From Collimonas humicola (GTDB lineage: Bacteria; Pseudomonadota; Gammaproteobacteria; Burkholderiales; Burkholderiaceae_D), in NCBI RefSeq assembly GCF_018304945.1, contig NZ_JAGQEE010000005.1, positions 124,001-188,000 of the forward strand: a stretch of 64,000 bases of DNA, written 5' to 3'. The notes below the pieces were generated by a model. It searched no databases. It saw only the letters and a list, made by a program, of their open reading frames with translations, and had not been told where the DNA came from. Position numbers and translations under genes: made by a program. Shown piece after piece: positions 1 through 64,000 of this stretch. The stretch's first letter is position 1, and the number at the start of each line of letters is the position of its first letter.

Positions 1-366
1 CAGGCCCTGACCAACCTGAGCGAACGGGTGCCGATTACCGATCTGCGTTACTTCGTGGTCGCCGTGCTGATTCAGCGCGATTCAGGCGGCAACCTGACCG
101 ATGTGCTGGGGAACCTGAGCCGCTTGATCCGTGAGCGCCTGAAGCTGCTGGCCAGGGTGAAGGTGCTGTCGTCCGAGGGCCGCCTGTCGGCCTGGATACT
201 GGGGCTCATGCCATTCGCATTGGGCGCTGCCATGAGTCTCCTGAATCCGGATTTCATGGCGCCGCTGTGGCACGATCCTATCGGCATCGCCATCATCAAA
301 TACATGCTCGTCTTGATGGTGATCGGTATTTTTGTCTTGAGAAAAATAATCAAGATACGGGTGTAA
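1..366 (+). CDS. tadB: Type II/IV pilus inner-membrane protein TadB, C-terminal part
   Basis: This is the last 121 codons of a type II secretion system F-domain protein; the reading frame is open from the first base, so the gene begins before the window. TadB sits in the inner membrane and, with TadC, forms the platform on which the Tad/Flp pilus ATPase works. The visible part has the family's cytoplasmic helical block, with the IQRDSGGNLTDVLGNLS signature early and RERLKLLARVKVLSSEGR after it. Two hydrophobic segments follow (around codons 62-80 and 97-115) before a basic end. The stop lies 11 bases before tadC, which fits a tad operon. The family call is secure; the name tadB rests on the position before tadC. 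Confidence 0.88.
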   Translation, partial: QALTNLSERVPITDLRYFVVAVLIQRDSGGNLTDVLGNLSRLIRERLKLLARVKVLSSEGRLSAWILGLMPFALGAAMSLLNPDFMAPLWHDPIGIAIIKYMLVLMVIGIFVLRKIIKIRV

Positions 367-377
367 GGGAGAACGAC

Positions 378-1289
378 ATGCTGATACTTTCCGTACTTGT
401 TTTCTTTACGGTGACGCTGGGACTGGCAGGATTGTTTCTCTGGCTGGCGCCAACCAAGACCGAGCAACGGTTGCAGGCCATGTCCGATCCGGCCGAGAAA
501 CCGCGCTGGACGGAGACCATGGTGAATCTGGTCGGTCCGTTTGCGAACCTGTCTTCGCCGACCGGTAATTGGGAGGCATCGCCGCTGCGGATCAAGTTTT
601 TCAATGCTGGAATCCGGCATGGCGATGCCCGGCTGGTTTATTTTGGAATCAAGACCTTGCTGCCGCTGGTGTTTGCGGTGTTTGCCTTCCTGGCCCTGAG
701 CACCATGACGCAATACGACGGCATGGCGCTTTTGCTGTACCTGATGCTGGCCGCCATGATCGGCTGTTACCTGCCTAACGTTTTACTTCATTGGAAAATA
801 AAAATGCGCAGGCGCGAAATTTTCGAGAGTTTTCCCGATGCCGCCGACCTGATGCTGGTGTGCATCGAAGCAGGCCTGGGACTGGACGCCGGTCTCACCA
901 AGGTAGCCGATGAAATCAGGATCAAGAGTGTCGCCTTGGCGGAGGAGCTGCATTTGACTAACCTGGAGATGAGGGCGGGCGGCACCCGCGAGAAGTCATT
1001 GCGCAATCTCGCGCTGCGCACAGGGGTTGAGGAAATTGGCATATTCGCTTCCATGCTGACGCAGGCAGACAAATTCGGCACAAGCATCGGCGAATCGTTG
1101 CGGGTATTTTCCGACGACCTGCGGCACAAAAGGCAAATACGCGCCGAGGAAACGGCCGCCAAGGTTCCGACAAAAATGCTGTTTCCCCTGGTGGTGTTCA
1201 TATTCCCGTCGATTATCATGGTCATCATGGGGCCGGCCGTGATCCAGATTATCCGCACCATCATGCCGATGCTGAGCGGAATCCATTGA
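378..1289 (+). CDS. tadC: Type II/IV pilus inner-membrane protein TadC
   Basis: A 303-residue type II secretion F-domain protein, the usual length for TadC, the second polytopic platform protein of the Tad/Flp pilus. There is an N-terminal membrane segment (about residues 2-22), two more near residues 90-135, a soluble block with PDAADLMLVCIEAGLGLDAG, the GTREKSLRNLALRTGVEE stretch typical of TadC, and a C-terminal membrane pair ending near the last residue. I chose the ATG at 378 because AAGGGAG lies just upstream; the open frame goes further back but overlaps tadB. It appears to be the last tad gene here, since the next genes face the other way. Confidence 0.9.
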   Translation: MLILSVLVFFTVTLGLAGLFLWLAPTKTEQRLQAMSDPAEKPRWTETMVNLVGPFANLSSPTGNWEASPLRIKFFNAGIRHGDARLVYFGIKTLLPLVFAVFAFLALSTMTQYDGMALLLYLMLAAMIGCYLPNVLLHWKIKMRRREIFESFPDAADLMLVCIEAGLGLDAGLTKVADEIRIKSVALAEELHLTNLEMRAGGTREKSLRNLALRTGVEEIGIFASMLTQADKFGTSIGESLRVFSDDLRHKRQIRAEETAAKVPTKMLFPLVVFIFPSIIMVIMGPAVIQIIRTIMPMLSGIH

Positions 1290-1300
1290 GCCGCGATTTG

Positions 1301-1987
1301 CTAGGGAAGGGGATTTCCCAGCTGATGCTTGATTGCATACACGTATAGTTCAAGTCGATTGCTCACGCCCAGCTTGTGGTATATCGATGTCAAATGATTG
1401 CACAAGGTGTGTTCGGATATATATAGCCGTTGCGAAAGCGCTTTGTTCGAAGCGCCGCTTCCCTCGACGATCGTGCGGATGATTTTTTGCTCCTTGGCTG
1501 TCAGGGTATCCTTCTTTTCCGTTTCGGGATCAGGCTTGCGGACAGCGACTGGATTCATGAGTTCGCCGAATACCCTGCCCAGCGTCTCGCGGTCAAGCCA
1601 CAGCTCGCCCTGATGGGTTTTTTCGATCGCCTTCAGCACCTGTTCCGCCGGCACGTCTTTGCGCAGCACCCCGCGGGCGCCGCGAAGAACTGCGACGTCC
1701 AGCGTCGATTGTTTGCGTTCGGCGGTCAAGATCAGCACGCGCGACACCAGATTCGACAGCAGGGCTGGAATAATATCGAGGGCGTCTTTCCCGTCCAGGT
1801 CAAGGTCCAGCAAAATGACGTCGGGAACCAACTGATCGATTTTCGCAAGCGCTTCTTCGCAGGTTCTTGCGGTTCCGACCACTTCCATTTTCGGTTTTTC
1901 GCCATCGATCAGTTTGCTCAATCCCCACAACATCGTCTGGTGATCGTCTATGAGCATTACGCGAATGGTTGCGTCCGCCGGTTTCAT
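1301..1987 (-). CDS. NarL/LuxR-family response regulator
   Basis: A 228-residue two-component response regulator. The N-terminal receiver domain (about 8-125) has the acidic pair in LIDDH and a phospho-acceptor Asp in LLDLDLDG. The C-terminal LuxR-type helix-turn-helix (about 160-225) carries LTAKEQKIIRTIVEG, then SEHTLCNHLTSIYHKLGV. It lies 12 bases after the histidine kinase gene on the same strand, so the two very probably form one system and one transcript. Its targets are not shown by the sequence; the adjacent convergent tad pilus genes are an obvious but unproven candidate. Confidence 0.93.
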   Translation of the reverse strand: MKPADATIRVMLIDDHQTMLWGLSKLIDGEKPKMEVVGTARTCEEALAKIDQLVPDVILLDLDLDGKDALDIIPALLSNLVSRVLILTAERKQSTLDVAVLRGARGVLRKDVPAEQVLKAIEKTHQGELWLDRETLGRVFGELMNPVAVRKPDPETEKKDTLTAKEQKIIRTIVEGSGASNKALSQRLYISEHTLCNHLTSIYHKLGVSNRLELYVYAIKHQLGNPLP

Positions 1988-1999
1988 GGCCTCACCTTT

Positions 2000-3706
2000 T
2001 CAGACGGGTATTTCGATCAATACGGCGGCGCCGCCGCCTGCCCTTTGCTTGACCCGGGTATTGCCGCCCAGCGCGGTGGCCCGTTCGGTAATCGATCGCG
2101 GCGTGAAATCGACAGGCTGGGAGCTGATACCTTCATTTTCAATTTGAATCCGGAGCCATCCGCCTGCGCACTGGAGTTTGACGCATCCGCTCTGCGCATC
2201 CGTGTGCTTGCAGATGTTGCTCAATCCTTCGCGCACGACCTGCAGCACTTCTGCGGTCAGGCGGTCGCTCACATTGAGCTCGCCTTCCATGCTGACGTCG
2301 ATGTCGATCCCGTAGAACTCCCGGACTTGCGCCGCCTGCTGGCGCAGGATGACGAGAAATATCGGTTCAGTCTGCCCCAGCTCGTTTTTGAACGTTCCTG
2401 CATAGCGGCGCAGATCGCCTATGACTTGTGCTGCCATATTCATCAATTTGTCGAGGTCGTCGATGAGGGGATTGTCGGGAGCGGCTTTGTTCCGCACGGC
2501 GCTCAGGCCCATTTTCAAACCGATATACGGCTGGATGGCTGTATCGTGGATATCCAAGGCAATCTTTTTCCGCTCTTGCGAAACCGCCTCCGAGGCCATC
2601 CGGTCGAGGAGTTCAATATTCTCGATAACGGGAAATGCCTGTTCGGCGATATGGCTCAGGAACAGGGCATCCGCTTTGCTGAATCTGTTTCTCTGCGAGA
2701 TCAGATAGATACGGCCTTCCCCTTTCCTCAATGACAAAGGAACACTGATAAAGGAATCTGTTTCCAGAAGCTCGGCCATGTCCTGGCTGGTCTGCTCCGC
2801 GCGTTTGAGCCATTTCCCGCTGGTAGTTTCATATACCTGGGACCCGCCGAGTATGGACATGGCTGAGCCAAGCGGGCGGGTGTATGCCACGACCTGGTCC
2901 TGGGAAAAAGCCATCAGCCGCGATGCCGCTTCTGCACGGATTTGCACGGCATTGATCGATTGCTCCGCATCGCCTTCCTTTATTGTCCGTAATGAATCGG
3001 TCGCGGAATCTTTATCCCGGATCACCAGAATACAGCTGCTGCCTTTGAAAAACGCCAAGGTTTTTTTCAGGATGGAGGTGATGGTGTGATCTACCCCAAA
3101 ACGCGGATTTGACAGCCGGCTGACATCGCGAAGCAGGGCAATCCGGCGCTTCAGCTCTATTTTCGATTCGCCCCAGCGCGCGCTCATGTAGCCGAACGCC
3201 AGCAGGAATGTGGTGCGCAGCAATAGGCGGGGAAGGTCTTGCTCTGTCTCCAGCGCCAAGCCGCTTGCAGCGAGCAATACTGCTGAAGCGACGGTGATGC
3301 GCGCGCCTTCTTCGAATCCCCAGCGGAAAGAGGAAGTGAGAATGGCGAAAAAGAAGAACAGGGAAAAAAAGCTGCTGACGCCGCCTGTGAACAAAACAAT
3401 CAGCGCATACCAGCAGATGTCCATCCAGTGAATCAGCTTGCTCTGGGAGAAAGGCTTGTTAAGCAGCGCAAAAATGTAAAGGACAGTGCAATGCAAGACA
3501 TACCCGGAAAAGACGAACCAGGTAACACTGTTGACGCCGCTCAAGCCAGAAGGGTCGATAAAAATCGCCAGCAGGCCAGACACGGCCAGCACCAGCCGCA
3601 TCCTGCCGACCATTTGTGCATCAGCGGCGTCCGCGGCAAGACTCGAAGCAACTTCGCTTTTTTGGTCTAGCCTATGGGCGGCCATAGTGTTCTCGCGCCA
3701 AGACAT
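2000..3706 (-). CDS. Membrane-bound NarL-type (HisKA_3) sensor histidine kinase
   Basis: A 568-residue sensor kinase. It has several hydrophobic segments between residues 34 and 175 (probably five or six membrane spans), a GAF-like region at about 210-370, then the HisKA_3 dimerisation helix with the phospho-acceptor His in ALDIHDTAIQPYIGLKMGL near residue 388. A short HATPase domain follows, with the N-box VVREGLSNICKHTDA and a C-terminal GGGAAVLIEIPV. It is the UhpB/NarX/DegS type that pairs with NarL regulators, and the regulator gene follows directly. The start could also be the ATG at 3685, which has GAGA close upstream. The signal sensed is unknown. Confidence 0.9.
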   Translation of the reverse strand: MSWRENTMAAHRLDQKSEVASSLAADAADAQMVGRMRLVLAVSGLLAIFIDPSGLSGVNSVTWFVFSGYVLHCTVLYIFALLNKPFSQSKLIHWMDICWYALIVLFTGGVSSFFSLFFFFAILTSSFRWGFEEGARITVASAVLLAASGLALETEQDLPRLLLRTTFLLAFGYMSARWGESKIELKRRIALLRDVSRLSNPRFGVDHTITSILKKTLAFFKGSSCILVIRDKDSATDSLRTIKEGDAEQSINAVQIRAEAASRLMAFSQDQVVAYTRPLGSAMSILGGSQVYETTSGKWLKRAEQTSQDMAELLETDSFISVPLSLRKGEGRIYLISQRNRFSKADALFLSHIAEQAFPVIENIELLDRMASEAVSQERKKIALDIHDTAIQPYIGLKMGLSAVRNKAAPDNPLIDDLDKLMNMAAQVIGDLRRYAGTFKNELGQTEPIFLVILRQQAAQVREFYGIDIDVSMEGELNVSDRLTAEVLQVVREGLSNICKHTDAQSGCVKLQCAGGWLRIQIENEGISSQPVDFTPRSITERATALGGNTRVKQRAGGGAAVLIEIPV

Positions 3707-4341
3707 TGAGCGTGATCCTCCCTTTGTTTCCTTGCGCGCTATTTTTTGCTACCCCTTATAGGACGCGCTGGTGTCCGGAAACTGCCAAACTGGTTTGTTG
3801 CTTTTCAATAATTCCCCTGATTTTCTTGGGGAAATATTTTTAATTGTTAACTGTTGATTTATTTTATATTTTGATTGTTAATTTGCATATTGCCTCTCAG
3901 GTATAGCGATGTCAATGCCGGAGTGCACGCATCTGTGGTAAAGAAATCAATTGCCAACTGATAAATGGCAGCAGTCTCTGTATCCCTGTCCCAGAAGGCA
4001 GGAGGCTGCACCGATTTGCGCTTTTCGATTCCCTGCAGGATCGCGCTGGACACTATTTTTCCACTGGCGCGGCAGATAGCTGTTCGAACCTTTCGACGCC
4101 CTCATGATCGCCCGCATTGCGCAATCGGCAGTTGCCTTGTTTCGCCTGCCTTGGGGTCAAAAAAAATGCCGATGAAGACTTCGTCCATGCAGGAAGGTTA
4201 AAGATTGTGACGTCTTGGAAAAGCAGTCAACTGCATCTATAAGCTCCCCGTTCTAGAACCCACAACAAGTGATCGCGGTGCAAAGCGTGCCGTGTTTGTT
4301 TGTCGGAAGTCATTTTGAAAATAATTTTCTGGAGCAAGATT
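3707..4341. other. Gene-free stretch, 635 bp
   Basis: Noticeably AT-rich for this genome, especially 3780-3900. The hairpin TTCCCC (3812-3817) / GGGGAA (3828-3833) is followed by ATATTTTT, but no plus-strand gene ends just before it. Short open frames at 3965-4201 (+) and 3859-4053 (-) have no ribosome site or recognisable protein. The first part must carry the promoter of the histidine kinase gene and the last part that of the small His-rich protein gene. Confidence 0.5.
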
Positions 4342-4644
4342 ATGAAATGTTCTCTCATCGCCTCGGCAATCATCGGCCTCGGGATAGGTATTTCCGGCGC
4401 GGCGCATGCCATTGATGTCGGCATCAATATCGGGACGCCCGTTCCAGTGATCGTTGCACCTGCGCCAGCTGTCGTGGTTGGCTGGCATGGCGATCGATAC
4501 TACGACGGCCACCGCTACTGGGAGCGGCGCGAGTGGGAACAGCGCCACCATCGTGACGAAGATCACGACCGGGATCATCGCCGCGATCGCGACGAGGACC
4601 GCGGCCATTGCCCGCCGGGACATGCGAAAAAGGGCGAGTGCTGA
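4342..4644 (+). CDS. Small exported His/Asp/Arg-rich protein
   Basis: A 100-residue protein of unknown function. Residues 1-22 form a clear signal peptide (MKCSLIASAI, then a cut after AAHA). The mature part has a hydrophobic VPVIVAPAPAVVV stretch, a WHGDRYYDGHRYWERREWEQ segment, and a very charged tail dominated by H, D and R ending in CPPGHAKKGEC with two cysteines. Such tails are common in small periplasmic proteins of Burkholderiales and may bind metal, but that is inference. The ATG at 4342 is preceded by GGAG at a good distance. It is followed by an OmpA-family lipoprotein gene 170 bp downstream. Confidence 0.7.
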   Translation: MKCSLIASAIIGLGIGISGAAHAIDVGINIGTPVPVIVAPAPAVVVGWHGDRYYDGHRYWERREWEQRHHRDEDHDRDHRRDRDEDRGHCPPGHAKKGEC

Positions 4645-4814
4645 CAGATGCGCGCAGCGGCATAACACGAAGGCGGTTTTTACATCGGTGAAGACCGGCA
4701 TATCGAAGGCAATGCCGACGCATTGCGCTATTGCGTATGCTGATCTGCGCCAAAGATTTTTCAGTAATTAAGAACACATTAAGAACACATTCAATCCATC
4801 AAAGAGGAAAGATC

Positions 4815-5501
4815 ATGAACCAATTCAAGATAGGCGCCTTGGTGCTGGCGGTTACTGTGATAACAGCGGGTTGCGCCGATATGTCGGAAACGCAAAAAGG
4901 CACGGCGATGGGTGCCGGAGCAGGTGCCGTGCTGGGCGGTCTGGTCGGCGGTATCGCGGGGCCGGGCGGTGCGAAGCGAACGGCAATCGGCGCAGGCATC
5001 GGCGCCGCGATTGGCGCGGTGGGAGGCAATATCTGGTCTAACCGGATGGAAGCGCAGAAAAAGGCCATGGAACAGGCAACCCAAGGTACTGGCGTGCAGG
5101 TTAGCCAGACCGCGGACAACCGCCTGAAAGTCAATATCCCTGCCGATACCGGTTTCGCCACGGGCAAAGCCGACCTTAATCCTTCATTGCGTCCGGTACT
5201 CGACCAGCTGGCTTCAAGCCTGGCGCAAAATCCGGCTGCCCTGGTGGAAGTTTACGGCCATACCGATAATACCGGCAGCGACGCCATCAACGGCCCGTTG
5301 TCGCGCCAGCGCGCACAGAACGTCAGCAGCTACCTGAGCAGCCGCGGCGTTGCGGCAAACCGCATTACGTCCGACGGGCTCGGCGCGAGCCAGCCGCTGG
5401 TTGCCAACGACACGCCTGCTAATCGCGCGATCAATCGTCGCGCTGAAATTTATGTTCGGGAACAGACGCCTCCTCAGCAAGGGCAGCAACCTGCGCGGTG
5501 A
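4815..5501 (+). CDS. OmpA-family outer-membrane lipoprotein (YiaD-like)
   Basis: A 228-residue protein. The N-terminus is a lipoprotein signal ending in the lipobox ITAGC, so it is lipidated at Cys 20. Next comes a glycine-zipper region (about 32-80, GAGAGAVLGGLVGGIAG and GAGIGAAIGAVGG), which may insert in or along the membrane. The C-terminal OmpA domain (about 110-220) contains VEVYGHTDNTGS and NGPLSRQRAQNVSSYL, the peptidoglycan-binding signature, and ends NRRAEIYV. The role is outer-membrane to cell-wall anchoring. AAAGAGG lies upstream of the ATG at 4815; an upstream in-frame ATG at 4731 has no ribosome site. Confidence 0.92.
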   Translation: MNQFKIGALVLAVTVITAGCADMSETQKGTAMGAGAGAVLGGLVGGIAGPGGAKRTAIGAGIGAAIGAVGGNIWSNRMEAQKKAMEQATQGTGVQVSQTADNRLKVNIPADTGFATGKADLNPSLRPVLDQLASSLAQNPAALVEVYGHTDNTGSDAINGPLSRQRAQNVSSYLSSRGVAANRITSDGLGASQPLVANDTPANRAINRRAEIYVREQTPPQQGQQPAR

Positions 5502-5618
5502 TTTCCGGCGGCGGGGAAGCCGGGCCGTATCTGCGGTGCGCGCACTTGCGGATACGATGTCCGGCGCGCCGCCTTGCAAGGTTGCAGATGCTCGAAAGCC
5601 CGCCAGGCCGGCAACTGC

Positions 5619-6128
5619 CTAGGAGCTGGCCCATTCCGCAAGCTTGGCGACGGTATTCATGTTGCGCGCAGTCCCATTTGTTGCGGCGGCAATCTTCAGT
5701 TTCGAGTCCGCCATGCCGGCGCCATAGTGCACGTAGATCTCACGCACGCCCAGCGCGGCTTCTTCGTCCTGCTGGCCGCGCATATCGTCCAGGGCGTCCG
5801 GCGGCGGCGGAGCGTCAAGGAATATCGCTACCGTCCGGTTCGGCGCCGCCGATTTGAACGGATTGCCGTCGAGGACGGCGGCCATTTCCTCAGCGGTGCG
5901 CACCAGCACGCCGATAGGCTTTCCGGCATAGGCCTTGAGACAGGCTTCCAGTTTCGCTTTCACCGATGTTGCTGAAAGCTTGCTGGTAAAAACGACATTG
6001 CCGCTGGCAATGTAGGTTCGCACTTTGGCAAAGCCCAAGGATTCACACATCGCCTTCAGTTCGGACATTGGCAGCTTGCCGGTGCCGCCGACATTTACGG
6101 CTCGCAACAGGGCAACGTAGCTGTACAT
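5619..6128 (-). CDS. DUF1697 family protein
   Basis: A 169-residue protein with the hallmarks of DUF1697: an opening YVALLRAVNVGGTGKLPMSELK, then FAKVRTYIASGNVVFTS, and a C-terminal NMNTVAKLAEWA. These are small cytoplasmic proteins of unknown biochemical function found across many bacteria. The gene stands alone, with the OmpA-type gene ending before it on the other strand and a long gene-free stretch upstream. GAGGAGGAACC just before the ATG is a strong ribosome site. Confidence 0.9.
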   Translation of the reverse strand: MYSYVALLRAVNVGGTGKLPMSELKAMCESLGFAKVRTYIASGNVVFTSKLSATSVKAKLEACLKAYAGKPIGVLVRTAEEMAAVLDGNPFKSAAPNRTVAIFLDAPPPPDALDDMRGQQDEEAALGVREIYVHYGAGMADSKLKIAAATNGTARNMNTVAKLAEWASS

Positions 6129-6800
6129 GCAGGTTCCTCCTCGTTCAAGATCAGAAGTGCATTATCCTACCTATCGGCATGGAATTGTCTCGTGTTAATT
6201 TGATTGATCGGCACGCATGATTCTTCTGCGCATCGTGCGGCCAGATGTCATTTCGGCGGCGAGCAGCGTCTGGCTTGAATATGGCGCAAACATATCCTAT
6301 TCTGGCTTGGCGATACAACGATAAAACATCGCAAATCTGCGCGAGAAACTGAGCAAGATGATGATGGACGCCAACAAATCCATTGACGCTCCGCTGCTTT
6401 GCCCCTTACCCCGGTACCTGAAAATTCGGAGATCGCCGGTGTGTATGTCGAACAGATCAGCAGTCCTCCAAATCCTCGAAAAAAATTTCTTTAACCGTTA
6501 CGCATTGAATCGGGGAACCGATATGAACCGGTTCCTGGAAAATTATTCCCTATGTGCCTGAGTTGCGGCTCTTCTTGTCCGCAAGAGTGCTTATAGCCAG
6601 CTGCTTTTATTGCCTGGCAGGAGCGTCAGGCATGACAGCCCGGAACGGACTTGACCGATTCCATGATGGACAGCCCCATCATTTTTGAGAAGCAATATTT
6701 TTAAAAGAGAAGATATTTCATTGTCGCCCGGTGCCGAAGCAGGACGATCAATCTCACGACGCACCCGACCATATTCTGTTGAAAAGAAAGGACGCCCATC
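6129..6800. other. Gene-free stretch, 672 bp
   Basis: No convincing gene. There is a perfect dyad GGAACCG (6514-6520) / CGGTTCC (6529-6535) with an 8-base spacer, which could be an operator or a short hairpin. An in-frame ATG at 6358 gives 67 codons without a ribosome site or a protein-like composition. Base composition becomes more AT-rich after 6660, where the promoter of the next gene should lie. Confidence 0.45.
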
Positions 6801-7232
6801 ATGAAAAACCTTGTTTTTATTTCCATAATAAGCGTGTTTGCATTGGCGGCTTCAGCACAGACGACGCCGGACAATCAGACTGTGAATGTCACCGGTCCCG
6901 CTTTGCGCATTGAACTCCCGAGCCACTACCATCGGATGCAAGCTGTCGAAGCCTATGACTATCTGCGTTCATACAGTCTTTCAAATGGCATGACGCTTGA
7001 CCTGTTCTACAGAGGGCCGCAACTTTATGCTGAAGTAGGAGACCAGGGACGGCATGCCATTGTTTCCACTGCGCCGAACGAATTCGTGGCCCTGGATCGG
7101 CAATTGAAAATGACCATCAATCTGCATGGCAGCGATGATGCAAGCGGAGAGCTGATCATGGTCCTGCCGCGGCACCAGCTGGCAAATGGCGGTGTGGCCG
7201 GCGAGCGGCTATTGACGTTTGCGTTTCGCTAG
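6801..7232 (+). CDS. Exported protein of unknown function
   Basis: A 143-residue protein I do not recognise. A signal peptide covers residues 1-19 (MKNLVFISIISVFALAASA, cut before QTT). The mature part is mixed alpha/beta with LRIELPSHYHRM, a GMTLDLFYRGPQLYAEVG segment typical of a beta-sheet protein, and a C-terminal LLTFAFR. AAAGGACG lies before the ATG. It is flanked by a 670-bp gap and a channel gene, so context does not suggest a role. It is probably periplasmic. Confidence 0.75.
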   Translation: MKNLVFISIISVFALAASAQTTPDNQTVNVTGPALRIELPSHYHRMQAVEAYDYLRSYSLSNGMTLDLFYRGPQLYAEVGDQGRHAIVSTAPNEFVALDRQLKMTINLHGSDDASGELIMVLPRHQLANGGVAGERLLTFAFR

Positions 7233-7413
7233 GGACGCCAGATTTCCGTCCAGGGAGGGACGGATAATGCGGATTTGGAAATAGGAAGTATAGGCCGGCG
7301 ATGCTATCAAAAGCCCTGCCGGAATTTACAATGGCGCGCTTTCCTCCTTTCCCGGCCGCGGGAAGGGCGGTCCATCCAAGTCTTGCCAGCTGCGCTTAGT
7401 CGCTATAACTTCC

Positions 7414-8133
7414 ATGACCCTGTCGCGCCGTTTGGCTGCCGAGGCAATCGGCACTGCTTTCCTGCTGGCTGCCATCGTCGGCTCCGGCATCATGGCTGCG
7501 CGCCTGTCCGGGGCGAATGAAGGCGTCGCCTTGCTGGCCAATACGCTGGTCACCGGCCTGGCGCTGATGACCTTGATACTCACTTTCGCCCCGGTTTCGG
7601 GCGCCCATTTCAATCCCGTCGTGACATTGCTGGAAGCGTGGCAAGGAAAAATGCCATGGCGTGATGCGCCGTCCTATGTCGCTGCACAAGTGATTGGCGC
7701 ATGCGCAGGCGTGGCGGCGGTCGATGTGATGTTTGGCTTGCCGGCTTTCTCTGCGGCGACCCAAGTCAAATCCGGCTGGGCGCAATTGTGGAGTGAATTT
7801 ATCGCCGCCTTTGGCCTGATCGGCGTGATTGTCGGCTGCTCGCGCAGGCGTCCTGCGGCAACGCCTTTTGCGGTTGCCGCCTATATCGTGGCGGCGTGCT
7901 GGTTTACTTCTTCATCTTCCTTCGCCAATCCGGCGGCGACGCTGGCGCGGGCGCTGAGCAATACGTTTACCGGCATTCGGCCGGCCGACGTGGCCGGTTT
8001 TGTCGTCGCGCAAATCACGGGGGCGGGCTGTGCCGCCGTGGTGTTTGACTGGCTGTTCCAGCCTGCCGGCAAGTTCGATCTGAGCGCAAAGCACGAGTCT
8101 GCTGCCGACGCTGGAAGCGAGATGCTTCCATAA
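7414..8133 (+). CDS. Aquaporin-family (MIP) channel protein
   Basis: A 239-residue inner-membrane channel of the MIP family. The first half-pore motif is seen as SGAHFNPVVTL (NPV) near residue 70 and the second as FANPAATLARAL (NPA) near residue 175, each in the expected place in the two halves of the protein. Six membrane segments can be traced between residues 8 and 220. The change of the first NPA to NPV is known in some MIP members, including arsenic-linked ones, so the substrate need not be water; no arsenic gene cluster is nearby. No clear ribosome site precedes the ATG, so the start is approximate. Confidence 0.85.
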   Translation: MTLSRRLAAEAIGTAFLLAAIVGSGIMAARLSGANEGVALLANTLVTGLALMTLILTFAPVSGAHFNPVVTLLEAWQGKMPWRDAPSYVAAQVIGACAGVAAVDVMFGLPAFSAATQVKSGWAQLWSEFIAAFGLIGVIVGCSRRRPAATPFAVAAYIVAACWFTSSSSFANPAATLARALSNTFTGIRPADVAGFVVAQITGAGCAAVVFDWLFQPAGKFDLSAKHESAADAGSEMLP

Positions 8134-8341
8134 GCGCTGCTTTTTCCGAAGCGTCTTTCGGGATTCCCATATCTTTCCCGGTTCAACGCTGCCCGCATCA
8201 TAGTTGCTTTAAAATGCCCCGCGTGATCGTGTCTTGCATCCAGCGCATGCGCCCTATGCGATGGACTGCCGGACACATGATGATGCCGATGCGAGACGCA
8301 TCTCGGATGAACTGCGAAAAACCTTTATGGATAGGAAGCTG

Positions 8342-8845
8342 ATGCATACTTTAGGGCGATGCTATGGAGCGGCTTTGATGTTACTTGCCTGTACCGCTGC
8401 CGCTGCGCAGGCAGAGCAAAGCGATCTGTTTGGCCTGATAGAGAGCCGGCCGATGGGCGAAGTATGGCTCAATGGCGGTTTCTATTCCCAGCACTTCGAT
8501 CGCGACAAGGGCTTGAACAACAACAATTACGGCCTTGGCGCCGAATACCGGTTTTCTAGCGTGGCGTCGGCCACTGCAGGCAGGTTCTACAACAGCGACA
8601 GGGAATATTCAAATTATGTCGGCGTGTACTACCAGCCGGTATATATCGGGCCGGTGCGCCTGGGCGTGGTCGCCGGCGGCTTCAACGGCTATCCGAAAAT
8701 GCAGCATGGCGACTGGTTCCTGGCGGCGATTCCGGTTGCCAGCATCGAGTACAAACAGGTCGGCTTGAATCTGGCGATCATCCCCAGCTATAAGGACAGG
8801 CTGTACGGCGCGCTGTCTTTCCAGTTGAAAATCAAGGTTTTCTGA
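8342..8845 (+). CDS. Probable outer-membrane beta-barrel protein
   Basis: A 167-residue exported protein. Residues 1-20 are a signal peptide (MHTLGRCYGAALML ending in AAAAQA). The mature protein is a run of amphipathic beta strands with aromatic ends: GGFYSQHFDRDKGLNNNNYG, YSNYVGVYYQPVYIGP, VRLGVVAGG, and a final strand ending LSFQLKIKVF with a C-terminal aromatic residue, the usual barrel-assembly signal. Size and pattern recall PagP-like eight-strand barrels, but I see no catalytic motif that proves it. AGGA five bases before the ATG at 8342 decided the start; 8327 is an alternative. The last 14 bases overlap the convergent mauG-like gene. Confidence 0.75.
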   Translation: MHTLGRCYGAALMLLACTAAAAQAEQSDLFGLIESRPMGEVWLNGGFYSQHFDRDKGLNNNNYGLGAEYRFSSVASATAGRFYNSDREYSNYVGVYYQPVYIGPVRLGVVAGGFNGYPKMQHGDWFLAAIPVASIEYKQVGLNLAIIPSYKDRLYGALSFQLKIKVF

Positions 8846-10004
8846 TCGCGCCGCGATGCCCGACGACGACGGCTTCAGTGCGAGCCTGGATTTCCAGGCT
8901 TTTTACGTTGCCGCCGGTGAGCGTGCCGAGAAATGCGACCAGATCGCGCTTTTCATCCGCGCTTAAGTGCAGCGGCTTAAGCAAGCTGTCTTTGCCGGGA
9001 TTGTCTATGCCTCCGCGCTCATAAAACTCGACAACCTGCTCCAGGCTGGTCAGCGAGCCATCGTGCATATAGGGAGCCGTGAGCGCAATGTTGCGCAAGG
9101 TCGGCGTGCGGTAGGCGCCGCGGTCGGCGGCATTGTGCGTGACTTCGTAGCGGCCGGCATCGCCTGGCGCCGGCTCGGACACGCTCTGCAAGGTGCGCTC
9201 GTCCATGTCGACACGCAGGCCGGGTACAAGCTGGATGCTGCGTTTTTCCGCGATTTTTTCCGTGCCGGGCAACCGGCCGATCCCGGTGTTGTGAAAGCGG
9301 CCGTCGGTAAACAACGCGCTTTTCTCGCCGATGCCGTGGCAGGCGATGCAGTTGGCCTTGCCGGAAAAAATCCGGAAACCGGCTTGCTCGCTGCTATCCA
9401 TGGCGGCGCTTTCCTGGCCGAAGTACCAGCGGTCGAAACGGGAATTGCCCGATAGCAGAGTGCGCTCATAACCCGCCAGGGCGGCGCCAATTGTTTCCTG
9501 GCTGGCTTCCAGGCCGTTGAATGCGGTTTCGAACATGCCCCGGTAGTCCGCCATGGCTTTGATTTTACGGATCACATGATCGGCGGAAGGATTCGCCATC
9601 TCATCGGCGGCCAGCAAGGGACCCCACGCCTGGCTTTCCAGGTTGGCTGCACGGCCGTCGTGAAACAGCTGCCTTACATAGGCGACGTTAAGCAGGGTAG
9701 GGGCGTTGCGGCGCAGGCTTTGTCCTTCGAAGCCGATGGGGGTCGCCAGTTCATTGGATGTGAATCCCTGCTCAGGGACGTGGCACATGGCGCAGGACAT
9801 GGTGTCGTTATACGACAGACGCCTGTCCATGAACAGCTTGCGGCCCAGCGCGATCTTCGCCGGCGGTGGAAAATCGGCGGGCGACTGCGTGAGCGGAGGC
9901 AGGCCGAACATGCTATCGGGGGCCGCCGGAATTTTTTCATCGGCGCGCCGGCATGCGCTCAAGAGGCAGGCCAGCAGGAAGAGCGCGACCAGCGGGAATT
10001 TCAT
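8832..10004 (-). CDS. MauG/CcpA-family di-haem cytochrome c peroxidase-like lipoprotein
   Basis: A 390-residue periplasmic di-haem protein. The N-terminus is a lipoprotein signal (MKFPLVALFLLACLLSAC). Two haem c sites are seen, CAMCH and CIACH, about 150 residues apart as in MauG and bacterial cytochrome c peroxidases. FMDRRLSYNDTMSC and RTPTLRNIALTAPYMHDGS are typical of the family. It is third in an operon behind the methanethiol oxidase-like gene and the SCO gene; the SCO stop and this start overlap as ATGA. MauG enzymes mature tryptophylquinone cofactors in partner proteins, so the likely role is maturation of, or electron transfer from, the SBP56-type enzyme. Confidence 0.9.
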   Translation of the reverse strand: MKFPLVALFLLACLLSACRRADEKIPAAPDSMFGLPPLTQSPADFPPPAKIALGRKLFMDRRLSYNDTMSCAMCHVPEQGFTSNELATPIGFEGQSLRRNAPTLLNVAYVRQLFHDGRAANLESQAWGPLLAADEMANPSADHVIRKIKAMADYRGMFETAFNGLEASQETIGAALAGYERTLLSGNSRFDRWYFGQESAAMDSSEQAGFRIFSGKANCIACHGIGEKSALFTDGRFHNTGIGRLPGTEKIAEKRSIQLVPGLRVDMDERTLQSVSEPAPGDAGRYEVTHNAADRGAYRTPTLRNIALTAPYMHDGSLTSLEQVVEFYERGGIDNPGKDSLLKPLHLSADEKRDLVAFLGTLTGGNVKSLEIQARTEAVVVGHRGAIRKP

Positions 10005-10741
10005 CGTTTGATGTTCTGCTCCATCAGCAAGGTCTGGATGTCGTTGAACATCATTTCTTGCCGCAGGAAGGCGGGGCTGTATATTTCGCGGACCTGGCCG
10101 TGCGCATCGATCAGGAACACCTTGAGCATATGGCTCAGCAATGGAATCCGCTGGCCGGCCGGCTGCGCAACCGCCACCGAGACATCTTGCCCGAAGCCTT
10201 CCAGCAGCGGCAGCAAGTCGCTGCGCGTGCGGCTGGTCAGGAAATGCCATGGCACGCCACTGGTATCGCGCGCGTCTTTGCCGCCATAGTTGCGCATGGC
10301 CTCCGGCGTATCGTATTGCGGATCGAAACTCATGCTGACAAAGCGCACCTTGTCGCGCATGCCGGGGTTGCCTTCGATGGATTTCTTCAGGTTATGGAAA
10401 GTCGCGTAAGCCAGGGGACAGCCTCGGGCATCGGTGCAGTAGGTATAGATGAAAGAGAAGAGCGTGATTCTGCCGGTGGTGTAACGCGACAATTTTTGCC
10501 GGCTGCCGTCGCTGTCGAGCACCTGCCCCTCGGGCGCGCTCAGGATCCGCTGCAGCTGGTAAGTGCCGGCGGGAGGTGCTGCAAAGCCGCTGCGTTCCAG
10601 CCCCAGCGCACTGCTTGTGCAAGCCAGCAGAGCGAGCGAGAGCGCCGGCATGGCTGCAGCCGGCAGCCGGCGGCCATGCGGGACGGAGCGGAGGCTGCTG
10701 CTTCGATGGCGCAGATGCTGCGAGAAAATGCCGAAGCTCAA
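10001..10741 (-). CDS. SCO1/SenC-family copper chaperone-like protein
   Basis: A 246-residue thioredoxin-fold protein of the SCO1/SenC family, exported to the periplasm. The metal/redox region reads FIYTYCTDARGCPLAYA, so the two Cys are five residues apart instead of the usual three; the conserved His lies later in LLSHMLKVFLID. I placed the start at a TTG (10741-10739) that overlaps the upstream stop as TTGA, with AGGA six bases before it. The first ATG (10651) has no ribosome site and would remove the basic residues before the hydrophobic signal MPALSLALLACTSS. The stop overlaps the MauG-like start as ATGA. It probably supplies copper to the SBP56-type enzyme. Confidence 0.85.
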   Translation of the reverse strand: MSFGIFSQHLRHRSSSLRSVPHGRRLPAAAMPALSLALLACTSSALGLERSGFAAPPAGTYQLQRILSAPEGQVLDSDGSRQKLSRYTTGRITLFSFIYTYCTDARGCPLAYATFHNLKKSIEGNPGMRDKVRFVSMSFDPQYDTPEAMRNYGGKDARDTSGVPWHFLTSRTRSDLLPLLEGFGQDVSVAVAQPAGQRIPLLSHMLKVFLIDAHGQVREIYSPAFLRQEMMFNDIQTLLMEQNIKR

Positions 10742-12045
10742 GAAAGGTCCTGGGACGACTTTGCGCCGAACTTGATATGGTGCGCCCGGCCCAGTTTCAG
10801 TTTGTAGAAGTCCAGCGACCATTGTTCCTGCAGCTGCTTGCCGTTCCAGCTGAACAGTTTCAGGAATTGTTCGTCATCCGCGCCCTTCTTGTCCCAGTTG
10901 GCCAGCAGGGAACTGCTGACGTAGACGCGCTTGCCGTCCCAGCTCTGCGACACCATGTTCGCTTGCGCTCCGGTATGCTTGGCGTAGATTTCTTTCGGCG
11001 CTTCCGGATTGCGGAGGTCGAAGTAGCGCGTCATGCCGTCCATGAAAGTGTTGACCCACAGGCCTTTGCCATCGGCGCTGATCGAGATGTCGACCGGCAG
11101 CGGCACCTTGGCCGGGTCGCCGATGTTCCCCACGTCTTTGGCCTGCCATTCGCCGCGCGCATCTTTTTTCACCAGCCACAGCTTCGAGGTCAGCGCTGTG
11201 GCGGTGATCGCCCAGTCGTCGCCATCTTTCAGCGACCAGCGCACCTCCAGCGGGGCGCCCGGCACCTGCATGATTTTTTCCGGCTGCATGGTTTTCAGGT
11301 TCCACATCACCATGGTGTTGCCGAAGTGTTTCATGGCTGTCGGATCCTTGAGCAGCTTGCCGAAATCCATCATGTAGTTATTCCAGCCGGTAAAGCTGGA
11401 TGTCAGCAGCGCGTTCATGGCGGGATTGATGCCGATATCGTAGCCGTAGCCATCGCCGCCCTGCGTGGTCGGCATGTTGTACTTGCTCAGGAATTCGCCT
11501 TTGTTGTTGTACAGCGCCATGCCGGTAGCGCCGCCGTGGTCCTTGCTGTTGGAGAGCGCGCCGACCAGCATGCGGCCCGGCAGCGCATAGAAGGTATGCG
11601 GTCCTACCAGCCCCGATTTGCCGGCAAAGTCGCTGATGGTCTTGATCAGTTTCGGCCTGGCCGGATCGCTGTGGATATCGAACACGTAGATCTTGTTGTC
11701 ATCCAGGCCGCCGGCCCAGAGAAAGCGCCGGTCGTCGGTAAAGCCGGTGTGATGGGCCTCGCCGCGCGCGCCCACGGAGATGGTGGCGATCACTTTGCCG
11801 TAGTTTTTAGAGGATGGATTGACATCCACCGTCACCAGTTTGTCGAAGCCGTCTCCCACGCCGCGTACGCCGAGGGTCCAGACGTAGGCAAAATCTTCCT
11901 GGCCCTTGATCAGATTGGACATGTAGGGGGAGTTGCAGGTTTCATCCGCCGCGACCGGCCGGCTGGCGAATGTGCCGCAAACAAGGATCGCCGCGCAACT
12001 CAAGGTCGCTGCGAGAGAGTATTTCCCGAAGTAGCTGTTAGCCAT
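10738..12045 (-). CDS. mtoX: SBP56-family methanethiol oxidase (selenium-binding protein family)
   Basis: A 435-residue exported protein of the selenium-binding protein (SBP56/SELENBP1) family. Residues 1-33 form a signal peptide ending SRPVAA. Family blocks seen are GEAHHTGFTDDRRFLWAGG, DDNKIYVFDI, KGLWVNTFMDGMTRYFDL, YVSSSLLANWD and a C-terminal GRAHHIKFG; the His residues in these are the expected copper ligands. Bacterial members oxidise methanethiol to formaldehyde, sulfide and peroxide in the periplasm. The downstream SCO1 and MauG genes, both translationally coupled, match the neighbourhood described for the Hyphomicrobium mtoX gene. This sequence is somewhat divergent, so the substrate is inferred. 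It is first in its operon, divergent from an arsR gene. Confidence 0.82.
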   Translation of the reverse strand: MANSYFGKYSLAATLSCAAILVCGTFASRPVAADETCNSPYMSNLIKGQEDFAYVWTLGVRGVGDGFDKLVTVDVNPSSKNYGKVIATISVGARGEAHHTGFTDDRRFLWAGGLDDNKIYVFDIHSDPARPKLIKTISDFAGKSGLVGPHTFYALPGRMLVGALSNSKDHGGATGMALYNNKGEFLSKYNMPTTQGGDGYGYDIGINPAMNALLTSSFTGWNNYMMDFGKLLKDPTAMKHFGNTMVMWNLKTMQPEKIMQVPGAPLEVRWSLKDGDDWAITATALTSKLWLVKKDARGEWQAKDVGNIGDPAKVPLPVDISISADGKGLWVNTFMDGMTRYFDLRNPEAPKEIYAKHTGAQANMVSQSWDGKRVYVSSSLLANWDKKGADDEQFLKLFSWNGKQLQEQWSLDFYKLKLGRAHHIKFGAKSSQDLS

Positions 12046-12336
12046 TGCCTGCCTTTGAAATCAATGAATAGGATGAATCCCTTGGATTTCTTGGATCGAA
12101 ACCGAGGAAATACTAACTCGTATCATATTGTCATCATAGCTGCCAGAATTGACAGGGTGCCGGATCTGTTCGCAAGCGCTGTTACAGAAGCTTCCCTGGT
12201 TTCGGGTGGTGATCGCGCCTGATCGCGTATTTGATTACGCATTTGATCGCGCATTTGATGCGACAAATAGCTTGATTTTTTACTTTTTCACGATTAAGAT
12301 AATTAACAAATAAGCTAATAGATTGGTTGGTGAAAA
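12046..12336. promoter_or_regulatory. Divergent mtoX/arsR control region
   Basis: A 291-bp spacer between two divergent genes. A promoter for arsR is seen as TTGATT (12272-12277), 17 bases, TAAGAT (12295-12300). Directly upstream of the -35 box are 12-bp tandem repeats (listed separately). The part towards mtoX is AT-rich but shows no clear promoter to my eye. Confidence 0.5.
12210..12267. repeat. 12-bp imperfect tandem repeats next to the arsR promoter
   Basis: Units with the pattern TGATCGCGCATT follow each other: 12210-12219 (10 bp, TGATCGCGCC), 12220-12231 (TGATCGCGTATT), 12232-12243 (TGATTACGCATT), 12244-12255 (TGATCGCGCATT) and a degenerate 12256-12267 (TGATGCGACAAA). The last unit ends 4 bases before the arsR -35 box. 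The placement suggests a regulator-binding array, but no regulator is identified. Confidence 0.75.
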
Positions 12337-12663
12337 ATGGCAGCATCTCTCGACAAGATCTTTGAAGCGCTGGCTTCGTCGCCAAGACGCCAGATCCTGG
12401 CATACCTTACCGAGGCTGAACTCAGCACGTCTGAACTTGCCGAGCGCTTTTCGATGAGCGCGCCGGCGATTTCGCGGCACCTGTCGGTGCTGGAGGCGGC
12501 CGAACTGGTGACCAGCGAACGCAAAGGACAGTTCGTTCTCTACAAGCTCAACGCTGACAGCCTGGTCAACAGCCTCACCGGTTATGCGCTGGAACTCTGT
12601 CCGGTAGGCCGTCCGCTCAAGCAGGAATCCCGCGTCATTGCCAAACGCCGCAAGGCTGAATAA
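12337..12663 (+). CDS. ArsR-family winged-helix regulator
   Basis: A 108-residue ArsR-type transcriptional regulator. The winged helix covers about residues 5-80: FEALASSPRRQILAYL, LSTSELAERFSMSAPAISRHLSVLEAAELV (recognition helix) and the wing RKGQFVLYKL. No paired cysteines of a classical metal site are visible; the single Cys is in ELCPVG near the end, so it may sense something other than metal. It is divergent from mtoX and followed 13 bases later by a cupin-DUF2867 gene on the same strand, which it probably controls along with itself. Confidence 0.92.
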   Translation: MAASLDKIFEALASSPRRQILAYLTEAELSTSELAERFSMSAPAISRHLSVLEAAELVTSERKGQFVLYKLNADSLVNSLTGYALELCPVGRPLKQESRVIAKRRKAE

Positions 12664-12676
12664 TCGAGAATATCCA

Positions 12677-14098
12677 ATGCCAAGCCTGACTCAGGTTGTC
12701 GATACCTTCCCGTCCGTCAGGATTCCCTCTGAATCCGGCGGTTTGGCCGTAGAAGTGTGCTTGATCGCTCAAATGGGCCACGGTGCAGGCAGCCACCTGT
12801 TTGCAAGCGTAGCCTCCAGGCAGCGGCAGCATGGCGCTTTTGTGGATGAACTCGATGAGCCCTCCGTCAAACTGGGCGGGACCAATTTTCCCAAAGGCGA
12901 CGCCACTTCTCTGTATTCGTTTGCTGTCGGTCCCGCTGGACATCCGTTTCACCGCCATGCCGGCCATCGCATCTTTACCGCGGTGTCCGGCAGCGGCGGT
13001 GCGCAATTGCGCTTTTCCAGCGTGTCGACGCAGCAGATTGCAGAGGATCCGCGCAATTTTGTCAGGGCGCTGCGTTTTATCAATATTCCGCCGGACTGTA
13101 TGTTCACAGTACGTTTCGGGGGTGAGACCTGGCATCAGTTTTCTCCTTTATCTCGCAAATCCATGCATCCGGCATTCTTTGCGCTTTCTTGCCATACCAA
13201 TGAGCTGGGCGGGAATTTGCCGCATGACTTGAAGCAAAAGGTCTTGGCTAACGAGGCTAGTATTCCGGCATTGACCGAGCTGCTGCCGCCCGAGGTTGCG
13301 GCGCTTCTTGACGCACAAGAATTTGATGCGGCATCGATCCCGGCGACAACTCTGTCGCTGGAGGCGCCGCCAGGAACTTTGCGTCGCGTGCTCTGCAATG
13401 CCGCAAGGAGCAGCGTGGGCTGGCTGCGCGGAGCATGGAGTTCGTGGCAGGGAGCATCCGGTTTCTTGTCTTACGGCGGCTCTGGCCGCGCCGTCAGGGA
13501 ACTCAAGGCTGCGCCTGCGGGCTCCTTGCTGAACCAGCAGCTTGCCGGCATGCCGGTGCATCATGACGATACATTTGCCGTGCGGATCACTGGCGCCGGT
13601 TTCAAAGACGCCAGCGCCGCGCAATTGCTGGCCTCTGTCCTGGAAGGCTTTTTACTTAACCGGCCGGGTGGCGTATCCAGCCTGATGGCGTTGCGCAACG
13701 CCTTGGTCAAGCCATTGGGCTTGCGTACTTCCCCGCTGGGATGTCCGGTTTCATCGCTCCTGTCCGCCGATATCGATACATTCTTTGCTAAGCGCTATCC
13801 GGTTTTCGACCAGTCGGTCAATCTTGCCGACACGCGGGCGCAAGTCATTCTTGGCGCTAACGACAAGCATCTGTTGTTCCGGTCATGCGTCGCCGTTGAA
13901 ATCGTTGACGAACATCATGTCGACATAACGCTTGGCACCCGTGTCCACTGCAAGAATCTGTTCGGCAGGTTTTACATGGGTGCTATTGCCTACACTCATC
14001 GCCGCTACGTCGCGCCAGCCATGCTAAGGCTGGCGGTGGAATTTGCGCTGGGGGAAGTGGAAGACTTTCAGATGGCCAGCCGGCTGGCGCCGGCCTGA
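12677..14098 (+). CDS. Cupin-like N-terminal domain fused to a DUF2867 domain
   Basis: A 473-residue protein of unknown function. The N-terminal half (about 1-180) has a cupin-type metal pattern: GHPFHRHAGHRIFTAVSGSG gives clustered His, and GGETWHQF gives a later His, with FINIPPDCMFTVRFG between. The C-terminal half (about 290-465) resembles DUF2867: MPVHHDDTFAVRIT, TLGTRVHCKNLFGRFYMGAI and HRRYVAPAMLRLAVEFAL. GAGA eight bases before the ATG at 12677 decides the start. It follows arsR with only 13 bases between, so the two form a pair. ArsR plus DUF2867 is a familiar pairing; the extra cupin part is unusual. It appears cytoplasmic. Confidence 0.7.
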   Translation: MPSLTQVVDTFPSVRIPSESGGLAVEVCLIAQMGHGAGSHLFASVASRQRQHGAFVDELDEPSVKLGGTNFPKGDATSLYSFAVGPAGHPFHRHAGHRIFTAVSGSGGAQLRFSSVSTQQIAEDPRNFVRALRFINIPPDCMFTVRFGGETWHQFSPLSRKSMHPAFFALSCHTNELGGNLPHDLKQKVLANEASIPALTELLPPEVAALLDAQEFDAASIPATTLSLEAPPGTLRRVLCNAARSSVGWLRGAWSSWQGASGFLSYGGSGRAVRELKAAPAGSLLNQQLAGMPVHHDDTFAVRITGAGFKDASAAQLLASVLEGFLLNRPGGVSSLMALRNALVKPLGLRTSPLGCPVSSLLSADIDTFFAKRYPVFDQSVNLADTRAQVILGANDKHLLFRSCVAVEIVDEHHVDITLGTRVHCKNLFGRFYMGAIAYTHRRYVAPAMLRLAVEFALGEVEDFQMASRLAPA

Positions 14099-14109
14099 GG
14101 TCTGCGGGA

Positions 14110-15228
14110 TCAGGGCGTGCGCGCAAATCCTTTCGCGGTAAGCCATGCCGCCATCAGGCTGAAATATTCGGGCGCATCAGGCGCCTGGGCGCTGAATGCC
14201 TTGGGGTCGATTTGAAATTCGAGCGGCGCGGACAGCATCATGTCGTGATCCGCGCCGGCGATCACTGCGGTGTCGATATTGGGATGCCGCGACGCGTTTT
14301 TCCGCAGGATCTCCGCGGACAGTCTAGCCGGCACCCATGGGTCGTTTGCGCCATAAATGACCAGGGCAGGCGCGTGCACTGACGCGAGCGTCCTTAACGG
14401 GTCGTGCCTGATTTCTTTCGCCCAGCGCGATTTGTCGGGATCCTGGAAGGTCTTGCCAAGATAGGTAAGGTCAAACCACGGCTTGCCGACGACCGCATCG
14501 AGCCTGGCCTGTGCGCTCGCGCGATCGAGCCTGCCTCGCTCGAAATCGTCGACCGCTGTCCGCGCTGCGACGGCCATGGCTACATCGGCTTCCGAATAGC
14601 CTTTTATCCGCAATATGTTCGCTACCGCGAAATTCATCTGCACGTCCGGCGTGGTCATCGGCGCTGAAATGGAGATGGCAAAGGCGGTTTCCGGATTGCG
14701 GGCCGCGGCAAGCAGCGATAGCCATCCTCCCTGGCTAAGCCCCCAAAAGCCGATGCGCTTGGGGTCGATCCGGGCATCGCGCGCGAGCATCCGCTGCGCC
14801 GCGATGCCATCATCCGCCAAGACGTCATAGTCGCTGTCGGCGAGGATGCCGCCCGATTTTCCGCTGCCGCGCCGGTCGTAAACAAATACGGCGACGCCGA
14901 GCGCAGGCAGGGCCTGTATCACATGGCGATAGAGTGCCTGATCCCGGGTCGGCACCGAGGCGGCATGCAAGACCACCACGGCCGGTACTTTGTCCGGGCG
15001 CTGCGGAACGTAAAGCGTCCCGCTGAGTTCGACCTAGCCGTTATTGAAGTGTTCTTCCGTCACCGTGGGCGATGTCGATGCCGGCGCGCTCCATAAGGCT
15101 GCCGGACTGGGCGGTTTGTCCTGTGCCTGTGCTTTGACCGCGGGCGCCAGCGCGGCTGCCAGGATGAGCGTGATTGCGCCCAAGGCGCTGGAAAATTTTT
15201 TTGACCTTGAAATATCACGTGACGCCAC
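14110..15228 (-). pseudogene. Exported alpha/beta hydrolase gene broken by an in-frame amber codon
   Basis: Read as one frame of 373 codons this is an exported alpha/beta hydrolase, but codon 65 is TAG (15034-15036). The part before it has a GTG start (15228) with AAGGAG eight bases upstream, a signal peptide (KKFSSALGAITLILAAALAP) and EEHFNNG. Directly after the stop the frame continues VELSGTLYVPQRPDK, then VVLHAASVPTRDQ, the nucleophile elbow GFWGLSQGGW, VIYGANDPWVPA and GADHDMM. NNG-x-VELSGTLYVP is a normal junction in this family, so one base change (for instance GAG to TAG) explains the break. It could also be a sequencing error or be read through. The second half from 14979 lacks a signal peptide. 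Confidence 0.8.
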
Positions 15229-15806
15229 TCTGTCATCTCCTTGGCATGAGGCCGCTGCATGCTTCCATACGATGTCGTTTGACTGGCGCGGGCCTGATGG
15301 GGCGGGGAATGATGTTCGCTGCATCCCCATCGAATAGTTTCATTATGGCAAATGTTTGTCGTCTCCGGCAGCGGATTGTTCAGGCTAAATGCTTTTTTTG
15401 CCCGTTTTATTGCAATTTCGGCTGCTGCGATGCCGGCAACGGCAGCTGTCTGTATAATCTCGCACTTCGTTTTGTACGCATATCACGCTGGCATCCGCGC
15501 TTCAGGTTTGCATTTATACTGGGCCTGCGGGGTAGTTCATCGGCATATCCGGCTGGCGTTATCCACCTTGATCATATGACCTTTATCAGCGTTTGCGGCA
15601 GCTAGACCCTGTCGGCCAATGTCTTTGCCGGCGGCGTTTGCTGTCCGTCGCCTGCTTCAGCCGTTTCGTCAGCGGCGGATTTCGACATGTTTCCTGTCGC
15701 CGGCGGTGAATGCCAGGCATTGCGCCGCGGGTCGGCCTATGATGAATGATGAATTGCATGTCCGTGGGCGACCGCCCCCGGCAAACAGAGAGCAAGAGTT
15801 TACACA
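15229..15806. other. Gene-free stretch, 578 bp
   Basis: I find no supported gene, RNA or terminator here. A short frame at 15352-15579 (+) is hydrophobic in parts but has no ribosome site. I looked for a preQ1 riboswitch in front of queE and did not see the compact pseudoknot or its A-rich tail. Confidence 0.4.
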
Positions 15807-16442
15807 GTGACTTACAGCATCAAGGAAATTTTCTACACACTACAGGGCGAAGGCACGCATGCCGGCCGTCCTGCAGTGTTTTGCCGTTTCAGCGGTTGCA
15901 ATCTGTGGAGCGGGCGGGAAGAAGACCGCAGCACGGCGGTCTGCCAGTTCTGCGACACCGATTTCGTCGGCACCGACGGCGAGGGCGGCGGCAAGTTCAA
16001 GACCAGCGCTGCGCTGGCCGACACCATCAATGCGCTTTGGCCGACGACTTACACCGGCAGCAAATTCGTGGTGTTTACCGGCGGCGAACCTTTGCTGCAG
16101 CTGGACGCGGCGCTGGTCGACAGCATGCACGCGGCCGGCTTTGAAATCGCCATCGAGACCAACGGCACGCTGGAGCCGCCGCCCGGCATCGACTGGATTT
16201 GCGTCAGCCCGAAGATGGGTTCTGTGCTCAAGCTGCGCAAGGGCAATGAGCTGAAGGTTGTGATCCCGCAGCTCGGCCAGTCGCTGGCGGCATATGAATC
16301 GCTTGATTTCGATCATTTCTATGTGCAGGCCATGGATGGCCCGCAACAGGCGCAGAATATCCAGTTGGCCATCGAGACCTGCAAACGCAATCCGAAATGG
16401 AAACTGAGTCTGCAGACCCACAAGCTGCTGCAGATTCCCTGA
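15807..16442 (+). CDS. queE: 7-carboxy-7-deazaguanine synthase QueE
   Basis: A 211-residue radical SAM enzyme that converts 6-carboxytetrahydropterin to 7-carboxy-7-deazaguanine in queuosine synthesis. The iron-sulfur cysteines have the C-x14-C-x2-C spacing of the Burkholderia-type enzyme: CNLWSG, then CQFCDTDF. EIFYTLQGEGTHAGRPAVF before it and FTGGEPLL after it (the SAM-binding GGE) are diagnostic, as is the late DWICVSPK. GAGAGCAAGAG precedes the GTG/ATG region at 15807. queD follows 27 bases later, so the two steps are co-expressed. Confidence 0.96.
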   Translation: MTYSIKEIFYTLQGEGTHAGRPAVFCRFSGCNLWSGREEDRSTAVCQFCDTDFVGTDGEGGGKFKTSAALADTINALWPTTYTGSKFVVFTGGEPLLQLDAALVDSMHAAGFEIAIETNGTLEPPPGIDWICVSPKMGSVLKLRKGNELKVVIPQLGQSLAAYESLDFDHFYVQAMDGPQQAQNIQLAIETCKRNPKWKLSLQTHKLLQIP

Positions 16443-16469
16443 ACCGATTTTATAAAGAAACGATTACCT

Positions 16470-16919
16470 ATGCTGACCATCACCCGCAAGCTGGAATTCG
16501 ACGCCGGACACCGGATTCCCGACCACAAGAGCCAATGCCGCAACCTGCACGGCCACCGCTACACCCTGGAAATCACCCTGGTGGGGGCGGTCATTGAAGT
16601 CGAAGGCAGTTCCGACAACGGCATGATCATGGACTTCTCTGACATCAAGACCCTGGCCAAGCAGCATCTGGTGGATGTCTGGGACCATGCTTTCCTGGTC
16701 TACGAAAAGGACGCTGCGGTACGCGATTTCCTGGCCACGCTGCCGAATCACAAGACGGTCGTGATCGACCGCATCCCGACTGTCGAGAACCTGGCGCGTA
16801 CGGCTTTCGATATCCTGAAAGCCGCATACAAGGATCACTTCGGCACCGGCCTGCATCTGCAAAAACTGGTGCTGCATGAAACGCCGAATTGCTGGGCCGA
16901 GATTTCCGAAGACCGCTGA
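16470..16919 (+). CDS. queD: 6-carboxy-5,6,7,8-tetrahydropterin synthase QueD
   Basis: A 149-residue enzyme of the 6-pyruvoyl-tetrahydropterin synthase family, which makes 6-carboxytetrahydropterin from dihydroneopterin triphosphate, the step before QueE. The zinc ligands are seen in FDAGHRIPDH and NLHGHRY, with the catalytic Cys in SQCRNLHGH. DFSDIKTLAKQHLVDVWDHAFL and the C-terminal HETPNCWAEI are typical. It lies between queE and tadA, all on the same strand; both queuosine and inosine are wobble-base modifications of tRNA, which may be why they are neighbours. Confidence 0.95.
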   Translation: MLTITRKLEFDAGHRIPDHKSQCRNLHGHRYTLEITLVGAVIEVEGSSDNGMIMDFSDIKTLAKQHLVDVWDHAFLVYEKDAAVRDFLATLPNHKTVVIDRIPTVENLARTAFDILKAAYKDHFGTGLHLQKLVLHETPNCWAEISEDR

Positions 16920-16989
16920 CCGCTGTCTTTTCGGGCTGTTTTTCGGTGCTGTTTTTTCGCGCTGTTTTTTCGATTAAGTTATCCCCTGA

Positions 16990-18404
<1,415 letters not shown>

Positions 18405-18455
18405 AGCCTTCAACGACGCGAGCGGCCAGCTGCCGAGGCAGAGCGGCCGGCGCCG

Positions 18456-19322
18456 TCACTGGGCTGCCGCGTGGTGCAGCCACTCCTGAAAGACCTGCAT
18501 GGCTGGCGTCACCTGCTTCGACTTGAGGCGGGTCAGCCAATAGCTGCCGCTGCTTATCTCGACATCAAACGGCCGTATCAGCCGTCCCTGCTGTAATTCC
18601 CGATTGAACATGCGCGCCGGCAGCAGGGCCACGCCGGCGCCCTGGGCTGCGGCTTCCGCCATGGTCAGCGAGGAATCGAACACGCTGCCCCGCAAGACCG
18701 GGCAAGCCTCCTCCGCGGCGGCAAACCAGATCGCCCACTCGTCGCTGCGGTAAGAACGCAGCAGCATCTGGTTGCCGAGGTCGGCCGGCTCGCGCAGGTA
18801 GGGCGCCAGGGCAGGGGAGCACATCGGCGACAGCGGCGCCTCCAGCAATGCTTCGGCGTCGGTGCCGTGCCAGGCGCCGTCGCCAAAGCGGATCGCATAA
18901 TCGAGGCCTTCGCCGGCAATATCGACCCGGTTATTGTTGGTGAACAGCCGGAAATCGACGAACGGGTGGGCTTGCTGGAAATCGCGCAGGCGCGGAATCA
19001 GCCAGCCGACCGCGAAGGTGCCGACCGCGCCCACCGTCAGCACCTCGCGCGAGCGGCCGCGGCTGTCCTGGAACTGCTCCAGCACCGAACCTATGCGGCC
19101 GAAGGATTCGGCCAGCACCGGCAGCAGCGCAATGCCCTCGGCTGTCAGCGCCAGGCCGCGCGGCAGCCGGCGGAACAGCTGGACTCCCATGCGTTCTTCC
19201 AGGTTTTTCACTTGCTGGCTGATCGCCGCCTGGGTGACGTTCAGTTCCGCGGCGGCGCGGGTAAAGCTGAGCAGGCGCGCCGAGACTTCAAAAGCGCGCA
19301 GGGCATTCAATGGAAGATGCAT
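18456..19322 (-). CDS. LysR-family regulator, AmpR/GcvA-like
   Basis: A 288-residue LysR-type regulator. The N-terminal winged helix (MHLPLNALRAFEVSARLLSFTRAAAELNVTQAAISQQVKNLEERMGVQLFRR) is the AmpR/GcvA type. The C-terminal ligand-binding part includes DYAIRFGDGAWHGTDAEALL and GAGVALLPARMF, also typical of this group. It is divergent from a class A beta-lactamase gene with 115 bp between them, the classical ampR-bla arrangement, so it probably induces bla in response to wall fragments. That function is inferred from position and similarity. Confidence 0.9.
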   Translation of the reverse strand: MHLPLNALRAFEVSARLLSFTRAAAELNVTQAAISQQVKNLEERMGVQLFRRLPRGLALTAEGIALLPVLAESFGRIGSVLEQFQDSRGRSREVLTVGAVGTFAVGWLIPRLRDFQQAHPFVDFRLFTNNNRVDIAGEGLDYAIRFGDGAWHGTDAEALLEAPLSPMCSPALAPYLREPADLGNQMLLRSYRSDEWAIWFAAAEEACPVLRGSVFDSSLTMAEAAAQGAGVALLPARMFNRELQQGRLIRPFDVEISSGSYWLTRLKSKQVTPAMQVFQEWLHHAAAQ

Positions 19323-19375
19323 GATTTTTCCTTAAAGACCTAATTTTTCTTATGGCTTCACTAGGATATCGTAGC

Positions 19376-19404
19376 TTGAGTGATTGTGAGCGAATGCTTA
19401 TCGT
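19376..19404 (+). promoter_or_regulatory. Possible bla promoter
   Basis: TTGAGT (19376-19381), 17 bases, TATCGT (19399-19404) lies in the ampR-like/bla spacer. An AGGAG ribosome site follows just before the bla ATG. The rest of the spacer, AT-rich towards the regulator, must hold the LysR-type operator; I could not pick out one clear T-N11-A site. Confidence 0.4.
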
Positions 19405-19437
19405 GAACCCCTTGTTCATCGACTTAGGAGCGGAAAT

Positions 19438-20343
19438 ATGAATCGACGTGAATTCGCAGGCAATATCGGCATGGCATTCGGCGCGCTGGCCATCGGCGCC
19501 TACACACAGAAATCCTGGGGCGCCACGAGCAATCCGGCAACGGACGCCGTGGTTGAACAGCTGCGCCGGATCGAAGCCAAGAGCGGCGGCCGGCTCGGCG
19601 TCGCCATCTTCGACAGCGGCTCCGGGCAAACTTATGCCTATCGCGGCGGCGAACGTTTTCCCATGTGCAGCACCTTCAAGCTGCTGGCGGCCGCGCTGGT
19701 CTTGACGCGCGTCGACCAGGGCAAGGAACAGCTGGCGCGGCGCATCCGCTACCAGAAGGCCGACCTGGTGCCCTATTCGCCGGTGACGGAGCAGCATACC
19801 GGCGCCGGCGGCATGACTGTGGCCGAACTATGCGAAGCCGCCATCACGCAAAGCGACAATACCGCCGCCAACCTGCTGCTGCACAGCTTCGGCGGGCCGG
19901 CGCAACTGACAGCCTATATGCGCGCAGCCGGCGACAAAATGACCCGCCTGGACCGCATCGAACCGCATCTGAACGAGGCCGCTCCCGGCGATCCGCGCGA
20001 TACCACGACGCCAAGCGCCATGGTGTCCAGCTTGCGGGAGATCTTGCTTGGGAGGAATTTATCCGCCAATTCGCGCGAGCAGCTGACGGACTGGCTGCTG
20101 GCAAACAAGACCGGCGACAAACGCCTGCGCGCGCTGCTCCCGGCCGGCTGGCGGGTAGCCGACAAGACCGGCACCGGCGACCAGGGCACGGCGAACGATA
20201 TCGGCATGCTGTTGCCGCCGGGCCGCGCGCCGCTGCTGGTGGCCAGTTACCTGACCGGAGCGCCGGCGCCGGCCGCCGCGCGCGATGCGGTGCATGCGCA
20301 GGTCGGGCGGCTGGCGGCATCGCTGGCCGCGGCGGCGCTTTAG
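19438..20343 (+). CDS. bla: Class A beta-lactamase
   Basis: A 301-residue periplasmic serine beta-lactamase. All class A motifs are present: S70-x-x-K as MCSTFKLLAAAL, the SDN loop as ITQSDNTAANLLL, the omega-loop Glu166 in RIEPHLNEAAPGDPRDTTTP, and the KTG box as VADKTGTGDQGTANDIG. The signal peptide begins MNRREFAGNIGMAFGALAIG, with a twin-arginine motif (RR-E-F), so export is probably by Tat. The divergent AmpR-like gene suggests inducible expression. Expected to confer resistance to penicillins and some cephalosporins; the exact spectrum cannot be read from the sequence. Confidence 0.95.
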   Translation: MNRREFAGNIGMAFGALAIGAYTQKSWGATSNPATDAVVEQLRRIEAKSGGRLGVAIFDSGSGQTYAYRGGERFPMCSTFKLLAAALVLTRVDQGKEQLARRIRYQKADLVPYSPVTEQHTGAGGMTVAELCEAAITQSDNTAANLLLHSFGGPAQLTAYMRAAGDKMTRLDRIEPHLNEAAPGDPRDTTTPSAMVSSLREILLGRNLSANSREQLTDWLLANKTGDKRLRALLPAGWRVADKTGTGDQGTANDIGMLLPPGRAPLLVASYLTGAPAPAAARDAVHAQVGRLAASLAAAAL

Positions 20344-20433
20344 CGTTTGCCTCGGATCAGGGCCAAATTGTGGGAATGTGGCGGTAAGTCGTTGTTTTAT
20401 ATGGACTCATGCGGTGCACAAATGCGGATACTG

Positions 20434-20439
20434 TATAAT
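20434..20439 (+). promoter_or_regulatory. Possible -10 box of the ybiT-like gene
   Basis: A consensus TATAAT preceded by CTG lies 51 bases before the ybiT-like ATG. I see no good -35 box at the right distance. Confidence 0.35.
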
Positions 20440-20490
20440 GCCGCCACATTACCTGACCCCATGATTCAATTAAGAAAAGAACCATATTAG

Positions 20491-22092
20491 ATGCTGTCCA
20501 CCGCAAATATCACGATGCAGTTCGGCCCCAAGCCGCTGTTTGAAAACATTTCCGTCAAATTCGGCGATGGCAACCGTTACGGGCTGATCGGCGCCAACGG
20601 CTGCGGCAAGTCCACCTTCATGAAGATCCTGGGCGGCGACCTGGAGTCGTCGGCCGGCAACGTGATGCTGGACCAGAACGAACGCCTGGGTAAATTGCGC
20701 CAGGACCAGTTTGCGTTTGAAGAGATGCGCGTGCTGGATGTGGTCATGATGGGCCACACTGAAATGTGGGCGGCGATGGCAGAGCGCGACGCGATCTACG
20801 CCAATCCGGAGGCCACCGACGACGATTACATGAAGGCGGCCGACCTGGAAGCCAAGTTTGCCGAATACGACGGCTATACCGCGGAAGCGCGCGCCGGCGA
20901 ACTGCTGCTGGGCGTGGGCGTGGCGATCGAACAGCACCAGGGCCCGATGAGCAGCGTTGCTCCCGGCTGGAAGCTGCGCGTGCTGCTGGCGCAGGCGCTG
21001 TTTTCCAATCCGGACATCCTGTTGCTGGACGAGCCGACCAACAACCTCGACATCAACACCATCCGCTGGCTGGAGGACGTGCTGAACCAGCGCAATTCCA
21101 CCATGATCATCATTTCCCATGATCGCCACTTCCTGAACCAGGTGTGCACCCACATGGCGGACATGGATTACGGCACCCTGAAGGTCTATCCGGGCAACTA
21201 CGACGACTACATGCTGGCTTCCTCGCAAGCCCGCGCGCAGCAGTTGTCGGTCAATGCCAAGGCCAAGGACAAGGTCGCCGAGCTGCAGGATTTCGTGCGC
21301 CGCTTCTCGGCCAACAAATCGAAGGCGCGCCAGGCGACATCGCGCGCCAAGCAGATCGAGAAAATCAAGGTCGAGGATGTCAAGCCTTCCAGCCGCGCCA
21401 ACCCGTTCGTGCGTTTCGACGGCGAGAAAAAGCTGCACCGGCTGGCGGTGGAAGTGCAAGGCATCAGCAAGGCCTATGACCGTCCGCTGTTCAAGAATTT
21501 CAGCATCATGGTGGAAGCCGGCGAAAAAATCGCCATCATCGGCGCCAACGGCGCGGGCAAGACCACGCTGTTGCGCAGCATCGGCGGCCATGATATCGCT
21601 GGCCTGGATGCCGACAGCGGCATGGTCAAATGGGCGGAAAACGCCAATGTCGGCTACATGCCGCAGGATCCGACCGAAGACTTTGCCACCGACAAGACGC
21701 TGACCGACTGGATGGGCCAATGGACCCAGGAAGGCGACGACGACCAGGCGGTGCGTTCCAGCCTGGGCCGTCTGCTGTTCAGTGGCGACGACGTCAAGAA
21801 ATCGGTGAAGGTGCTGTCGGGCGGCGAGAAGGGCCGCATGATGTACGGCAAGCTGATGCTGGGCCGCCACAATGTGCTGCTGCTGGACGAGCCGACCAAC
21901 CACATGGACATGGAATCGATCGAATCCCTGAACATCGCGCTGGAAAAATATGCCGGCACGCTGATTTTCGTCTCGCACGACCGCGAATTCGTTTCATCGC
22001 TGGCGACGCGGGTATTGGAAGTCAAGGAAAACGAAGTAGTGGACTTCCAGGGTTCCTACGAGGATTACCTGAGCAGCCAGGGTATTGAATAA
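20491..22092 (+). CDS. ybiT: ABC-F family ATPase, YbiT-like
   Basis: A 533-residue cytoplasmic protein with two ABC ATPase domains and no membrane part. Walker A motifs are GANGCGKST (near 36) and GANGAGKTT (near 353); Walker B reads [12 protein letters not shown] in the first half and [11 protein letters not shown] in the second; signature-like sites are [14 protein letters not shown] and [11 protein letters not shown]. The linker between the halves (about 245-310) is charged and helical, as in ABC-F proteins that act at the ribosomal E-site. Length and sequence match E. coli YbiT (530). The first-domain signature is degenerate, which is normal for this subfamily. Confidence 0.92.
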
Positions 22093-22132
22093 ATCTCCTG
22101 GATCAAGGGCGGCAAGCGTTGCGCCCTGATGC

Positions 22133-22172
22133 AAAAAAAAGCGTGGCGGATATTTTCCGCCGCGCTTTTTTT
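22133..22172. terminator. Bidirectional terminator between the ybiT-like gene and the next gene
   Basis: A run of eight A, the stem GCG-GGCGGA / TCCGCC-CGC and then seven T. It can end transcription of the ybiT-like gene (+) and of the convergent minus-strand gene that stops at 22198. Confidence 0.85.
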
Positions 22173-22197
22173 ATTGCAGCGGATTTTTATATCTGCG

Positions 22198-22770
22198 TTA
22201 TATCTGCGGCCGTTCGCCCAGGTACAGCAACTGATCCAGGCGGCCGCGCAGGCTGCGCGCGATTTCCTCGCCCTTGGCCTTGAGCACTGCCTCCAGGTAC
22301 GCCTGGCGCAGTTCGCGGAAGTCTTGCACGCTGCTGGCGCGTTCCACCTTCAGTTGCAAGCCGTAGCCGCGCAGGCCGATCATGCTCTTGATGGTGTCGT
22401 TATAGAAATGATAGATCGCTTCAAACTGGGTTTGCCCGGGAGGGAGTATCTGCTCAAGCGGGATAGGGGCCGCGGGGGCGATGCTCTTGGCGGGAGCGGG
22501 AGCCGTGGGAACCGCGGCCGGGGCTGCCGCTGTTGGCGCAGCCGGGACCGCGGCGGCGCCATCGTCGCCGCCAGCCTGGATCAGGCCGGCCTGCAGCAAC
22601 TCGTCGAGGTGTTCCTGGCCCAGTCCCAGGCCGGCCACCTTCCTCAGCAGTTCGTCGCTGCCGGTCTTGCCATCCACCAGCAACAGCAGCGTGCGCAAGC
22701 GCGGCGCAACAGTCTGGCCGCGGGTTGCTATTTCTGTACGGCCGCGCTCCGTCTTGTCGAAAATAATCAT
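22198..22770 (-). CDS. Protein of unknown function with an Ala/Pro-rich linker
   Basis: A 190-residue protein I do not recognise. The N-terminal part (about 1-62) reads IFDKTERGRTEIATRG, then LRTLLLLVDGKTGSDELLRKV and LLQAGLI, which looks like a compact winged-helix-like domain. A linker of about 45 residues (65-110) is almost wholly Ala and Pro. The C-terminal part (about 115-190) is helical and charged, ending LLYLGERPQI. I took the ATG at 22770 because AGGGAC lies just upstream; an earlier in-frame ATG at 22839 would add 23 residues with no ribosome site. No signal or membrane segment, so probably cytoplasmic. Confidence 0.75.
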   Translation of the reverse strand: MIIFDKTERGRTEIATRGQTVAPRLRTLLLLVDGKTGSDELLRKVAGLGLGQEHLDELLQAGLIQAGGDDGAAAVPAAPTAAAPAAVPTAPAPAKSIAPAAPIPLEQILPPGQTQFEAIYHFYNDTIKSMIGLRGYGLQLKVERASSVQDFRELRQAYLEAVLKAKGEEIARSLRGRLDQLLYLGERPQI

Positions 22771-23056
22771 AATGTCCCTGTGTTTTTCTAATACGTCCGA
22801 AATATGTCCGAAGCCGCACAAGCCATATTTCTGTGACAATCTTCTCTGACAATTGTGAAATAATAGTACGGCAGTTCACTCAAAGTTGCAATAAGGTAAT
22901 GTTGAGGCAATCTTCCAGAGACAGCGGTAGAATTCTCCTCCCAATTTCCACGCGAATAAATTACCGCAAAATATCTTGCTGCGGCTTCTGTCGTATCATG
23001 ACGTTTTACTGCAGCACATGTCGATCTCTTCCATCTCATCCGCAGCCACCATCACT

Positions 23057-24208
23057 ATGCAACCCCAAACCATCAAAACCGTAGAATTCGAGCGGCCGCA
23101 CATGGCGCTAGGCAGCAGCTCAGTTACCTGCGGCACAGCGCACGCCTGGGCCCGCGTCCCCGAAACTCCTACGGCAGAACAGAAAACAGCGCTCAAGGAG
23201 CGCATCAAACGCTTGCTGAAAGAACAGCAGGCGGTGCTGGTCGCCCATTATTACGTCGATGCCGATTTACAGGACCTGGCAGAAGAAACAGGTGGCTGCG
23301 TGTCGGATTCGCTGGAAATGGCGCGTTTCGGCCGCGATCACCCGGCCAAGACGCTGGTGGTGGCCGGCGTCAAGTTCATGGGCGAAACCTCGAAAATCCT
23401 GAGCCCGCACAAGCGCGTGCTGATGCCCGACCTGGATGCCACCTGTTCGCTCGACCTCGGCTGCCCCGCAGACGAGTTTGCGGCGTTCTGCGATCAGCAT
23501 CCAGACCGCACCGTGGTGGTCTACGCCAACACCAGCGCCGCCGTCAAGGCGCGCGCCGACTGGATGGTGACGTCTTCCATCGGTCTCGACATCGTCGCCC
23601 ACCTGCATGCGCAAGGCAAGAAGATCTTGTGGGCGCCCGACAGGCACCTGGGCGGCTACATCCAGAAGCAGACCGGCGCCGACATGCTGCTGTGGCAGGG
23701 CTCCTGCCTGGTGCATGACGAGTTCAAGGGCGTGGAGCTGGAATTGCTGCGCCAGCAGCATCCGCGCGCCAAGATCCTGGTGCATCCGGAATCGCCGGCA
23801 GCGGTGGTGGCGCAAGCCGATGTGGTCGGCTCCACGACGCAGCTGATCGCAGCAGCCCAGACGCTGGATGCCGACGAGTTCATCGTCGCCACCGACAACG
23901 GCATCCTGCACAAGATGAAAATGGCGGCGCCGGGCAAGCGCTTCATCGATGCGCCTACCGCCGGCAACAGCGCCACCTGCAAGAGCTGCGCGCACTGCCC
24001 GTGGATGGCGATGAACGGCCTGCAGAACCTGGCCGACGTGCTCGAATCGGGCAGCAATGAGATCCATGTCGATGCCGAGACCGGCCGCAAGGCGGTGGTC
24101 TGCATCGACCGCATGCTTGACTTCGCCGCCCAGCGCAAGGCCAATGTGCGCCCGTCCAGCGATCTGGCGCAAGAACAAAAACTGTTTTCAGGAATCGGAC
24201 CCGCATGA
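23057..24208 (+). CDS. nadA: Quinolinate synthase NadA
   Basis: A 383-residue iron-sulfur enzyme that condenses iminoaspartate with dihydroxyacetone phosphate to give quinolinate for NAD synthesis. The three cluster cysteines are seen in [20 protein letters not shown] and [32 protein letters not shown] and [17 protein letters not shown] are typical. The start is uncertain: I chose the ATG at 23057 ([19 protein letters not shown]); 23018 is in the same frame and neither has a good ribosome site. The stop overlaps the nadC start as ATGA. The partner nadB lies 5 kb away on the other strand. Confidence 0.95.
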
Positions 24209-25095
24209 ATACTTCTTCCCATCATTCAGTCAGCAATCTAGTAAATCGTTTCGCGCCGTTTGACGCCGGATTGCAAGCGGCTTTTGAAGGCAATATCAGC
24301 GCCGCGCTGGCGGAAGATGTCGGCAGCGGCGACCTGACCGGCAAGCTGGTGCCAGAGCAGCAGATGGTGCGGGCGCGCGTGATCGTGCGCGAAGCCGCCG
24401 TGCTGTGCGGCGCGCCGTGGTTCGAAGCGGTGATGCAGCGGCTCGATGCGCGCATCTGCATCGACTGGCGTTATGCCGAAGGCGACATGATGAGCGCCGA
24501 CAGCGAAGTCTGCCTGATCGATGCGCCGGCCCGGGTCCTGCTGACGGCCGAGCGCTGCGCCTTGAATTTCCTGCAGCTGTTCTCCGGCGTGGCCAGCGCC
24601 ACCCGGGTTTACGTCAACGCCGTGGCTCATACCCGCGCGCATATCCTGGATACCCGTAAAACCATGCCCGGCCTGCGCCTGGCGCAGAAATACGCTGTGC
24701 GCGTCGGCGGCGGCCACAACCAGCGGCTGGCGCTGTACGACGGCATCCTGATCAAGGAAAACCATATTGCGGCAGCCGGCGGCATTCCAGCTGCGATGAA
24801 GGCGGCGCTGAGCCTGGATGCGGATGTCACGATCCAGGTCGAAGTGGAAAACCTGGTGCAGCTGGACGAAGCCCTGAGTTCCGGCGCCACCTCGGTCCTG
24901 CTCGATAATTTCAGCCTCGACGCCATGCGCGACGCGGTCAGGCTGACCGACGGCAGGGCGCTGCTGGAAGCATCCGGCGGCATCAACATGGACAGCGTGA
25001 AGGCGATTGCGGAAACCGGCGTAGACCGGATTTCGATAGGCAGCCTGACCAAGGATATCCGGGCGACCGACTATTCGCTGCGCATTGTCGAATAA
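24205..25095 (+). CDS. nadC: Nicotinate-nucleotide pyrophosphorylase NadC
   Basis: A 296-residue enzyme that turns quinolinate and PRPP into nicotinate mononucleotide. Family motifs are [59 protein letters not shown] and [11 protein letters not shown], with [14 protein letters not shown] and [10 protein letters not shown] near the end. It is translationally coupled to nadA. A hairpin with 9-bp arms follows the stop. Confidence 0.96.
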
Positions 25096-25106
25096 GCCGG
25101 ATTGCG

Positions 25107-25128
25107 GGGCCATGCAGGCGCATGGCCC
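25107..25128. terminator. Strong hairpin after nadC
   Basis: GGGCCATGC (25107-25115) and GCATGGCCC (25120-25128) form a perfect 9-bp stem with a 4-base loop 12 bases after the nadC stop. There is no T run after it on the plus strand, so it may end transcription with Rho or protect the 3' end. Confidence 0.5.
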
Positions 25129-25182
25129 AATCCTGCAATCTCAGCGATCAATTCGGCTGCGCTGAATTGCCAAATGACTGAC

Positions 25183-26475
25183 TTATTGGATTTTACCTTG
25201 CGCAAAATCCATGATCAGCCGCGTCGATAAATACAAACGCGGAACAATGCTGTTCAGCAAAACATACTCGGCATCGTTCGAGTGTGCGCCGTAGCCCGTC
25301 AACCCCATTCCTTCGATCACCGCGGCTTTCGATTTCAGCCCCGCGAATGCCGCATCGGTGCCGCCGCCGCTGGCGACATCCACTATGTTCATCGGCAGGT
25401 CGAGTTCCTGGTAGATCTTCTTGCCGTAGGCCGATACGGCGCGCGACGCGGCGTTGGCTTCCAGCGGCGGCCGCCGCATTTCAAACTTCATGTGGACCTT
25501 GGCGTCCGCGATCAGCTGCTTCTTGACGCCTTCCTGCAGCTGCGTCTGCAGCTGGTCGAAATCGCTCATCTTCAAGGCGCGGGCATCGGCTTGTGCGCTG
25601 GCGCTGGCCGGGATCACGTTGCGGTTGGTGCCGGCCTGGGCCACGGTCCAGTTCAGTTTCAAGCCGCGCTCGGGCTGCGACAGGGAGCGCAGCTGCAGCA
25701 GCTGGTGCGACAGTTCGTATAAGGCGTTGATGCCTTTTTCCGGCGCGGCGCCGGCGTGCGAAGATTTTCCTTCGACCGTCAGATAGGCGGCAGCGATGCC
25801 GCTGGTCGCCAGCCGCAGCTGGCCTTGCGGCCCGCCGCCTTCGTAGGAGAATACGGCATCCTGTTCGGCGCCGAGCTTGGTATGCAGGCTGCGGCCGCCG
25901 GGCGAGCTGATCTCTTCGTCACCATTGATCAGCACCGTCAGGGTGTCGTAATCCTTGAAGCCGATTTTCTGCAGGATCGCGATGGTATGCAGGATGGTGG
26001 CGACGCCTTGCTTGTCGTCGGCAATGCCGAGGCCGTAGGCTTTGTCGCCGTCGACGCGGTATTGCTGGTCCTTCAGCATGCCGCGCAGGTAGACCGTATC
26101 CATGTGGGCGATCAGCATGATCTTACGCTTGCCGGTGCCCTTGAATTCGGCGTGGACGATCTGTCCGATCTTGGCGGGGGTGTCGCCCATGCGGTAGATT
26201 TCAGGCGCATCCAGCAGTTCCGCCTTGCCACCCAGCTGTGTCAGGCGATCGCGGATCAGGCTGGCGATCTTGGCCAGGCCCTCGAGGTCGCCGCTGCCCG
26301 ATTCGATGTTCACCAGGTCGCGCATGGTATCCATCATCGCCGGCTTTTCTTTTTGCGCCAGCTCGTATGCCGGCGCCACCGGAGCCGCCAGCGCCAGGTT
26401 GGCGCTCAATGCCAGCGCCGGCAAAAACAGGGCGGCCAGCAGGTTTTTTTTCAGGGAAAAGGATGGCTGTTTCAA
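25183..26475 (-). CDS. M20-family glutamate carboxypeptidase (Cpg2-like), exported
   Basis: A 430-residue zinc peptidase of family M20, like carboxypeptidase G2, which releases C-terminal glutamate. Metal ligands are visible in MLIAHMDTVYLRG (His, Asp), GLGIADDKQGVA (Asp), INGDEEISSPGG (catalytic Glu and ligand Glu) and GYGAHSNDAEYV (His). The N-terminus is a signal peptide (KKNLLAALFLPALALSANLALA), so it acts in the periplasm. The start codon is TTG (26475) with GGAG seven bases upstream. The next gene upstream is an MHS-type carrier; a peptidase and carrier working on the same compound is possible but not shown. Confidence 0.92.
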   Translation of the reverse strand: MKQPSFSLKKNLLAALFLPALALSANLALAAPVAPAYELAQKEKPAMMDTMRDLVNIESGSGDLEGLAKIASLIRDRLTQLGGKAELLDAPEIYRMGDTPAKIGQIVHAEFKGTGKRKIMLIAHMDTVYLRGMLKDQQYRVDGDKAYGLGIADDKQGVATILHTIAILQKIGFKDYDTLTVLINGDEEISSPGGRSLHTKLGAEQDAVFSYEGGGPQGQLRLATSGIAAAYLTVEGKSSHAGAAPEKGINALYELSHQLLQLRSLSQPERGLKLNWTVAQAGTNRNVIPASASAQADARALKMSDFDQLQTQLQEGVKKQLIADAKVHMKFEMRRPPLEANAASRAVSAYGKKIYQELDLPMNIVDVASGGGTDAAFAGLKSKAAVIEGMGLTGYGAHSNDAEYVLLNSIVPRLYLSTRLIMDFAQGKIQ

Positions 26476-26524
26476 CTTCTGTCTCCGTTAGTTTGAATGA
26501 GATCCTGCACTTGTCTTCCTGGGA

Positions 26525-27829
26525 TTATTGCAGGCTGTCGTGGCGTGTCTCGCGCATGCACAGCACCGCCGCCAGGCTGAGCGCCGCAGCCACCGACACA
26601 TAAGCGCCGACATAGGCAAGGCCGCCGCGCTGCGCCAGCAGTTGCGCGATATAGGGCGCAACCGATGCGCCGAGGATGCCGCCGATGTTATACGACACCC
26701 CGGCGCCGGTATAACGTACGCTGGTGGGAAACAGTTCCGGCAGCAAGGCGCCCATGGGCGCGAAGGTGACGCCCATCAGGAACAGGAAAATGATCAGGAA
26801 CAGCGCGATCGCCGCCGTATTGCCGCTGCCGAAGAGCGGCTGCATGGTAAAGCCCGCCGCGATGGCTGCGACGGTGCCGGCGATCAGCACCGGACGCCGG
26901 CCGAAGCGGTCGCTGGCCAGCGCCGACAAAGGCGTCGCCAAAGCCATGAACACGACTGCCAGGCACAGCAGCGCGAGGAATTCCTGGCGCGGGATGTGCA
27001 GGGTGCCGACGCCGTAGGACAGCGAGAATACGGTCGCGATATAGAACAAGGTGTAGCAGACAATCATGGCCACCGAGCCCAGCATCACCGGACGCCAGTG
27101 GTGCTGAAACAGAGTGACGGCCGGCACTTTCACGCGCTCGCGTTTCTCCAGCGCGGCGGCAAACACCGGCGTTTCAGCGATCTTCAGCCGCACATACAGG
27201 CCCAGAACGACCAGCACCGCGCTGACAATGAAAGGGATGCGCCAGCCCCAGCTTTTGAACTGTTCATCCGACAAGCTCAAGGCCAGGGCGAGGAACAGGC
27301 CGTTCGCCATCAGGAAGCCGACCGAAGGGCCGAGCTGCGGGAACATGCCGTACCTGCCGCGCTTGCCGGCAGGGGCATACTCGGTCGCCAGCAGCGCCGC
27401 GCCGCCCCATTCGCCGCCCAGGCCTATGCCTTGCGCAAAGCGCAGCACGCACAGCAGGGCAGGCGCCAGCGCGCCGATCGACGCGTAGCCTGGCAGGAAA
27501 CCGATCAGCGTGGTGGCGGCCCCCATCACCAGCAGTGAGAGCACCAGCGTCGATTTACGGCCGATGCGATCGCCGAAGTGGCCAAACAAAAAGGCGCCGA
27601 CCGGGCGCGCGATGAAGGCGATGCCGAAGGTGACGAAGGCCGACAGTGCTTGCGCCGTCGGCGAGTCGTGCGGGAAAAATACCGGGCCGATGACTAGCGC
27701 GGCGGCGGTTGCATACACATAGAAATCGTAGAATTCGATGGCGGTGCCGATGAAGCTGGCAAAGATCACACGTCTTGCGCTATTGGCTGCCGGGGCGGCG
27801 GATGCGATTTTCTGCGACACAGTATTCAT
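26525..27829 (-). CDS. MFS transporter of the MHS (metabolite:H+ symporter) type
   Basis: A 434-residue inner-membrane carrier with about twelve membrane segments. MHS hallmarks are IGTAIEFYDFYVYATAAALV in the first segment, ARPVGAFLFGHFGDRIGRK in loop 2-3, GLGGEWGGAALLATEYAP, and RFGRRPVLIAG in the second half. Members import organic acids or compatible solutes with protons. The substrate cannot be read from the sequence. It lies 49 bases before the M20 peptidase gene on the same strand, probably one transcript. Confidence 0.9.
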   Translation of the reverse strand: MNTVSQKIASAAPAANSARRVIFASFIGTAIEFYDFYVYATAAALVIGPVFFPHDSPTAQALSAFVTFGIAFIARPVGAFLFGHFGDRIGRKSTLVLSLLVMGAATTLIGFLPGYASIGALAPALLCVLRFAQGIGLGGEWGGAALLATEYAPAGKRGRYGMFPQLGPSVGFLMANGLFLALALSLSDEQFKSWGWRIPFIVSAVLVVLGLYVRLKIAETPVFAAALEKRERVKVPAVTLFQHHWRPVMLGSVAMIVCYTLFYIATVFSLSYGVGTLHIPRQEFLALLCLAVVFMALATPLSALASDRFGRRPVLIAGTVAAIAAGFTMQPLFGSGNTAAIALFLIIFLFLMGVTFAPMGALLPELFPTSVRYTGAGVSYNIGGILGASVAPYIAQLLAQRGGLAYVGAYVSVAAALSLAAVLCMRETRHDSLQ

Positions 27830-27911
27830 CGTTTTTCCTTATGACGGTCTCGCCCTAAGCATAGCTGAGATGAGCGGAAAACGACACAGCTGCGGCCGCC
27901 GCCTGTCTGAT

Positions 27912-29144
27912 TCATCCCGCCGGCGCCGGCAGCCGTTGCAGTACCCGCACTTCAGAATCGTAGATGATCCAGGCCTGCACCATGAACCCGGCCAGCGCCA
28001 GCACCAGGCAGGCCGCTTCGCCCCAGCGGGCGCCAACCAGGCCGCCGAGTGCGGCGCCGATCGGCCGGGCGCCGGTATTGACGGTCAGGAAAATGGCTGA
28101 CACCCGCCCCAGCATGGCGCCAGGCGTGACAGTCTGGCGCAGCGTGGTCGAGGTGATCACCCAGATGATCGGGCCGACGCCGAACAGGAAGAAAGACAGC
28201 GCCGCCAGCACGCCGCTGGGCACGGCCAGCGTCGCCACCATGGTGAGCGCCGCCAGTACCGAGACAGCCGGGCCGAGCTGGATCGCACGGCCGAACGGCA
28301 GCCTTGCTACGATCCGCTGCGTCAGCAGGGCGCCCAGCATCATGCCGACGCCATAGGCGCCTAGCGTCAAGCCCACTTCGCCGGCGCTCAGGCCGAGCTT
28401 GCGCACCGCGTAGGGGACATAAGCGGCCTGCAGCACGAACCAGGAAATGTTCCAGGCCACGGCAGTGAGCAGGATCGGCCGCAGCAGATTGTCGCGCCAG
28501 ACCATGTGCGCGCCGTCGCGCAGCTCGAGCAATGGATGACGCGGCGCCGCGGCTGCGCGCTGCGGTTCGCGCAGCTGCAGCAACAGCACCACGGCAGAGC
28601 CGGACAGCATGGCCGCCAGCACGAACGCGGTCGAGGCCCCGGCCCATGAGGTCAGCGCGCCGCCCAGGGCGGGGCCGGCGGCGAAGGCGGCGCTGCGGGC
28701 CAGCTCCAGGCGGCCGTTGGCTTTCGCCAAATGCTCGCGCTCCACCAGCGCCGGTACGATGGCCGGCGCGGCGACGCTGAAGCCGACGGTGCCGACCGCG
28801 CCGATGAAACCGAGCACCGCCAGCAACGGTATCGACAGATGGTCGAACAGCAGCGCCGCCAGCACGCCAAGCAAGGCCAGCATGCGCAGCGCCTCGGCGA
28901 TTACCATCAAGCGCTTGCGCGAGGTGCGGTCGGCCAGCAGGCCGAAGGGTATCGACAGCAGAAGGAATGGCAAGGATTGCACGGCGGCCAGGGTGCCGAT
29001 CTCGCCCGGGCCAGCGCCCAGCAGCAGCACCGCCATGATGGGCGTGGCCGCCAGGCTCAGCTGCTCGGCTGATTGCGCCGCCAGGTTGGACCGGGTAAGG
29101 GCGACCAGCGAATTGGGAAGGGCCTGGGGAAGTTTTGAAGTCAT
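27912..29144 (-). CDS. MFS transporter, EntS/drug-exporter type
   Basis: A 410-residue carrier of the MFS_3 (enterobactin exporter/macrolide efflux) type with about twelve membrane segments. It shows SIPFGLLADRTSRKRLMVIAEALRM in loop 2-3, ANGRLELARSAAFAAGPALGG in the middle and LRQTVTPGAMLGRVSAIF in the second half, all usual in this group. The ATG at 29144 was chosen because an upstream in-frame ATG (29222) gives a basic tail without a ribosome site. No siderophore genes are near, so the substrate is open. Confidence 0.88.
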   Translation of the reverse strand: MTSKLPQALPNSLVALTRSNLAAQSAEQLSLAATPIMAVLLLGAGPGEIGTLAAVQSLPFLLLSIPFGLLADRTSRKRLMVIAEALRMLALLGVLAALLFDHLSIPLLAVLGFIGAVGTVGFSVAAPAIVPALVEREHLAKANGRLELARSAAFAAGPALGGALTSWAGASTAFVLAAMLSGSAVVLLLQLREPQRAAAAPRHPLLELRDGAHMVWRDNLLRPILLTAVAWNISWFVLQAAYVPYAVRKLGLSAGEVGLTLGAYGVGMMLGALLTQRIVARLPFGRAIQLGPAVSVLAALTMVATLAVPSGVLAALSFFLFGVGPIIWVITSTTLRQTVTPGAMLGRVSAIFLTVNTGARPIGAALGGLVGARWGEAACLVLALAGFMVQAWIIYDSEVRVLQRLPAPAG

Positions 29145-29250
29145 GAATTTCTTACGGTTTTCTGAGGTAACGGAAGTGTAGTGCCGATGCCGGCAGCCGA
29201 CACTCCGTTTCCTGGCGCGCAATTCGCATGCGAGCCGATTGATGCCTGAT

Positions 29251-30861
29251 CTAGCGGCGTTGCGGCGTCAGCACGGTGGGCAAGGCCTTGGCCAGCGTTT
29301 CCGGATAGTCCTGGCTGTAATGCAAGCCGCGGCTCTCATGGCGCGACAAGGCGCTTTCAACGATCAGCGACGCCACCTGCACCAGGTTGCGCAGCTCCAG
29401 CAAATCGCGGCTGATGCGGAAGTGGGCGTAATACTCATCGATCTCTTCCTTGAGCAGGCGGATGCGGTGCTGGGCCCGTTCCAGGCGCTTGTTGGTGCGC
29501 ACGATGCCGACGTAATTCCACATGAAGCGGCGCAGCTCGTCCCAGTTGTGGGAGATCACGACCTCCTCGTCGGCGTCGGTGACGCGGCTTTCATCCCAGG
29601 CCGGCAGCGAAACGGCTGCCGGTTTTTCCTGCTGCGCGATGAATTTGGCGGTGGCGCGGCCGATCACCACGCATTCCAGCAGCGAATTGCTGGCCAGGCG
29701 GTTGGCGCCGTGCAGGCCGGTATAGGCGGTCTCGCCGACCGCATACAAGCCGGGCAGGTCGGTGCGGCCGCTCAAATCGGTGACGATGCCGCCGCAGGTG
29801 AAGTGCACTGCGGGCACCACCGGGATCGCCTGTTTGGTGATGTCGATGCCCAGCTCCAGGCAGCGCGCGTAGATGGTGGGAAAATGCTCTTTCAGGAATT
29901 CAGGCGACTTGTGGGTGATGTCGAGGTCGACATGGTCGAGGCCGCGTTTTTTCATTTCAAAGTCGATCGCCCGCGCCACCACGTCGCGCGGCGCCAGTTC
30001 GGCCCGTTCGTCGTGGGCCGGCATGAAACGCAGGCCGGCGTCGTCGCCTTCGGTATCCGGCAGCTTCAGCACGCCGCCTTCGCCGCGTATCGCTTCCGTG
30101 ATCAGGAAGGACTTGGCGTAAGGGTGGTACAGGCAGGTCGGATGGAACTGGATGAATTCCATGTTGGCGACCCGGCAGCCGGCGCGCCAGGCCATGGCGA
30201 TGCCGTCGCCGGTGGCGCTGTCGGGATTGGTGGTGTACAGGTAGACCTTGCCGGCGCCGCCGGTGGCCAGCACCGTGTGGCTGGCGGCCAGGGTCAGCAC
30301 CTTGCCGGTCTTGACATTCTTGGCGTACAGGCCGAGGCAGCGCGGCGCATTCTTGCCGTCTGCGCCGGTGGCCACTTTCTTGGAAGTGATCAGGTCGATC
30401 GCGTAATGATCTTCCAGCAGCGTGATGTTGGGATGCGCGCGTACTTTCTGTTCCAGCGTCACCTGCACCGCATGGCCGGTGGCGTCGGCGGCGTGGATGA
30501 TGCGGCGCTGGCTGTGGCCGCCTTCGCGCGTCAGGTGGAAACCCATTTCGGCGCTGGCGTCGGGCGTGAACGGCACGCCTTGTTCGATCAGCCATTCGAT
30601 CGCGGCCTTGCCGTTTTCGACAATGAAGCGGGTCGCGCTTTCATCGCACAGGCCGGCGCCTGCCACCAGCGTGTCGTTGATGTGTTCCTCGTGGCTGTCG
30701 CCGGAGTCGAGCACGGCGGCGATGCCGCCCTGGGCCCAGTTGCTGGCGCCGTCCAGCAGCGCGCGTTTGGAAATGACCGCGACCTTGCTGGTTTCGGCAA
30801 GGTGCAGGGCGACTGACAGGCCGGCTAGGCCGCTGCCGATAATGGCGACATCGAATTTCAT
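29251..30861 (-). CDS. nadB: L-aspartate oxidase NadB
   Basis: A 536-residue flavoenzyme that oxidises L-aspartate to iminoaspartate, the first step of NAD synthesis, feeding NadA. The FAD-binding start is [17 protein letters not shown]; other family blocks are [68 protein letters not shown] and [15 protein letters not shown]. The length is normal. nadA and nadC are together 4 kb away on the opposite strand, so the pathway is split within the window by a peptidase and two carriers. Confidence 0.96.
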
Positions 30862-30968
30862 GGCGAATTGTTGGTTATTGTTTTCATCGGGTATCGCCCC
30901 GCGCGGAAGCTTGGGGCGATGTCTCTATCTGTTGCCTATCCTTTACTGCGGTGCTGCCTGCTGCGTTT

Positions 30969-32180
30969 TTATCCGGCGCTCACCGGCTTGACCTTGGCCG
31001 CCGCCTGCTTGGCGCGGATGCGCGCGGTCTCGACGTCGTCCGCGCTGGCCAGGGCGACGCCCATGCGCCGACGCGCAAAAGACTCCGGCTTGCCGAACAG
31101 GCGGATATCCGCGCCCGGCACGCGCAGCGCATCGGCCACGCCTTCGAAGGCAATGCCCTTGGCGTCGTGCTGGCCGTAAATGACTGCCGATGCCGCCGGG
31201 CTGCGCAGGGCGACGTTGACCGGCAGGCCGAGGATTGCCTTGGCGTGCAGCTCGAACTCGCTCTGCTGCTGGCTGGCCATGGTGACCATGCCGGTGTCGT
31301 GCGGACGCGGGCTGACTTCGGAGAACCAGACCATGTCGTTCTTGACGAACAGTTCAACCCCGAACAGGCCGAGGCCGCCAAGGTTGTCGGTGACCTTCCT
31401 GGCGATGTCGCGCGCCTTGAGCAGCGCTTCCGGATGCATCGGGTGCGGCTGCCAGGATTCGACATAGTCGCCCTGCACCTGGACGTGGCCGATCGGCTCG
31501 CAGAAATGGGTGGCGACGCTGCCGTCCTGCTGCAGTGCGCGGACTGTCAGCAAGGTGATTTCATAATCGAAATCGATGAATCCTTCGACGATCACGCGGC
31601 CGGCATCGACCCGGCCGCCGGCGGCGGCATAGGCCCAGGCGGCTTCCACTTCATCGGCGCTGTCGATCTTCGACTGCCCTTTGCCGGACGACGACATCAC
31701 TGGCTTGATCACGCACGGAAAACCGATGGCCGCGCAGGCTGTCTTCAGCTCATCCAGGTTGTTGGCGAAACGGTAGGGCGAAGTCGCCAGCGCCAGCGTC
31801 TCGCCGGCCAGGCGGCGGATGCCTTCGCGGTTCATGGTGAGCCAGGCGGCGCGCGCGGTAGGAATCACCGTGACCTTGCCGGCGACTTCCAGAGCGACCA
31901 GGGTCTCGGTGGCGATGGCTTCGATTTCCGGCACGACCAGGTCCGGCTGTTCCTGCGCGATCAGCGCTTCCAGCGCGGCGCCGTCGGCCATGTTGATGAC
32001 GTGCGAGCGATGGGCAACCTGGTGGCCAGGCGCGTTCGGGTAACGGTCGACGGCAATCACTTCAACGCCCAGGCGCTGCAGCGAGATGATGACTTCCTTG
32101 CCGAGCTCGCCGGAGCCCAGCAGCATGACTTTGGTGGCGGAAGGGGAAAGCGGGGTGCCGATTCTGGTTGGTGTCTTCAT
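30969..32180 (-). CDS. purT: Formate-dependent phosphoribosylglycinamide formyltransferase PurT
   Basis: A 403-residue ATP-grasp enzyme that uses formate and ATP to make formyl-GAR in purine synthesis, needing no folate. [30 protein letters not shown] at the N-terminus is diagnostic; [16 protein letters not shown] is the ATP-grasp loop, and [27 protein letters not shown] and [14 protein letters not shown] follow in order. I took the ATG at 32180 (MKTPTRIG) because it matches the usual N-terminus; an ATG at 32222 adds 14 residues. No strong ribosome site is seen for either. Confidence 0.95.
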
Positions 32181-32382
32181 ATTGGAAAAGAGGAGCGCGG
32201 CGTGAAGCAGCGCGATAGTCATGGATAAGGTGATTGGTGGCAGCGATGAGGCGTATGAGGGAGGTTTCTAGTCTAGGCGATCCCGTCTAAAAGCGGCGGG
32301 CTACAGGTTCAGTTCAAGGTTATCGGCTGCCAACGCCTGACAATACCAAATATTGAGGCGCGTGGACAGTTGGCAAAATGAA

Positions 32383-32413
32383 AAAAGCCGCCAGAATCAT
32401 CCGGCGGCTTTAT
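32383..32413. terminator. Terminator after the MHS carrier gene
   Basis: AAGCCGCC and GGCGGCTT form an 8-bp stem; on the minus strand it is followed by six T, fitting the end of the gene that stops at 32458. Confidence 0.8.
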
Positions 32414-32457
32414 TTACGCTGCTCAGGCATAACCGTAAGGATATGCCATATCTTTCA

Positions 32458-34143
32458 TCAGCGCTCGGCTTGGTAAATATCGTAGTCCTTGGTTTCCTTG
32501 ATAAACAGCATGCCGATGACGAAAGTGACGGCTGCAATCACGATCGGATACCACAGGCCGTAGTAGATATCGCCCTTGAAGGCCACCAGCGCAAACGCCG
32601 TGGTTGGCAGCAAGCCGCCGAACCAGCCGTTGCCGATGTGGTAAGGCATCGACATCGAGGTGTAGCGGATGCGGGTAGGGAACATTTCAACCAGCATCGC
32701 GGCGATCGGGCCATACACCATGGTGACGTAGATGACCAGGATGAACAGCAGCAACAGCACCATCGGCTTGTTCATCTGTTCCGGATCGGCCTTGGTCGGA
32801 TAGCCGGCTGCCTTGATGTCGCCCGACAGTTCGGCCGAGAAAGCCTTGTCCTTGGCGGCAGCGTCTTCTTTCGACAGGCCATTGGCATCGTACGAAGTCA
32901 GGATCTTGTCGCCGATCTTGATGGTAGCTACCGAACCTGCTTCGCCGACGACGTTTTCATAGTTGACCGAAGCCGCCGACAATTTGGCTTTGGCGATGTC
33001 GCAGGACGATGTGAACTTCTTGGTGCCGGTCGGGTTGAACTGGAACTGGCAGGCGGCCGGATCGGCGGTGACGATCACCGGTGCGCTTTTCAACGCTGCT
33101 TCCAGCGCAGGATTCGCATAGTGGGTCAGGCCGGAGAAGATCGGGAAATAGGTCAGCGCGGCAATCAGGCAGCCCGCCATGATGATCGGCTTGCGGCCGA
33201 TCTTGTCGGACAGCGTACCGAAGATCACGAAGAACGGCGTACCCAGCAACAGCGCCAATGCGATCAGGATGTTCGCGGTCGACATGTCGACCTTGAGCGA
33301 CTGGGTCAGGAAGAACAGGGCGTAGAACTGGCCTGTGTACCAGACCACCGCCTGGCCGGCGGTCAGGCCGATCAGCGCCAGGATCACCAGCTTGAGGTTT
33401 TTCCATTGGCCGAAGGCTTCTGTCAGCGGCGCCTTGGAAGTCTTGCCTTCCGCTTTCATGCGGGCAAACGCCGGCGATTCATTCATCGACAGGCGGATCC
33501 AGACCGAAACCGCCAGCAGGATGACGGAGACCAGGAAGGGAATGCGCCAGCCCCAGGCTGAAAACGCTTCTTCGCCAACGGCGCTGCGTACGCCCAGGAT
33601 CACCAGCAGCGACAGGAACAGGCCCAGGGTCGCGGTGGTTTGAATCCAGGAGGTGAACGCGCCGCGCTTGTCGTTCGGCGCATGCTCGGCGACATAGGTG
33701 GCGGCCCCGCCGTATTCGCCGCCCAGCGCCAGGCCCTGCAAGATCCGCAGGGTGATCAGGATGATAGGCGCGGCGATGCCGATCGAGGCGTAATTGGGCA
33801 GGAGGCCGACGATGAACGTCGAGGCGCCCATGATCAGGATCGTCACCAGGAAGGTGAACTTGCGGCCGATCATATCGCCCAGGCGGCCGAACACCAGCGC
33901 GCCGAACGGCCGCACGATGAAGCCTGCGGCAAATGCCAGCAGAGCAAAAATGAAGCCGGTATTAGGGTCGGTGCCGGAAAAGAATTGTTTGGCGATAATT
34001 GCCGCCAGCGAGCCGTACAGGTAGAAATCGTACCATTCGAACACGGTGCCCAGAGACGACGCAAAAATAACCTTGCGCTCCTCTGTGGTCAGGCCGCGGT
34101 TGGCGGGTTTAACCCCGCCTGCGGTCGGTTGTAGTGTAGCCAT
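32458..34143 (-). CDS. MHS-family MFS transporter with a soluble insertion
   Basis: A 561-residue carrier, about 110 residues longer than standard MHS proteins. The start has SLGTVFEWYDFYLYGSLAAI, loop 2-3 has RPFGALVFGRLGDMIGRK, and GLALGGEYGGAATYVAEHAP follows. The extra length is a soluble insertion (about residues 350-455) between membrane segments of the second half; it contains two Cys (DPAACQF and TSSCDIA) that could form a disulfide if the loop is periplasmic. Such long members occur in Burkholderiales. The substrate is unknown. It ends in a good terminator and is preceded by a long gap that carries small-RNA-like elements. Confidence 0.88.
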   Translation of the reverse strand: MATLQPTAGGVKPANRGLTTEERKVIFASSLGTVFEWYDFYLYGSLAAIIAKQFFSGTDPNTGFIFALLAFAAGFIVRPFGALVFGRLGDMIGRKFTFLVTILIMGASTFIVGLLPNYASIGIAAPIILITLRILQGLALGGEYGGAATYVAEHAPNDKRGAFTSWIQTTATLGLFLSLLVILGVRSAVGEEAFSAWGWRIPFLVSVILLAVSVWIRLSMNESPAFARMKAEGKTSKAPLTEAFGQWKNLKLVILALIGLTAGQAVVWYTGQFYALFFLTQSLKVDMSTANILIALALLLGTPFFVIFGTLSDKIGRKPIIMAGCLIAALTYFPIFSGLTHYANPALEAALKSAPVIVTADPAACQFQFNPTGTKKFTSSCDIAKAKLSAASVNYENVVGEAGSVATIKIGDKILTSYDANGLSKEDAAAKDKAFSAELSGDIKAAGYPTKADPEQMNKPMVLLLLFILVIYVTMVYGPIAAMLVEMFPTRIRYTSMSMPYHIGNGWFGGLLPTTAFALVAFKGDIYYGLWYPIVIAAVTFVIGMLFIKETKDYDIYQAER

Positions 34144-34324
34144 GCTGGTCTCCTAAAATATTTATATTTGGTACAGCTAATTCGGAGTGTGCGGCCCGAA
34201 CCTTACGCGGGACTTGCTTGAAACTTACAGAAACTTACATGGGGGAAATATCGAAGTATTATTTATTGCTTCCTGTCAACTTTGACAGCTGTGCCGATTT
34301 TCCGGCGAAGTTAAAATAACTCCG

Positions 34325-34390
34325 TCTTCTACACTCTCCCCGAGTTTGGATTCGGCCCGTGACCGCAAGGTATCACGGGCCTTTTTTTGT
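34325..34390 (+). ncRNA. Small-RNA-like repeat element, copy A
   Basis: Starts with the pyrimidine-rich ACACTCTCCCC and continues with the family block TTTGGATTCGGCCCG. The hairpin GGCCCGTGA / TCACGGGCC has CCGCAAGGT in the loop and is followed by seven T and GTCC. It lacks the middle CCAACACCTCC part of copies B and D, so it is the shortest copy. The TTGACA at 34282-34287 is too far from the TAAAAT at 34312 for a normal promoter. Confidence 0.5.
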
Positions 34391-34602
34391 CCCTGTTTCA
34401 GGGGCCGGGGCGATAGTGCTCATGCCGCCGTCATACTGCTGTCATCTTGGTTGCGTAAAATGCGAAGTGTTGACTTAGTGCTCACTCATAAAGCCGAATC
34501 CAGCTGAACCCAGCCGGATGTGTGTTTTTCGAAGGGTGTCTTGCCATCAGCAGGTTAGCCGGTAGCCTCGATCACCGGCACCAGATATTCCGTTGACAGA
34601 TG

Positions 34603-34635
34603 AACCCGCTGCCGCAAGGTGTGCGGGTTTTTGCA
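34603..34635 (+). terminator. Terminator-like hairpin with the repeat-family loop
   Basis: AACCCGC and GCGGGTT form a 7-bp stem with CCGCAAGGT in the loop, followed by a short T run. It has no CTCCTCC part upstream, so it is at best a diverged relative of the repeat element. Confidence 0.5.
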
Positions 34636-34732
34636 TTGTCGCGGTTGTGTCCGCAGGCGAATTCGCCCGGGCGCTATAATGTCTGACCGTCCGCGCGACG
34701 GCGATGCAACCCCAGACCTTGATCGAAAAACC

Positions 34733-35434
34733 ATGCCATTTCCCGCAGACCTTGTGACCGATGCCGGCTTGCCGCTACTGCCAGACTCAGTCAGTCAGGC
34801 CGGACTGCGCTATGCCGTCGATGGCGGCCAGCTGGCTGACCTGAAAGCCGCCGGCATCGTGCTGCCGGCTTCGCTGGCCAATGCCGTGCTGAAGCGCCAG
34901 GTCGAGTTTGCCGCCGGCCGCTTGTGCGCCCTGCGGGCCTTGCAAAAACAAGGTTGCGCCGGAGCCGGGACGCTGGCAATCGGCGAGCATCGGGCGCCGC
35001 TCTGGCCGCAGGGTTATATCGGATCGATCAGCCATGGCGACGGCCTGGCCGTCGCGGTGGCGGCCGTGAGCGAGGAATGGCACGCCCTGGGCATCGATAT
35101 CGAAACCGTGCTCAGCCGCGAGGCGGCGCAACCGCTGGTCGAGCATTTGATGACAGCAGCCGAAGTGGCCATCGGCAGCAGCGCCGGCCTGGCGCTGGAG
35201 CGCTGGCTGAGCCTGGTGTTCTCGGCCAAGGAAAGCCTGTTCAAGGCGCTGTATCCGTTTGTCGGCCGCTACTTCGATTTCCTCGACGTCGAGGTGTGCG
35301 AACTGGATGAGGCGCAAGGCAGCCTCATGCTGAGATTGCTGAGCAGCTTGTCGCCACAGTGCGTCAAAGGCAGCCAGTACTGCATCCGCTATCGTTATTC
35401 AGGCGACAACATCGCCACCCTTTGCCTATTCTGA
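34733..35434 (+). CDS. 4'-phosphopantetheinyl transferase (EntD/Sfp-like)
   Basis: A 233-residue enzyme that transfers phosphopantetheine from CoA to a Ser of carrier proteins, the activation step for non-ribosomal peptide, polyketide or fatty-acid carriers. The magnesium and CoA motifs are GYIGSISHGDG, LGIDIETVL and WLSLVFSAKESLFKALYP. A similar N-terminal RQVEFAAGRLCALRAL is typical of the EntD side of the family. I chose the ATG at 34733; the ATG at 34679 lies inside a TATAAT box. No synthase cluster lies in this window, so it probably serves one elsewhere. Confidence 0.9.
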   Translation: MPFPADLVTDAGLPLLPDSVSQAGLRYAVDGGQLADLKAAGIVLPASLANAVLKRQVEFAAGRLCALRALQKQGCAGAGTLAIGEHRAPLWPQGYIGSISHGDGLAVAVAAVSEEWHALGIDIETVLSREAAQPLVEHLMTAAEVAIGSSAGLALERWLSLVFSAKESLFKALYPFVGRYFDFLDVEVCELDEAQGSLMLRLLSSLSPQCVKGSQYCIRYRYSGDNIATLCLF

Positions 35435-35510
35435 CAGCCTGATCGATAGCTGCGAGCCACTGGATATTTGCGGTGCGGCATCTATACTGGAATTCTTCTG
35501 GAGGTTTTTT

Positions 35511-35759
35511 ATGAAGGCAGCCAAGATCATCGAAATGTGGGGTAGGGCGAGTCGCCAGGTGCCGCTGACCAGCGACGACGACATCGTACAGATGTTCGCC
35601 AATGAAATCGCCAAATTGTCCTATAAGCTGACAGAGGAAGAGCTGTACCGGCTGATAGCGGTTGGCGCGCTGGTCTACCAGCGGGGATTCCGCGAGTTTG
35701 ACGGCAATGTCATGGCGGATCTTTTGATCAGGACCCTGCGCGAGGGCGGGCGGGCGTAG
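35511..35759 (+). CDS. Small cytoplasmic protein of unknown function
   Basis: An 82-residue protein I cannot place. A strong GGAGG seven bases before the ATG supports it as real. The sequence is helical and charged (KIIEMWGRASRQVPLTSDDDIVQMF, EEELYRLIAVGALVYQRG) with no signal or membrane segment. A hairpin terminator follows it, shared with the next gene on the other strand. Confidence 0.75.
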   Translation: MKAAKIIEMWGRASRQVPLTSDDDIVQMFANEIAKLSYKLTEEELYRLIAVGALVYQRGFREFDGNVMADLLIRTLREGGRA

Positions 35760-35793
35760 GGCGGTTCCAATCCAATCTTGCTGGGCCAATGAA

Positions 35794-35824
35794 AAAGCCT
35801 GCGTCCTCACGGTTCGCAGGCTTT
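35794..35824. terminator. Terminator between two small genes
   Basis: AAAGCCTGCG (35794-35803) and CGCAGGCTTT (35815-35824) make a 10-bp stem. Flanking A and T runs let it work for the genes on both sides. Confidence 0.75.
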
Positions 35825-35863
35825 CATGATGTCGGCCAAAGCGAGAGTCTAAGCAGCTTAGGC

Positions 35864-36085
35864 TTAGACCCTTACGATTTTTTCACCGGTCTGGTCAATC
35901 ACAAATTTTCCTTCCGCATACGGAGTCAGCGCCCGTCCGTCATGCAGCTTGTAGATTTCACGTCCCGGCAAGGATGCGACGGTGCCGTTCGCAGTCGCTC
36001 TTTCAATCGAGTCTTTATAGCACTCGACATGATAGGCGTTCCCTGTTTCTTTGCCCTTGGCGTCGAATTTTTCTGTTAAATCCAT
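35864..36085 (-). CDS. Small protein of unknown function
   Basis: A 73-residue protein without a signal peptide: MDLTEKFDAKGKETGNAYHV, a single Cys in VECYKDS, a helical part, then LHDGRALTPYAEGKFVIDQTG which reads as two beta strands. AGGAG six bases before the ATG is a strong ribosome site. I do not recognise a domain. It faces another small gene across a shared terminator. Confidence 0.72.
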   Translation of the reverse strand: MDLTEKFDAKGKETGNAYHVECYKDSIERATANGTVASLPGREIYKLHDGRALTPYAEGKFVIDQTGEKIVRV

Positions 36086-36272
36086 AAATGTCTCCTTGTG
36101 CGCGAGGTTGGAATACCTGCGGTAACGATACCAGATTTTATTTCACGGTTGTAGTAATCAATGCGTTCATCCGGCCTCGCGCCTGCCCGCTTTGCTGCTA
36201 TCCATTGCCGCTAGCCGTTGCGGCGCGTACCATGAGGGCCGCAGCGTGGCAAATTCTACAGAGGAAGCAGTA

Positions 36273-36635
36273 ATGAACGACGGTTTGACAAGAGATGAAT
36301 ACGACGCCCTGGGACAGATAGGCAAGGGAGCGCACGGCAGGGTGAGCGCTTGCGTGGCAAGGAACACCAAGCGCCTGGCCGGCCTGAAATACATCGCCTA
36401 TGAAAAAAACGGCGGCCTGTCATTGACCGAGAAAGGGCAGCAGACCCTGTTCATCAGGAATTGCATTGACGGCCTGCGCGCCGTGGCGAACGATCCCGGC
36501 GCCAAGCTGGCGGCCGACGTCGCCATGTTCCTCGGCAAAAAGGGCCACATCAGCGCCAGGCCGGCCGGCGACGGTTTCGACATTACCGACAAAGGGCGCG
36601 AATCGCTGGCGGATATTGACTCTGCAGCCGGCTAG
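36273..36635 (+). CDS. Small protein of unknown function
   Basis: A 120-residue cytoplasmic protein. It has GLTRDEYDALGQIGKG at the start, then RLAGLKYIAYEKNGGLSLTEKGQQTL, and FDITDKGRESLADID near the end. The two segments with L-x-L/I-T-x-K-G look like a repeated wing of a winged-helix fold, so DNA or protein binding is possible but not shown. GAGGAAG lies before the ATG at 36273, which is preferred to an upstream in-frame ATG at 36192. Confidence 0.7.
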   Translation: MNDGLTRDEYDALGQIGKGAHGRVSACVARNTKRLAGLKYIAYEKNGGLSLTEKGQQTLFIRNCIDGLRAVANDPGAKLAADVAMFLGKKGHISARPAGDGFDITDKGRESLADIDSAAG

Positions 36636-36769
36636 GCGCCGTGCGTGGGGCGCCAGGCCGGCTTGTTTTGCGTAAAAAAACAAGCCCGGCAGGTTATGCC
36701 CGGAGTATCAAGCTTGTGCGTTCGGTAAAAATCTATATGAATCAAAGACTTGATTGAAATCATTGATGG

Positions 36770-36820
36770 TTATCCACAGGACTGTCCACAATTTCTGTGG
36801 GTAACTTTTACTGTGGATAA
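36770..36820. promoter_or_regulatory. Cluster of four DnaA boxes
   Basis: Two perfect DnaA boxes flank the cluster: TTATCCACA (36770-36778, +) and TGTGGATAA (36812-36820, minus orientation). Two near-matches lie between: CTGTCCACA (36782-36790) and TGTGGGTAA (36796-36804). It sits just before the TTG start of the dehydrogenase gene at 36851. Confidence 0.75.
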
Positions 36821-36850
36821 TGTTTCCGCAATTCTGTTCGGAGTCTGACT

Positions 36851-37912
36851 TTGCATACCAATACCAAGCCCTTGCTGAAAATCGGCCTGCTAGGCTACGG
36901 CTTTGCCGGCGCCACCTTCCATGCACCGCTGATCGGCCATTCCGGCCGCACCGAGGTCAGCGCCATCGCCAGCAGCCAGGCGGACATCGCCAGGCAAGCA
37001 TGGCCGCAAGCGCGCATCGTTGCCGGCCTGGACGCCTTGCTGGCGGATCCGGCCATCGATTGCATCGTCGTTGCGACGCCCAACGACACCCATTTCGATT
37101 TCGCCCGCCGTACGTTGGCAGCCGGCAAGCACGTGGTGGTCGACAAGCCGGTCACCCTGACGGCCGAGGAGGCGCGCGTCCTGGCGCGCACCGCGCGCGA
37201 CAGCAAACTGCTGCTGGCGCCGTTCCACAATCGCCGCTGGGATGGTGATTTCCGCACGGTGCAGGCGCTGCTGGCCAGCGGCCGGCTCGGTCACATCACT
37301 CATTTTGAATCGCATTTCGACCGCTTCCGGCCTGCCGTGCGGCAGCGTTGGCGCGAGAATGCGCTCAGCGGCGGCGGCTTGCTGTACGACCTCGGCCCGC
37401 ACCTGGTCGACCAGGCGCTGCTACTGTTCGGCGCGCCGCAAACCGTGAATGCGACGGTGGCCGCCTATCGCGAGCATGCCGAGGCGGACGATTATGTCCA
37501 CCTGCAGCTGGGCTACGCCGACAAGCAGGTGGTGCTGCATGCCAGTGCCTTGAGCGCGCTGGAAGCGCCGCGCTTCGTATTGCACGGCCGCCGCGGCAGC
37601 TATCTGAAAAACGGCCTGGACAGCCAGGAAGACCAGCTCAAGGCGGGCTTGAGGCCGGGCCAGCCGGGCTGGGCCAGCAATCCGCCAGGCCTGATCCGGG
37701 AAGTGGACGGCGCGCTCGACTTACGCGGCGAACTGGCCACCCTGGATGGCGCTTATGTCGAGTTTTACCGCGCAGTGGCGGCATCGATCCAGGATGGCGC
37801 GCCGTTTCCAGTGGCGCCGGATGCCGCCGTCAGCGTGGCCGAAATCCTTGAGCTGGCGCGCCAGAGCGCTGAAGAAGGGCGCCGGCTGCCTTATGTTGCA
37901 AAGCAATGGTAA
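36851..37912 (+). CDS. Gfo/Idh/MocA-family oxidoreductase
   Basis: A 353-residue NAD(P)-dependent dehydrogenase of the Gfo/Idh/MocA family. The Rossmann start is LLKIGLLGYGFAGATFHAPLI, the family motif is KHVVVDKPVTLTAEEA (EKP-type, here DKP), and the C-terminal domain has NALSGGGLLYDLGPHLVDQAL with the catalytic His. The length is normal and the sequence resembles E. coli YdgJ-type members. The start codon is TTG with GGAG seven bases before it; no ATG is near. The substrate, usually a sugar or polyol, is unknown. The four DnaA boxes end 30 bases before the start. Confidence 0.92.
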   Translation: MHTNTKPLLKIGLLGYGFAGATFHAPLIGHSGRTEVSAIASSQADIARQAWPQARIVAGLDALLADPAIDCIVVATPNDTHFDFARRTLAAGKHVVVDKPVTLTAEEARVLARTARDSKLLLAPFHNRRWDGDFRTVQALLASGRLGHITHFESHFDRFRPAVRQRWRENALSGGGLLYDLGPHLVDQALLLFGAPQTVNATVAAYREHAEADDYVHLQLGYADKQVVLHASALSALEAPRFVLHGRRGSYLKNGLDSQEDQLKAGLRPGQPGWASNPPGLIREVDGALDLRGELATLDGAYVEFYRAVAASIQDGAPFPVAPDAAVSVAEILELARQSAEEGRRLPYVAKQW

Positions 37913-37952
37913 CGCTATCATCCATGTGAATAACTGTTATGCGTTAAATAAA

Positions 37953-37980
37953 TTGGCGGCTTGCAGATCGGCTCTATATA
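37953..37980 (+). promoter_or_regulatory. Possible promoter of small-RNA-like copy B
   Basis: TTGGCG (37953-37958), 16 bases, TATATA (37975-37980), so transcription would begin near 37987, at the start of the conserved part. Confidence 0.5.
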
Positions 37981-37984
37981 GTTG

Positions 37985-38057
37985 CACCTGTCTCCTCCAA
38001 CACCTCCTAAGGTTTGGATTCAAGCCCGCACCGCAAGGTCCGCGGGCTTTTTTTTGT
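37985..38057 (+). ncRNA. Small-RNA-like repeat element, copy B
   Basis: The order is CACCTGTCTCCTCCAA, CACCTCCTAA, GGTTTGGATTCAAG, then the hairpin GCCCGC / GCGGGC with CCGCAAGGT in the loop, eight T and GTC. CACCTCCT is identical to the anti-Shine-Dalgarno end of 16S rRNA. Almost the same sequence recurs as copy D 2.7 kb away. A promoter-like sequence ends just upstream. Confidence 0.6.
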
Positions 38058-38273
38058 CTGGGGAATTTGCGGCGGATGCGCAGCATTCGGCAATTTTTCC
38101 TTGCCTTCCTGGCAAAGACTGTGTATTGTCCACCAATCGCCTGTCGCATTCAGCTGTAAAAATACGGATAAATGCGATTCGGGCCAATACAAGAGTAGAT
38201 TCGTTACACGTCGGAGCCACTTTCCAGATAGGTCTGGGTTTCGGGAATCTTCTCCTGTATTGATGAATGCAAA

Positions 38274-38308
38274 AAACCTGCTTGCCTCGCGGCCGCAGGT
38301 TTTTTTAC
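38274..38308 (+). terminator. Rho-independent terminator-like hairpin between copies B and C
   Basis: AACCTGC and GCAGGTT form a 7-bp stem with a GC-rich loop, preceded by an A run and followed by seven T. No coding frame ends before it, so it may end another small RNA; TTCTCCTG lies about 20 bases upstream. Confidence 0.6.
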
Positions 38309-38332
38309 GTCCGACACCGTATTTTTACTATA

Positions 38333-38361
38333 TTGCAGTGCGCAATATTTCGCCCTATAGT
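38333..38361 (+). promoter_or_regulatory. Possible promoter of small-RNA-like copy C
   Basis: TTGCAG (38333-38338), 17 bases, TATAGT (38356-38361). A start near 38368 would again be at the beginning of the conserved pyrimidine-rich part. Confidence 0.55.
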
Positions 38362-38363
38362 GG

Positions 38364-38436
38364 TTTCGTCTCCTCCAACTCCCCCTATGGATTGGATTTA
38401 GCCCGCGCCGCAAGGTACAGCGGGCTTTTTTTTTGC
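38364..38436 (+). ncRNA. Small-RNA-like repeat element, copy C
   Basis: TTTCGTCTCCTCCAACTCC, then CCCTATGGATTGGATTTAGCCCGC, the stem GCCCGC / GCGGGC with CCGCAAGGT in the loop, and nine T. The anti-Shine-Dalgarno part has drifted (ACTCCCCCTA), while CTCCTCCAAC, TTGGATT and the hairpin are kept. Confidence 0.55.
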
Positions 38437-38474
38437 TTGCGACAAAAGGAGGAAGCGGGGGACGTCGCTGCCGC

Positions 38475-38633
38475 TTATTGACGGGGTTTGACGGTCCGGC
38501 CTCGCTGCAGGCGGGCATTGGAGCGGGCGTTGCGGTTATAGCTGGAGAGGAAGCCGCGCGTCTTGAGCTCTTTGCGCAGCAGGAAAATGGCGAGCAGGGC
38601 GGCGAAACTGGCTGAGGCAAGGATGATTAACAT
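38475..38633 (-). CDS. Small single-span membrane peptide, 52 residues
   Basis: An ATG at 38633 opens a 52-codon frame ending in TAA. The N-terminal half is one hydrophobic segment (MLIILASASFAALLAIFLL) followed at once by a basic stretch (RKELKTRGF) and an Arg/Asn-rich tail ending VKPRQ, the pattern of a small inner-membrane protein with the tail in the cytoplasm. I see no strong ribosome site. It lies between copy C of the small-RNA-like element and a LysR gene, on the same strand as the latter. Confidence 0.5.
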   Translation of the reverse strand: MLIILASASFAALLAIFLLRKELKTRGFLSSYNRNARSNARLQRGRTVKPRQ

Positions 38634-38709
38634 TTTTTGTCGGCTTTCTGGGTGATGCAGGAGCAGAGCAAAATTCGCGCCAGATAGGCTTGTCCTTCAC
38701 CCCGGCCGT

Positions 38710-39579
38710 TCATCGCGCCATCAGCGTATCCAACAGCCAGCTGCCGGCCGGTCCCAGTCCGCGGCGGCGCGACCAGACCGCATCGACCTGTATGCTTTTC
38801 GGCCAGCCGCGCACCTGCAGTTCCAGCAGGCTGTGGGCGGCGAAGCGCTTGGCCAGCCAGTAGGGCAGTTCGGCCCAGCCAAAGCCCAGTTCCGTCATTT
38901 CCAGCAGCAGCAGGTAGCTGGAGGCGGTCCAGGAGCGGCCGCGGCGGCGCTGCACCGCGTCGGCGCTGTCTTCGCCATAGGTGCTGAGCCGCAGTTCGCG
39001 CGCGTTGTGCAGCATTTCGGTTGTAATGTGGCGCGCCTTGGCGAGTGGATGCTGCTTGCCGACATACAGGCCGATGGCCGAGCGGTCTGGCACCGATTCG
39101 AAGCCGATATCCGGCGGGTAATCCGCCTGCGCCGCCACCAGCCCGAGATGGGCGCGCCCCTCTTGCACCAGCGCTACCACGTCGTTGCGCTCCGCAATCA
39201 GGCATTCCAGCTCCAGTTCGGGGTAGCGCCGTTCAAAACTGGTGAGGATTTCTTCAAAGCGGTCCGACTGGTAAGTATCCGACAGCACCAGCGTCAGCTG
39301 CGGTTCGAGGCCGTCGGCCAGCCGGTGGGCAGAGCGTTCCAGGCGGTCGCTGGCTTCGATCACCTGCTGCGCATGCACCAGCATCGCCTGGCCTTGTGGC
39401 GTCAGGCTGGGACGGCGGGTAGTGCGGTCGAACAGGGGCAGGCCGAGGTCGATTTCCAGGTTGGCGATAGCTTCGCTGACGGTCGATTGCTGCTTGCCCA
39501 ATTTGCGCGCCGCCGCGGAAAACGAGCCCAGCGTCGCCGCTTCGACAAACATGAACAGGGTTTCCAGCGAATGGCGCAT
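38710..39579 (-). CDS. LysR-family transcriptional regulator
   Basis: A 289-residue LysR-type regulator. The winged helix is at residues 1-60 (LETLFMFVEAATLGSFSAAARKLGKQQSTVSEAIANLEIDLGLPLFDRT), followed by a ligand-binding domain with LVLSDTYQSDRFEEIL and LLLLEMTELGFGWAELP. It is divergent from a PACE efflux gene with 109 bp between them. LysR regulators next to PACE genes are common, so it probably controls that gene. Confidence 0.92.
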   Translation of the reverse strand: MRHSLETLFMFVEAATLGSFSAAARKLGKQQSTVSEAIANLEIDLGLPLFDRTTRRPSLTPQGQAMLVHAQQVIEASDRLERSAHRLADGLEPQLTLVLSDTYQSDRFEEILTSFERRYPELELECLIAERNDVVALVQEGRAHLGLVAAQADYPPDIGFESVPDRSAIGLYVGKQHPLAKARHITTEMLHNARELRLSTYGEDSADAVQRRRGRSWTASSYLLLLEMTELGFGWAELPYWLAKRFAAHSLLELQVRGWPKSIQVDAVWSRRRGLGPAGSWLLDTLMAR

Positions 39580-39688
39580 GGCGTAATGGTTCCAATGTAT
39601 CGGTTTATCCGATGGTTACTACTTTGATAGTATCAGCTTAATCGAAGAAAATCCTTGCGTCAGACATTTCTGAAGCAACGGAGGCAAT

Positions 39689-40129
39689 ATGAATACCAAT
39701 AAAACCTGGGGTGAGCGCATTACTCACGCGCTGATTTTCGAAGCGCTGGCAGTCGGCCTGACCGCGCCGGTCTTGTCGTGGGTAATGAAAATGCCGATGG
39801 CGCATGCGGGCGCGCTGACCCTGATGATCTCGCTGGTGGCGATGAGCTGGAACATGATTTTCAACGCCATGTTCGACCGCGTTGAACGGCACTGGCGGAT
39901 CGTCCGTACCATGGCGGTCCGGGCGGTGCATGCGGTCGCATTCGAAGCCGGCCTGGTGGCGATCGTGGTGCCGCTGGTGGCGTGGTGGCTGGACGTGAGC
40001 CTGCTTGACGCCCTGATTCTCGACATCGGCTTGCTGCTTTTCTTCCTGCCTTACACCTTCCTGTTCAACCTGGGCTACGACAAGCTGCGCGAAGCGATGT
40101 TGAAGCGGCGCGCCTTGCTTAATAATTGA
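39689..40129 (+). CDS. PACE-family (AceI-like) efflux transporter
   Basis: A 146-residue inner-membrane protein with four hydrophobic segments, made of two bacterial-transmembrane-pair repeats. The repeat signature is seen twice: RITHALIFEALAVGL and RAVHAVAFEAGLVAI, each with the acidic residue needed for transport, and WNMIFNAMFDRVERHW and YTFLFNLGYDKLRE as matching second parts. PACE members export biocides such as chlorhexidine or natural polyamines with protons. ACGGAGG lies nine bases before the ATG. The divergent LysR gene supports an inducible efflux pair. Confidence 0.92.
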   Translation: MNTNKTWGERITHALIFEALAVGLTAPVLSWVMKMPMAHAGALTLMISLVAMSWNMIFNAMFDRVERHWRIVRTMAVRAVHAVAFEAGLVAIVVPLVAWWLDVSLLDALILDIGLLLFFLPYTFLFNLGYDKLREAMLKRRALLNN

Positions 40130-40201
40130 TCAGGGATGTGCACAGCCATCGCAGGCAGCGCCTGCCTGCGACGGATTGAAAATTCCAGGCGAAGGTCCAG
40201 A

Positions 40202-40456
40202 TTATTGAAAATAGCCGCTGCCGACCACCAGCGGCTTTCCTTCCAGGCCGGCACCGATCAGGCGGCGGGCGACGCCTTCGATCTTGCTCTGGAAAGCCCG
40301 ATAGGTATCGAGCAGGTCGAGCTTGGGATCTTTCGAATGCGACAGGTCGGAAAGAGTGGTTGCCGGCACCAGGCACTGATATTGTTTGAACTCGACTGTT
40401 ACCGAAAACAGGATGCCGGCTTTAGTGAGAAGAGGTGCAGCAAGTACGTTGTCCAT
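40202..40456 (-). CDS. Small protein, possibly DUF1488-like
   Basis: An 84-residue cytoplasmic protein: ILFSVTVEFKQYQCLVPATTLSDL suggests three beta strands and is followed by a helix with FQSKIEGVARRLIGAG. The order recalls DUF1488 proteins, but I am not certain. Two ATG codons lie side by side (40459, 40456); GGAG spacing favours the second. A longer in-frame start at 40558 lacks a ribosome site. Confidence 0.6.
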   Translation of the reverse strand: MDNVLAAPLLTKAGILFSVTVEFKQYQCLVPATTLSDLSHSKDPKLDLLDTYRAFQSKIEGVARRLIGAGLEGKPLVVGSGYFQ

Positions 40457-40657
40457 CATGGTCTCCACGATAATACGGTTGCGCAGAGTCAGACGGGATC
40501 GATAGGGCAGGCTATCTGGCTGCTCCCCAATGATGTACGCAAACTGTCCCGGTGGCAAGGACTATGCAAGCGCTGGTTTTGAGTTTTGTTATGCACTCCC
40601 CGAATATCAGGTATGCGAACTATAAAGCATACAAACAGGGGGCGTATTGTTATAGTC

Positions 40658-40731
40658 ACACCTGTCTCCTCCAACACCTCCTAGGTTTGGATTCAGCCCG
40701 CAAGCCTCAGCGCTGCGGGCTTTTTTTTGTC
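40658..40731 (+). ncRNA. Small-RNA-like repeat element, copy D
   Basis: CACCTGTCTCCTCCAA, CACCTCCTA, GGTTTGGATTCA, then GCCCGCA / TGCGGGC as the stem, eight T and GTC. The first 40 bases match copy B almost exactly; the loop differs (AGCCTCAGCGC). TATAGT at 40651-40656 is a good -10 box at the expected distance; the -35 is poor, but a GTATGC/GCATAC dyad lies there. Confidence 0.6.
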
Positions 40732-40745
40732 CGCGCGCGCATGTG

Positions 40746-40779
40746 AAAAACCCGCCGCGCCAGGCTGGCGGGGCGGGTT
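40746..40779 (-). terminator. Terminator of the ABC/deaminase operon
   Basis: AACCCGCC (40749-40756) and GGCGGGTT (40772-40779) make an 8-bp stem; on the minus strand it runs into five T, 50 bases after the deaminase stop. Confidence 0.75.
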
Positions 40780-40828
40780 GCGGTAAAGTCCGCCGGTGGT
40801 TCAGACGGCGCTGGCTGAACCGGCAGGA

Positions 40829-41908
<1,080 letters not shown>

Positions 41909-41986
41909 CTAATCCGCAATTTTACAGAATTGCGCAAGCGTCCCCCCGTTTTTGCCGGCAAGCTGCCATTTTCAGGCAGCCTGCCG

Positions 41987-42715
41987 TCAGTTGGTAGCTC
42001 CCAGAAACTGCTGCAGCTCGGCCGTTTTCGGATGCGCAAAAATCTCTTCCGGCGGCCCGATTTCATGCACTTTCCCTTGATGCATGAACACCACGCGGTC
42101 GCAGACTTCGCGGGCGAAGCGCATTTCATGGGTCACCATCAGCAAGGTCATGCCTTCTTCCGCCAGGCTGCGCACCACGGCCAGCACTTCGTTCACCAGT
42201 TCCGGGTCCAGCGCCGAGGTGATCTCGTCGCACAGCAGCGCCTGCGGCTGCATCGTCAACGCGCGCGCAATCGCCACCCGTTGCTGCTGGCCGCCGGACA
42301 GCTGGTCCGGGTAGGCGTCGAATTTTTCCGCCAGGCCGACCCGCGCCAGGTTGTCCTGCGCCGACTTGCGCGCCGCCGCTTCGCTGGCGCCCTTGACGAT
42401 CATCGGCGACAGCATCACGTTGCGGCCGACCGTCAGGTGCGGAAACAGGTTGAACTGCTGGAAGATCATGCCGACCTTGAGGCGCAGCGCGCGCAGTTCC
42501 AGCTCGCTCTTGCCCAGGTGGGCGCCGCCGACGCTGATATTGCCCTCGTCGATGCTTTCAAGGCCGTTGATACAGCGCAGCAGGGTGCTCTTGCCGGAGC
42601 CGCTCTTGCCGATGATGGCGATCACCTCGCCGGCTTCGACGTCGAGCCGGATACCTTTCAGCACCTGGTTGTCGCCGAAGCTCTTCTTTACATTGTCAAT
42701 CGCGATGAGTGCCAT
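41987..42715 (-). CDS. Polar amino acid ABC transporter, ATP-binding protein (GlnQ/HisP type)
   Basis: A 242-residue ABC ATPase of the polar amino acid class. Walker A is [14 protein letters not shown], the signature [15 protein letters not shown], Walker [15 protein letters not shown] and the switch His [12 protein letters not shown]. The gene overlaps the upstream permease gene by 20 bases, so the two are translated together. It powers uptake by the two permeases and the binding protein encoded before it. Confidence 0.95.
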
Positions 42716-43352
42716 TGAATTTCCTTTCCAGAGACTGACTGTATTTGGACAGCGGCCAGCACAACGCGAAATACATCAGCGCGACCACGGCATACACCGT
42801 GAACGGTTGGAAGGTGGCGTTGGTGATCATGGTGCCGGCTTTCGACAGTTCGACGAAGCCGATGATCGAGGTGACCGCGGTGCCCTTGACGATTTGCACG
42901 CTGAAGCCGACGGTAGGCGGAATCGCGATGCGCAAGGCTTGCGGCAGGATCACATGGCGCATCTGCTGCAGATAGGTCATCGCCAGCGACGATGACGCTT
43001 CCCACTGGCCGCGCGGAATCGCTTCCACGCAGCCGCGCCAGATTTCCGCCAGGTAGGCGCTGCTCCAGCAGGTCAGCGCCAGGCCGGCCGCCAGCCAGGC
43101 GGGAACGTCGAGGCCGAACAGCGCCAGGCCGAAAAAGGCCAGGAACAGTTGCATCAGCAGCGGCGTGCCCTGGAACAGTTCGATGTACATTTTGGTGGCG
43201 CGCCGCAGCCAGCTCTGCCTGGAGGTGCGCAGGAACAGCACGATCAGGCCGAGCAGGCCGCCGAGGGCAAACGAGGCCAGCGACAGCAGCACGGTCCAGC
43301 GCAAGGCCAGCAGCAGGTTGCGCACGATATCCCACAGCGAGAACGAAATCAT
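42696..43352 (-). CDS. Polar amino acid ABC transporter, permease
   Basis: A 218-residue membrane permease of the HisM/GlnP type with about five membrane segments. [13 protein letters not shown] (N-terminal half) and the ATPase-docking loop [37 protein letters not shown] are diagnostic. It overlaps the other permease gene by 4 bases (ATGA) and the ATPase gene by 20. Confidence 0.93.
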
Positions 43353-44029
43353 GCGGCCCCCTTTGGCGTTCGCCGTCCGAACAACAGGTTGCCGAGCAGG
43401 CGCAGCAACTGGCGCAGGCCGATGGCCAGCAGCAGGTAGACGGCGGTGGACAGCAGATAGGATTCAAACGAACGGAAATTGCGGCCCTGGATGAAGTTGG
43501 CCGCGTAAGCGAGTTCTTCCACCGCGATCTGCGAACAGACCGCCGAACCCAGCATCACGATCACCACCTGGCTGGACAGGGCCGGCCAGATCTTTTGCAG
43601 GGCCGGCGGCAGTATCACGTGGCGGAAGATCTGCATCCGTGTCATCGCCAGGCTCAGTCCGGCTTCGATCTGGCCGCGCGCCACGGCGGCGATGCCGGCG
43701 CGGATGATTTCGCAGCTATAAGCGCCCAGGTTGATCACCATGGCCAGCAAGGCCGCTTCCATCTCGGTGATTTGCAAACCGACCCCGGGCAGCCCGAAAA
43801 AGATGAAAAACAGCTGGATCAGGAACGGTGTGTTGCGGATCAGCTCGACATAGGCGCTGACCAGCGGCCGCAGCCAGCGCGGTCCCTGGGTCTTGGCCCA
43901 GGCGGCGCAGATGCCGACTGCGATGCCGAGCACGCCGCCGATGGCGATCAGCTCGATCGTGACCAACACACCCTTGATGAGCACGGCGGGATAGTCGAAC
44001 GCGGCCAGGAAATCAAAGTGATAGCTCAT
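43349..44029 (-). CDS. Polar amino acid ABC transporter, permease
   Basis: A 226-residue permease, partner of the next one. It shows AYVELIRNTPFLIQLFFIFFGLP and the docking loop AAVARGQIEAGLSLAMTRMQIFRHVILPPALQ. The two permeases form a heterodimer in this class. It starts 27 bases after the binding-protein gene. Confidence 0.93.
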   Translation of the reverse strand: MSYHFDFLAAFDYPAVLIKGVLVTIELIAIGGVLGIAVGICAAWAKTQGPRWLRPLVSAYVELIRNTPFLIQLFFIFFGLPGVGLQITEMEAALLAMVINLGAYSCEIIRAGIAAVARGQIEAGLSLAMTRMQIFRHVILPPALQKIWPALSSQVVIVMLGSAVCSQIAVEELAYAANFIQGRNFRSFESYLLSTAVYLLLAIGLRQLLRLLGNLLFGRRTPKGAA

Positions 44030-44056
44030 GAGACTGAGTCCGAGGCTGGATGGCGA

Positions 44057-44836
44057 TTACAGGTTGGCCGGCAGCGGCAGTCCCAGCCACTTGACGCTGA
44101 TCGCGTTCAGTTCGCCGTCCTTCTTGGTTGCCGCCAGGATGGCGTTGACCTTGTCGAGCAGCTTCTTCTCATCCTTGTTGAGGCCGATCGAGCAGGGCGA
44201 ATTCTTGATCAGGAATTTTGTTTCAGGCTTCTTCGGCGGGTTCTTGGCGATGATCGCCGCCGCCACCACGTTGCCGGTTGCCACCAGCTGCACCTGGCCC
44301 GAGAGGAAGGCGCTGATGGTGCCGTTATTGTCTTCATAACGCTTGATGGTGGCGCTGGCCGGCGCAATCTTGCTCAGCTCCAGGTCTTCCACCGCGCCGC
44401 GCGTCACGCCGACAGTCTTGCCGGCCAGGTCGGCCGCGCTGCCGACTTTCTGGTCGGCGCCGCCGAACACGCCATTATAGAAAGGCGCATAGGCTTCGCT
44501 GAAATCGATGACCTTTTCGCGCTCCGGGTTCTTGCCCAGGCTGGAAATGATCAGGTCGACCTTCTTGGTCTGCAGGTAAGGCACGCGGTTGGCGCTGGTG
44601 ACCGGCACCAGTTCGACCTTGACGCCCAGTTTCTTGGCGATCAGGGTGGCGACATCGATGTCCAGGCCCTGCGGCTTGAGATCGCTGGTGACCGAGCCGA
44701 ACGGCGGGAAGTCTTGCGGCACCGCGACCTTCAGCACACCGCTCTTGACGATTTGGTCAAGCGCATCGGCGCGGGCGGTGGTGCTGAACAGGGCGGTGAC
44801 GGCGACCATGGCAAACAGAATCTTGGGAAATTTCAT
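44057..44836 (-). CDS. Polar amino acid ABC transporter, substrate-binding protein
   Basis: A 259-residue periplasmic binding protein (SBP_bac_3). Residues 1-23 are a signal peptide (KILFAMVAVTALFSTTARA). GVLKVAVPQDFPPFGSV, LKPQGLDIDVATLIAKKLG and VDLIISSLGKNPEREKVIDFSEAY are the family blocks. The ligand is not obvious. The operon ends in an adenosine/adenine deaminase gene, so nucleobase-linked or amino acid substrates are both conceivable. It begins one base after the GntR gene stops. Confidence 0.93.
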   Translation of the reverse strand: MKFPKILFAMVAVTALFSTTARADALDQIVKSGVLKVAVPQDFPPFGSVTSDLKPQGLDIDVATLIAKKLGVKVELVPVTSANRVPYLQTKKVDLIISSLGKNPEREKVIDFSEAYAPFYNGVFGGADQKVGSAADLAGKTVGVTRGAVEDLELSKIAPASATIKRYEDNNGTISAFLSGQVQLVATGNVVAAAIIAKNPPKKPETKFLIKNSPCSIGLNKDEKKLLDKVNAILAATKKDGELNAISVKWLGLPLPANL

Positions 44837-44837
44837 G

Positions 44838-45575
44838 TTAAAACTCCTTCAGCTGGGGTGGTATTGCAAATGACTGCTTGTCGAAATTTTCATTGAGCGG
44901 CGCCAGCGCCTGCTGCAGCGGCGACTGCGGGCCACGGCCGCTGTGCATCGATTCTTCCAGGCCTGCTTCCACATTGCACAGGTGGCTGTGCATCAGTTGT
45001 TCGGCCTGCTCCAGGTCGCCGTTTTCCAGCGCCGCAACGATGCCGACGTGTTCGGCGCAGGATTGCCTGGCGTGGTGCGATGACTGGTATTGCATGGCGG
45101 TCAGCGTGGTGCGCGTGGTCAGGTCGCGCAGCGTGTCGGCCAGCAAGGGATTGCCGAACGATTCGCACAGGCAGACGTGGAAGTCGCCCAGCAGGAAGCT
45201 GCGGCTGGCGACGTCGTCGCCTTCCAGCGCCGCCTGTTCGCGCTCGACATGCAGGCGCAGGGCGCGGATCGCTTCCGGGCTGATCGGCCGCGCATGGCGC
45301 AGCAGGCCCAGTTCCAGCACCCGCCGTGCTTCAAAGGCCGCGCGCGCATCTTCCGGCGTTGGTTCGATCACGTACCAGCCGCGGCGCGCGCTGACCGTGA
45401 CGATCCCGCGCGTCACCAGCCGTGTCAGCGCTTCGCGGATCTGGGTGCGGCTGACGCCAAACAATTCCGCCAGCTGCTGTTCGCCCAGACGGGTGCCGGG
45501 CGCAAGTTTGCGCGCCAGCATCGCTTCGGTGATCCGTTCGGCGATCTGGGTGGAGGATTTTGGGGCGGCGGTCAT
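44838..45575 (-). CDS. GntR-family regulator (FadR/FCD type)
   Basis: A 245-residue regulator. The winged helix (about 8-75) has ITEAMLARKLAPGTRLGEQQLAELFGVSRTQIREALTRL, and the helical FCD domain follows with FHVCLCESFGNPLLADTLRDL and HVGIVAALENGDLEQAEQLMHSHL. I took the ATG at 45575; a TTG at 45641 in the same frame has no ribosome site. It is first in the transporter operon, one base before the binding-protein gene, so it very likely controls this operon through the palindromes upstream. Confidence 0.92.
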   Translation of the reverse strand: MTAAPKSSTQIAERITEAMLARKLAPGTRLGEQQLAELFGVSRTQIREALTRLVTRGIVTVSARRGWYVIEPTPEDARAAFEARRVLELGLLRHARPISPEAIRALRLHVEREQAALEGDDVASRSFLLGDFHVCLCESFGNPLLADTLRDLTTRTTLTAMQYQSSHHARQSCAEHVGIVAALENGDLEQAEQLMHSHLCNVEAGLEESMHSGRGPQSPLQQALAPLNENFDKQSFAIPPQLKEF

Positions 45576-45644
45576 CTTGATGGCACAGCAATTCGTGTGC
45601 CAGGCTGCCAACCCCAGCTGGTGCACCAGACTGATATACAAGAT

Positions 45645-45670
45645 TGATGCATCAGTTCACCAAATTGGTG
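45645..45670. promoter_or_regulatory. Two palindromes upstream of the GntR/ABC operon
   Basis: TGATGCATCA (45645-45654) is a perfect 10-base palindrome, and CACCAA-A-TTGGTG (45658-45670) a 13-base inverted repeat right next to it. They lie 70-95 bases before the GntR start and are candidates for its operator. Confidence 0.55.
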
Positions 45671-45833
45671 TTTTATGTCGAAATTTGTCACTAAAAAGGG
45701 GCGTGGCTGCGCTTTTTGGGCAGGTGTACCGGACACGTCCGGATAGCAAAAATGCACGATGTGCCTGTCTCGCACATGGCAAAATGACGGACATCTGCGA
45801 AGCTGTTTTTGAAGTACTCACCAGGATCGAGAA

Positions 45834-46313
45834 ATGACCCAGATAGTCAACGCTGATTTATCCAATCGCCGCCACGCCGACGCCATTGTCGAGCTGTTGA
45901 ATGGTTACGCCATGGACGCCATGGGCGGCGGCCAGCCGCTGACCGACTTCGCCAAAGCCAACCTGATCGCCGCGCTCGGCAAGCGGAGCGACGTGCACGT
46001 AGTGCTGGCGTTTGCCGATGACCTGCCCGCCGGCCTGGCCATCTGCATAGAGGGATTTTCCACTTTCGCCTGCCAGCCGCTGCTGAACATCCATGACCTG
46101 GCGGTGGCCAAGGCATTTCGCGGCCAGGGGATTTCCAGGCTGCTGATGCAACAGGTCGAACAGGTCGCCATCGGCCTCGGCTGCTGCAAGATCACGCTGG
46201 AGGTATTGGAACGCAACCTGCCGGCGCAGGCGCTCTACAAGGCCAGCGGGTTTGCAGGCTATGAACTGAATCCGGCCATGGGGAAGGCCATGCTGTTGCA
46301 GAAGAAGCTATGA
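45834..46313 (+). CDS. GNAT-family N-acetyltransferase
   Basis: A 159-residue acetyltransferase. The acetyl-CoA binding motif is seen as HDLAVAKAFRGQGISRLLMQQVEQVA, preceded by the beta strands VHVVLAFADDLPAGLAICIEG and followed by CKITLEVLERNLPAQALYKASGF. The substrate is unknown. AGGATCGAG lies before the ATG. The gene is divergent from the GntR operon and convergent with ppc. Confidence 0.92.
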   Translation: MTQIVNADLSNRRHADAIVELLNGYAMDAMGGGQPLTDFAKANLIAALGKRSDVHVVLAFADDLPAGLAICIEGFSTFACQPLLNIHDLAVAKAFRGQGISRLLMQQVEQVAIGLGCCKITLEVLERNLPAQALYKASGFAGYELNPAMGKAMLLQKKL

Positions 46314-46353
46314 ATTGCGTGAGTAGCGGTTGATAAACAATGCCATGAACTGA

Positions 46354-46382
46354 AAGGGGAGCCCGTTTTTCTGGCTCCCCTT
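46354..46382. terminator. Hairpin between the acetyltransferase gene and ppc
   Basis: AAGGGGAGCC (46354-46363) and GGCTCCCCTT (46373-46382) make a perfect 10-bp stem between two convergent genes. T runs are short on both sides. Confidence 0.6.
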
Positions 46383-46394
46383 GTTTGCGGACGC

Positions 46395-49274
46395 TTAGCC
46401 GGTATTGCGCAGGCCGGCAGCAATCCCGTTGATGCTCAGATGGATGCCGCGCTTCACGCGTTCTTCTGTCGTGCGGCCAGCCGCGGTCACGCTGCGGTGG
46501 CGCTTGATCAGCTCGACCTGCAAGTGATTCAGCGGATCGAGGTAGGCGAAGCGGTTCTTGATCGAGCGCGCCAGCAATGGATTGCCGGACAGGCGGTCTT
46601 TGGCGCCGGTGATCGCCGACAGGATGCTGCTGGTGCGCTCATGTTCGTCGACGATGCGCTTGAAGATGCTGTTGCGCAGCTTGCGGTCGGTGACCAGCCC
46701 GGCGTAGCGCGAGGCCACCGCCAGGTCGGTTTTCGACAGCACCATGTCCATGTTCGACAGCAGGGTGGCGAAGAACGGCCATTCCTTGTACATCGCGCGC
46801 AGGGTCGCCAGCTTCTGGCTTTTCAGCTTGGCGTCTTTGTCCCCGTCGTTACTATCTTCCAGCCAGCTTTCGATGGCGCTGCCGAAGCCGTACCAGCCCG
46901 GCAGCAGCAAGCGGCACTGGCCCCAGGAAAAGCCCCATGGAATCGCCCGCAAGTCTTCGATGCGGCGCGTCGATTTGCGCGAAGCAGGACGCGAACCGAT
47001 GTTCAGCTCGGCGATCTCGGCGATCGGCGTGGCGGCGAAGAAGTAGTCGGTGAAGCCCGGGGTTTCATAGACCAGGTTGCGGTACGACTGGTAGGCGCGT
47101 TCCGACAAGCCATCCATGAGCTCTTCAAACTCGCCCAGCTTTTTCATCTGCTTGCCGTCAGCGGTGTTCGGCATCAGGCTCGCTTCCAGCGTCGCCGCCA
47201 CCAGCAGCTCCAGGTTGCGGCGGCCGATTTCCGGATTGGAGAATTTGGAAGCGATGATTTCGCCTTGCTCGGTCAGGCGGATCTGGCCGTTGACGGTGCC
47301 TGGCGGCTGCGCCAGGATCGCCTGGTAGCTCGGACCGCCGCCGCGGCCGACGGTGCCGCCGCGGCCATGGAACAGGCGCAGCTTGACGCCGGCCTGGTCG
47401 AACACGCGCACCAGCTGGATCTCTGCCTTGTACAGTTCCCAGTTGGAGGTGAGGAAGCCGCCGTCCTTGTTGGAATCGGAATAGCCCAGCATCACTTCCT
47501 GCAGCTTGCCTTGCCTGGCGATCAGGCGTGCTGCCGGCGGCAGCGCCATGAACTGTTCCATGATCGCAGCCGCGCGGCGCAGGTCGGGAATGGTTTCAAA
47601 CAGCGGGATCACCATCACTTCCAGCCCGCTGCCATCCTTGCCATCCTTTGCGGCCTTGTCCTTGCTGTCGGGGCGCAGCAGGCCGGTTTCCTGCTGCAGC
47701 AGCAACACTTCCAGCAGGTCCGACACGGTTTCGGTGTGCGAGATGATGTAGTTGCGGATCGAGCGCGCGCCGTAGCGTTTGCGCATCTCGCCGGCCGCGC
47801 GCAGGATAGCCAGCTCGGACACGGTCTCGTCGGAGTAGTCGATATACGGCGAGTACAGCAGGCGCGGCTTGGCCAGTTCGGCCAGCAGCAGGTCGATCTT
47901 CTGTTCTTCGCTCAGCTTGTCGTAGGCGCCTTCCACCTGCGCCTGCGCGAACAGCTCGGTCAGCACCCGCTCATGCACGTCGGAACTCTGGCGCATGTCG
48001 AGCGAAGCCAGGTGGAAGCCGAAAATCTCGGAGGCGCGCTTGAGCGTCGCCAGCCGGGGCTTGACCAGGGCGCTGCCATGGTGCGCGCGCAGCGAGTCTT
48101 CGACGATCTGCAATTCGCGGGTGAATTCCTGCGGCGCCGTATAGTGGGCCGCGGCGCCGACTTCCTGGCGCAGGATGTTGGTGGCGCCCAGTTCGCGCGC
48201 GGTCGAGGCCAGCCGCGCGTAAATCCCGATCAGGGCGCGGCGGTAGGGTTCGTCGGCGCGATGGTCCGATGTGTCCGGCGAATTTTCCGCCAGCGCCAGC
48301 AATTCCTGGTTGACGCTGACCATCAGGGTCGACACCGACAGTTCGGCGCCGAGGGCGTGCACTTCTTCCAGGTAGAAATCGAAAATGGTGGTCGATTGCC
48401 GTGTCAGCGCGCGCTGCATGGTGCCGGCGTTGACGTTCGGATTGCCGTCGCGGTCGCCGCCGATCCAGCTGCCCATCTGCACGAACGGCGCCAGTTCGGC
48501 GCTGCTTTGGCGGCCGCGGGTCGGGAACTGGGTGGCGATCTCGCCTTCGATGTCGTCGTACAGGGCCGGCAGTTCGCGCAGGAAGGTGATGCGATAGTAG
48601 GACAGGGCGTTTTCGATTTCATCGGCCACGGTCAGCTTGGTATAGCGCAGCATGCGGGTCTGCCACAGGGTGGCGATGCGGCCGCGCAGCAGTTCGGTGT
48701 TCTCGCGCAGTTCCTTGGCGGTCAGCGGGCGGTCGCGCTCGGCCAGCAGGCGGGCGATATCGCGCTCGGCGTCGAGGATGCTCTTGCGCTGCACTTCGGT
48801 CGGATGGGCGGTCAGCACCGGGGAAATCAAGGCATCCTTGAGAAAGTTGCGCACGGTGGCGCCGGAAACGCCGGCGTCATCCAGTTTGCCCAAGGCATGG
48901 GCGACGCTGCCGGCTTGCGCGGCCGAGCCGGCCAGCAGGTGGGCGCGGCGGCGGCGGTTGTGATGCTGGTCTTCGGCAATATTGGCCAGGTGCGAAAAAT
49001 AGGAAAACGCCCGCACCACCGAATTGGTCTGGTCGCGGGTAAGTTTTTTCAACAGCTTGTCGAGATCGGCGCCGGCTTGCGGGTCCGACTCGCGGCGGAA
49101 GCGCACCGCTGTCTGGCGGATGGTTTCCACCACTTCAAATACCGCGTCGCCCTCTTGTTCGCGCAGCACATCGCCCAGCAAGCGGCCCAGCAGGCGGATA
49201 TCTTCCTTGAGCGGCGCATCTTTGTTGGGGGGGGATTTTTTTACCTGGACAGCAGAATTCAATTGTTTTGCCAT
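46395..49274 (-). CDS. ppc: Phosphoenolpyruvate carboxylase
   Basis: A 959-residue enzyme that makes oxaloacetate from PEP and bicarbonate, refilling the citric acid cycle. The first catalytic site reads SPVLTAHPTEVQRKS (His near 150), and the second FHGRGGTVGRGGGP, with MLGYSDSNKDGGFLTSNWELYKAE before it. RAIPWGFSWGQCRLLLPGWYG and the C-terminal GIAAGLRNTG are also diagnostic; the terminal G after NT is the normal end. It is divergent from the hem operon, the usual arrangement in Burkholderiales. Confidence 0.97.
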   Translation of the reverse strand: MAKQLNSAVQVKKSPPNKDAPLKEDIRLLGRLLGDVLREQEGDAVFEVVETIRQTAVRFRRESDPQAGADLDKLLKKLTRDQTNSVVRAFSYFSHLANIAEDQHHNRRRRAHLLAGSAAQAGSVAHALGKLDDAGVSGATVRNFLKDALISPVLTAHPTEVQRKSILDAERDIARLLAERDRPLTAKELRENTELLRGRIATLWQTRMLRYTKLTVADEIENALSYYRITFLRELPALYDDIEGEIATQFPTRGRQSSAELAPFVQMGSWIGGDRDGNPNVNAGTMQRALTRQSTTIFDFYLEEVHALGAELSVSTLMVSVNQELLALAENSPDTSDHRADEPYRRALIGIYARLASTARELGATNILRQEVGAAAHYTAPQEFTRELQIVEDSLRAHHGSALVKPRLATLKRASEIFGFHLASLDMRQSSDVHERVLTELFAQAQVEGAYDKLSEEQKIDLLLAELAKPRLLYSPYIDYSDETVSELAILRAAGEMRKRYGARSIRNYIISHTETVSDLLEVLLLQQETGLLRPDSKDKAAKDGKDGSGLEVMVIPLFETIPDLRRAAAIMEQFMALPPAARLIARQGKLQEVMLGYSDSNKDGGFLTSNWELYKAEIQLVRVFDQAGVKLRLFHGRGGTVGRGGGPSYQAILAQPPGTVNGQIRLTEQGEIIASKFSNPEIGRRNLELLVAATLEASLMPNTADGKQMKKLGEFEELMDGLSERAYQSYRNLVYETPGFTDYFFAATPIAEIAELNIGSRPASRKSTRRIEDLRAIPWGFSWGQCRLLLPGWYGFGSAIESWLEDSNDGDKDAKLKSQKLATLRAMYKEWPFFATLLSNMDMVLSKTDLAVASRYAGLVTDRKLRNSIFKRIVDEHERTSSILSAITGAKDRLSGNPLLARSIKNRFAYLDPLNHLQVELIKRHRSVTAAGRTTEERVKRGIHLSINGIAAGLRNTG

Positions 49275-49539
49275 AATAACGAGTGCAATCAGCTTTTCTG
49301 GGGTGAGGGACGAAGGGCGTGCAACAGATACTAACCAAGGGTCAAACGCTTGCGGTATAGCTATTCCGATATAGGATATACAACTGAGACTGCAGGGAGC
49401 GCATGTTAAAATCCGCGATGAAAATCATGCATTTCGTTGCGCGGTTTTGATCTGGCTTGTTGGCGGTCAGATAACTCTGGCCGGCGACATCTGTCGTATC
49501 AAGGTTGCCTAGCGTACTAGCTAAAATCTGAAAGAACCT

Positions 49540-50481
49540 GTGTCGAAAATATCCTCCCCCTCCAAGTTGATCATTGCATCGCGTGAAAGCCGGCTCGCCA
49601 TGTGGCAAGCGGAACACGTGCGTGCGCGCTTATCTGCATTATATCCAGACTGTAATATAGAAATCCTCGGCATGACCACCCGCGGCGATCAAATTCTTGA
49701 CCGCACCTTGTCCAAGGTGGGCGGCAAGGGCCTGTTCGTGAAGGAACTGGAAGTGGCGATGGCGGAAGGCCGCGCCGACCTGGCGGTGCATTCGCTGAAA
49801 GACATGCCGATGGATCTGCCGCCCGGCTTTGCGCTGGCGGCGGTGCTGGAGCGGGAAGATCCGCGCGATGCTTTCGTTTCCAATGACTACGCCGGACTGG
49901 AGCAGTTGCCGGCCGGCGCCGTGGTCGGCACCAGCAGCCTGCGCCGCCAGGCGCTGATCGCCGCCCGCTTCCCGCATCTGCAGATCAAGCCCTTGCGCGG
50001 CAACCTCGACACCCGGCTGGCCAAGCTCGACCGCGGCGAATACGCCGCCATCATCCTGGCCGCCGCCGGCCTGAAACGGCTGGGCCTGGCGGACCGGATC
50101 AAGGCGCTGATCGAGCCGGAACAGAGCCTGCCGGCGCCGGGGCAGGGCGCGATGGCGATTGAAATTTGCGAAGACCGCGCCGATCTGCAGCACATCCTGG
50201 CGCCCTTGAACCATTTGCCGACCGCGCAGGCGGTGACAGCGGAGCGTACCTTGTCGCGCGCTTTCGGCGGCAGCTGCCAGATTCCGCTGGCGGCCTTCGC
50301 CACCATCGACGGCCCGCAAATGCGTTTGCGCGCCATGATCGGCACTCCGGACGGCAAGCAGGTGGTGACCGCCGACGCGTGCGGCGCGGCCGATGCGCCG
50401 CAGGCGCTGGGCGGAAAAATTGCCGAGGAGCTGGCGGCGCAGGGTGCGGCGGCAATTCGTGCGCTTTGCCGGGAGGCCTAG
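49540..50481 (+). CDS. hemC: Porphobilinogen deaminase (hydroxymethylbilane synthase) HemC
   Basis: A 313-residue enzyme that joins four porphobilinogen units. [53 protein letters not shown] and RGNLDTRL are the family blocks. The cofactor Cys is in [14 protein letters not shown]. The start is GTG (49540). It is first in hemC-hemD-hemX-hemY. Confidence 0.96.
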
Positions 50482-50524
50482 TGCGCCGCACGCCATTTCC
50501 GCAAGCAGTGCGGCCAGCCATCTA

Positions 50525-51310
50525 ATGCCTATGTCGCCCAGCCCATCTCCCGTCATCATCACCAGGCCGGCGGCGCAAGCCGCGGCGCTGGCGCAACAGA
50601 TTGCGGCGCGCGGCCGCCAGCCTATTGTCTTCCCCTTGCTGGAAATCCTGCCTTTGCGCGATAGCGCGCCTTTGCAGGCGGTGCTGGCGCGGCTCGACGA
50701 CTACGCCCTGGCGGTGTTTGTCAGTCCGAACGCGATCGACGCCGCCATGCGCCATGTTTCCAGCTGGCCGCGGCAGGTGGCGATCGGCATCGTCGGCGAG
50801 GGCAGCCGGACAGCGCTGGCGCAGTACGGCCTGACCGCGCAAAACGCTACCATCTTCAGTCCGCCCGATCCGGCCCGCACCGACTCGGAAGGCTTGTTGC
50901 AGGCGCTCGACCTGGACGCCTTGCGCGGCGCCAAAGTGCTGCTGGTGCGCGGCGAAAGCGGCCGCGAATTTTTTGCCGATGCCTTGCTGGCGGCCGGCAT
51001 CCAGGTGCAGGCGATTGCCGCCTATCGGCGCCAGGCGCCGCGGCTGGACACGGAGCTCGCAAGCCGGCTGCAGCAACTGCTGGACAGCCGGAATGACTGG
51101 ATAATCACCAGTTCGGAGGCGTTGCGGCATCTGCTGGAACTGGTGCGGCAGGTCGAAAGCGGCAGCGGTGTTGCAAAAATCCAACAGCAGCATCTCCTTG
51201 TGCCACATGCCCGTATTGCCGAAACTGCACATGCGCTTGGATTTAGCGACGTTACTCTCACCGGCTCAGGCGACGAACGGCTGCTAGCCGCGTTACAATT
51301 CCCGCTATGA
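50525..51310 (+). CDS. hemD: Uroporphyrinogen-III synthase HemD
   Basis: A 261-residue enzyme that closes and inverts ring D to give uroporphyrinogen III. VIITRPAAQAAALAQQIAARGRQPIVFPLLEI, FVSPNAIDAAM, VLLVRGESGREFFADAL and WIITSSEALRHLLEL are typical of this poorly conserved family. Two ATGs (50525, 50531) are possible. The stop overlaps the hemX start as ATGA. Confidence 0.92.
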   Translation: MPMSPSPSPVIITRPAAQAAALAQQIAARGRQPIVFPLLEILPLRDSAPLQAVLARLDDYALAVFVSPNAIDAAMRHVSSWPRQVAIGIVGEGSRTALAQYGLTAQNATIFSPPDPARTDSEGLLQALDLDALRGAKVLLVRGESGREFFADALLAAGIQVQAIAAYRRQAPRLDTELASRLQQLLDSRNDWIITSSEALRHLLELVRQVESGSGVAKIQQQHLLVPHARIAETAHALGFSDVTLTGSGDERLLAALQFPL

Positions 51311-52506
51311 ACGAATCGATACCCACTCCAGAATTGAACCAGTCCGCTGGTCCCGCCGCGAGCGCGGCGACATCGCCGTCCTCGGGAGCGCAGCCGGTGC
51401 TGCAGCCTTATCCGATCAACAGCGGCAAAGGCGGCGGCAGGCCGCTGGGCCTGGTGTACCTGGCTTTGCTGCTGCTGGCCGCGCTGCTGGCTGGCCAGTG
51501 GTGGGTGATGCATAGCGAAAACAACAAGCTGCGCCAGGAAATCGCGCGCCGCCTGCAAGCTGGCGACAGCACCAATACCGAAACCAAGGTGCTGGTGAAG
51601 TCGGTGCAGGAAGGTACCAAGGAGTTGCAAGGCAAGGTCAGCGTCCTGGAGAGCAAGCAGCTGGAGTCGCAAAGCCAGCAACTGGCGCTGGAGCAGCTGT
51701 ACAAGGATCTGTCGAAGAATGGCGACGAGCAAGCCTTGTCGGAAGTCGAAGAAGTGCTGTCGACCGCCAGCCAGCAGCTGCAACTGGCCGGCAATGTCCA
51801 GGGCGCCCTGATCGCCTTGCAGAATGCCGACAAGAACCTGTCGCGCTCCGACAAGCCGCAATTCATCATCGTGCGCCGCGCCATCGCCAGCGATATCGAA
51901 AAGCTCAAGGCCCTGCCGACGCTGGACGTGACCGGCATCGCCGTGCGCCTGGACAGCGTCATCGGCCAGATCGACAGCATGCCGCTGCTGTCGGATGAAA
52001 AGCCGGTGTCCGGCATCAGCCAGCCGAGCAACCAGGCGCCGCTCAGCAGCAAGGCCAAGCCGGCCAAGGTTGCGGCCAACCCCAATATCGCCAAGTCGCA
52101 GGCCGCCACCGACGCTGCCGTGACCGACTGGAAAAACCGCGTGCACGACCTGTGGCAAAGCTGGAGCTCTGAAATGTGGACCGAAATCAGCCAGCTGATA
52201 CGGGTGCGCACGGTAGCGACGCCGGATGCCTTGCTGCTGTCGCCGACCCAGGCCTACTACGCCCGCGAGAACCTGAAGCTGCGCTTGCTCAATGCGCGCC
52301 TGGGCCTGTTGTCGCGCAATGAATCGGCTTTCCGCAGCGACCTGATTGCGGCGCAGGAAACCATCACCAAGTATTTCGATACCCGTGCCAAACAGACGCA
52401 GACCGTGCAGACCATGCTGAAGCAGGTCCAGAACAGCAATCTTTCGATCACCATGCCGGCGCTGGACAGCCCCGCGGCGATCCGTACTTACAAAGGCAAG
52501 CCATAG
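51307..52506 (+). CDS. hemX: HemX-family membrane protein
   Basis: A 399-residue protein of the HemX (PF04375) family, often labelled uroporphyrin-III methyltransferase although it lacks the methyltransferase fold. A Pro/Ser-rich cytoplasmic start is followed by one membrane segment (LGLVYLALLLLAALLAGQWWV, about 48-68) and a long coiled-coil (about 70-140) with many Gln and Leu. The C-terminal part has WSSEMWTEISQLIRVR and ENLKLRLLNARLGLLSRNESAF. It is translationally coupled to hemD and followed by hemY; its role in haem synthesis is not established. Confidence 0.9.
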   Translation: MNESIPTPELNQSAGPAASAATSPSSGAQPVLQPYPINSGKGGGRPLGLVYLALLLLAALLAGQWWVMHSENNKLRQEIARRLQAGDSTNTETKVLVKSVQEGTKELQGKVSVLESKQLESQSQQLALEQLYKDLSKNGDEQALSEVEEVLSTASQQLQLAGNVQGALIALQNADKNLSRSDKPQFIIVRRAIASDIEKLKALPTLDVTGIAVRLDSVIGQIDSMPLLSDEKPVSGISQPSNQAPLSSKAKPAKVAANPNIAKSQAATDAAVTDWKNRVHDLWQSWSSEMWTEISQLIRVRTVATPDALLLSPTQAYYARENLKLRLLNARLGLLSRNESAFRSDLIAAQETITKYFDTRAKQTQTVQTMLKQVQNSNLSITMPALDSPAAIRTYKGKP

Positions 52507-52510
52507 TCAT

Positions 52511-53707
52511 ATGCGATTCTTTCTCCGGCTTGTAGCTCTGTTTGCGGTCGCCATCGGCCTGGCTGTATTGGCGCGTTACAACCCCGGCAACGTGGTGCTG
52601 TTTTTCCCACCTTACCGGATCGACCTGTCATTGAATTTCTTCGTCGTCCTGCTGCTGCTCCTGTTCATCCTCCTGTATGTGGTGATCCGCACCATCCGCG
52701 TGACCCAGAAGCTGCCTGCGCGCGTGATCGGCTATCGCCGCCACAAGCGCGAGACAACGGCCAACAACGCCTTGCGCGATTCTCTCAAATCCCTGTTCGA
52801 GGGCCGCTTCGGCCAGGCTGAAAAGGCCGCCACGCGCGCTGCCGAACTGCAGGACAACCTGGGCGTGGCGGCGCTGATCGGCGCTCGCGCCGCGCATCGC
52901 ATGGGGCAACCCGAGCGGCGCGATATCTGGCTGGCCAGCATCGAGGACGACGAGCCGCTGAAAACCGCGCGCCTGATCACCACCCTCGATCTGCTGGTGG
53001 ACGAACACAAGTCGCAAGCGGCGCTGCAAGCCGTGAGCGAGCTGAATGCACGAGGCACGCGCCATATCCACGCTTTGCGGCTGGCGCTGAAAGCTAACCA
53101 GCAAGCCAAGAACTGGCCGGAAGTGCTGCGCCTGGTGCGTACGCTGAACAAGCACGATGCCTTGCATCCGGCCTTGTCGACGCGCCTGCGCGAACTGGCT
53201 TATGACGGTTTGCTGTCGGACGATGTGCACGATGCCGAATCGATCACGCGCCTGTGGGCCACCGTGCCCAACGAAGACCGCAGCAAGCCGTTCATCGCCA
53301 TGCGCGGCGCTGGCGCCTTCAACAAGTGCGGCCTGCACGCCGAAGCGCGCGCCATCGTCGAAAAATCCATGGCCACGGAATGGGACCAGCGCCTGCTGGC
53401 GACCTACCGCGACGCCGTCGCTGCCGAAGGCACGCCGGAATTGCTGGCGCAGATCGAGCATTGCGAACGCTGGGCCGCGAGGGCGCCGAACGACGCCGAG
53501 CTGGCGCTGACCCTGGGCAGCTTCTGTTTCAAGCAGAAATTGTGGGGCAAGGCGCAGCGTCACCTGGAACAGGCTTTGTCCGATGCGGTAGCGCCGGCCA
53601 CGGTGCGTGAGGCGCATCTGCGGCTGGGACAGTTGCACGAAGCGATCGATCAGTCGGAACTGGCGGCCGAGCACTACCGGCAGTGCGCGCTGGCGACTGC
53701 ACTGTAG
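52511..53707 (+). CDS. hemY: HemY-family protein
   Basis: A 398-residue inner-membrane protein of the proteobacterial HemY family (not the Bacillus oxidase of the same name). Two membrane segments at residues 2-20 and 37-60 are followed by a cytoplasmic or periplasmic helical-repeat domain of TPR type. LKSLFEGRFGQAEKAATRA, GARAAHRMGQPERRDIWLA and ALTLGSFCFKQKLWGKAQRHLEQAL are repeat-like helices. It starts 4 bases after hemX and ends the operon; a terminator follows. Confidence 0.9.
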   Translation: MRFFLRLVALFAVAIGLAVLARYNPGNVVLFFPPYRIDLSLNFFVVLLLLLFILLYVVIRTIRVTQKLPARVIGYRRHKRETTANNALRDSLKSLFEGRFGQAEKAATRAAELQDNLGVAALIGARAAHRMGQPERRDIWLASIEDDEPLKTARLITTLDLLVDEHKSQAALQAVSELNARGTRHIHALRLALKANQQAKNWPEVLRLVRTLNKHDALHPALSTRLRELAYDGLLSDDVHDAESITRLWATVPNEDRSKPFIAMRGAGAFNKCGLHAEARAIVEKSMATEWDQRLLATYRDAVAAEGTPELLAQIEHCERWAARAPNDAELALTLGSFCFKQKLWGKAQRHLEQALSDAVAPATVREAHLRLGQLHEAIDQSELAAEHYRQCALATAL

Positions 53708-53748
53708 CTGGAAGAATGATCAGGCGCCGACTGTTTGCGGCGCCGAAG

Positions 53749-53800
53749 TGGGGCAGGGTTTTATGCGCTGATGTCGCGTAAATGACTCTGCCCCATTTTT
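53749..53800 (+). terminator. Terminator of the hem operon
   Basis: TGGGGCAG (53749-53756) and CTGCCCCA (53788-53795) make an 8-bp stem, extended inward by TTTTA/TAAA-type pairing, and are followed by five T. Confidence 0.75.
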
Positions 53801-53918
53801 ATCGGCGGGCTTTGCTCTGTTGTCAAGCCGGTCCGCTGAGCGCAGACAACGCCGATTTTGTCGAAATGGCCATGCTCGCCTATACTAGTGGTCCGTCATT
53901 ACCTGTGAAAGAGATTCA

Positions 53919-55241
53919 TTGAACAACCTGCTACTGGTTATCGCAGCATTATTTTTGGTAGCCCTCAACGGTTTTTTCGTTGCTGCCGAATTCGGTTTAG
54001 TCAAATTACGCCAGACGCGCATCCGCGCCATCGCCAAGACCCAAGGCTTGCGCGGCCGCATCCTGGGCATCGTGCACCGCCAGCTGGACGCTTACCTGTC
54101 CGCCTGCCAACTCGGTATTACACTTGCATCGCTCGGCCTCGGCTGGATCGGCGAACCGGCCTTTGCCAGCCTGCTGCAGCCGCTGTTCGGCCTGCTCGGC
54201 GTCAGCTCGCCGGAACTGATACACGGCGTTTCGTTTTTCTTCGCCTTCTTCCTGATTTCCTTCCTCCACATCGTGATCGGCGAACTGGCGCCGAAGACCG
54301 TCGCCATCCGCAACCCGGAAGTCATCGGCCTGTGGTGCGCCTTGCCGCTGTACGGTTTTTACTGGGCCATGTATCCGGCAATCTGGGCGCTCAACGCCAG
54401 CGCCAACTGGATCCTGCACATGGCCGGCCTGGCCGCTGCCCATGGCCACGATGCGCAGTATTCGGCCGACGAACTGAAGCTGATCCTGCGCGGCAGCCAC
54501 GCCGGCGAAAAATTCAACCGCGACGAATGGAACGTGCTGGCGCAGTCGCTCGATTTCAGCGAGCTGGAAGTGTCCGACCTGATGCGCCCGATCAATGAGA
54601 TCACGGCGCTGCACCAGGCTGCCGGCCTGCAGGAAAACCTGCAGACCATTTATCGCCACCGCTTCAGCCGCTACCCGTTCTTCGACCAGGAGGGCGTCAA
54701 CGTGCTGGGCGTGATCCATCTCAAGGACTTGTTCATCGCCCAGCAGGAAGGCAAGCCGATCGACAGCCTGAACGCTTTCCTGCGGCCGGTGGAGTACGTC
54801 TCGCCGCGCATGCCGGCGCTCGAACTGTTCCGCCGTTTCCGCACCGGCGCGCCGCATTTCGCCATCATCGGCAAAAAGGGCAGCAAGCCGGAAGGCTTCA
54901 TCACGCTCGACAACATATTGGGCGCGATGGTGGGCGAGATCCGCGACGAATTCCGCCGCAACGACAATGAGTGGAGCCGCCTCGACGACGGCACCTTGCT
55001 GGGCAAGGGCAGCCTGCCGATCTTCAGCCTCGAGCGCATCCTCGGCATCGACGTTGTCATCGACGGCGATGAGGACGTCGACTCGGTCGGCGGCCTGATC
55101 ATGGCCAAGCTGGGCGATCTGCCGCACGAAGGGCAGAAGATCGGGTTCGACGGCTTCGATATCGTGGTCAAGAAAATGAACGGCCCGCGCATCGTGCTGG
55201 TGAAGGTGTATCCGGCGCCGCGTGCGCTCGACCTCGGATAA
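53919..55241 (+). CDS. CorC/HlyC-family (DUF21-CBS) membrane protein
   Basis: A 440-residue protein often labelled hemolysin or CNNM-type magnesium transporter. The N-terminal DUF21 domain (about 1-190) has three to four membrane segments, with LNGFFVAAEFGLVKLRQTRI and SFLHIVIGELAPKTVAIRNPE. Two CBS domains follow (about 210-340; VSDLMRPINEITALH and GKKGSKPEGFITLDNILGAMVGEI), then a CorC/HlyC C-terminal domain (VDSVGGLIMAKLGDLPHEGQKI). The start is TTG (53919) with AAGAGA upstream. The likely role is magnesium or cobalt export. Confidence 0.92.
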   Translation: MNNLLLVIAALFLVALNGFFVAAEFGLVKLRQTRIRAIAKTQGLRGRILGIVHRQLDAYLSACQLGITLASLGLGWIGEPAFASLLQPLFGLLGVSSPELIHGVSFFFAFFLISFLHIVIGELAPKTVAIRNPEVIGLWCALPLYGFYWAMYPAIWALNASANWILHMAGLAAAHGHDAQYSADELKLILRGSHAGEKFNRDEWNVLAQSLDFSELEVSDLMRPINEITALHQAAGLQENLQTIYRHRFSRYPFFDQEGVNVLGVIHLKDLFIAQQEGKPIDSLNAFLRPVEYVSPRMPALELFRRFRTGAPHFAIIGKKGSKPEGFITLDNILGAMVGEIRDEFRRNDNEWSRLDDGTLLGKGSLPIFSLERILGIDVVIDGDEDVDSVGGLIMAKLGDLPHEGQKIGFDGFDIVVKKMNGPRIVLVKVYPAPRALDLG

Positions 55242-55277
55242 TGGTCAGATAGGCGCGGCAGCCGCGCTATCGATCAA

Positions 55278-56240
55278 TTACGGCAAAAACGCCCCCAGCC
55301 GCACCGACCAGCTTGCCATCGGCGTGGCCGACCAGGCGGCGCGGTTGAACAGGTAGAGCCGCTGGCTGCGCAGCTTGTCAGGCCATGGCTGTTCATCCAG
55401 CGAGAGCCCCAGGCTCGGCTGGCATTCGGGGCGCGGGAAGCGGCCGTCATTGATCAATATTTCTTGCGTGCGTTTGGCTTCTCCACCCATGAGGAAGGCC
55501 ATCGGCACGACCTCGTCGACCGGCAGGTCGGCCAGCCAGGCGTCGCCGACGCACCAGGATGCCTGGGCAGTGATCGACAGCGCGACATTGTCCGGCAGCG
55601 CAGCGCGGCTGCGCTGCACGACGTCGGCCAGGAACGGCTTCTGGCTATGTGCGACGTCAAAATCGAGCTGCACTACCTGGCTCGGGCTGCGCTTTGCGGC
55701 AGCTGCAATAGCCCTGACGATGGTCTGTTTTTGCCGCTCGTTGAGAGCCGGCTTGTGGGGTGCGCGCGCCATGTCGATGTGGACGATGGTGACTACCGGC
55801 GCTTTCGGCTGCAAGCTGCCGGCGGCATACCAGTCCGGCGGCAGGCGCAAGGGCTGCTGGCGGCGCCGCACGGTGGCGCTGCCGTCGCGCAGCAGCACTG
55901 TGGTGTCCAGCACGGCGACGCCTATGCGTTGCGCTTGCAGGTCGGCGCTGGCGGCGTCCCCCGCTTCGGACGATTTTGAGGACCTGGCGCTGTTGGCAAG
56001 CCAAGAACGGGTGTCGTCGGGACGCTCCCAGACCCACAGCATCAGCGGCGGCAATGCGGCAAGCGCTGCCTGCCTGCTGGCGAATGCCGGCGCTGAAACG
56101 GACGCAGCAGCGGACGCAGAAACGGGCGCTTTCGCCGGGAGGTTTTTTGCCGGCAGGATCGGGCTGCCGGTCACCAATAACAGGCAGCAGGTAAGCCGCA
56201 AGCGGCGGGCAGTGCGGGACAAGTAATAAGATGCGCTCAA
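55278..56240 (-). CDS. DUF3142 domain protein, exported
   Basis: A protein of about 320 residues matching DUF3142: LPPLMLWVWERPDDTRSW, GVAVLDTTVLL, VVQLDFDVAHSQKPFL, NVALSITAQASWC and VDEVVPMAFLMGGE, a layout like a small TIM-barrel with acidic residues at strand ends. The N-terminus has a basic then hydrophobic stretch (RRLRLTCCLLLVTG), a signal peptide. I place the start at a TTG (56240); the in-frame ATG at 56342 would run through the terminator of the previous gene. Function unknown. Confidence 0.75.
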   Translation of the reverse strand: MSASYYLSRTARRLRLTCCLLLVTGSPILPAKNLPAKAPVSASAAASVSAPAFASRQAALAALPPLMLWVWERPDDTRSWLANSARSSKSSEAGDAASADLQAQRIGVAVLDTTVLLRDGSATVRRRQQPLRLPPDWYAAGSLQPKAPVVTIVHIDMARAPHKPALNERQKQTIVRAIAAAAKRSPSQVVQLDFDVAHSQKPFLADVVQRSRAALPDNVALSITAQASWCVGDAWLADLPVDEVVPMAFLMGGEAKRTQEILINDGRFPRPECQPSLGLSLDEQPWPDKLRSQRLYLFNRAAWSATPMASWSVRLGAFLP

Positions 56241-56282
56241 AATGAATTCCAGGATCAGTGTTTTGCAGCATTGCGCATCGAT

Positions 56283-56314
56283 AAAAAAAGGCAAGAACTG
56301 CTTCTTGCCTTTTT
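56283..56314 (-). terminator. Terminator after the 3-hydroxybutyrate dehydrogenase gene
   Basis: AAAAAGGCAAGAA and TTCTTGCCTTTTT make a strong stem with a 4-base loop and a T run in both directions, 32 bases after the dehydrogenase stop. Confidence 0.85.
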
Positions 56315-56345
56315 GTTCATGCCAATGACTGCAAGGTAGCAATGG

Positions 56346-57128
56346 TTACTGCATGAACCAGCCGTGGCTGACCACGATCGACTGGCCGGTCAGCGCATTC
56401 GATTCGAAGCCGCCGAGGAAAATCGCAGTCTGGGCGACGTCGTGGGTGGTGGTGAATTCACCGTCCACGGTGTCTTTCAGCATGACAGTCTTGACCACCT
56501 GGTCTTCGGTGATGCCGAGTTCCTTGGCTTGTTCCGGAATCTGCTTTTCCACCAGCGGTGTGCGGACGAAGCCTGGGCAGATGACATTGGCGCGGATCTT
56601 GTTTTTAGCGCCTTCCTTGGCAACCACTTTCGCCAGGCCGATCAAGCCGTGCTTGGCGGTGACGTACGGCGCCTTCAGCGGCGAAGCTTCGTGCGAGTGG
56701 ACCGAGCCCATGTAGATGATCGAACCGCCGTTGCCCTTCTTGATCATCTCGCGCATCGCGGCGCGGGTCGTCAGGTAGGCGCCGTCGAGGTGGATCGCCA
56801 GCATTTTTTTCCAGTTGTCCAGGGTCGAGTCGACGATAGGGGCGATGATCTGGATCCCGGCATTGCTGATCAGGACGTCGATGCTGCCGTAGGCGGCGAC
56901 GGTGTCGGCGATGCCTTTGTCGACCTGCGCTTCGTCGGTGACGTTCATGGCGACCGCCATGGCGATGCCGCCCGACTGCGTGATTTCATCGGCGGTGGCG
57001 GTGGCGGCATCGAGCTGCAGGTCGGCGATCACGACCTTGGCGCCGGCGCGTGCGTATTCAATGGCGATTTCCTTGCCGATGCCGCTGGCGGAACCGGTGA
57101 TCAGTGCGACTTTATCTTTGAGTGACAT
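56346..57128 (-). CDS. 3-hydroxybutyrate dehydrogenase (SDR family)
   Basis: A 260-residue short-chain dehydrogenase that interconverts 3-hydroxybutyrate and acetoacetate with NAD. The cofactor site is [20 protein letters not shown], the NAG motif is [10 protein letters not shown], and the catalytic Ser and Tyr-x-x-x-Lys lie in [44 protein letters not shown] and the C-terminal HGWFMQ are typical of 3-hydroxybutyrate dehydrogenases. It follows acetoacetate decarboxylase by 21 bases in one operon, so both act on acetoacetate in ketone-body or polyhydroxybutyrate turnover. Confidence 0.93.
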
Positions 57129-57149
57129 GGTATTCCTCTATTGATGTGG

Positions 57150-57890
57150 TTACTTGGCGAGATAATCATAAGCGACGGTGCCCAGCGGCAGCGTCAGGTC
57201 GGACAGAATGTGCACCGCGGAGATGACTTCCAACACCGGCAGGTCGGCGATGGGCGCCAGCGCATGCGCATGCAGGTCCAGCGCCCCGGGGCCGCTCCAG
57301 GCGCCTTTGATGGTGATGTCGGTCAGGCTGTACTGTACCAGTTCGCAGATGCGCGGGGTGCCGTCGACATGCGGAATGATCTTCAGCAGGAAGGCAGGCG
57401 TTTCCAGCGACTTCTTGACGGCGTCGTTGTCGAGCGTCTTGTGCTTGTAACCCATGGTGCCGGTGGCGACCCGGAAATCGCTGTAGTCCAGCGTGCCCAT
57501 CAGGGTATCGGTATGGACCTTCAGTTCCGGATTGCCGAGCTTTTTGGGAAAGCCCCACAGTTCACGGCCGCCGGCGATCGGCGGGTGGTCGTTCAGGTAC
57601 ATGCTGTGCACATAGCCGCCGGCGACGCCGTCCAATGTGACCGGAATGACTTGCCCCGATTCGCAGTAGTGGCCGAAACCGGTGGAGTCCGGCATCCTGA
57701 TGAATTCGAACTTGACGATGGGCTCGACAAACTGCAGCGGCGCCGGGATGATTTTCTTGAGCGCTTCCGGATCGGTGCGGTAGGTGATGATCAGGAATTC
57801 ACGGTCGACGAAGCGGTAAGGACCGGGTGGAAAGGCCGGGTTGTGGATCGGCATCGCAAAGGCATTTTTGCGGACATCGTTTTCAGTCAT
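57150..57890 (-). CDS. adc: Acetoacetate decarboxylase
   Basis: A 246-residue enzyme that splits acetoacetate to acetone and carbon dioxide. The catalytic lysine pair is in [14 protein letters not shown], with the Glu-rich region [15 protein letters not shown] before it. [28 protein letters not shown] at the N-terminus is diagnostic. AGGAAG precedes the ATG. First gene of the operon with 3-hydroxybutyrate dehydrogenase. No CoA-transferase gene is nearby. Confidence 0.94.
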
Positions 57891-58457
57891 ATATCTTCCT
57901 CGTTATGAAAAGACCTGCTGTACGGCTTGTCTGAGACAGCTTGAACAAGCGAAAGGTTGCCATTACTTTCCATCTCCTGCGCGGCGCCGTTTTACGGTTG
58001 CATCGCAAGATTGCAGCTTGCTTGATTTGAAATTGAAAATATGCGCCCCCACGGCCCAAGATACACACACATTGTGACAAGACTATCTCAAGTCCCGTTT
58101 GGCAAATATCTCATGCGGGAATTTACTTGAAGAGCAATACAGCACAGAATGCAATTATATTCACTGTCGCCGTTTCAAGTGGTGCACTGCACGATGATTG
58201 CACAAAATGCAACTTCATGCTGGTACGCTTAAATAAAAATAATAACTTGAGCGGTGGTAGCGTTATCAGATAAAGTTGCGCTCTTTTTTCCATCTTTCGG
58301 TTTCAGGTGTCGGGGAGGATGCGCTGGCGGATCGATGGCAAAAAATACAGCAGTGCATGCAACAAGATAAGCAGCAAGGCAGTAAGATCAATGCCGGCGC
58401 CGTCATCTCGGCAGCGGCGATATTCTAAAAAGAACGTAATCTAATCGGAGAGGACAA
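57891..58457. promoter_or_regulatory. Shared control region of the adc operon and dctA, 567 bp
   Basis: AT-rich spacer between divergent genes. TGGTGCACTGCAC (58180-58192) and the dyad TTGCA (58198-58202) / TGCAA (58208-58212) are adjacent and rich in TGC/GCA. I looked for a sigma-54 promoter (GG-N10-GC) for dctA and found none that fits. A good ribosome site (GGAGAGGA) precedes dctA. Confidence 0.5.
58180..58212. promoter_or_regulatory. PhaR/PhbF-like binding site (candidate)
   Basis: TGGTGCACTGCAC fits the pattern TG-N-TGC-N3-GCAA reported for PhbF of Herbaspirillum in all but the last base. The neighbouring TTGCA-N5-TGCAA dyad is similar in content. Confidence 0.4.
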
Positions 58458-59786
58458 ATGGCAAAACCAGCGCTCTACAAATCACTCTATGTACAGGTAT
58501 TGACCGCCATCGTGATCGGCGTCGTGCTGGGACATCTCTATCCGGAAACCGGGGCCGCCATGAAGCCGCTCGGCGACGGTTTCATCAAGCTGATCAAGAT
58601 GATCATCGCACCGGTGATTTTCTGCACCGTGGTCATCGGCATCGCCGGCATGGAAGATATGAAGAAGGTCGGCAAGACCGGCGGCCTGGCCCTGCTGTAC
58701 TTTGAAATCATGAGCACGGTGGCGCTGATCCTGGGCATGGTGGTGGTTAACGTCTGGCATCCGGGCACAGGCATGCACATCGACCTCACCACACTGGACA
58801 CCAAGAGCATCGCTGCCTATACCGGCCCCGGCAAGATGGAATCGACGGTCGATTTCTTCTTCCACATCATTCCAGGCAGCTTTGTCGACGCGTTTGCCAA
58901 GAACGAAATCCTGCAAGTGCTGCTGATTGCGATCCTGTTTGGCTTCTCGTTGCATAAATTCGGCGGCCGCGGCACGCTGGTGTTCGATTTCATCGAAAAA
59001 TTCTCGCACGTGCTGTTCGGCATGGTCGGCTTGATCATGAAGGTTGCACCGATCGGCGCCTTTGGCGCGATGGCTTTCACCATCGGCAAGTACGGCGTCG
59101 GTTCGTTGCTGTCGCTGGGCCAGCTGATGGGTGCGTTCTATCTGACTTGCCTGCTGTTCATCTTCGGCGTTCTGGGCGTGGTCGCCAGGATGCACGGCTT
59201 CAGCGTCTGGAAGTTCGTCAAGTACATCAAGGAAGAGCTGCTGATCGTGCTCGGCACCTCGTCCTCGGAATCGGTTCTGCCGCGCCTGATGGGCAAGCTG
59301 GAAAACCTCGGCGCCAAGAAATCGGTGGTCGGCCTGGTGATACCGACCGGTTACTCCTTCAACCTGGACGGCACCTCGATCTACCTGACCATGGCGGCGA
59401 TTTTCATCGCCCAGGCTACAGATACGCCGATGTCGCTGATGCAGCAGCTGACCTTGCTGGCGGTCTTGCTGCTGACCTCCAAGGGCGCCGCCGGCGTCAC
59501 CGGCAGCGGCTTCATCGTGCTGGCAGCGACCCTGTCCGCAGTCGGCCATGTGCCGGTCGCCGGCCTGGCGCTGATCCTCGGCATCGACCGCTTCATGTCG
59601 GAAGCGCGCGCGCTGACCAACACCATCGGCAATGGCGTGGCCACGCTGGTGGTTGCGAAATGGACTGGCGAGCTGGATGAGCAGCAGCTGCACCGTCAGC
59701 TGGATAACAAGGGTGTCGATGCCGAGCAGGAGATGGCTGCGCATGATGCGGCATTGGCGCAGGCGGACCAGCGCGAGCATTCGTAA
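58458..59786 (+). CDS. dctA: C4-dicarboxylate:proton/sodium symporter DctA
   Basis: A 442-residue inner-membrane carrier of the dicarboxylate/amino acid:cation symporter family, for succinate, fumarate and malate. The serine-rich loop is [19 protein letters not shown], the next motif is [25 protein letters not shown], and [21 protein letters not shown] and [30 protein letters not shown] follow, all diagnostic of DctA. GGAGAGGA lies before the ATG. It ends in a strong terminator. No dctB/dctD sensor pair is next to it. Confidence 0.96.
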
Positions 59787-59835
59787 ACCAGGCAGCGCGG
59801 GCAACGATGCCCGCGCCGGGCTGGATTCAAAAAAT

Positions 59836-59870
59836 AAAAAAGGAGATGCAATCGCATCTCCTTTTTTTTT
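59836..59870. terminator. Bidirectional terminator between dctA and prfC
   Basis: AAAAAGGAGATGC and GCATCTCCTTTTT form a 13-bp stem with a 4-base loop, with A and T runs on the two sides, placed between two convergent genes. Confidence 0.9.
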
Positions 59871-59889
59871 ACATCTGCCGCTTGCAGGC

Positions 59890-61578
59890 TCAGCCCAGCT
59901 TGACCGCATGCTCCCGCGTTTCATGGAACACCACCTGCGGCCAGCGTTCCTGCGTCAGGCGCAGGTTGACGCCGGACGTGGCCAGGTAAGCCAGGTTGCC
60001 GGCGGCATCGTAAGCGAGATTGTTGCCGGCGGTGGATTTTTCAAAATCGGCCAGGATCTTCTTGTCGTCGCAGGTGATCCAGCGTGCGCTGCTGATGCTG
60101 GTGCCTTCGAACACGGCGTCGACGCCGTACTCGTTGAGCAGGCGGCTGGCGACCACTTCAAACTGCAGCACGCCGACCCCGCCCAGCACCAGGTCGCTGC
60201 TGGTGACCGGCTTGAATACCTGGATCGCGCCTTCTTCGCCGAGCTGCTGCAAGCCTTTGTGCAGCTGCTTGATCTTGAGCGGATTGCGGATCCGCACCGA
60301 GCGGAAAAAGTCCGGCGCGAAGTAGGGGATGCCGGTGAACTGCAGCAGCTCGCCTTCGGAGAAGCTGTCGCCGATCTGCATGTTGCCATGGTTCGGCAAG
60401 CCGATGATGTCGCCGGCGTAGGCTTCTTCCACCTGCTCGCGGCTGGACGCCATGAAAGTCACCACGCTGGAGACCTTGATTTCGCGGTTCAGGCGCAGGT
60501 GCTTGATCTTCATGCCGCGCTGGAAGTGACCGGAGCAGACGCGCAGGAAAGCAATGCGGTCGCGGTGGGCCGGGTCCATATTGGCCTGGATCTTGAAGAC
60601 GAAACCGGAAAAATTGGCTTCCTTCGGTTCCACCGTGCGCACGGTGGCGTCGCGCGAGCCGGGCGGCTGCGCCCAGTCGATCAGCGCGTTGAGGATTTCG
60701 CGGATGCCGAAGTTGTTGATGGCGGAGCCGAAGAATACCGGGGTCTGCACGCCGGCCAGGAAAGCTTCCTGGTCGAACGGATGCGAGGCGCCGTGCACCA
60801 GCTCGACTTCCATGCGCAGCTGTTCGATTTCGCGCGGGAACATTTCATCCAGGCGCGGATTGTCGATGCCCTTGATTACCTCAAAGGTCTGGTCGGCCTT
60901 GTCGCTGCCGGCGGCGAACAGCAGGATCTCGTCGCGCAGCAGGTGATACACGCCGCGGAAAGTCTTGCCCATGCCGATCGGCCAGGTCACCGGCGCGCAC
61001 TGGATCTTCAGCACCGATTCCAGCTCGTCCAGCAGTTCCAGCGGATCGCGGGTTTCGCGGTCCATCTTGTTCATCAGGGTGATGATCGGCGTGTTGCGCA
61101 TGCGGCAGACGTTGAGCAGCTTGATGGTTTGCGTTTCCACACCCTTGGCAGCATCGATCACCATCAGCGCCGAGTCGACCGCGGTCAGCACGCGGTAGGT
61201 ATCTTCCGAGAAGTCCTGGTGGCCCGGGGTGTCGAGCAGGTTGACCACGTGGTCGCGGTACTCGAACTGCATGACCGAGCTGGCGACCGAAATACCGCGC
61301 TGCTTTTCGATGTCCATCCAGTCCGAAGTCGCATGGCGGCCGCTCTTGCGGCCCTTGACGGTGCCGGCCAGCTGGATCGCGCCGGAAAACAGCAGCAGTT
61401 TTTCAGTTAATGTGGTTTTGCCGGCGTCCGGGTGGGAAATGATGCCGAAGGTGCGGCGGCGCGCCACTTCGCTGGCGATCTGTTCGGCGGAGACATTGTG
61501 GGCGACGAGGTCGGCGCTGTCGGCGGCGCCAGCGTCAACGCCAGCCAGGTCCGGCTGCTCGGAAACGGGTTCTTGCAT
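59890..61578 (-). CDS. prfC: Peptide chain release factor 3
   Basis: A 562-residue translational GTPase that removes RF1/RF2 from the ribosome. GTPase motifs are [20 protein letters not shown] (G1), RGISVASSV (G2), [11 protein letters not shown] (G3) and LMNKMDRE (G4). The C-terminal domains have [29 protein letters not shown] and [14 protein letters not shown]. The start is the ATG at 61578 ([10 protein letters not shown]), giving a leader of about 30 residues before the GTPase domain, longer than in E. coli. A TATAAT (minus strand, 61696-61691) lies 113 bases upstream. Confidence 0.95.
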
Positions 61579-61905
61579 GATGCGTGGTTCAGGCGATCTC
61601 GGCCGCCTGCCTTGATAAATAGAGATACGGGAAAACGGCAAGCGTGGCTGCTGCCGCTGTGCGGGCAGCATTTGCTTCCAATAACCCGCGATTATAACGT
61701 ATGTAACGGCGCGGCTGACGCTTCCGGCACCCGCGTTGCGGATGGCGCCATGGCCGATTTACGCCATGCGGCGCCAGCCGCGCCCGCATTTGATGTCGAA
61801 ATTACACCAAGACGACTGTCGTTTATGTCAGGTGCAGCGGCCTGGGGGCGCTGTTTGCTTGATCTTCGTCGGGGCCGTACTACACTTTTCCCAAAGGGGA
61901 TGCTC
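61579..61905. other. Gene-free stretch, 327 bp
   Basis: Divergent spacer between prfC and the phosphoesterase gene. It has a likely prfC -10 box (TATAAT on the minus strand at 61696-61691). Nothing else is supported. Confidence 0.45.
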
Positions 61906-63327
61906 ATGGGAAAGATCTTGCCGCAGATCGAGCACATCGTCGTGGTCATGCTCGAAAACCGTTCACTCGACAATATGCTGGGCTGGCTGTATGCGAACGG
62001 CAGTTCGCCGGCAATGGTTTTGCCGAGCGCTAGCGCGAAACAGTTCGACGGCTTGCATGCCGACATGTGGAATCCGGCGAATTCGGGCTATTTTGGCGGC
62101 GATCCGCCGCAAAAGGTGCTGGTCGGGCGCGGTTCGACCAGCAGCACCATACCTGATCCCGATCCCGAGGAAACCTTCGATAACGTGACCTATCAGCTGT
62201 ACGGCCCGCAGGGCGCGGTCGCCGCGCCTTCCTGCCCCATGCAGGGCTTCGTCGTCAATTACGCCACCACGACGACCGCAGACGCGACCCAGATCATGCA
62301 ATGCCACGATTGCGCCCAGATACCGGTGCTGGCGGCGCTGGCGCGGCAATACGCGGTATCCGATGCCTGGTTCGCATCGGTGCCCAGCCAAACCTGGCCG
62401 AACCGCGCCTTCGCGCACGCCGGCACTTCCAACGGCCGCATCAACAACGGCAGCCCGCCGGATCCGTTTCAATGGGATGTGCCGACCATCTACAACGTGC
62501 TGCAAGCGATAGGCAGCAGCTGGTCGGTATACAGCAATACGCTGTTGACGCCGTCGCTGACGCGCACCATGTTTCCCAAGCTGTGGGATCCGCTGCTGAA
62601 CACGCATTTCAGCCGGTTTACAGAATTTGTCGATGCCTGCGCCAGCGATACGCTGCCGGCCTACAGTTTCATCGAGCCTTGCTTCCTGCTGGAACCGAAC
62701 GACCAGCATCCGCCGCACGATATCCAGGCCGGCGAGGCGTTTTTGCACGACATCTGGACGGCCGTCAGCACATCCCCAGGCTGGAACAGGACCTTGCTGA
62801 TCATTACCTATGACGAGCATGGCGGCTGTTACGATCATGTGCTGCCGCCGGCCGGCGCACAGGCGCCGGATGCCGCCAGCGCACCCGGCGACGGCGGTTT
62901 CGGCTTCGACCGTTTCGGCGTGCGCGTGCCGGCGGTGCTGGTCTCGCCCTATATCGCCGCGGGCACGGTGTTCCGCTCCGCCACCGGCGTTCCTTACGAC
63001 CACGCCTCGATACTGGCGACCTTGCGCGACTGGATCGGCATCGCGTCGGCAGACATGCTGCCGAGCAAGCGCATTGCCGCCGCCCCGACGCTGGAGCAGG
63101 TATTGACGCTGGCTGCGCCGCGCACCGACCTGCCGCAGATTGCCGCCCCGGCTGCAAACTGGCTGCCGCCGCCAGCGTCAACGCCGCTCAACGATTTGCA
63201 GAAAAGCCTGGTGAGCGGCTCGGCGCGGCGTTTCGGCCTCGACCCTGCGGCCACGCTGGACAAGATCCAGACGCGCCAGCATGCGGTGGATTTTTTCAAG
63301 CGCCGGCCGACCAGGGTCAATTCTTGA
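61906..63327 (+). CDS. PF04185-family phosphoesterase (phospholipase C/acid phosphatase-like)
   Basis: A 473-residue enzyme of the alkaline-phosphatase superfamily branch that includes bacterial phospholipase C and AcpA. IEHIVVVMLENRSLDNMLGWL carries the metal-binding Glu-Asn, NRAFAHAGTSNG the middle His, and LLIITYDEHGGCYDHVLPP with GVRVPAVLVSPYI the C-terminal metal site (Asp-Glu-His). AAGGGG six bases before the ATG at 61906 sets the start. No signal peptide or twin-arginine leader is visible, although most relatives are exported; the frame stays open upstream but overlaps prfC antisense. Substrate unknown. Confidence 0.88.
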   Translation: MGKILPQIEHIVVVMLENRSLDNMLGWLYANGSSPAMVLPSASAKQFDGLHADMWNPANSGYFGGDPPQKVLVGRGSTSSTIPDPDPEETFDNVTYQLYGPQGAVAAPSCPMQGFVVNYATTTTADATQIMQCHDCAQIPVLAALARQYAVSDAWFASVPSQTWPNRAFAHAGTSNGRINNGSPPDPFQWDVPTIYNVLQAIGSSWSVYSNTLLTPSLTRTMFPKLWDPLLNTHFSRFTEFVDACASDTLPAYSFIEPCFLLEPNDQHPPHDIQAGEAFLHDIWTAVSTSPGWNRTLLIITYDEHGGCYDHVLPPAGAQAPDAASAPGDGGFGFDRFGVRVPAVLVSPYIAAGTVFRSATGVPYDHASILATLRDWIGIASADMLPSKRIAAAPTLEQVLTLAAPRTDLPQIAAPAANWLPPPASTPLNDLQKSLVSGSARRFGLDPAATLDKIQTRQHAVDFFKRRPTRVNS

Positions 63328-63337
63328 GCGGCGCCGT

Positions 63338-63571
63338 TCAGCGTCCGTTGCCGTAGCCAGTGTATGGCGTTACGGTGCTCCCGTAGTTGGCAGGCAACAA
63401 CGCTTCGACGGCCTGGCCGCCGCTTGCCTTCCTGGCATGCGATGGAATGATCGAGCCGGTGACGTATTCCTTCGGCTCGGCATTGGCCGCTTCGTCGGCA
63501 TCCGTGGGGCTGCTGCTTGCGCACGCAGACATAAGCGGCAGGACAAAGGCGAGCATCAGGGTAGTCTTCAT
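63338..63571 (-). CDS. Small lipoprotein of unknown function
   Basis: A 77-residue protein with a lipoprotein signal: MKTTLMLAFVLPLMSAC ends in a good lipobox (LMSAC). The mature part is only about 60 residues, hydrophilic, with VTGSIIPSHARK in the middle and YGSTVTPYTGYGNGR at the end. Similar tails with GSxIP-x4-R are common in small Burkholderiales lipoproteins, but no function is known to me. It converges on the phosphoesterase gene. Confidence 0.8.
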   Translation of the reverse strand: MKTTLMLAFVLPLMSACASSSPTDADEAANAEPKEYVTGSIIPSHARKASGGQAVEALLPANYGSTVTPYTGYGNGR

Positions 63572-63806
63572 GTAGTCATTCCGTCACGGTAAAAGTGGTT
63601 GGAAAACAGAATCCAGCGAGTGCGAACGCATTGATGTCGGGATAATTGCTGTTACTCCCGAGAAATTTAGGTTAGCATATTGCTGTTGTTTTGCCAGCAA
63701 GAATTTACCTGGCGCAATGCCTGAATCGACAGGCGCGGATGCATCAGCTGCCGGCGCCTTTATAAGATGCTCATCCGTGGATGACGCTCTGTATAATCCC
63801 ATCCTC

Positions 63807-64000
63807 ATGTCAACACCAGAATCCATCAAATCACCGCGTTCGCGCGAGATAACGCCACCGCAACGCAATGCCTTGCCGCCTATCGTCTTCCCCGAGGAGC
63901 TGCCGGTTTCAGGCAAGCGCGCGGAAATCTCCGCCGCCCTGAGCGCCAACCAGGTCATCATCGTCTGCGGCGAGACCGGCTCCGGCAAGACCACGCAGCT
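63807..64000 (+). CDS. hrpA: ATP-dependent RNA helicase HrpA, N-terminal part
   Basis: The first 64 codons of a DEAH-box helicase; the gene runs off the window. LPPIVFPEELPVSGKRAEISAALSANQVIIVCGETGSGKTTQ includes the Walker A motif of the DEAH group. The start is the ATG at 63807; a TATAAT at 63792-63797 lies so close that the mRNA leader would be very short. The name hrpA over hrpB rests on the N-terminal wording and is fairly sure. Confidence 0.85.
   Translation, partial: MSTPESIKSPRSREITPPQRNALPPIVFPEELPVSGKRAEISAALSANQVIIVCGETGSGKTTQ

Follow-up and report, generated by a model that had tools for sequence, protein, structure and literature searches.

Four short intergenic elements (A to D) in a 64,000-nucleotide stretch of the genome of the soil bacterium Collimonas humicola (the window) are probably copies of a trans-acting small RNA (sRNA) of about 66 nt of the RF02278 type, which would block ribosome binding sites (RBSs) through one seed placed under several nutrient-responsive promoters. 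B, C and D belong to this family, their structure covaries, and the copies are conserved one by one across the genus with distinct conserved upstream motifs. Each copy would be a free-standing transcription unit with its own promoter, a 5' seed, a small hairpin and a terminator. The single-stranded, CU-rich 5' seed UGUCUCCUCC (Site 1), aided by a CU-rich stretch in the loop of the small hairpin (Site 2), would pair with purine-rich RBSs; the terminator is a GC-rich hairpin followed by a long run of U. Such pairing would block translation of a set of mRNAs, mainly those of uptake and catabolic genes, and the copies would be non-redundant, a common seed and differing promoters bringing several nutrient signals to a single output. 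For Collimonas itself we infer that the RNAs are transcribed and block ribosome sites, and we likewise infer which regulators and which targets are involved. An anatomy of two hairpins, pairing with ribosome sites and effects on growth have already been published for Burkholderia and Bordetella relatives; what is new is a candidate reason for the many copies, namely a constant seed combined with promoters that differ between copies, each copy keeping its own across the genus.

Identity and structure of the four elements

The initial annotation proposed four plus-strand elements between likely genes, and all four were located there, within 2-8 bases of its coordinates (Table 1; gene context is given by mechanically called open reading frames (ORFs)). 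It also pointed to a betaproteobacterial family of toxic small RNAs and, as a parallel in concept, to the alphaproteobacterial CUCCUCC small RNAs (CcsR or 'cuckoo' type). An Rfam cmscan of the 64-kb window identifies that family as RF02278 ("Betaproteobacteria toxic small RNA"), whose curated gathering cut-off of 50 bits is exceeded by B (54.2 bits, E 4.1e-8), C (53.3 bits, E 7e-8) and D (56.6 bits, E 1e-8), and which is the sole gathering-level family in the whole-Rfam scan of the window. Element A stays under the cut-off, with 36.9 bits (E 9.3e-5 in a 6.7-kb search), and reaches 48.9 bits (E 4.5e-9) with R2, a covariance model made from 18 copies whose training set includes B, C and D and excludes A. 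A is a divergent, sub-threshold relative and no plain sibling of B-D. The proposal of a single motif for all four elements is slightly too strong, since A has CGTCTTCTAC as its first motif instead of TCTCCTCC.

Table 1. Coordinates of the elements and their upstream features within the window
Feature	Position	Strand	Description
Dyad upstream of A	34273..34288	.	CTGTCAACTTTGACAG; 23 nt before the -10-like box
-10-like box of A	34312-34317		TAAAAT; our reading, candidate
Element A	34323..34388	+	divergent RF02278-type two-hairpin sRNA; degenerate 5' seed UCUUCUAC, conserved hairpin with UCCCC loop, then terminator
B promoter	37928..37982	+	dyad GAATAACTGTTATGC (37928-37942), TTAAATAAA, -35 TTGGCG (37953-37958), 18 nt, -10 TATAGT (37977-37982)
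Element B	37989..38055	+	RF02278 sRNA; Site 1 UGUCUCCUCC, CACCUCCU in hairpin 1, terminator hairpin, U8
C promoter	38330..38361	+	our reading: -35 TTGCAG, 17 nt, -10 TATAGT; overlapping palindrome ATATTGCAGTGCGCAATAT
Element C	38367..38433	+	RF02278 sRNA; Site 1 CGUCUCCUCC, hairpin-1 loop region CCCCCUAU, terminator, U9
D promoter	40602..40656	+	dyad GAATATCAGGTATGC (40602-40616), CTATAAAGCATAC (40620-40632), -10 TATAGT (40651-40656)
Element D	40663..40728	+	RF02278 sRNA; Site 1 UGUCUCCUCC, CACCUCCU, terminator, U8

All four elements fold into two consecutive hairpins, the second being the terminator with its U run. The fold z values against shuffles are -4.21 (A), -4.04 (B), -3.50 (C) and -3.93 (D), and shuffles folded equally well in 0/200 cases for each of A, B and C and in 1/200 for D. 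The initial annotation had let its case depend on covariation of the hairpins among relatives, and both hairpins covary. In an alignment of 18 sequences that was not fitted to structure, the covariation score was 0.272 against a shuffled mean of 0.114 (0/500 shuffles reached it), and 8 of the 16 base pairs were changed on both sides; on a larger, model-fitted alignment this was so for 15/16 pairs. Two of five covariation measures on the 18 sequences were unremarkable, with 26/500 shuffles as high for pairs changed on both sides and 207/500 for further pair types.

The seed and its candidate targets

The stretch CACCTCCT equals the 16S rRNA tail as generally known, and among the four elements it occurs in B and D only, as had been claimed. 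The weight placed on it was nevertheless too great: CACCTCCT / CACCUCCU is present in 32/122 Collimonas matches, versus 97/122 with an exact GTCTCCTCC. The latter is exact in every B (13/13), C (13/13) and D (9/9) orthologue and throughout groups OG3, OG4, OG6, OG7 and OG8, and is kept in 0/12 Collimonas A copies. The invariant seed is UCUCCUCC, which reaches beyond the Shine-Dalgarno (SD) core, rather than CACCTCCT. Lacking Site 1, A may have another target set or may be decaying, despite the conservation of its loop and dyad.

The pattern GGAGGAGA-N3-8-ATG occurs at 12 sites versus 2 in controls, and these sites include CstA, a porin, a sugar-binding protein and HemS. A perfect 11-nt complement of Site 1 was found in one gene only, an fdhA-like gene that was not found in 4/12 Collimonas genomes; of six upstream regions that were readable, three have a shorter complement. 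On seven purine-rich ribosome sites, B and D were computed to form stronger duplexes than a (shorter) 16S tail does. These energies leave the folding of the mRNA out of account, set RNAs of different lengths side by side and are gauged against 14 start sites only.

Could the RNAs be general translation brakes, which by mimicking the 16S tail through CACCUCCU lower all SD-led translation and regulate growth in a dose-dependent manner, with no selection among mRNAs? B and D do contain CACCUCCU, the computed duplex strengths fit, and family members are reported to inhibit growth (PMC5688073). Considering, however, that just 6/13 B copies carry CACCUCCU, that UCUCCUCC is invariant in most groups, and that, as reported in PMC11722255, Bordetella without S17 has 92 genes up and S17S left exponential growth of E. 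coli unimpaired, we regard a general brake as improbable.

Copy number and upstream motifs

The genome-wide count that the initial annotation suggested finds copies also outside the window. In the own genome, 10 score above the cut-off and A is recovered at E 1.8e-5 (about 11 in total), and 13/14 other Collimonas genomes have 8-13 matches at E<=1e-4; one 1.7-Mb genome of the genus (1/14) has no RF02278 match at that threshold. A syntenic A copy is present in 12 Collimonas genomes, own included. Ten of the 11 own copies fall in groups found at the same place in at least 8 genomes, and the eleventh, L010, is found in 3.

Why should one genome carry so many copies of one RNA? The different promoters on the copies may explain it. 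Judging by motif likeness, the own copies seem to form several classes: a shared dyad promoter (B, D and three others), a PhoB-type box (two others), CTGTYA-N4-TRACAG (A) and a PhaR-like site (C and two others).

The motif CTGTYA-N4-TRACAG lies upstream of 12/12 A copies, at -49/-50 in 11. Genome G012 is the exception: there the usual place is occupied by CTGTGATTACTGACAG, and it is a further dyad, at -66, that matches exactly. The entire own genome has 9 such sites (reversed-pattern control, 0), and this dyad also precedes L015, a weak copy, at equal spacing. The composite promoter of B recurs at equal distance upstream of D, L003, L004 and L008. It is kept in 9 D copies from 9 genomes, and B's own promoter is kept also in genome G010, whose sequence farther upstream differs. 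Among 32 copies from other genera of the family, the best-scoring window for the composite lies at offset 0 or +1 in 25, and the composite beats mononucleotide shuffles at p<=0.05 in 20. Conservation of promoters in relatives, another check that had been proposed, is borne out in that the upstream boxes keep a constant distance. A simple consensus scan supports the initial annotation only in part: B is the one element for which it lists a promoter (TTGGCG-18-TATAGT), and all four terminators escape its terminator rule.

The OG6 and OG9 copies carry a GTCA direct repeat (11 nt apart, ahead of a -10 box) phased as at the own pstS, making these candidate PhoB sites. This PhoB-type box is on 9/9 OG6 and 4/4 OG9 copies and on the own OG9-like copy L014, and on none of A-D. 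Across the own genome, GTCAY-N6-GTCAY-N10-TANNNT matches 12 times, against 0 for the reversed pattern, and the matches include sites ahead of pstS, ugpB-like, phospholipase-C-like (two) and ppk-like genes and ahead of two sRNA copies.

PhaR is a repressor released from DNA upon polyhydroxybutyrate granule formation. As the criterion for PhaR-type sites we took one of two cores close to the promoter, YGCRNYGCR or TG[N]TGC[N]3GCAA. YGCRNYGCR is found upstream of 26/59 copies (shuffled mean 3.0, maximum 7), which are candidate PhaR sites; within Collimonas it is found in C (9/13, with the core at -33 in 9/13), OG7 (9/9) and OG8 (8/8), and in no A, B or D copy. The C palindrome ATATTGCAGTGCGCAATAT fits this core, and the own phaR promoter region (L242) carries the similar ATATTGCAATGCAATA. 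A site resembling the PhaR type appears common to C, two other own copies and many copies in other Burkholderiales.

The copy number might instead reflect gene dosage or neutral (tandem) duplication with no functional divergence, as could be argued from the 378 bp between the starts of B and C, from local duplicates of another copy in two genomes (L078, L122) and from clusters of three and six copies in two other genera. It is difficult to square this with the place-conserved groups to which 10/11 own copies belong and with the conserved motif that each has upstream, and we consider it unlikely, about as much so as the general brake. That the elements are mere terminators or 3' UTR ends of neighbouring genes, with a CU-rich leader shared by descent, is least credible of all and can hardly be upheld: a strong hairpin and U run end all four, B begins 76 bp behind a plus-strand ORF and the consensus scan lists B's promoter only, but a minus-strand ORF lies upstream of A, C comes after another terminator, D is separated by a minus-strand ORF from the closest likely gene on the plus strand (though there is an overlapping mechanical ORF on that strand), the upstream boxes, B's own included, are conserved at constant distance, and B, C and D have a covarying 5' hairpin and invariant Site 1 that terminators do not need, so that the reading of the elements as terminators of upstream transcripts, which the initial annotation had named as fatal to its proposal, is unlikely.

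Relatives and biological meaning

The family has been called 'toxic' since 2012, as cited in PMC5688073 and PMC4603805, after the inhibition of E. coli by cloned members (Kimelman 2012, via both papers), though the E. coli result with S17S (PMC11722255) indicates that the name is not true of every member. The reported properties of ncS27 are that overexpression slows growth and silencing speeds it, and Burkholderia RF02278 RNAs are reported to be up in glucose medium and starvation (PMC5688073). The B. cenocepacia RNAs ncS03, ncS05, ncS27 and ncS62 resemble those of Collimonas in their two hairpins, CU-rich unpaired RBS-complementary sites, dispersed copies and RF02278 membership (PMC5688073). 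That species has three to five copies, compared with 8-13 in Collimonas; its copies are stated not to be arranged in tandem, whereas Collimonas copies cluster, and a common upstream motif is described for 3/4 of the double-hairpin RNAs (PMC5688073).

Binding to ribosome sites of many mRNAs is reported or predicted for ncS27 (PMC5688073) and S17S (PMC11722255); S17S directly represses one gene, with RBS pairing proposed for 70 (PMC11722255). This Bordetella pertussis RNA shares with those of Collimonas a terminator hairpin and a closely similar 5' region in which both Sites lie (PMC11722255, a preprint). It is characterized there as one RNA, which RNase E releases from a precursor of 190 nt, whereas most Collimonas copies appear to start at Site 1; the leader-bearing L006 (OG7) looks like the S17/ncS27 counterpart. 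In Herbaspirillum seropedicae SmR1, of a related plant-associated genus, the RF02278 RNAs Hsnc059, 063, 086 and 107 were found with RNA-seq data, four reported copies versus about 11 in the own Collimonas genome (PMC7011215). Expression as free short RNAs is reported for relatives (PMC5688073, PMC7011215). Neisseria NgncR_162/163 (NmsR) are functionally alike, being adjacent near-copies with single-stranded sites over RBSs of uptake and catabolic genes, but with two copies and three stem-loops they are unlike the Collimonas RNAs (PMC9973317). Sinorhizobium meliloti MmgR, a different RNA from a different bacterial class, is an sRNA reported to be repressed by PhaR, the control that we infer for part of the RF02278 family (PMC12542648).

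Perhaps, though we hold this only tentatively, the control of nutrient storage in Burkholderiales has its post-transcriptional arm in the RF02278 RNAs, with PhaR acting on the ancestral and many other copies and Collimonas adding PhoB and at least two other regulators. When carbon is in excess or phosphate is scarce, one common RNA would then be released to block RBSs and so hold back uptake and catabolism, and every extra copy would connect another signal to the common output. Why genomes keep several 'toxic' RNA copies is a question left by the published family literature, as far as the accessible sources go. Collimonas, with 8-13 copies and separable conserved upstream motifs, makes it directly testable as one seed with different switches, and the PhaR- and PhoB-type sites suggest carbon storage and phosphate as inputs. 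If this is true, 'toxic RNA' would be a nutrient-status brake common to much of the order Burkholderiales.

Identity and structure of elements A-D

All three cmscan matches in the 64-kb window at Rfam's own thresholds are to RF02278 (Betaproteobacteria toxic small RNA, cut-off 50 bits), and they fall on B, C and D; the small RNA family is real, and the initial annotation had named the right one. A is a fourth relative, which scores 36.9 bits, under the cut-off, and is detected at 48.9 bits (E 4.5e-9) by R2, an RNA model built here from copies that include B, C and D and not A. A permissive search of 34140-40830 returned, beyond relatives of RF02278, only two weak matches to another small RNA model, RF02837 (D 20.2 and C 18.7 bits, against a cut-off of 49.5). 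The first model, R1, for which RNAalifold on the raw MAFFT alignment gave no pair, was a sequence-only model and went unused. For R2 the structure was set by hand on 18 of 32 sequences; four of the 14 excluded were visibly misaligned in hairpin 1, and the remaining exclusions were made for compactness of the alignment.

Features of the A-D region, with positions in the window
Feature	Position	Strand	Description
ORF	32458-34143	-	divergent from A
A	34323-34388	+	small RNA, sub-threshold relative of RF02278
PhoB-type box	34430-34461		ahead of the unit 3' of A
Unit 3' of A	34470-34631	+	conserved, transcript-like
B	37989-38055	+	small RNA, RF02278
TTGCCT	38101-38106		promoter-like, 17 nt before TATTGT
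TATTGT	38124-38129		promoter-like
Element between B and C	38185-38304	+	structured RNA candidate
C	38367-38433	+	small RNA, RF02278
D	40663-40728	+	small RNA, RF02278

Each RNA is about 66 nt long and runs from a CU-rich single-stranded 5' segment (Site 1) through hairpin 1, whose loop is likewise rich in C and U (Site 2), and a linker to a terminator hairpin, whose loop is CCGCAAGG in A, B and C and whose tail has 7-9 U. The predicted folds of A-D are more stable than those of dinucleotide shuffles by 3.5 to 4.2 standard deviations, and hairpin 1 has compensatory pairs (UCCAA/UUGGA, UCCAC/GUGGA, UCUAU/AUAGA, UCCGA/UCGGA). The check for covariation in the hairpins came out favourably: for 18 sequences aligned without structure, the covariation score was matched by none of 500 shuffles. 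Both sides changed in 8 of 16 pairs on these sequences (shuffled mean 5.8; 26/500 shuffles as high), and further pair types were ordinary (207/500 as high). On 116 distinct model-fitted rows both sides changed in 15 of 16 pairs (0/500 shuffles), an alignment of this type being biased towards its own structure.

A consensus scan of the region listed a promoter for B, no promoter for A, C or D, and none of the four terminators. That the elements are only terminators of other transcripts is unlikely, for A, C and D because of ORF orientation and for B because it has its own conserved promoter.

The window lies on contig C20 of a 5.62-Mb genome, and the LysR gene between C and D has a product with 89-90% identity to its counterparts in seven Collimonas records, so that the host is a Collimonas. 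The region holds another, separate and highly conserved structured RNA candidate, between B and C. It is found in 13/13 Collimonas regions (90% mean column identity, the DNA just upstream being variable), and has a long closing stem (CAAUACA/UGUAUUG), its own terminator-like hairpin and a fold z of -4.08. It has no Rfam match at E<=1 and no complete ORF of >=15 codons on the plus strand, and among the compared loci its exact cores occur in Collimonas only. In one strain the stretch separating the B and C orthologues is interrupted by some 190-200 bp bearing inverted repeats of the CGTCATTCCCGCGAACGCGGGAATCC type, apparently a small repeat element.

Copy number, seed and candidate targets

The family is not confined to A-D. 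The genome-wide count gave 10 matches above the RF02278 cut-off, and 11 at E<=1e-4 with A included; at the latter threshold there are 8-13 matches each in 13 of the 14 further genomes compared from this genus. The fourteenth (1.7 Mb, listed as 99% complete) has no RF02278 match at E<=1e-4 and no PhaR, the polyhydroxybutyrate regulator, at E<=1e-20. In an order-wide sample of 399 genomes, at least 222 have one match or more and at least 153 have one above the cut-off; most of the positive genomes have one or two, and the highest counts are 11 in the same family and 5 outside it, all of these being lower bounds since 12 candidates per genome were scored with stricter filters. At the LysR locus the A-D cluster was found in Collimonas only: in 19 such loci from other genera, among them Glaciimonas, Herbaspirillum and Polaromonas, R2, which leans to its own family, gave nothing at E<=0.05. 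Clusters do exist in two other genera of the family, with six copies in L155 (1972-17582, genome G019) and three in L156 (1325-2998, genome G015); their composite promoters are related and their hairpin-1 pairs different.

Among 137 R2 matches, 122 Collimonas matches from 13 genomes were retained; those dropped were nine from outgroups (L155, L156) and six weak ones near A, which fall on the terminator of the neighbouring unit. The 122 comprise the 11 own copies, all listed matches of eight other genomes, and, from four more genomes, the A-D cluster region, whole or in part, plus one extra copy. Flanking DNA sorts copies into groups with one copy per genome: A (12), B (13), C (13), D (9), and the orthologous groups OG3 (10), OG4 (9), OG6 (9), OG7 (9) and OG8 (8). 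Judged by these flanks, which recur across genomes, the copies are old and distinct.

GTCTCCTCC is exact in 97/122 matches, the exceptions including all 12 A copies, while the Site 2 loop varies by group, with one form each in OG3 and OG4 and nine forms in nine genomes in OG6. Site 1 is therefore, on conservation, the constrained seed, and Site 2 is constrained in some copies only. The proposed anti-Shine-Dalgarno motif stands as a CU-rich seed, with less weight on CACCTCCT, which had been taken as its key part: of 13 B copies 6 carry CACCTCCT, and C, OG6, OG7 and OG8 lack it throughout, whereas GTCTCCTCC is in every copy of B and of these four, in counts for which groups were picked by motifs (OG6 and OG7 partly by Site 1 itself) and sizes are those of the flank-based groups.

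The complement of Site 1 is GGAGGAGACA. Exact TGGAGGAGACA 11-mers number seven in the genome: six are small RNA genes, and the seventh, the sole perfect 11-nt complement of Site 1 elsewhere, is the ribosome site of an fdhA-like gene (Pfam: zinc alcohol dehydrogenase; contig C22, 98680; L182/L208). The gene ahead of it presumably encodes a glycine-betaine-type binding protein. The fdhA-like gene is found in 8/12 relatives; among six readable upstream regions, three retain GGAGGAGAC and three carry GAAGGAGAC or CAAGGAGAC. A looser pattern, GGAGGAGA-N3-8-ATG, has 12 sites versus 2 for controls. By Pfam these precede a porin, a sugar-binding protein, CstA, HemS, a BON-domain protein, a chalcone-isomerase-like protein and the fdhA-like dehydrogenase; the rest are one small RNA copy, one protein without a Pfam family and three doubtful genes. 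Computed without mRNA folding, the duplexes of B and D with seven sites of this kind have energies of -16.6 to -24.1 kcal/mol; the same sites give -10.9 to -14.4 with the 16S tail (a shorter RNA), and 14 hand-chosen start sites in the window give -5.3 to -19.1 with B and D. The ORF divergent from A, which we take to encode an MFS transporter-like protein, has a ribosome site, AGGAGACC, that complements part of Site 1 (-16.2 kcal/mol with B), and is a possible local target. The candidate targets would fit the transport and catabolic targets described for relatives in PMC5688073 and PMC11722255.

Promoters of the copies

The main new point is that promoters differ between copies. B, D and three further copies (L003, L004, L008) have in common GAATAWCNGKTAT, followed by AATAAAGCAGAC or AATAAATTGG and by TATAGT, with constant spacing to the RNA. 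Promoter conservation in relatives was checked with a matrix from these five, applied to 32 copies in the family's other genera: the best of 67 windows falls at offset 0 or +1 in 25/32, with p<=0.05 against 300 mononucleotide shuffles in 20/32, and the matrix scan found no trace in seven. From 30 outgroup loci, L061 and L074 (near contig ends, where the fixed offset missed the match) and the sub-threshold L067, L068 and L075 were removed; five loci from other families (L048, L049, L052, L055, L059) are outside the matrix scan and inside the PhaR-motif counts.

A has a different upstream element, the dyad CTGTYA-N4-TRACAG, in 12/12 genomes and at the same place in 11. In one genome both half-sites are altered symmetrically (CTGTTAACAATAACAG), as might be expected for a dimer's operator. 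L015, a weak further copy, has an A-type dyad with equal spacing. For the dyad upstream of A, LexA (CTGT-N8-ACAG) and lux-box (CTG-N10-CAG) identities were considered, and the nine dyad sites of the own genome favoured neither.

Two other copies, L009 and L014, have GTCAY-N6-GTCAY-N10-TANNNT upstream. This pattern has 12 sites in the own genome versus 0 when reversed. One precedes a pstS-like gene (PstS match), and four precede matches to UgpB, polyphosphate kinase and phospholipase C (two), the matches being of 201 residues and below whole-protein cut-offs. Because of these counts and the phosphate-type genes behind five sites, the pattern is a fair definition of the box of PhoB, the phosphate regulator, in this genome. 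The other boxes lie before a MauG-like gene (one), before small RNA copies (two) and behind A (one), and for three sites no ORF was found. The box is kept in 9/9 OG6 and 4/4 OG9 copies. The box behind A belongs to a second conserved transcript-like unit, present in 12 Collimonas genomes: PhoB-type GTCA repeats and a -10 box are followed by a core, GCCGGTAGCCTCGATCACCGGC, that is invariant, and by an end resembling a terminator. With no Rfam match at E<=1, and a fold z of only -1.54 for most of its length, it is a candidate phosphate-controlled small RNA.

A further set of copies has PhaR-type sites. The Herbaspirillum PhbF/PhaR motif TG[N]TGC[N]3GCAA (PMC3206438) is exact within 90 nt upstream of 12/59 copies and within one mismatch in 26/59, the copies not being independent (six are from G019). 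Dinucleotide shuffles gave 0.17 exact (max 2) and 1.97 near (max 5); in another four stretches of 90 nt at the same loci the counts are 0, 1, 0, 1 exact and 5, 4, 4, 3 near. The S. meliloti PhaR core YGCRNYGCR (PMC12542648) is found in 26/59 copies, against 3.0 (max 7) in shuffles and 9, 9, 3 and 6 in the other stretches, which are richer in G+C. Among Collimonas copies the core is in OG7 (9/9), OG8 (8/8) and C (9/13, all at -33), in OG3 at a different place (3/10, at -87), and in 1/19 of OG2 with OG11; it is absent from A, B, D, OG4 and OG6. The own phaR promoter region carries ATATTGCAATGCAATA, in the core form.

Perhaps PhaR and PhoB control some of these RNAs, a tentative reading of the upstream motifs to which we give slightly less than an even chance. 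Against the PhaR part, the exact 13-mer is missing from the own phaR locus and the core from three of the four window copies; B does have an exact 13-mer, at -95, inside the end of the upstream ORF. PhaR was found in 18/18 chosen genomes with the small RNA and 6/10 without. Since three of the four genomes lacking PhaR are small (1.7-2.0 Mb), genome reduction could explain its absence alongside that of the small RNA. Among the literature matches listed, no paper linked RF02278 to PhaR or PhoB. The main texts of the papers that name RF02278 have no mention of PhaR or hydroxybutyrate (PMC5688073 included), nor, PMC5688073 aside, of PhoB.

Known relatives and the many copies

RF02278 RNAs have been reported elsewhere. 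Those of B. cenocepacia are expressed, overproduction of one slows growth, and predictions place them over ribosome sites (PMC5688073; PMC4603805). In Bordetella, RNase E releases S17S from a longer precursor, and a sigma-54 activator is repressed by S17S (PMC11722255). Herbaspirillum has four such RNAs (PMC7011215); in an RNA-seq study of phosphate in Herbaspirillum (PMC8222739) no mention of small RNAs was found. A-D are thus newly found members of an already known kind, to which they add in copy number, in clustering and in classes of promoter. As to why there are so many copies, one seed with several switches would be a testable answer.
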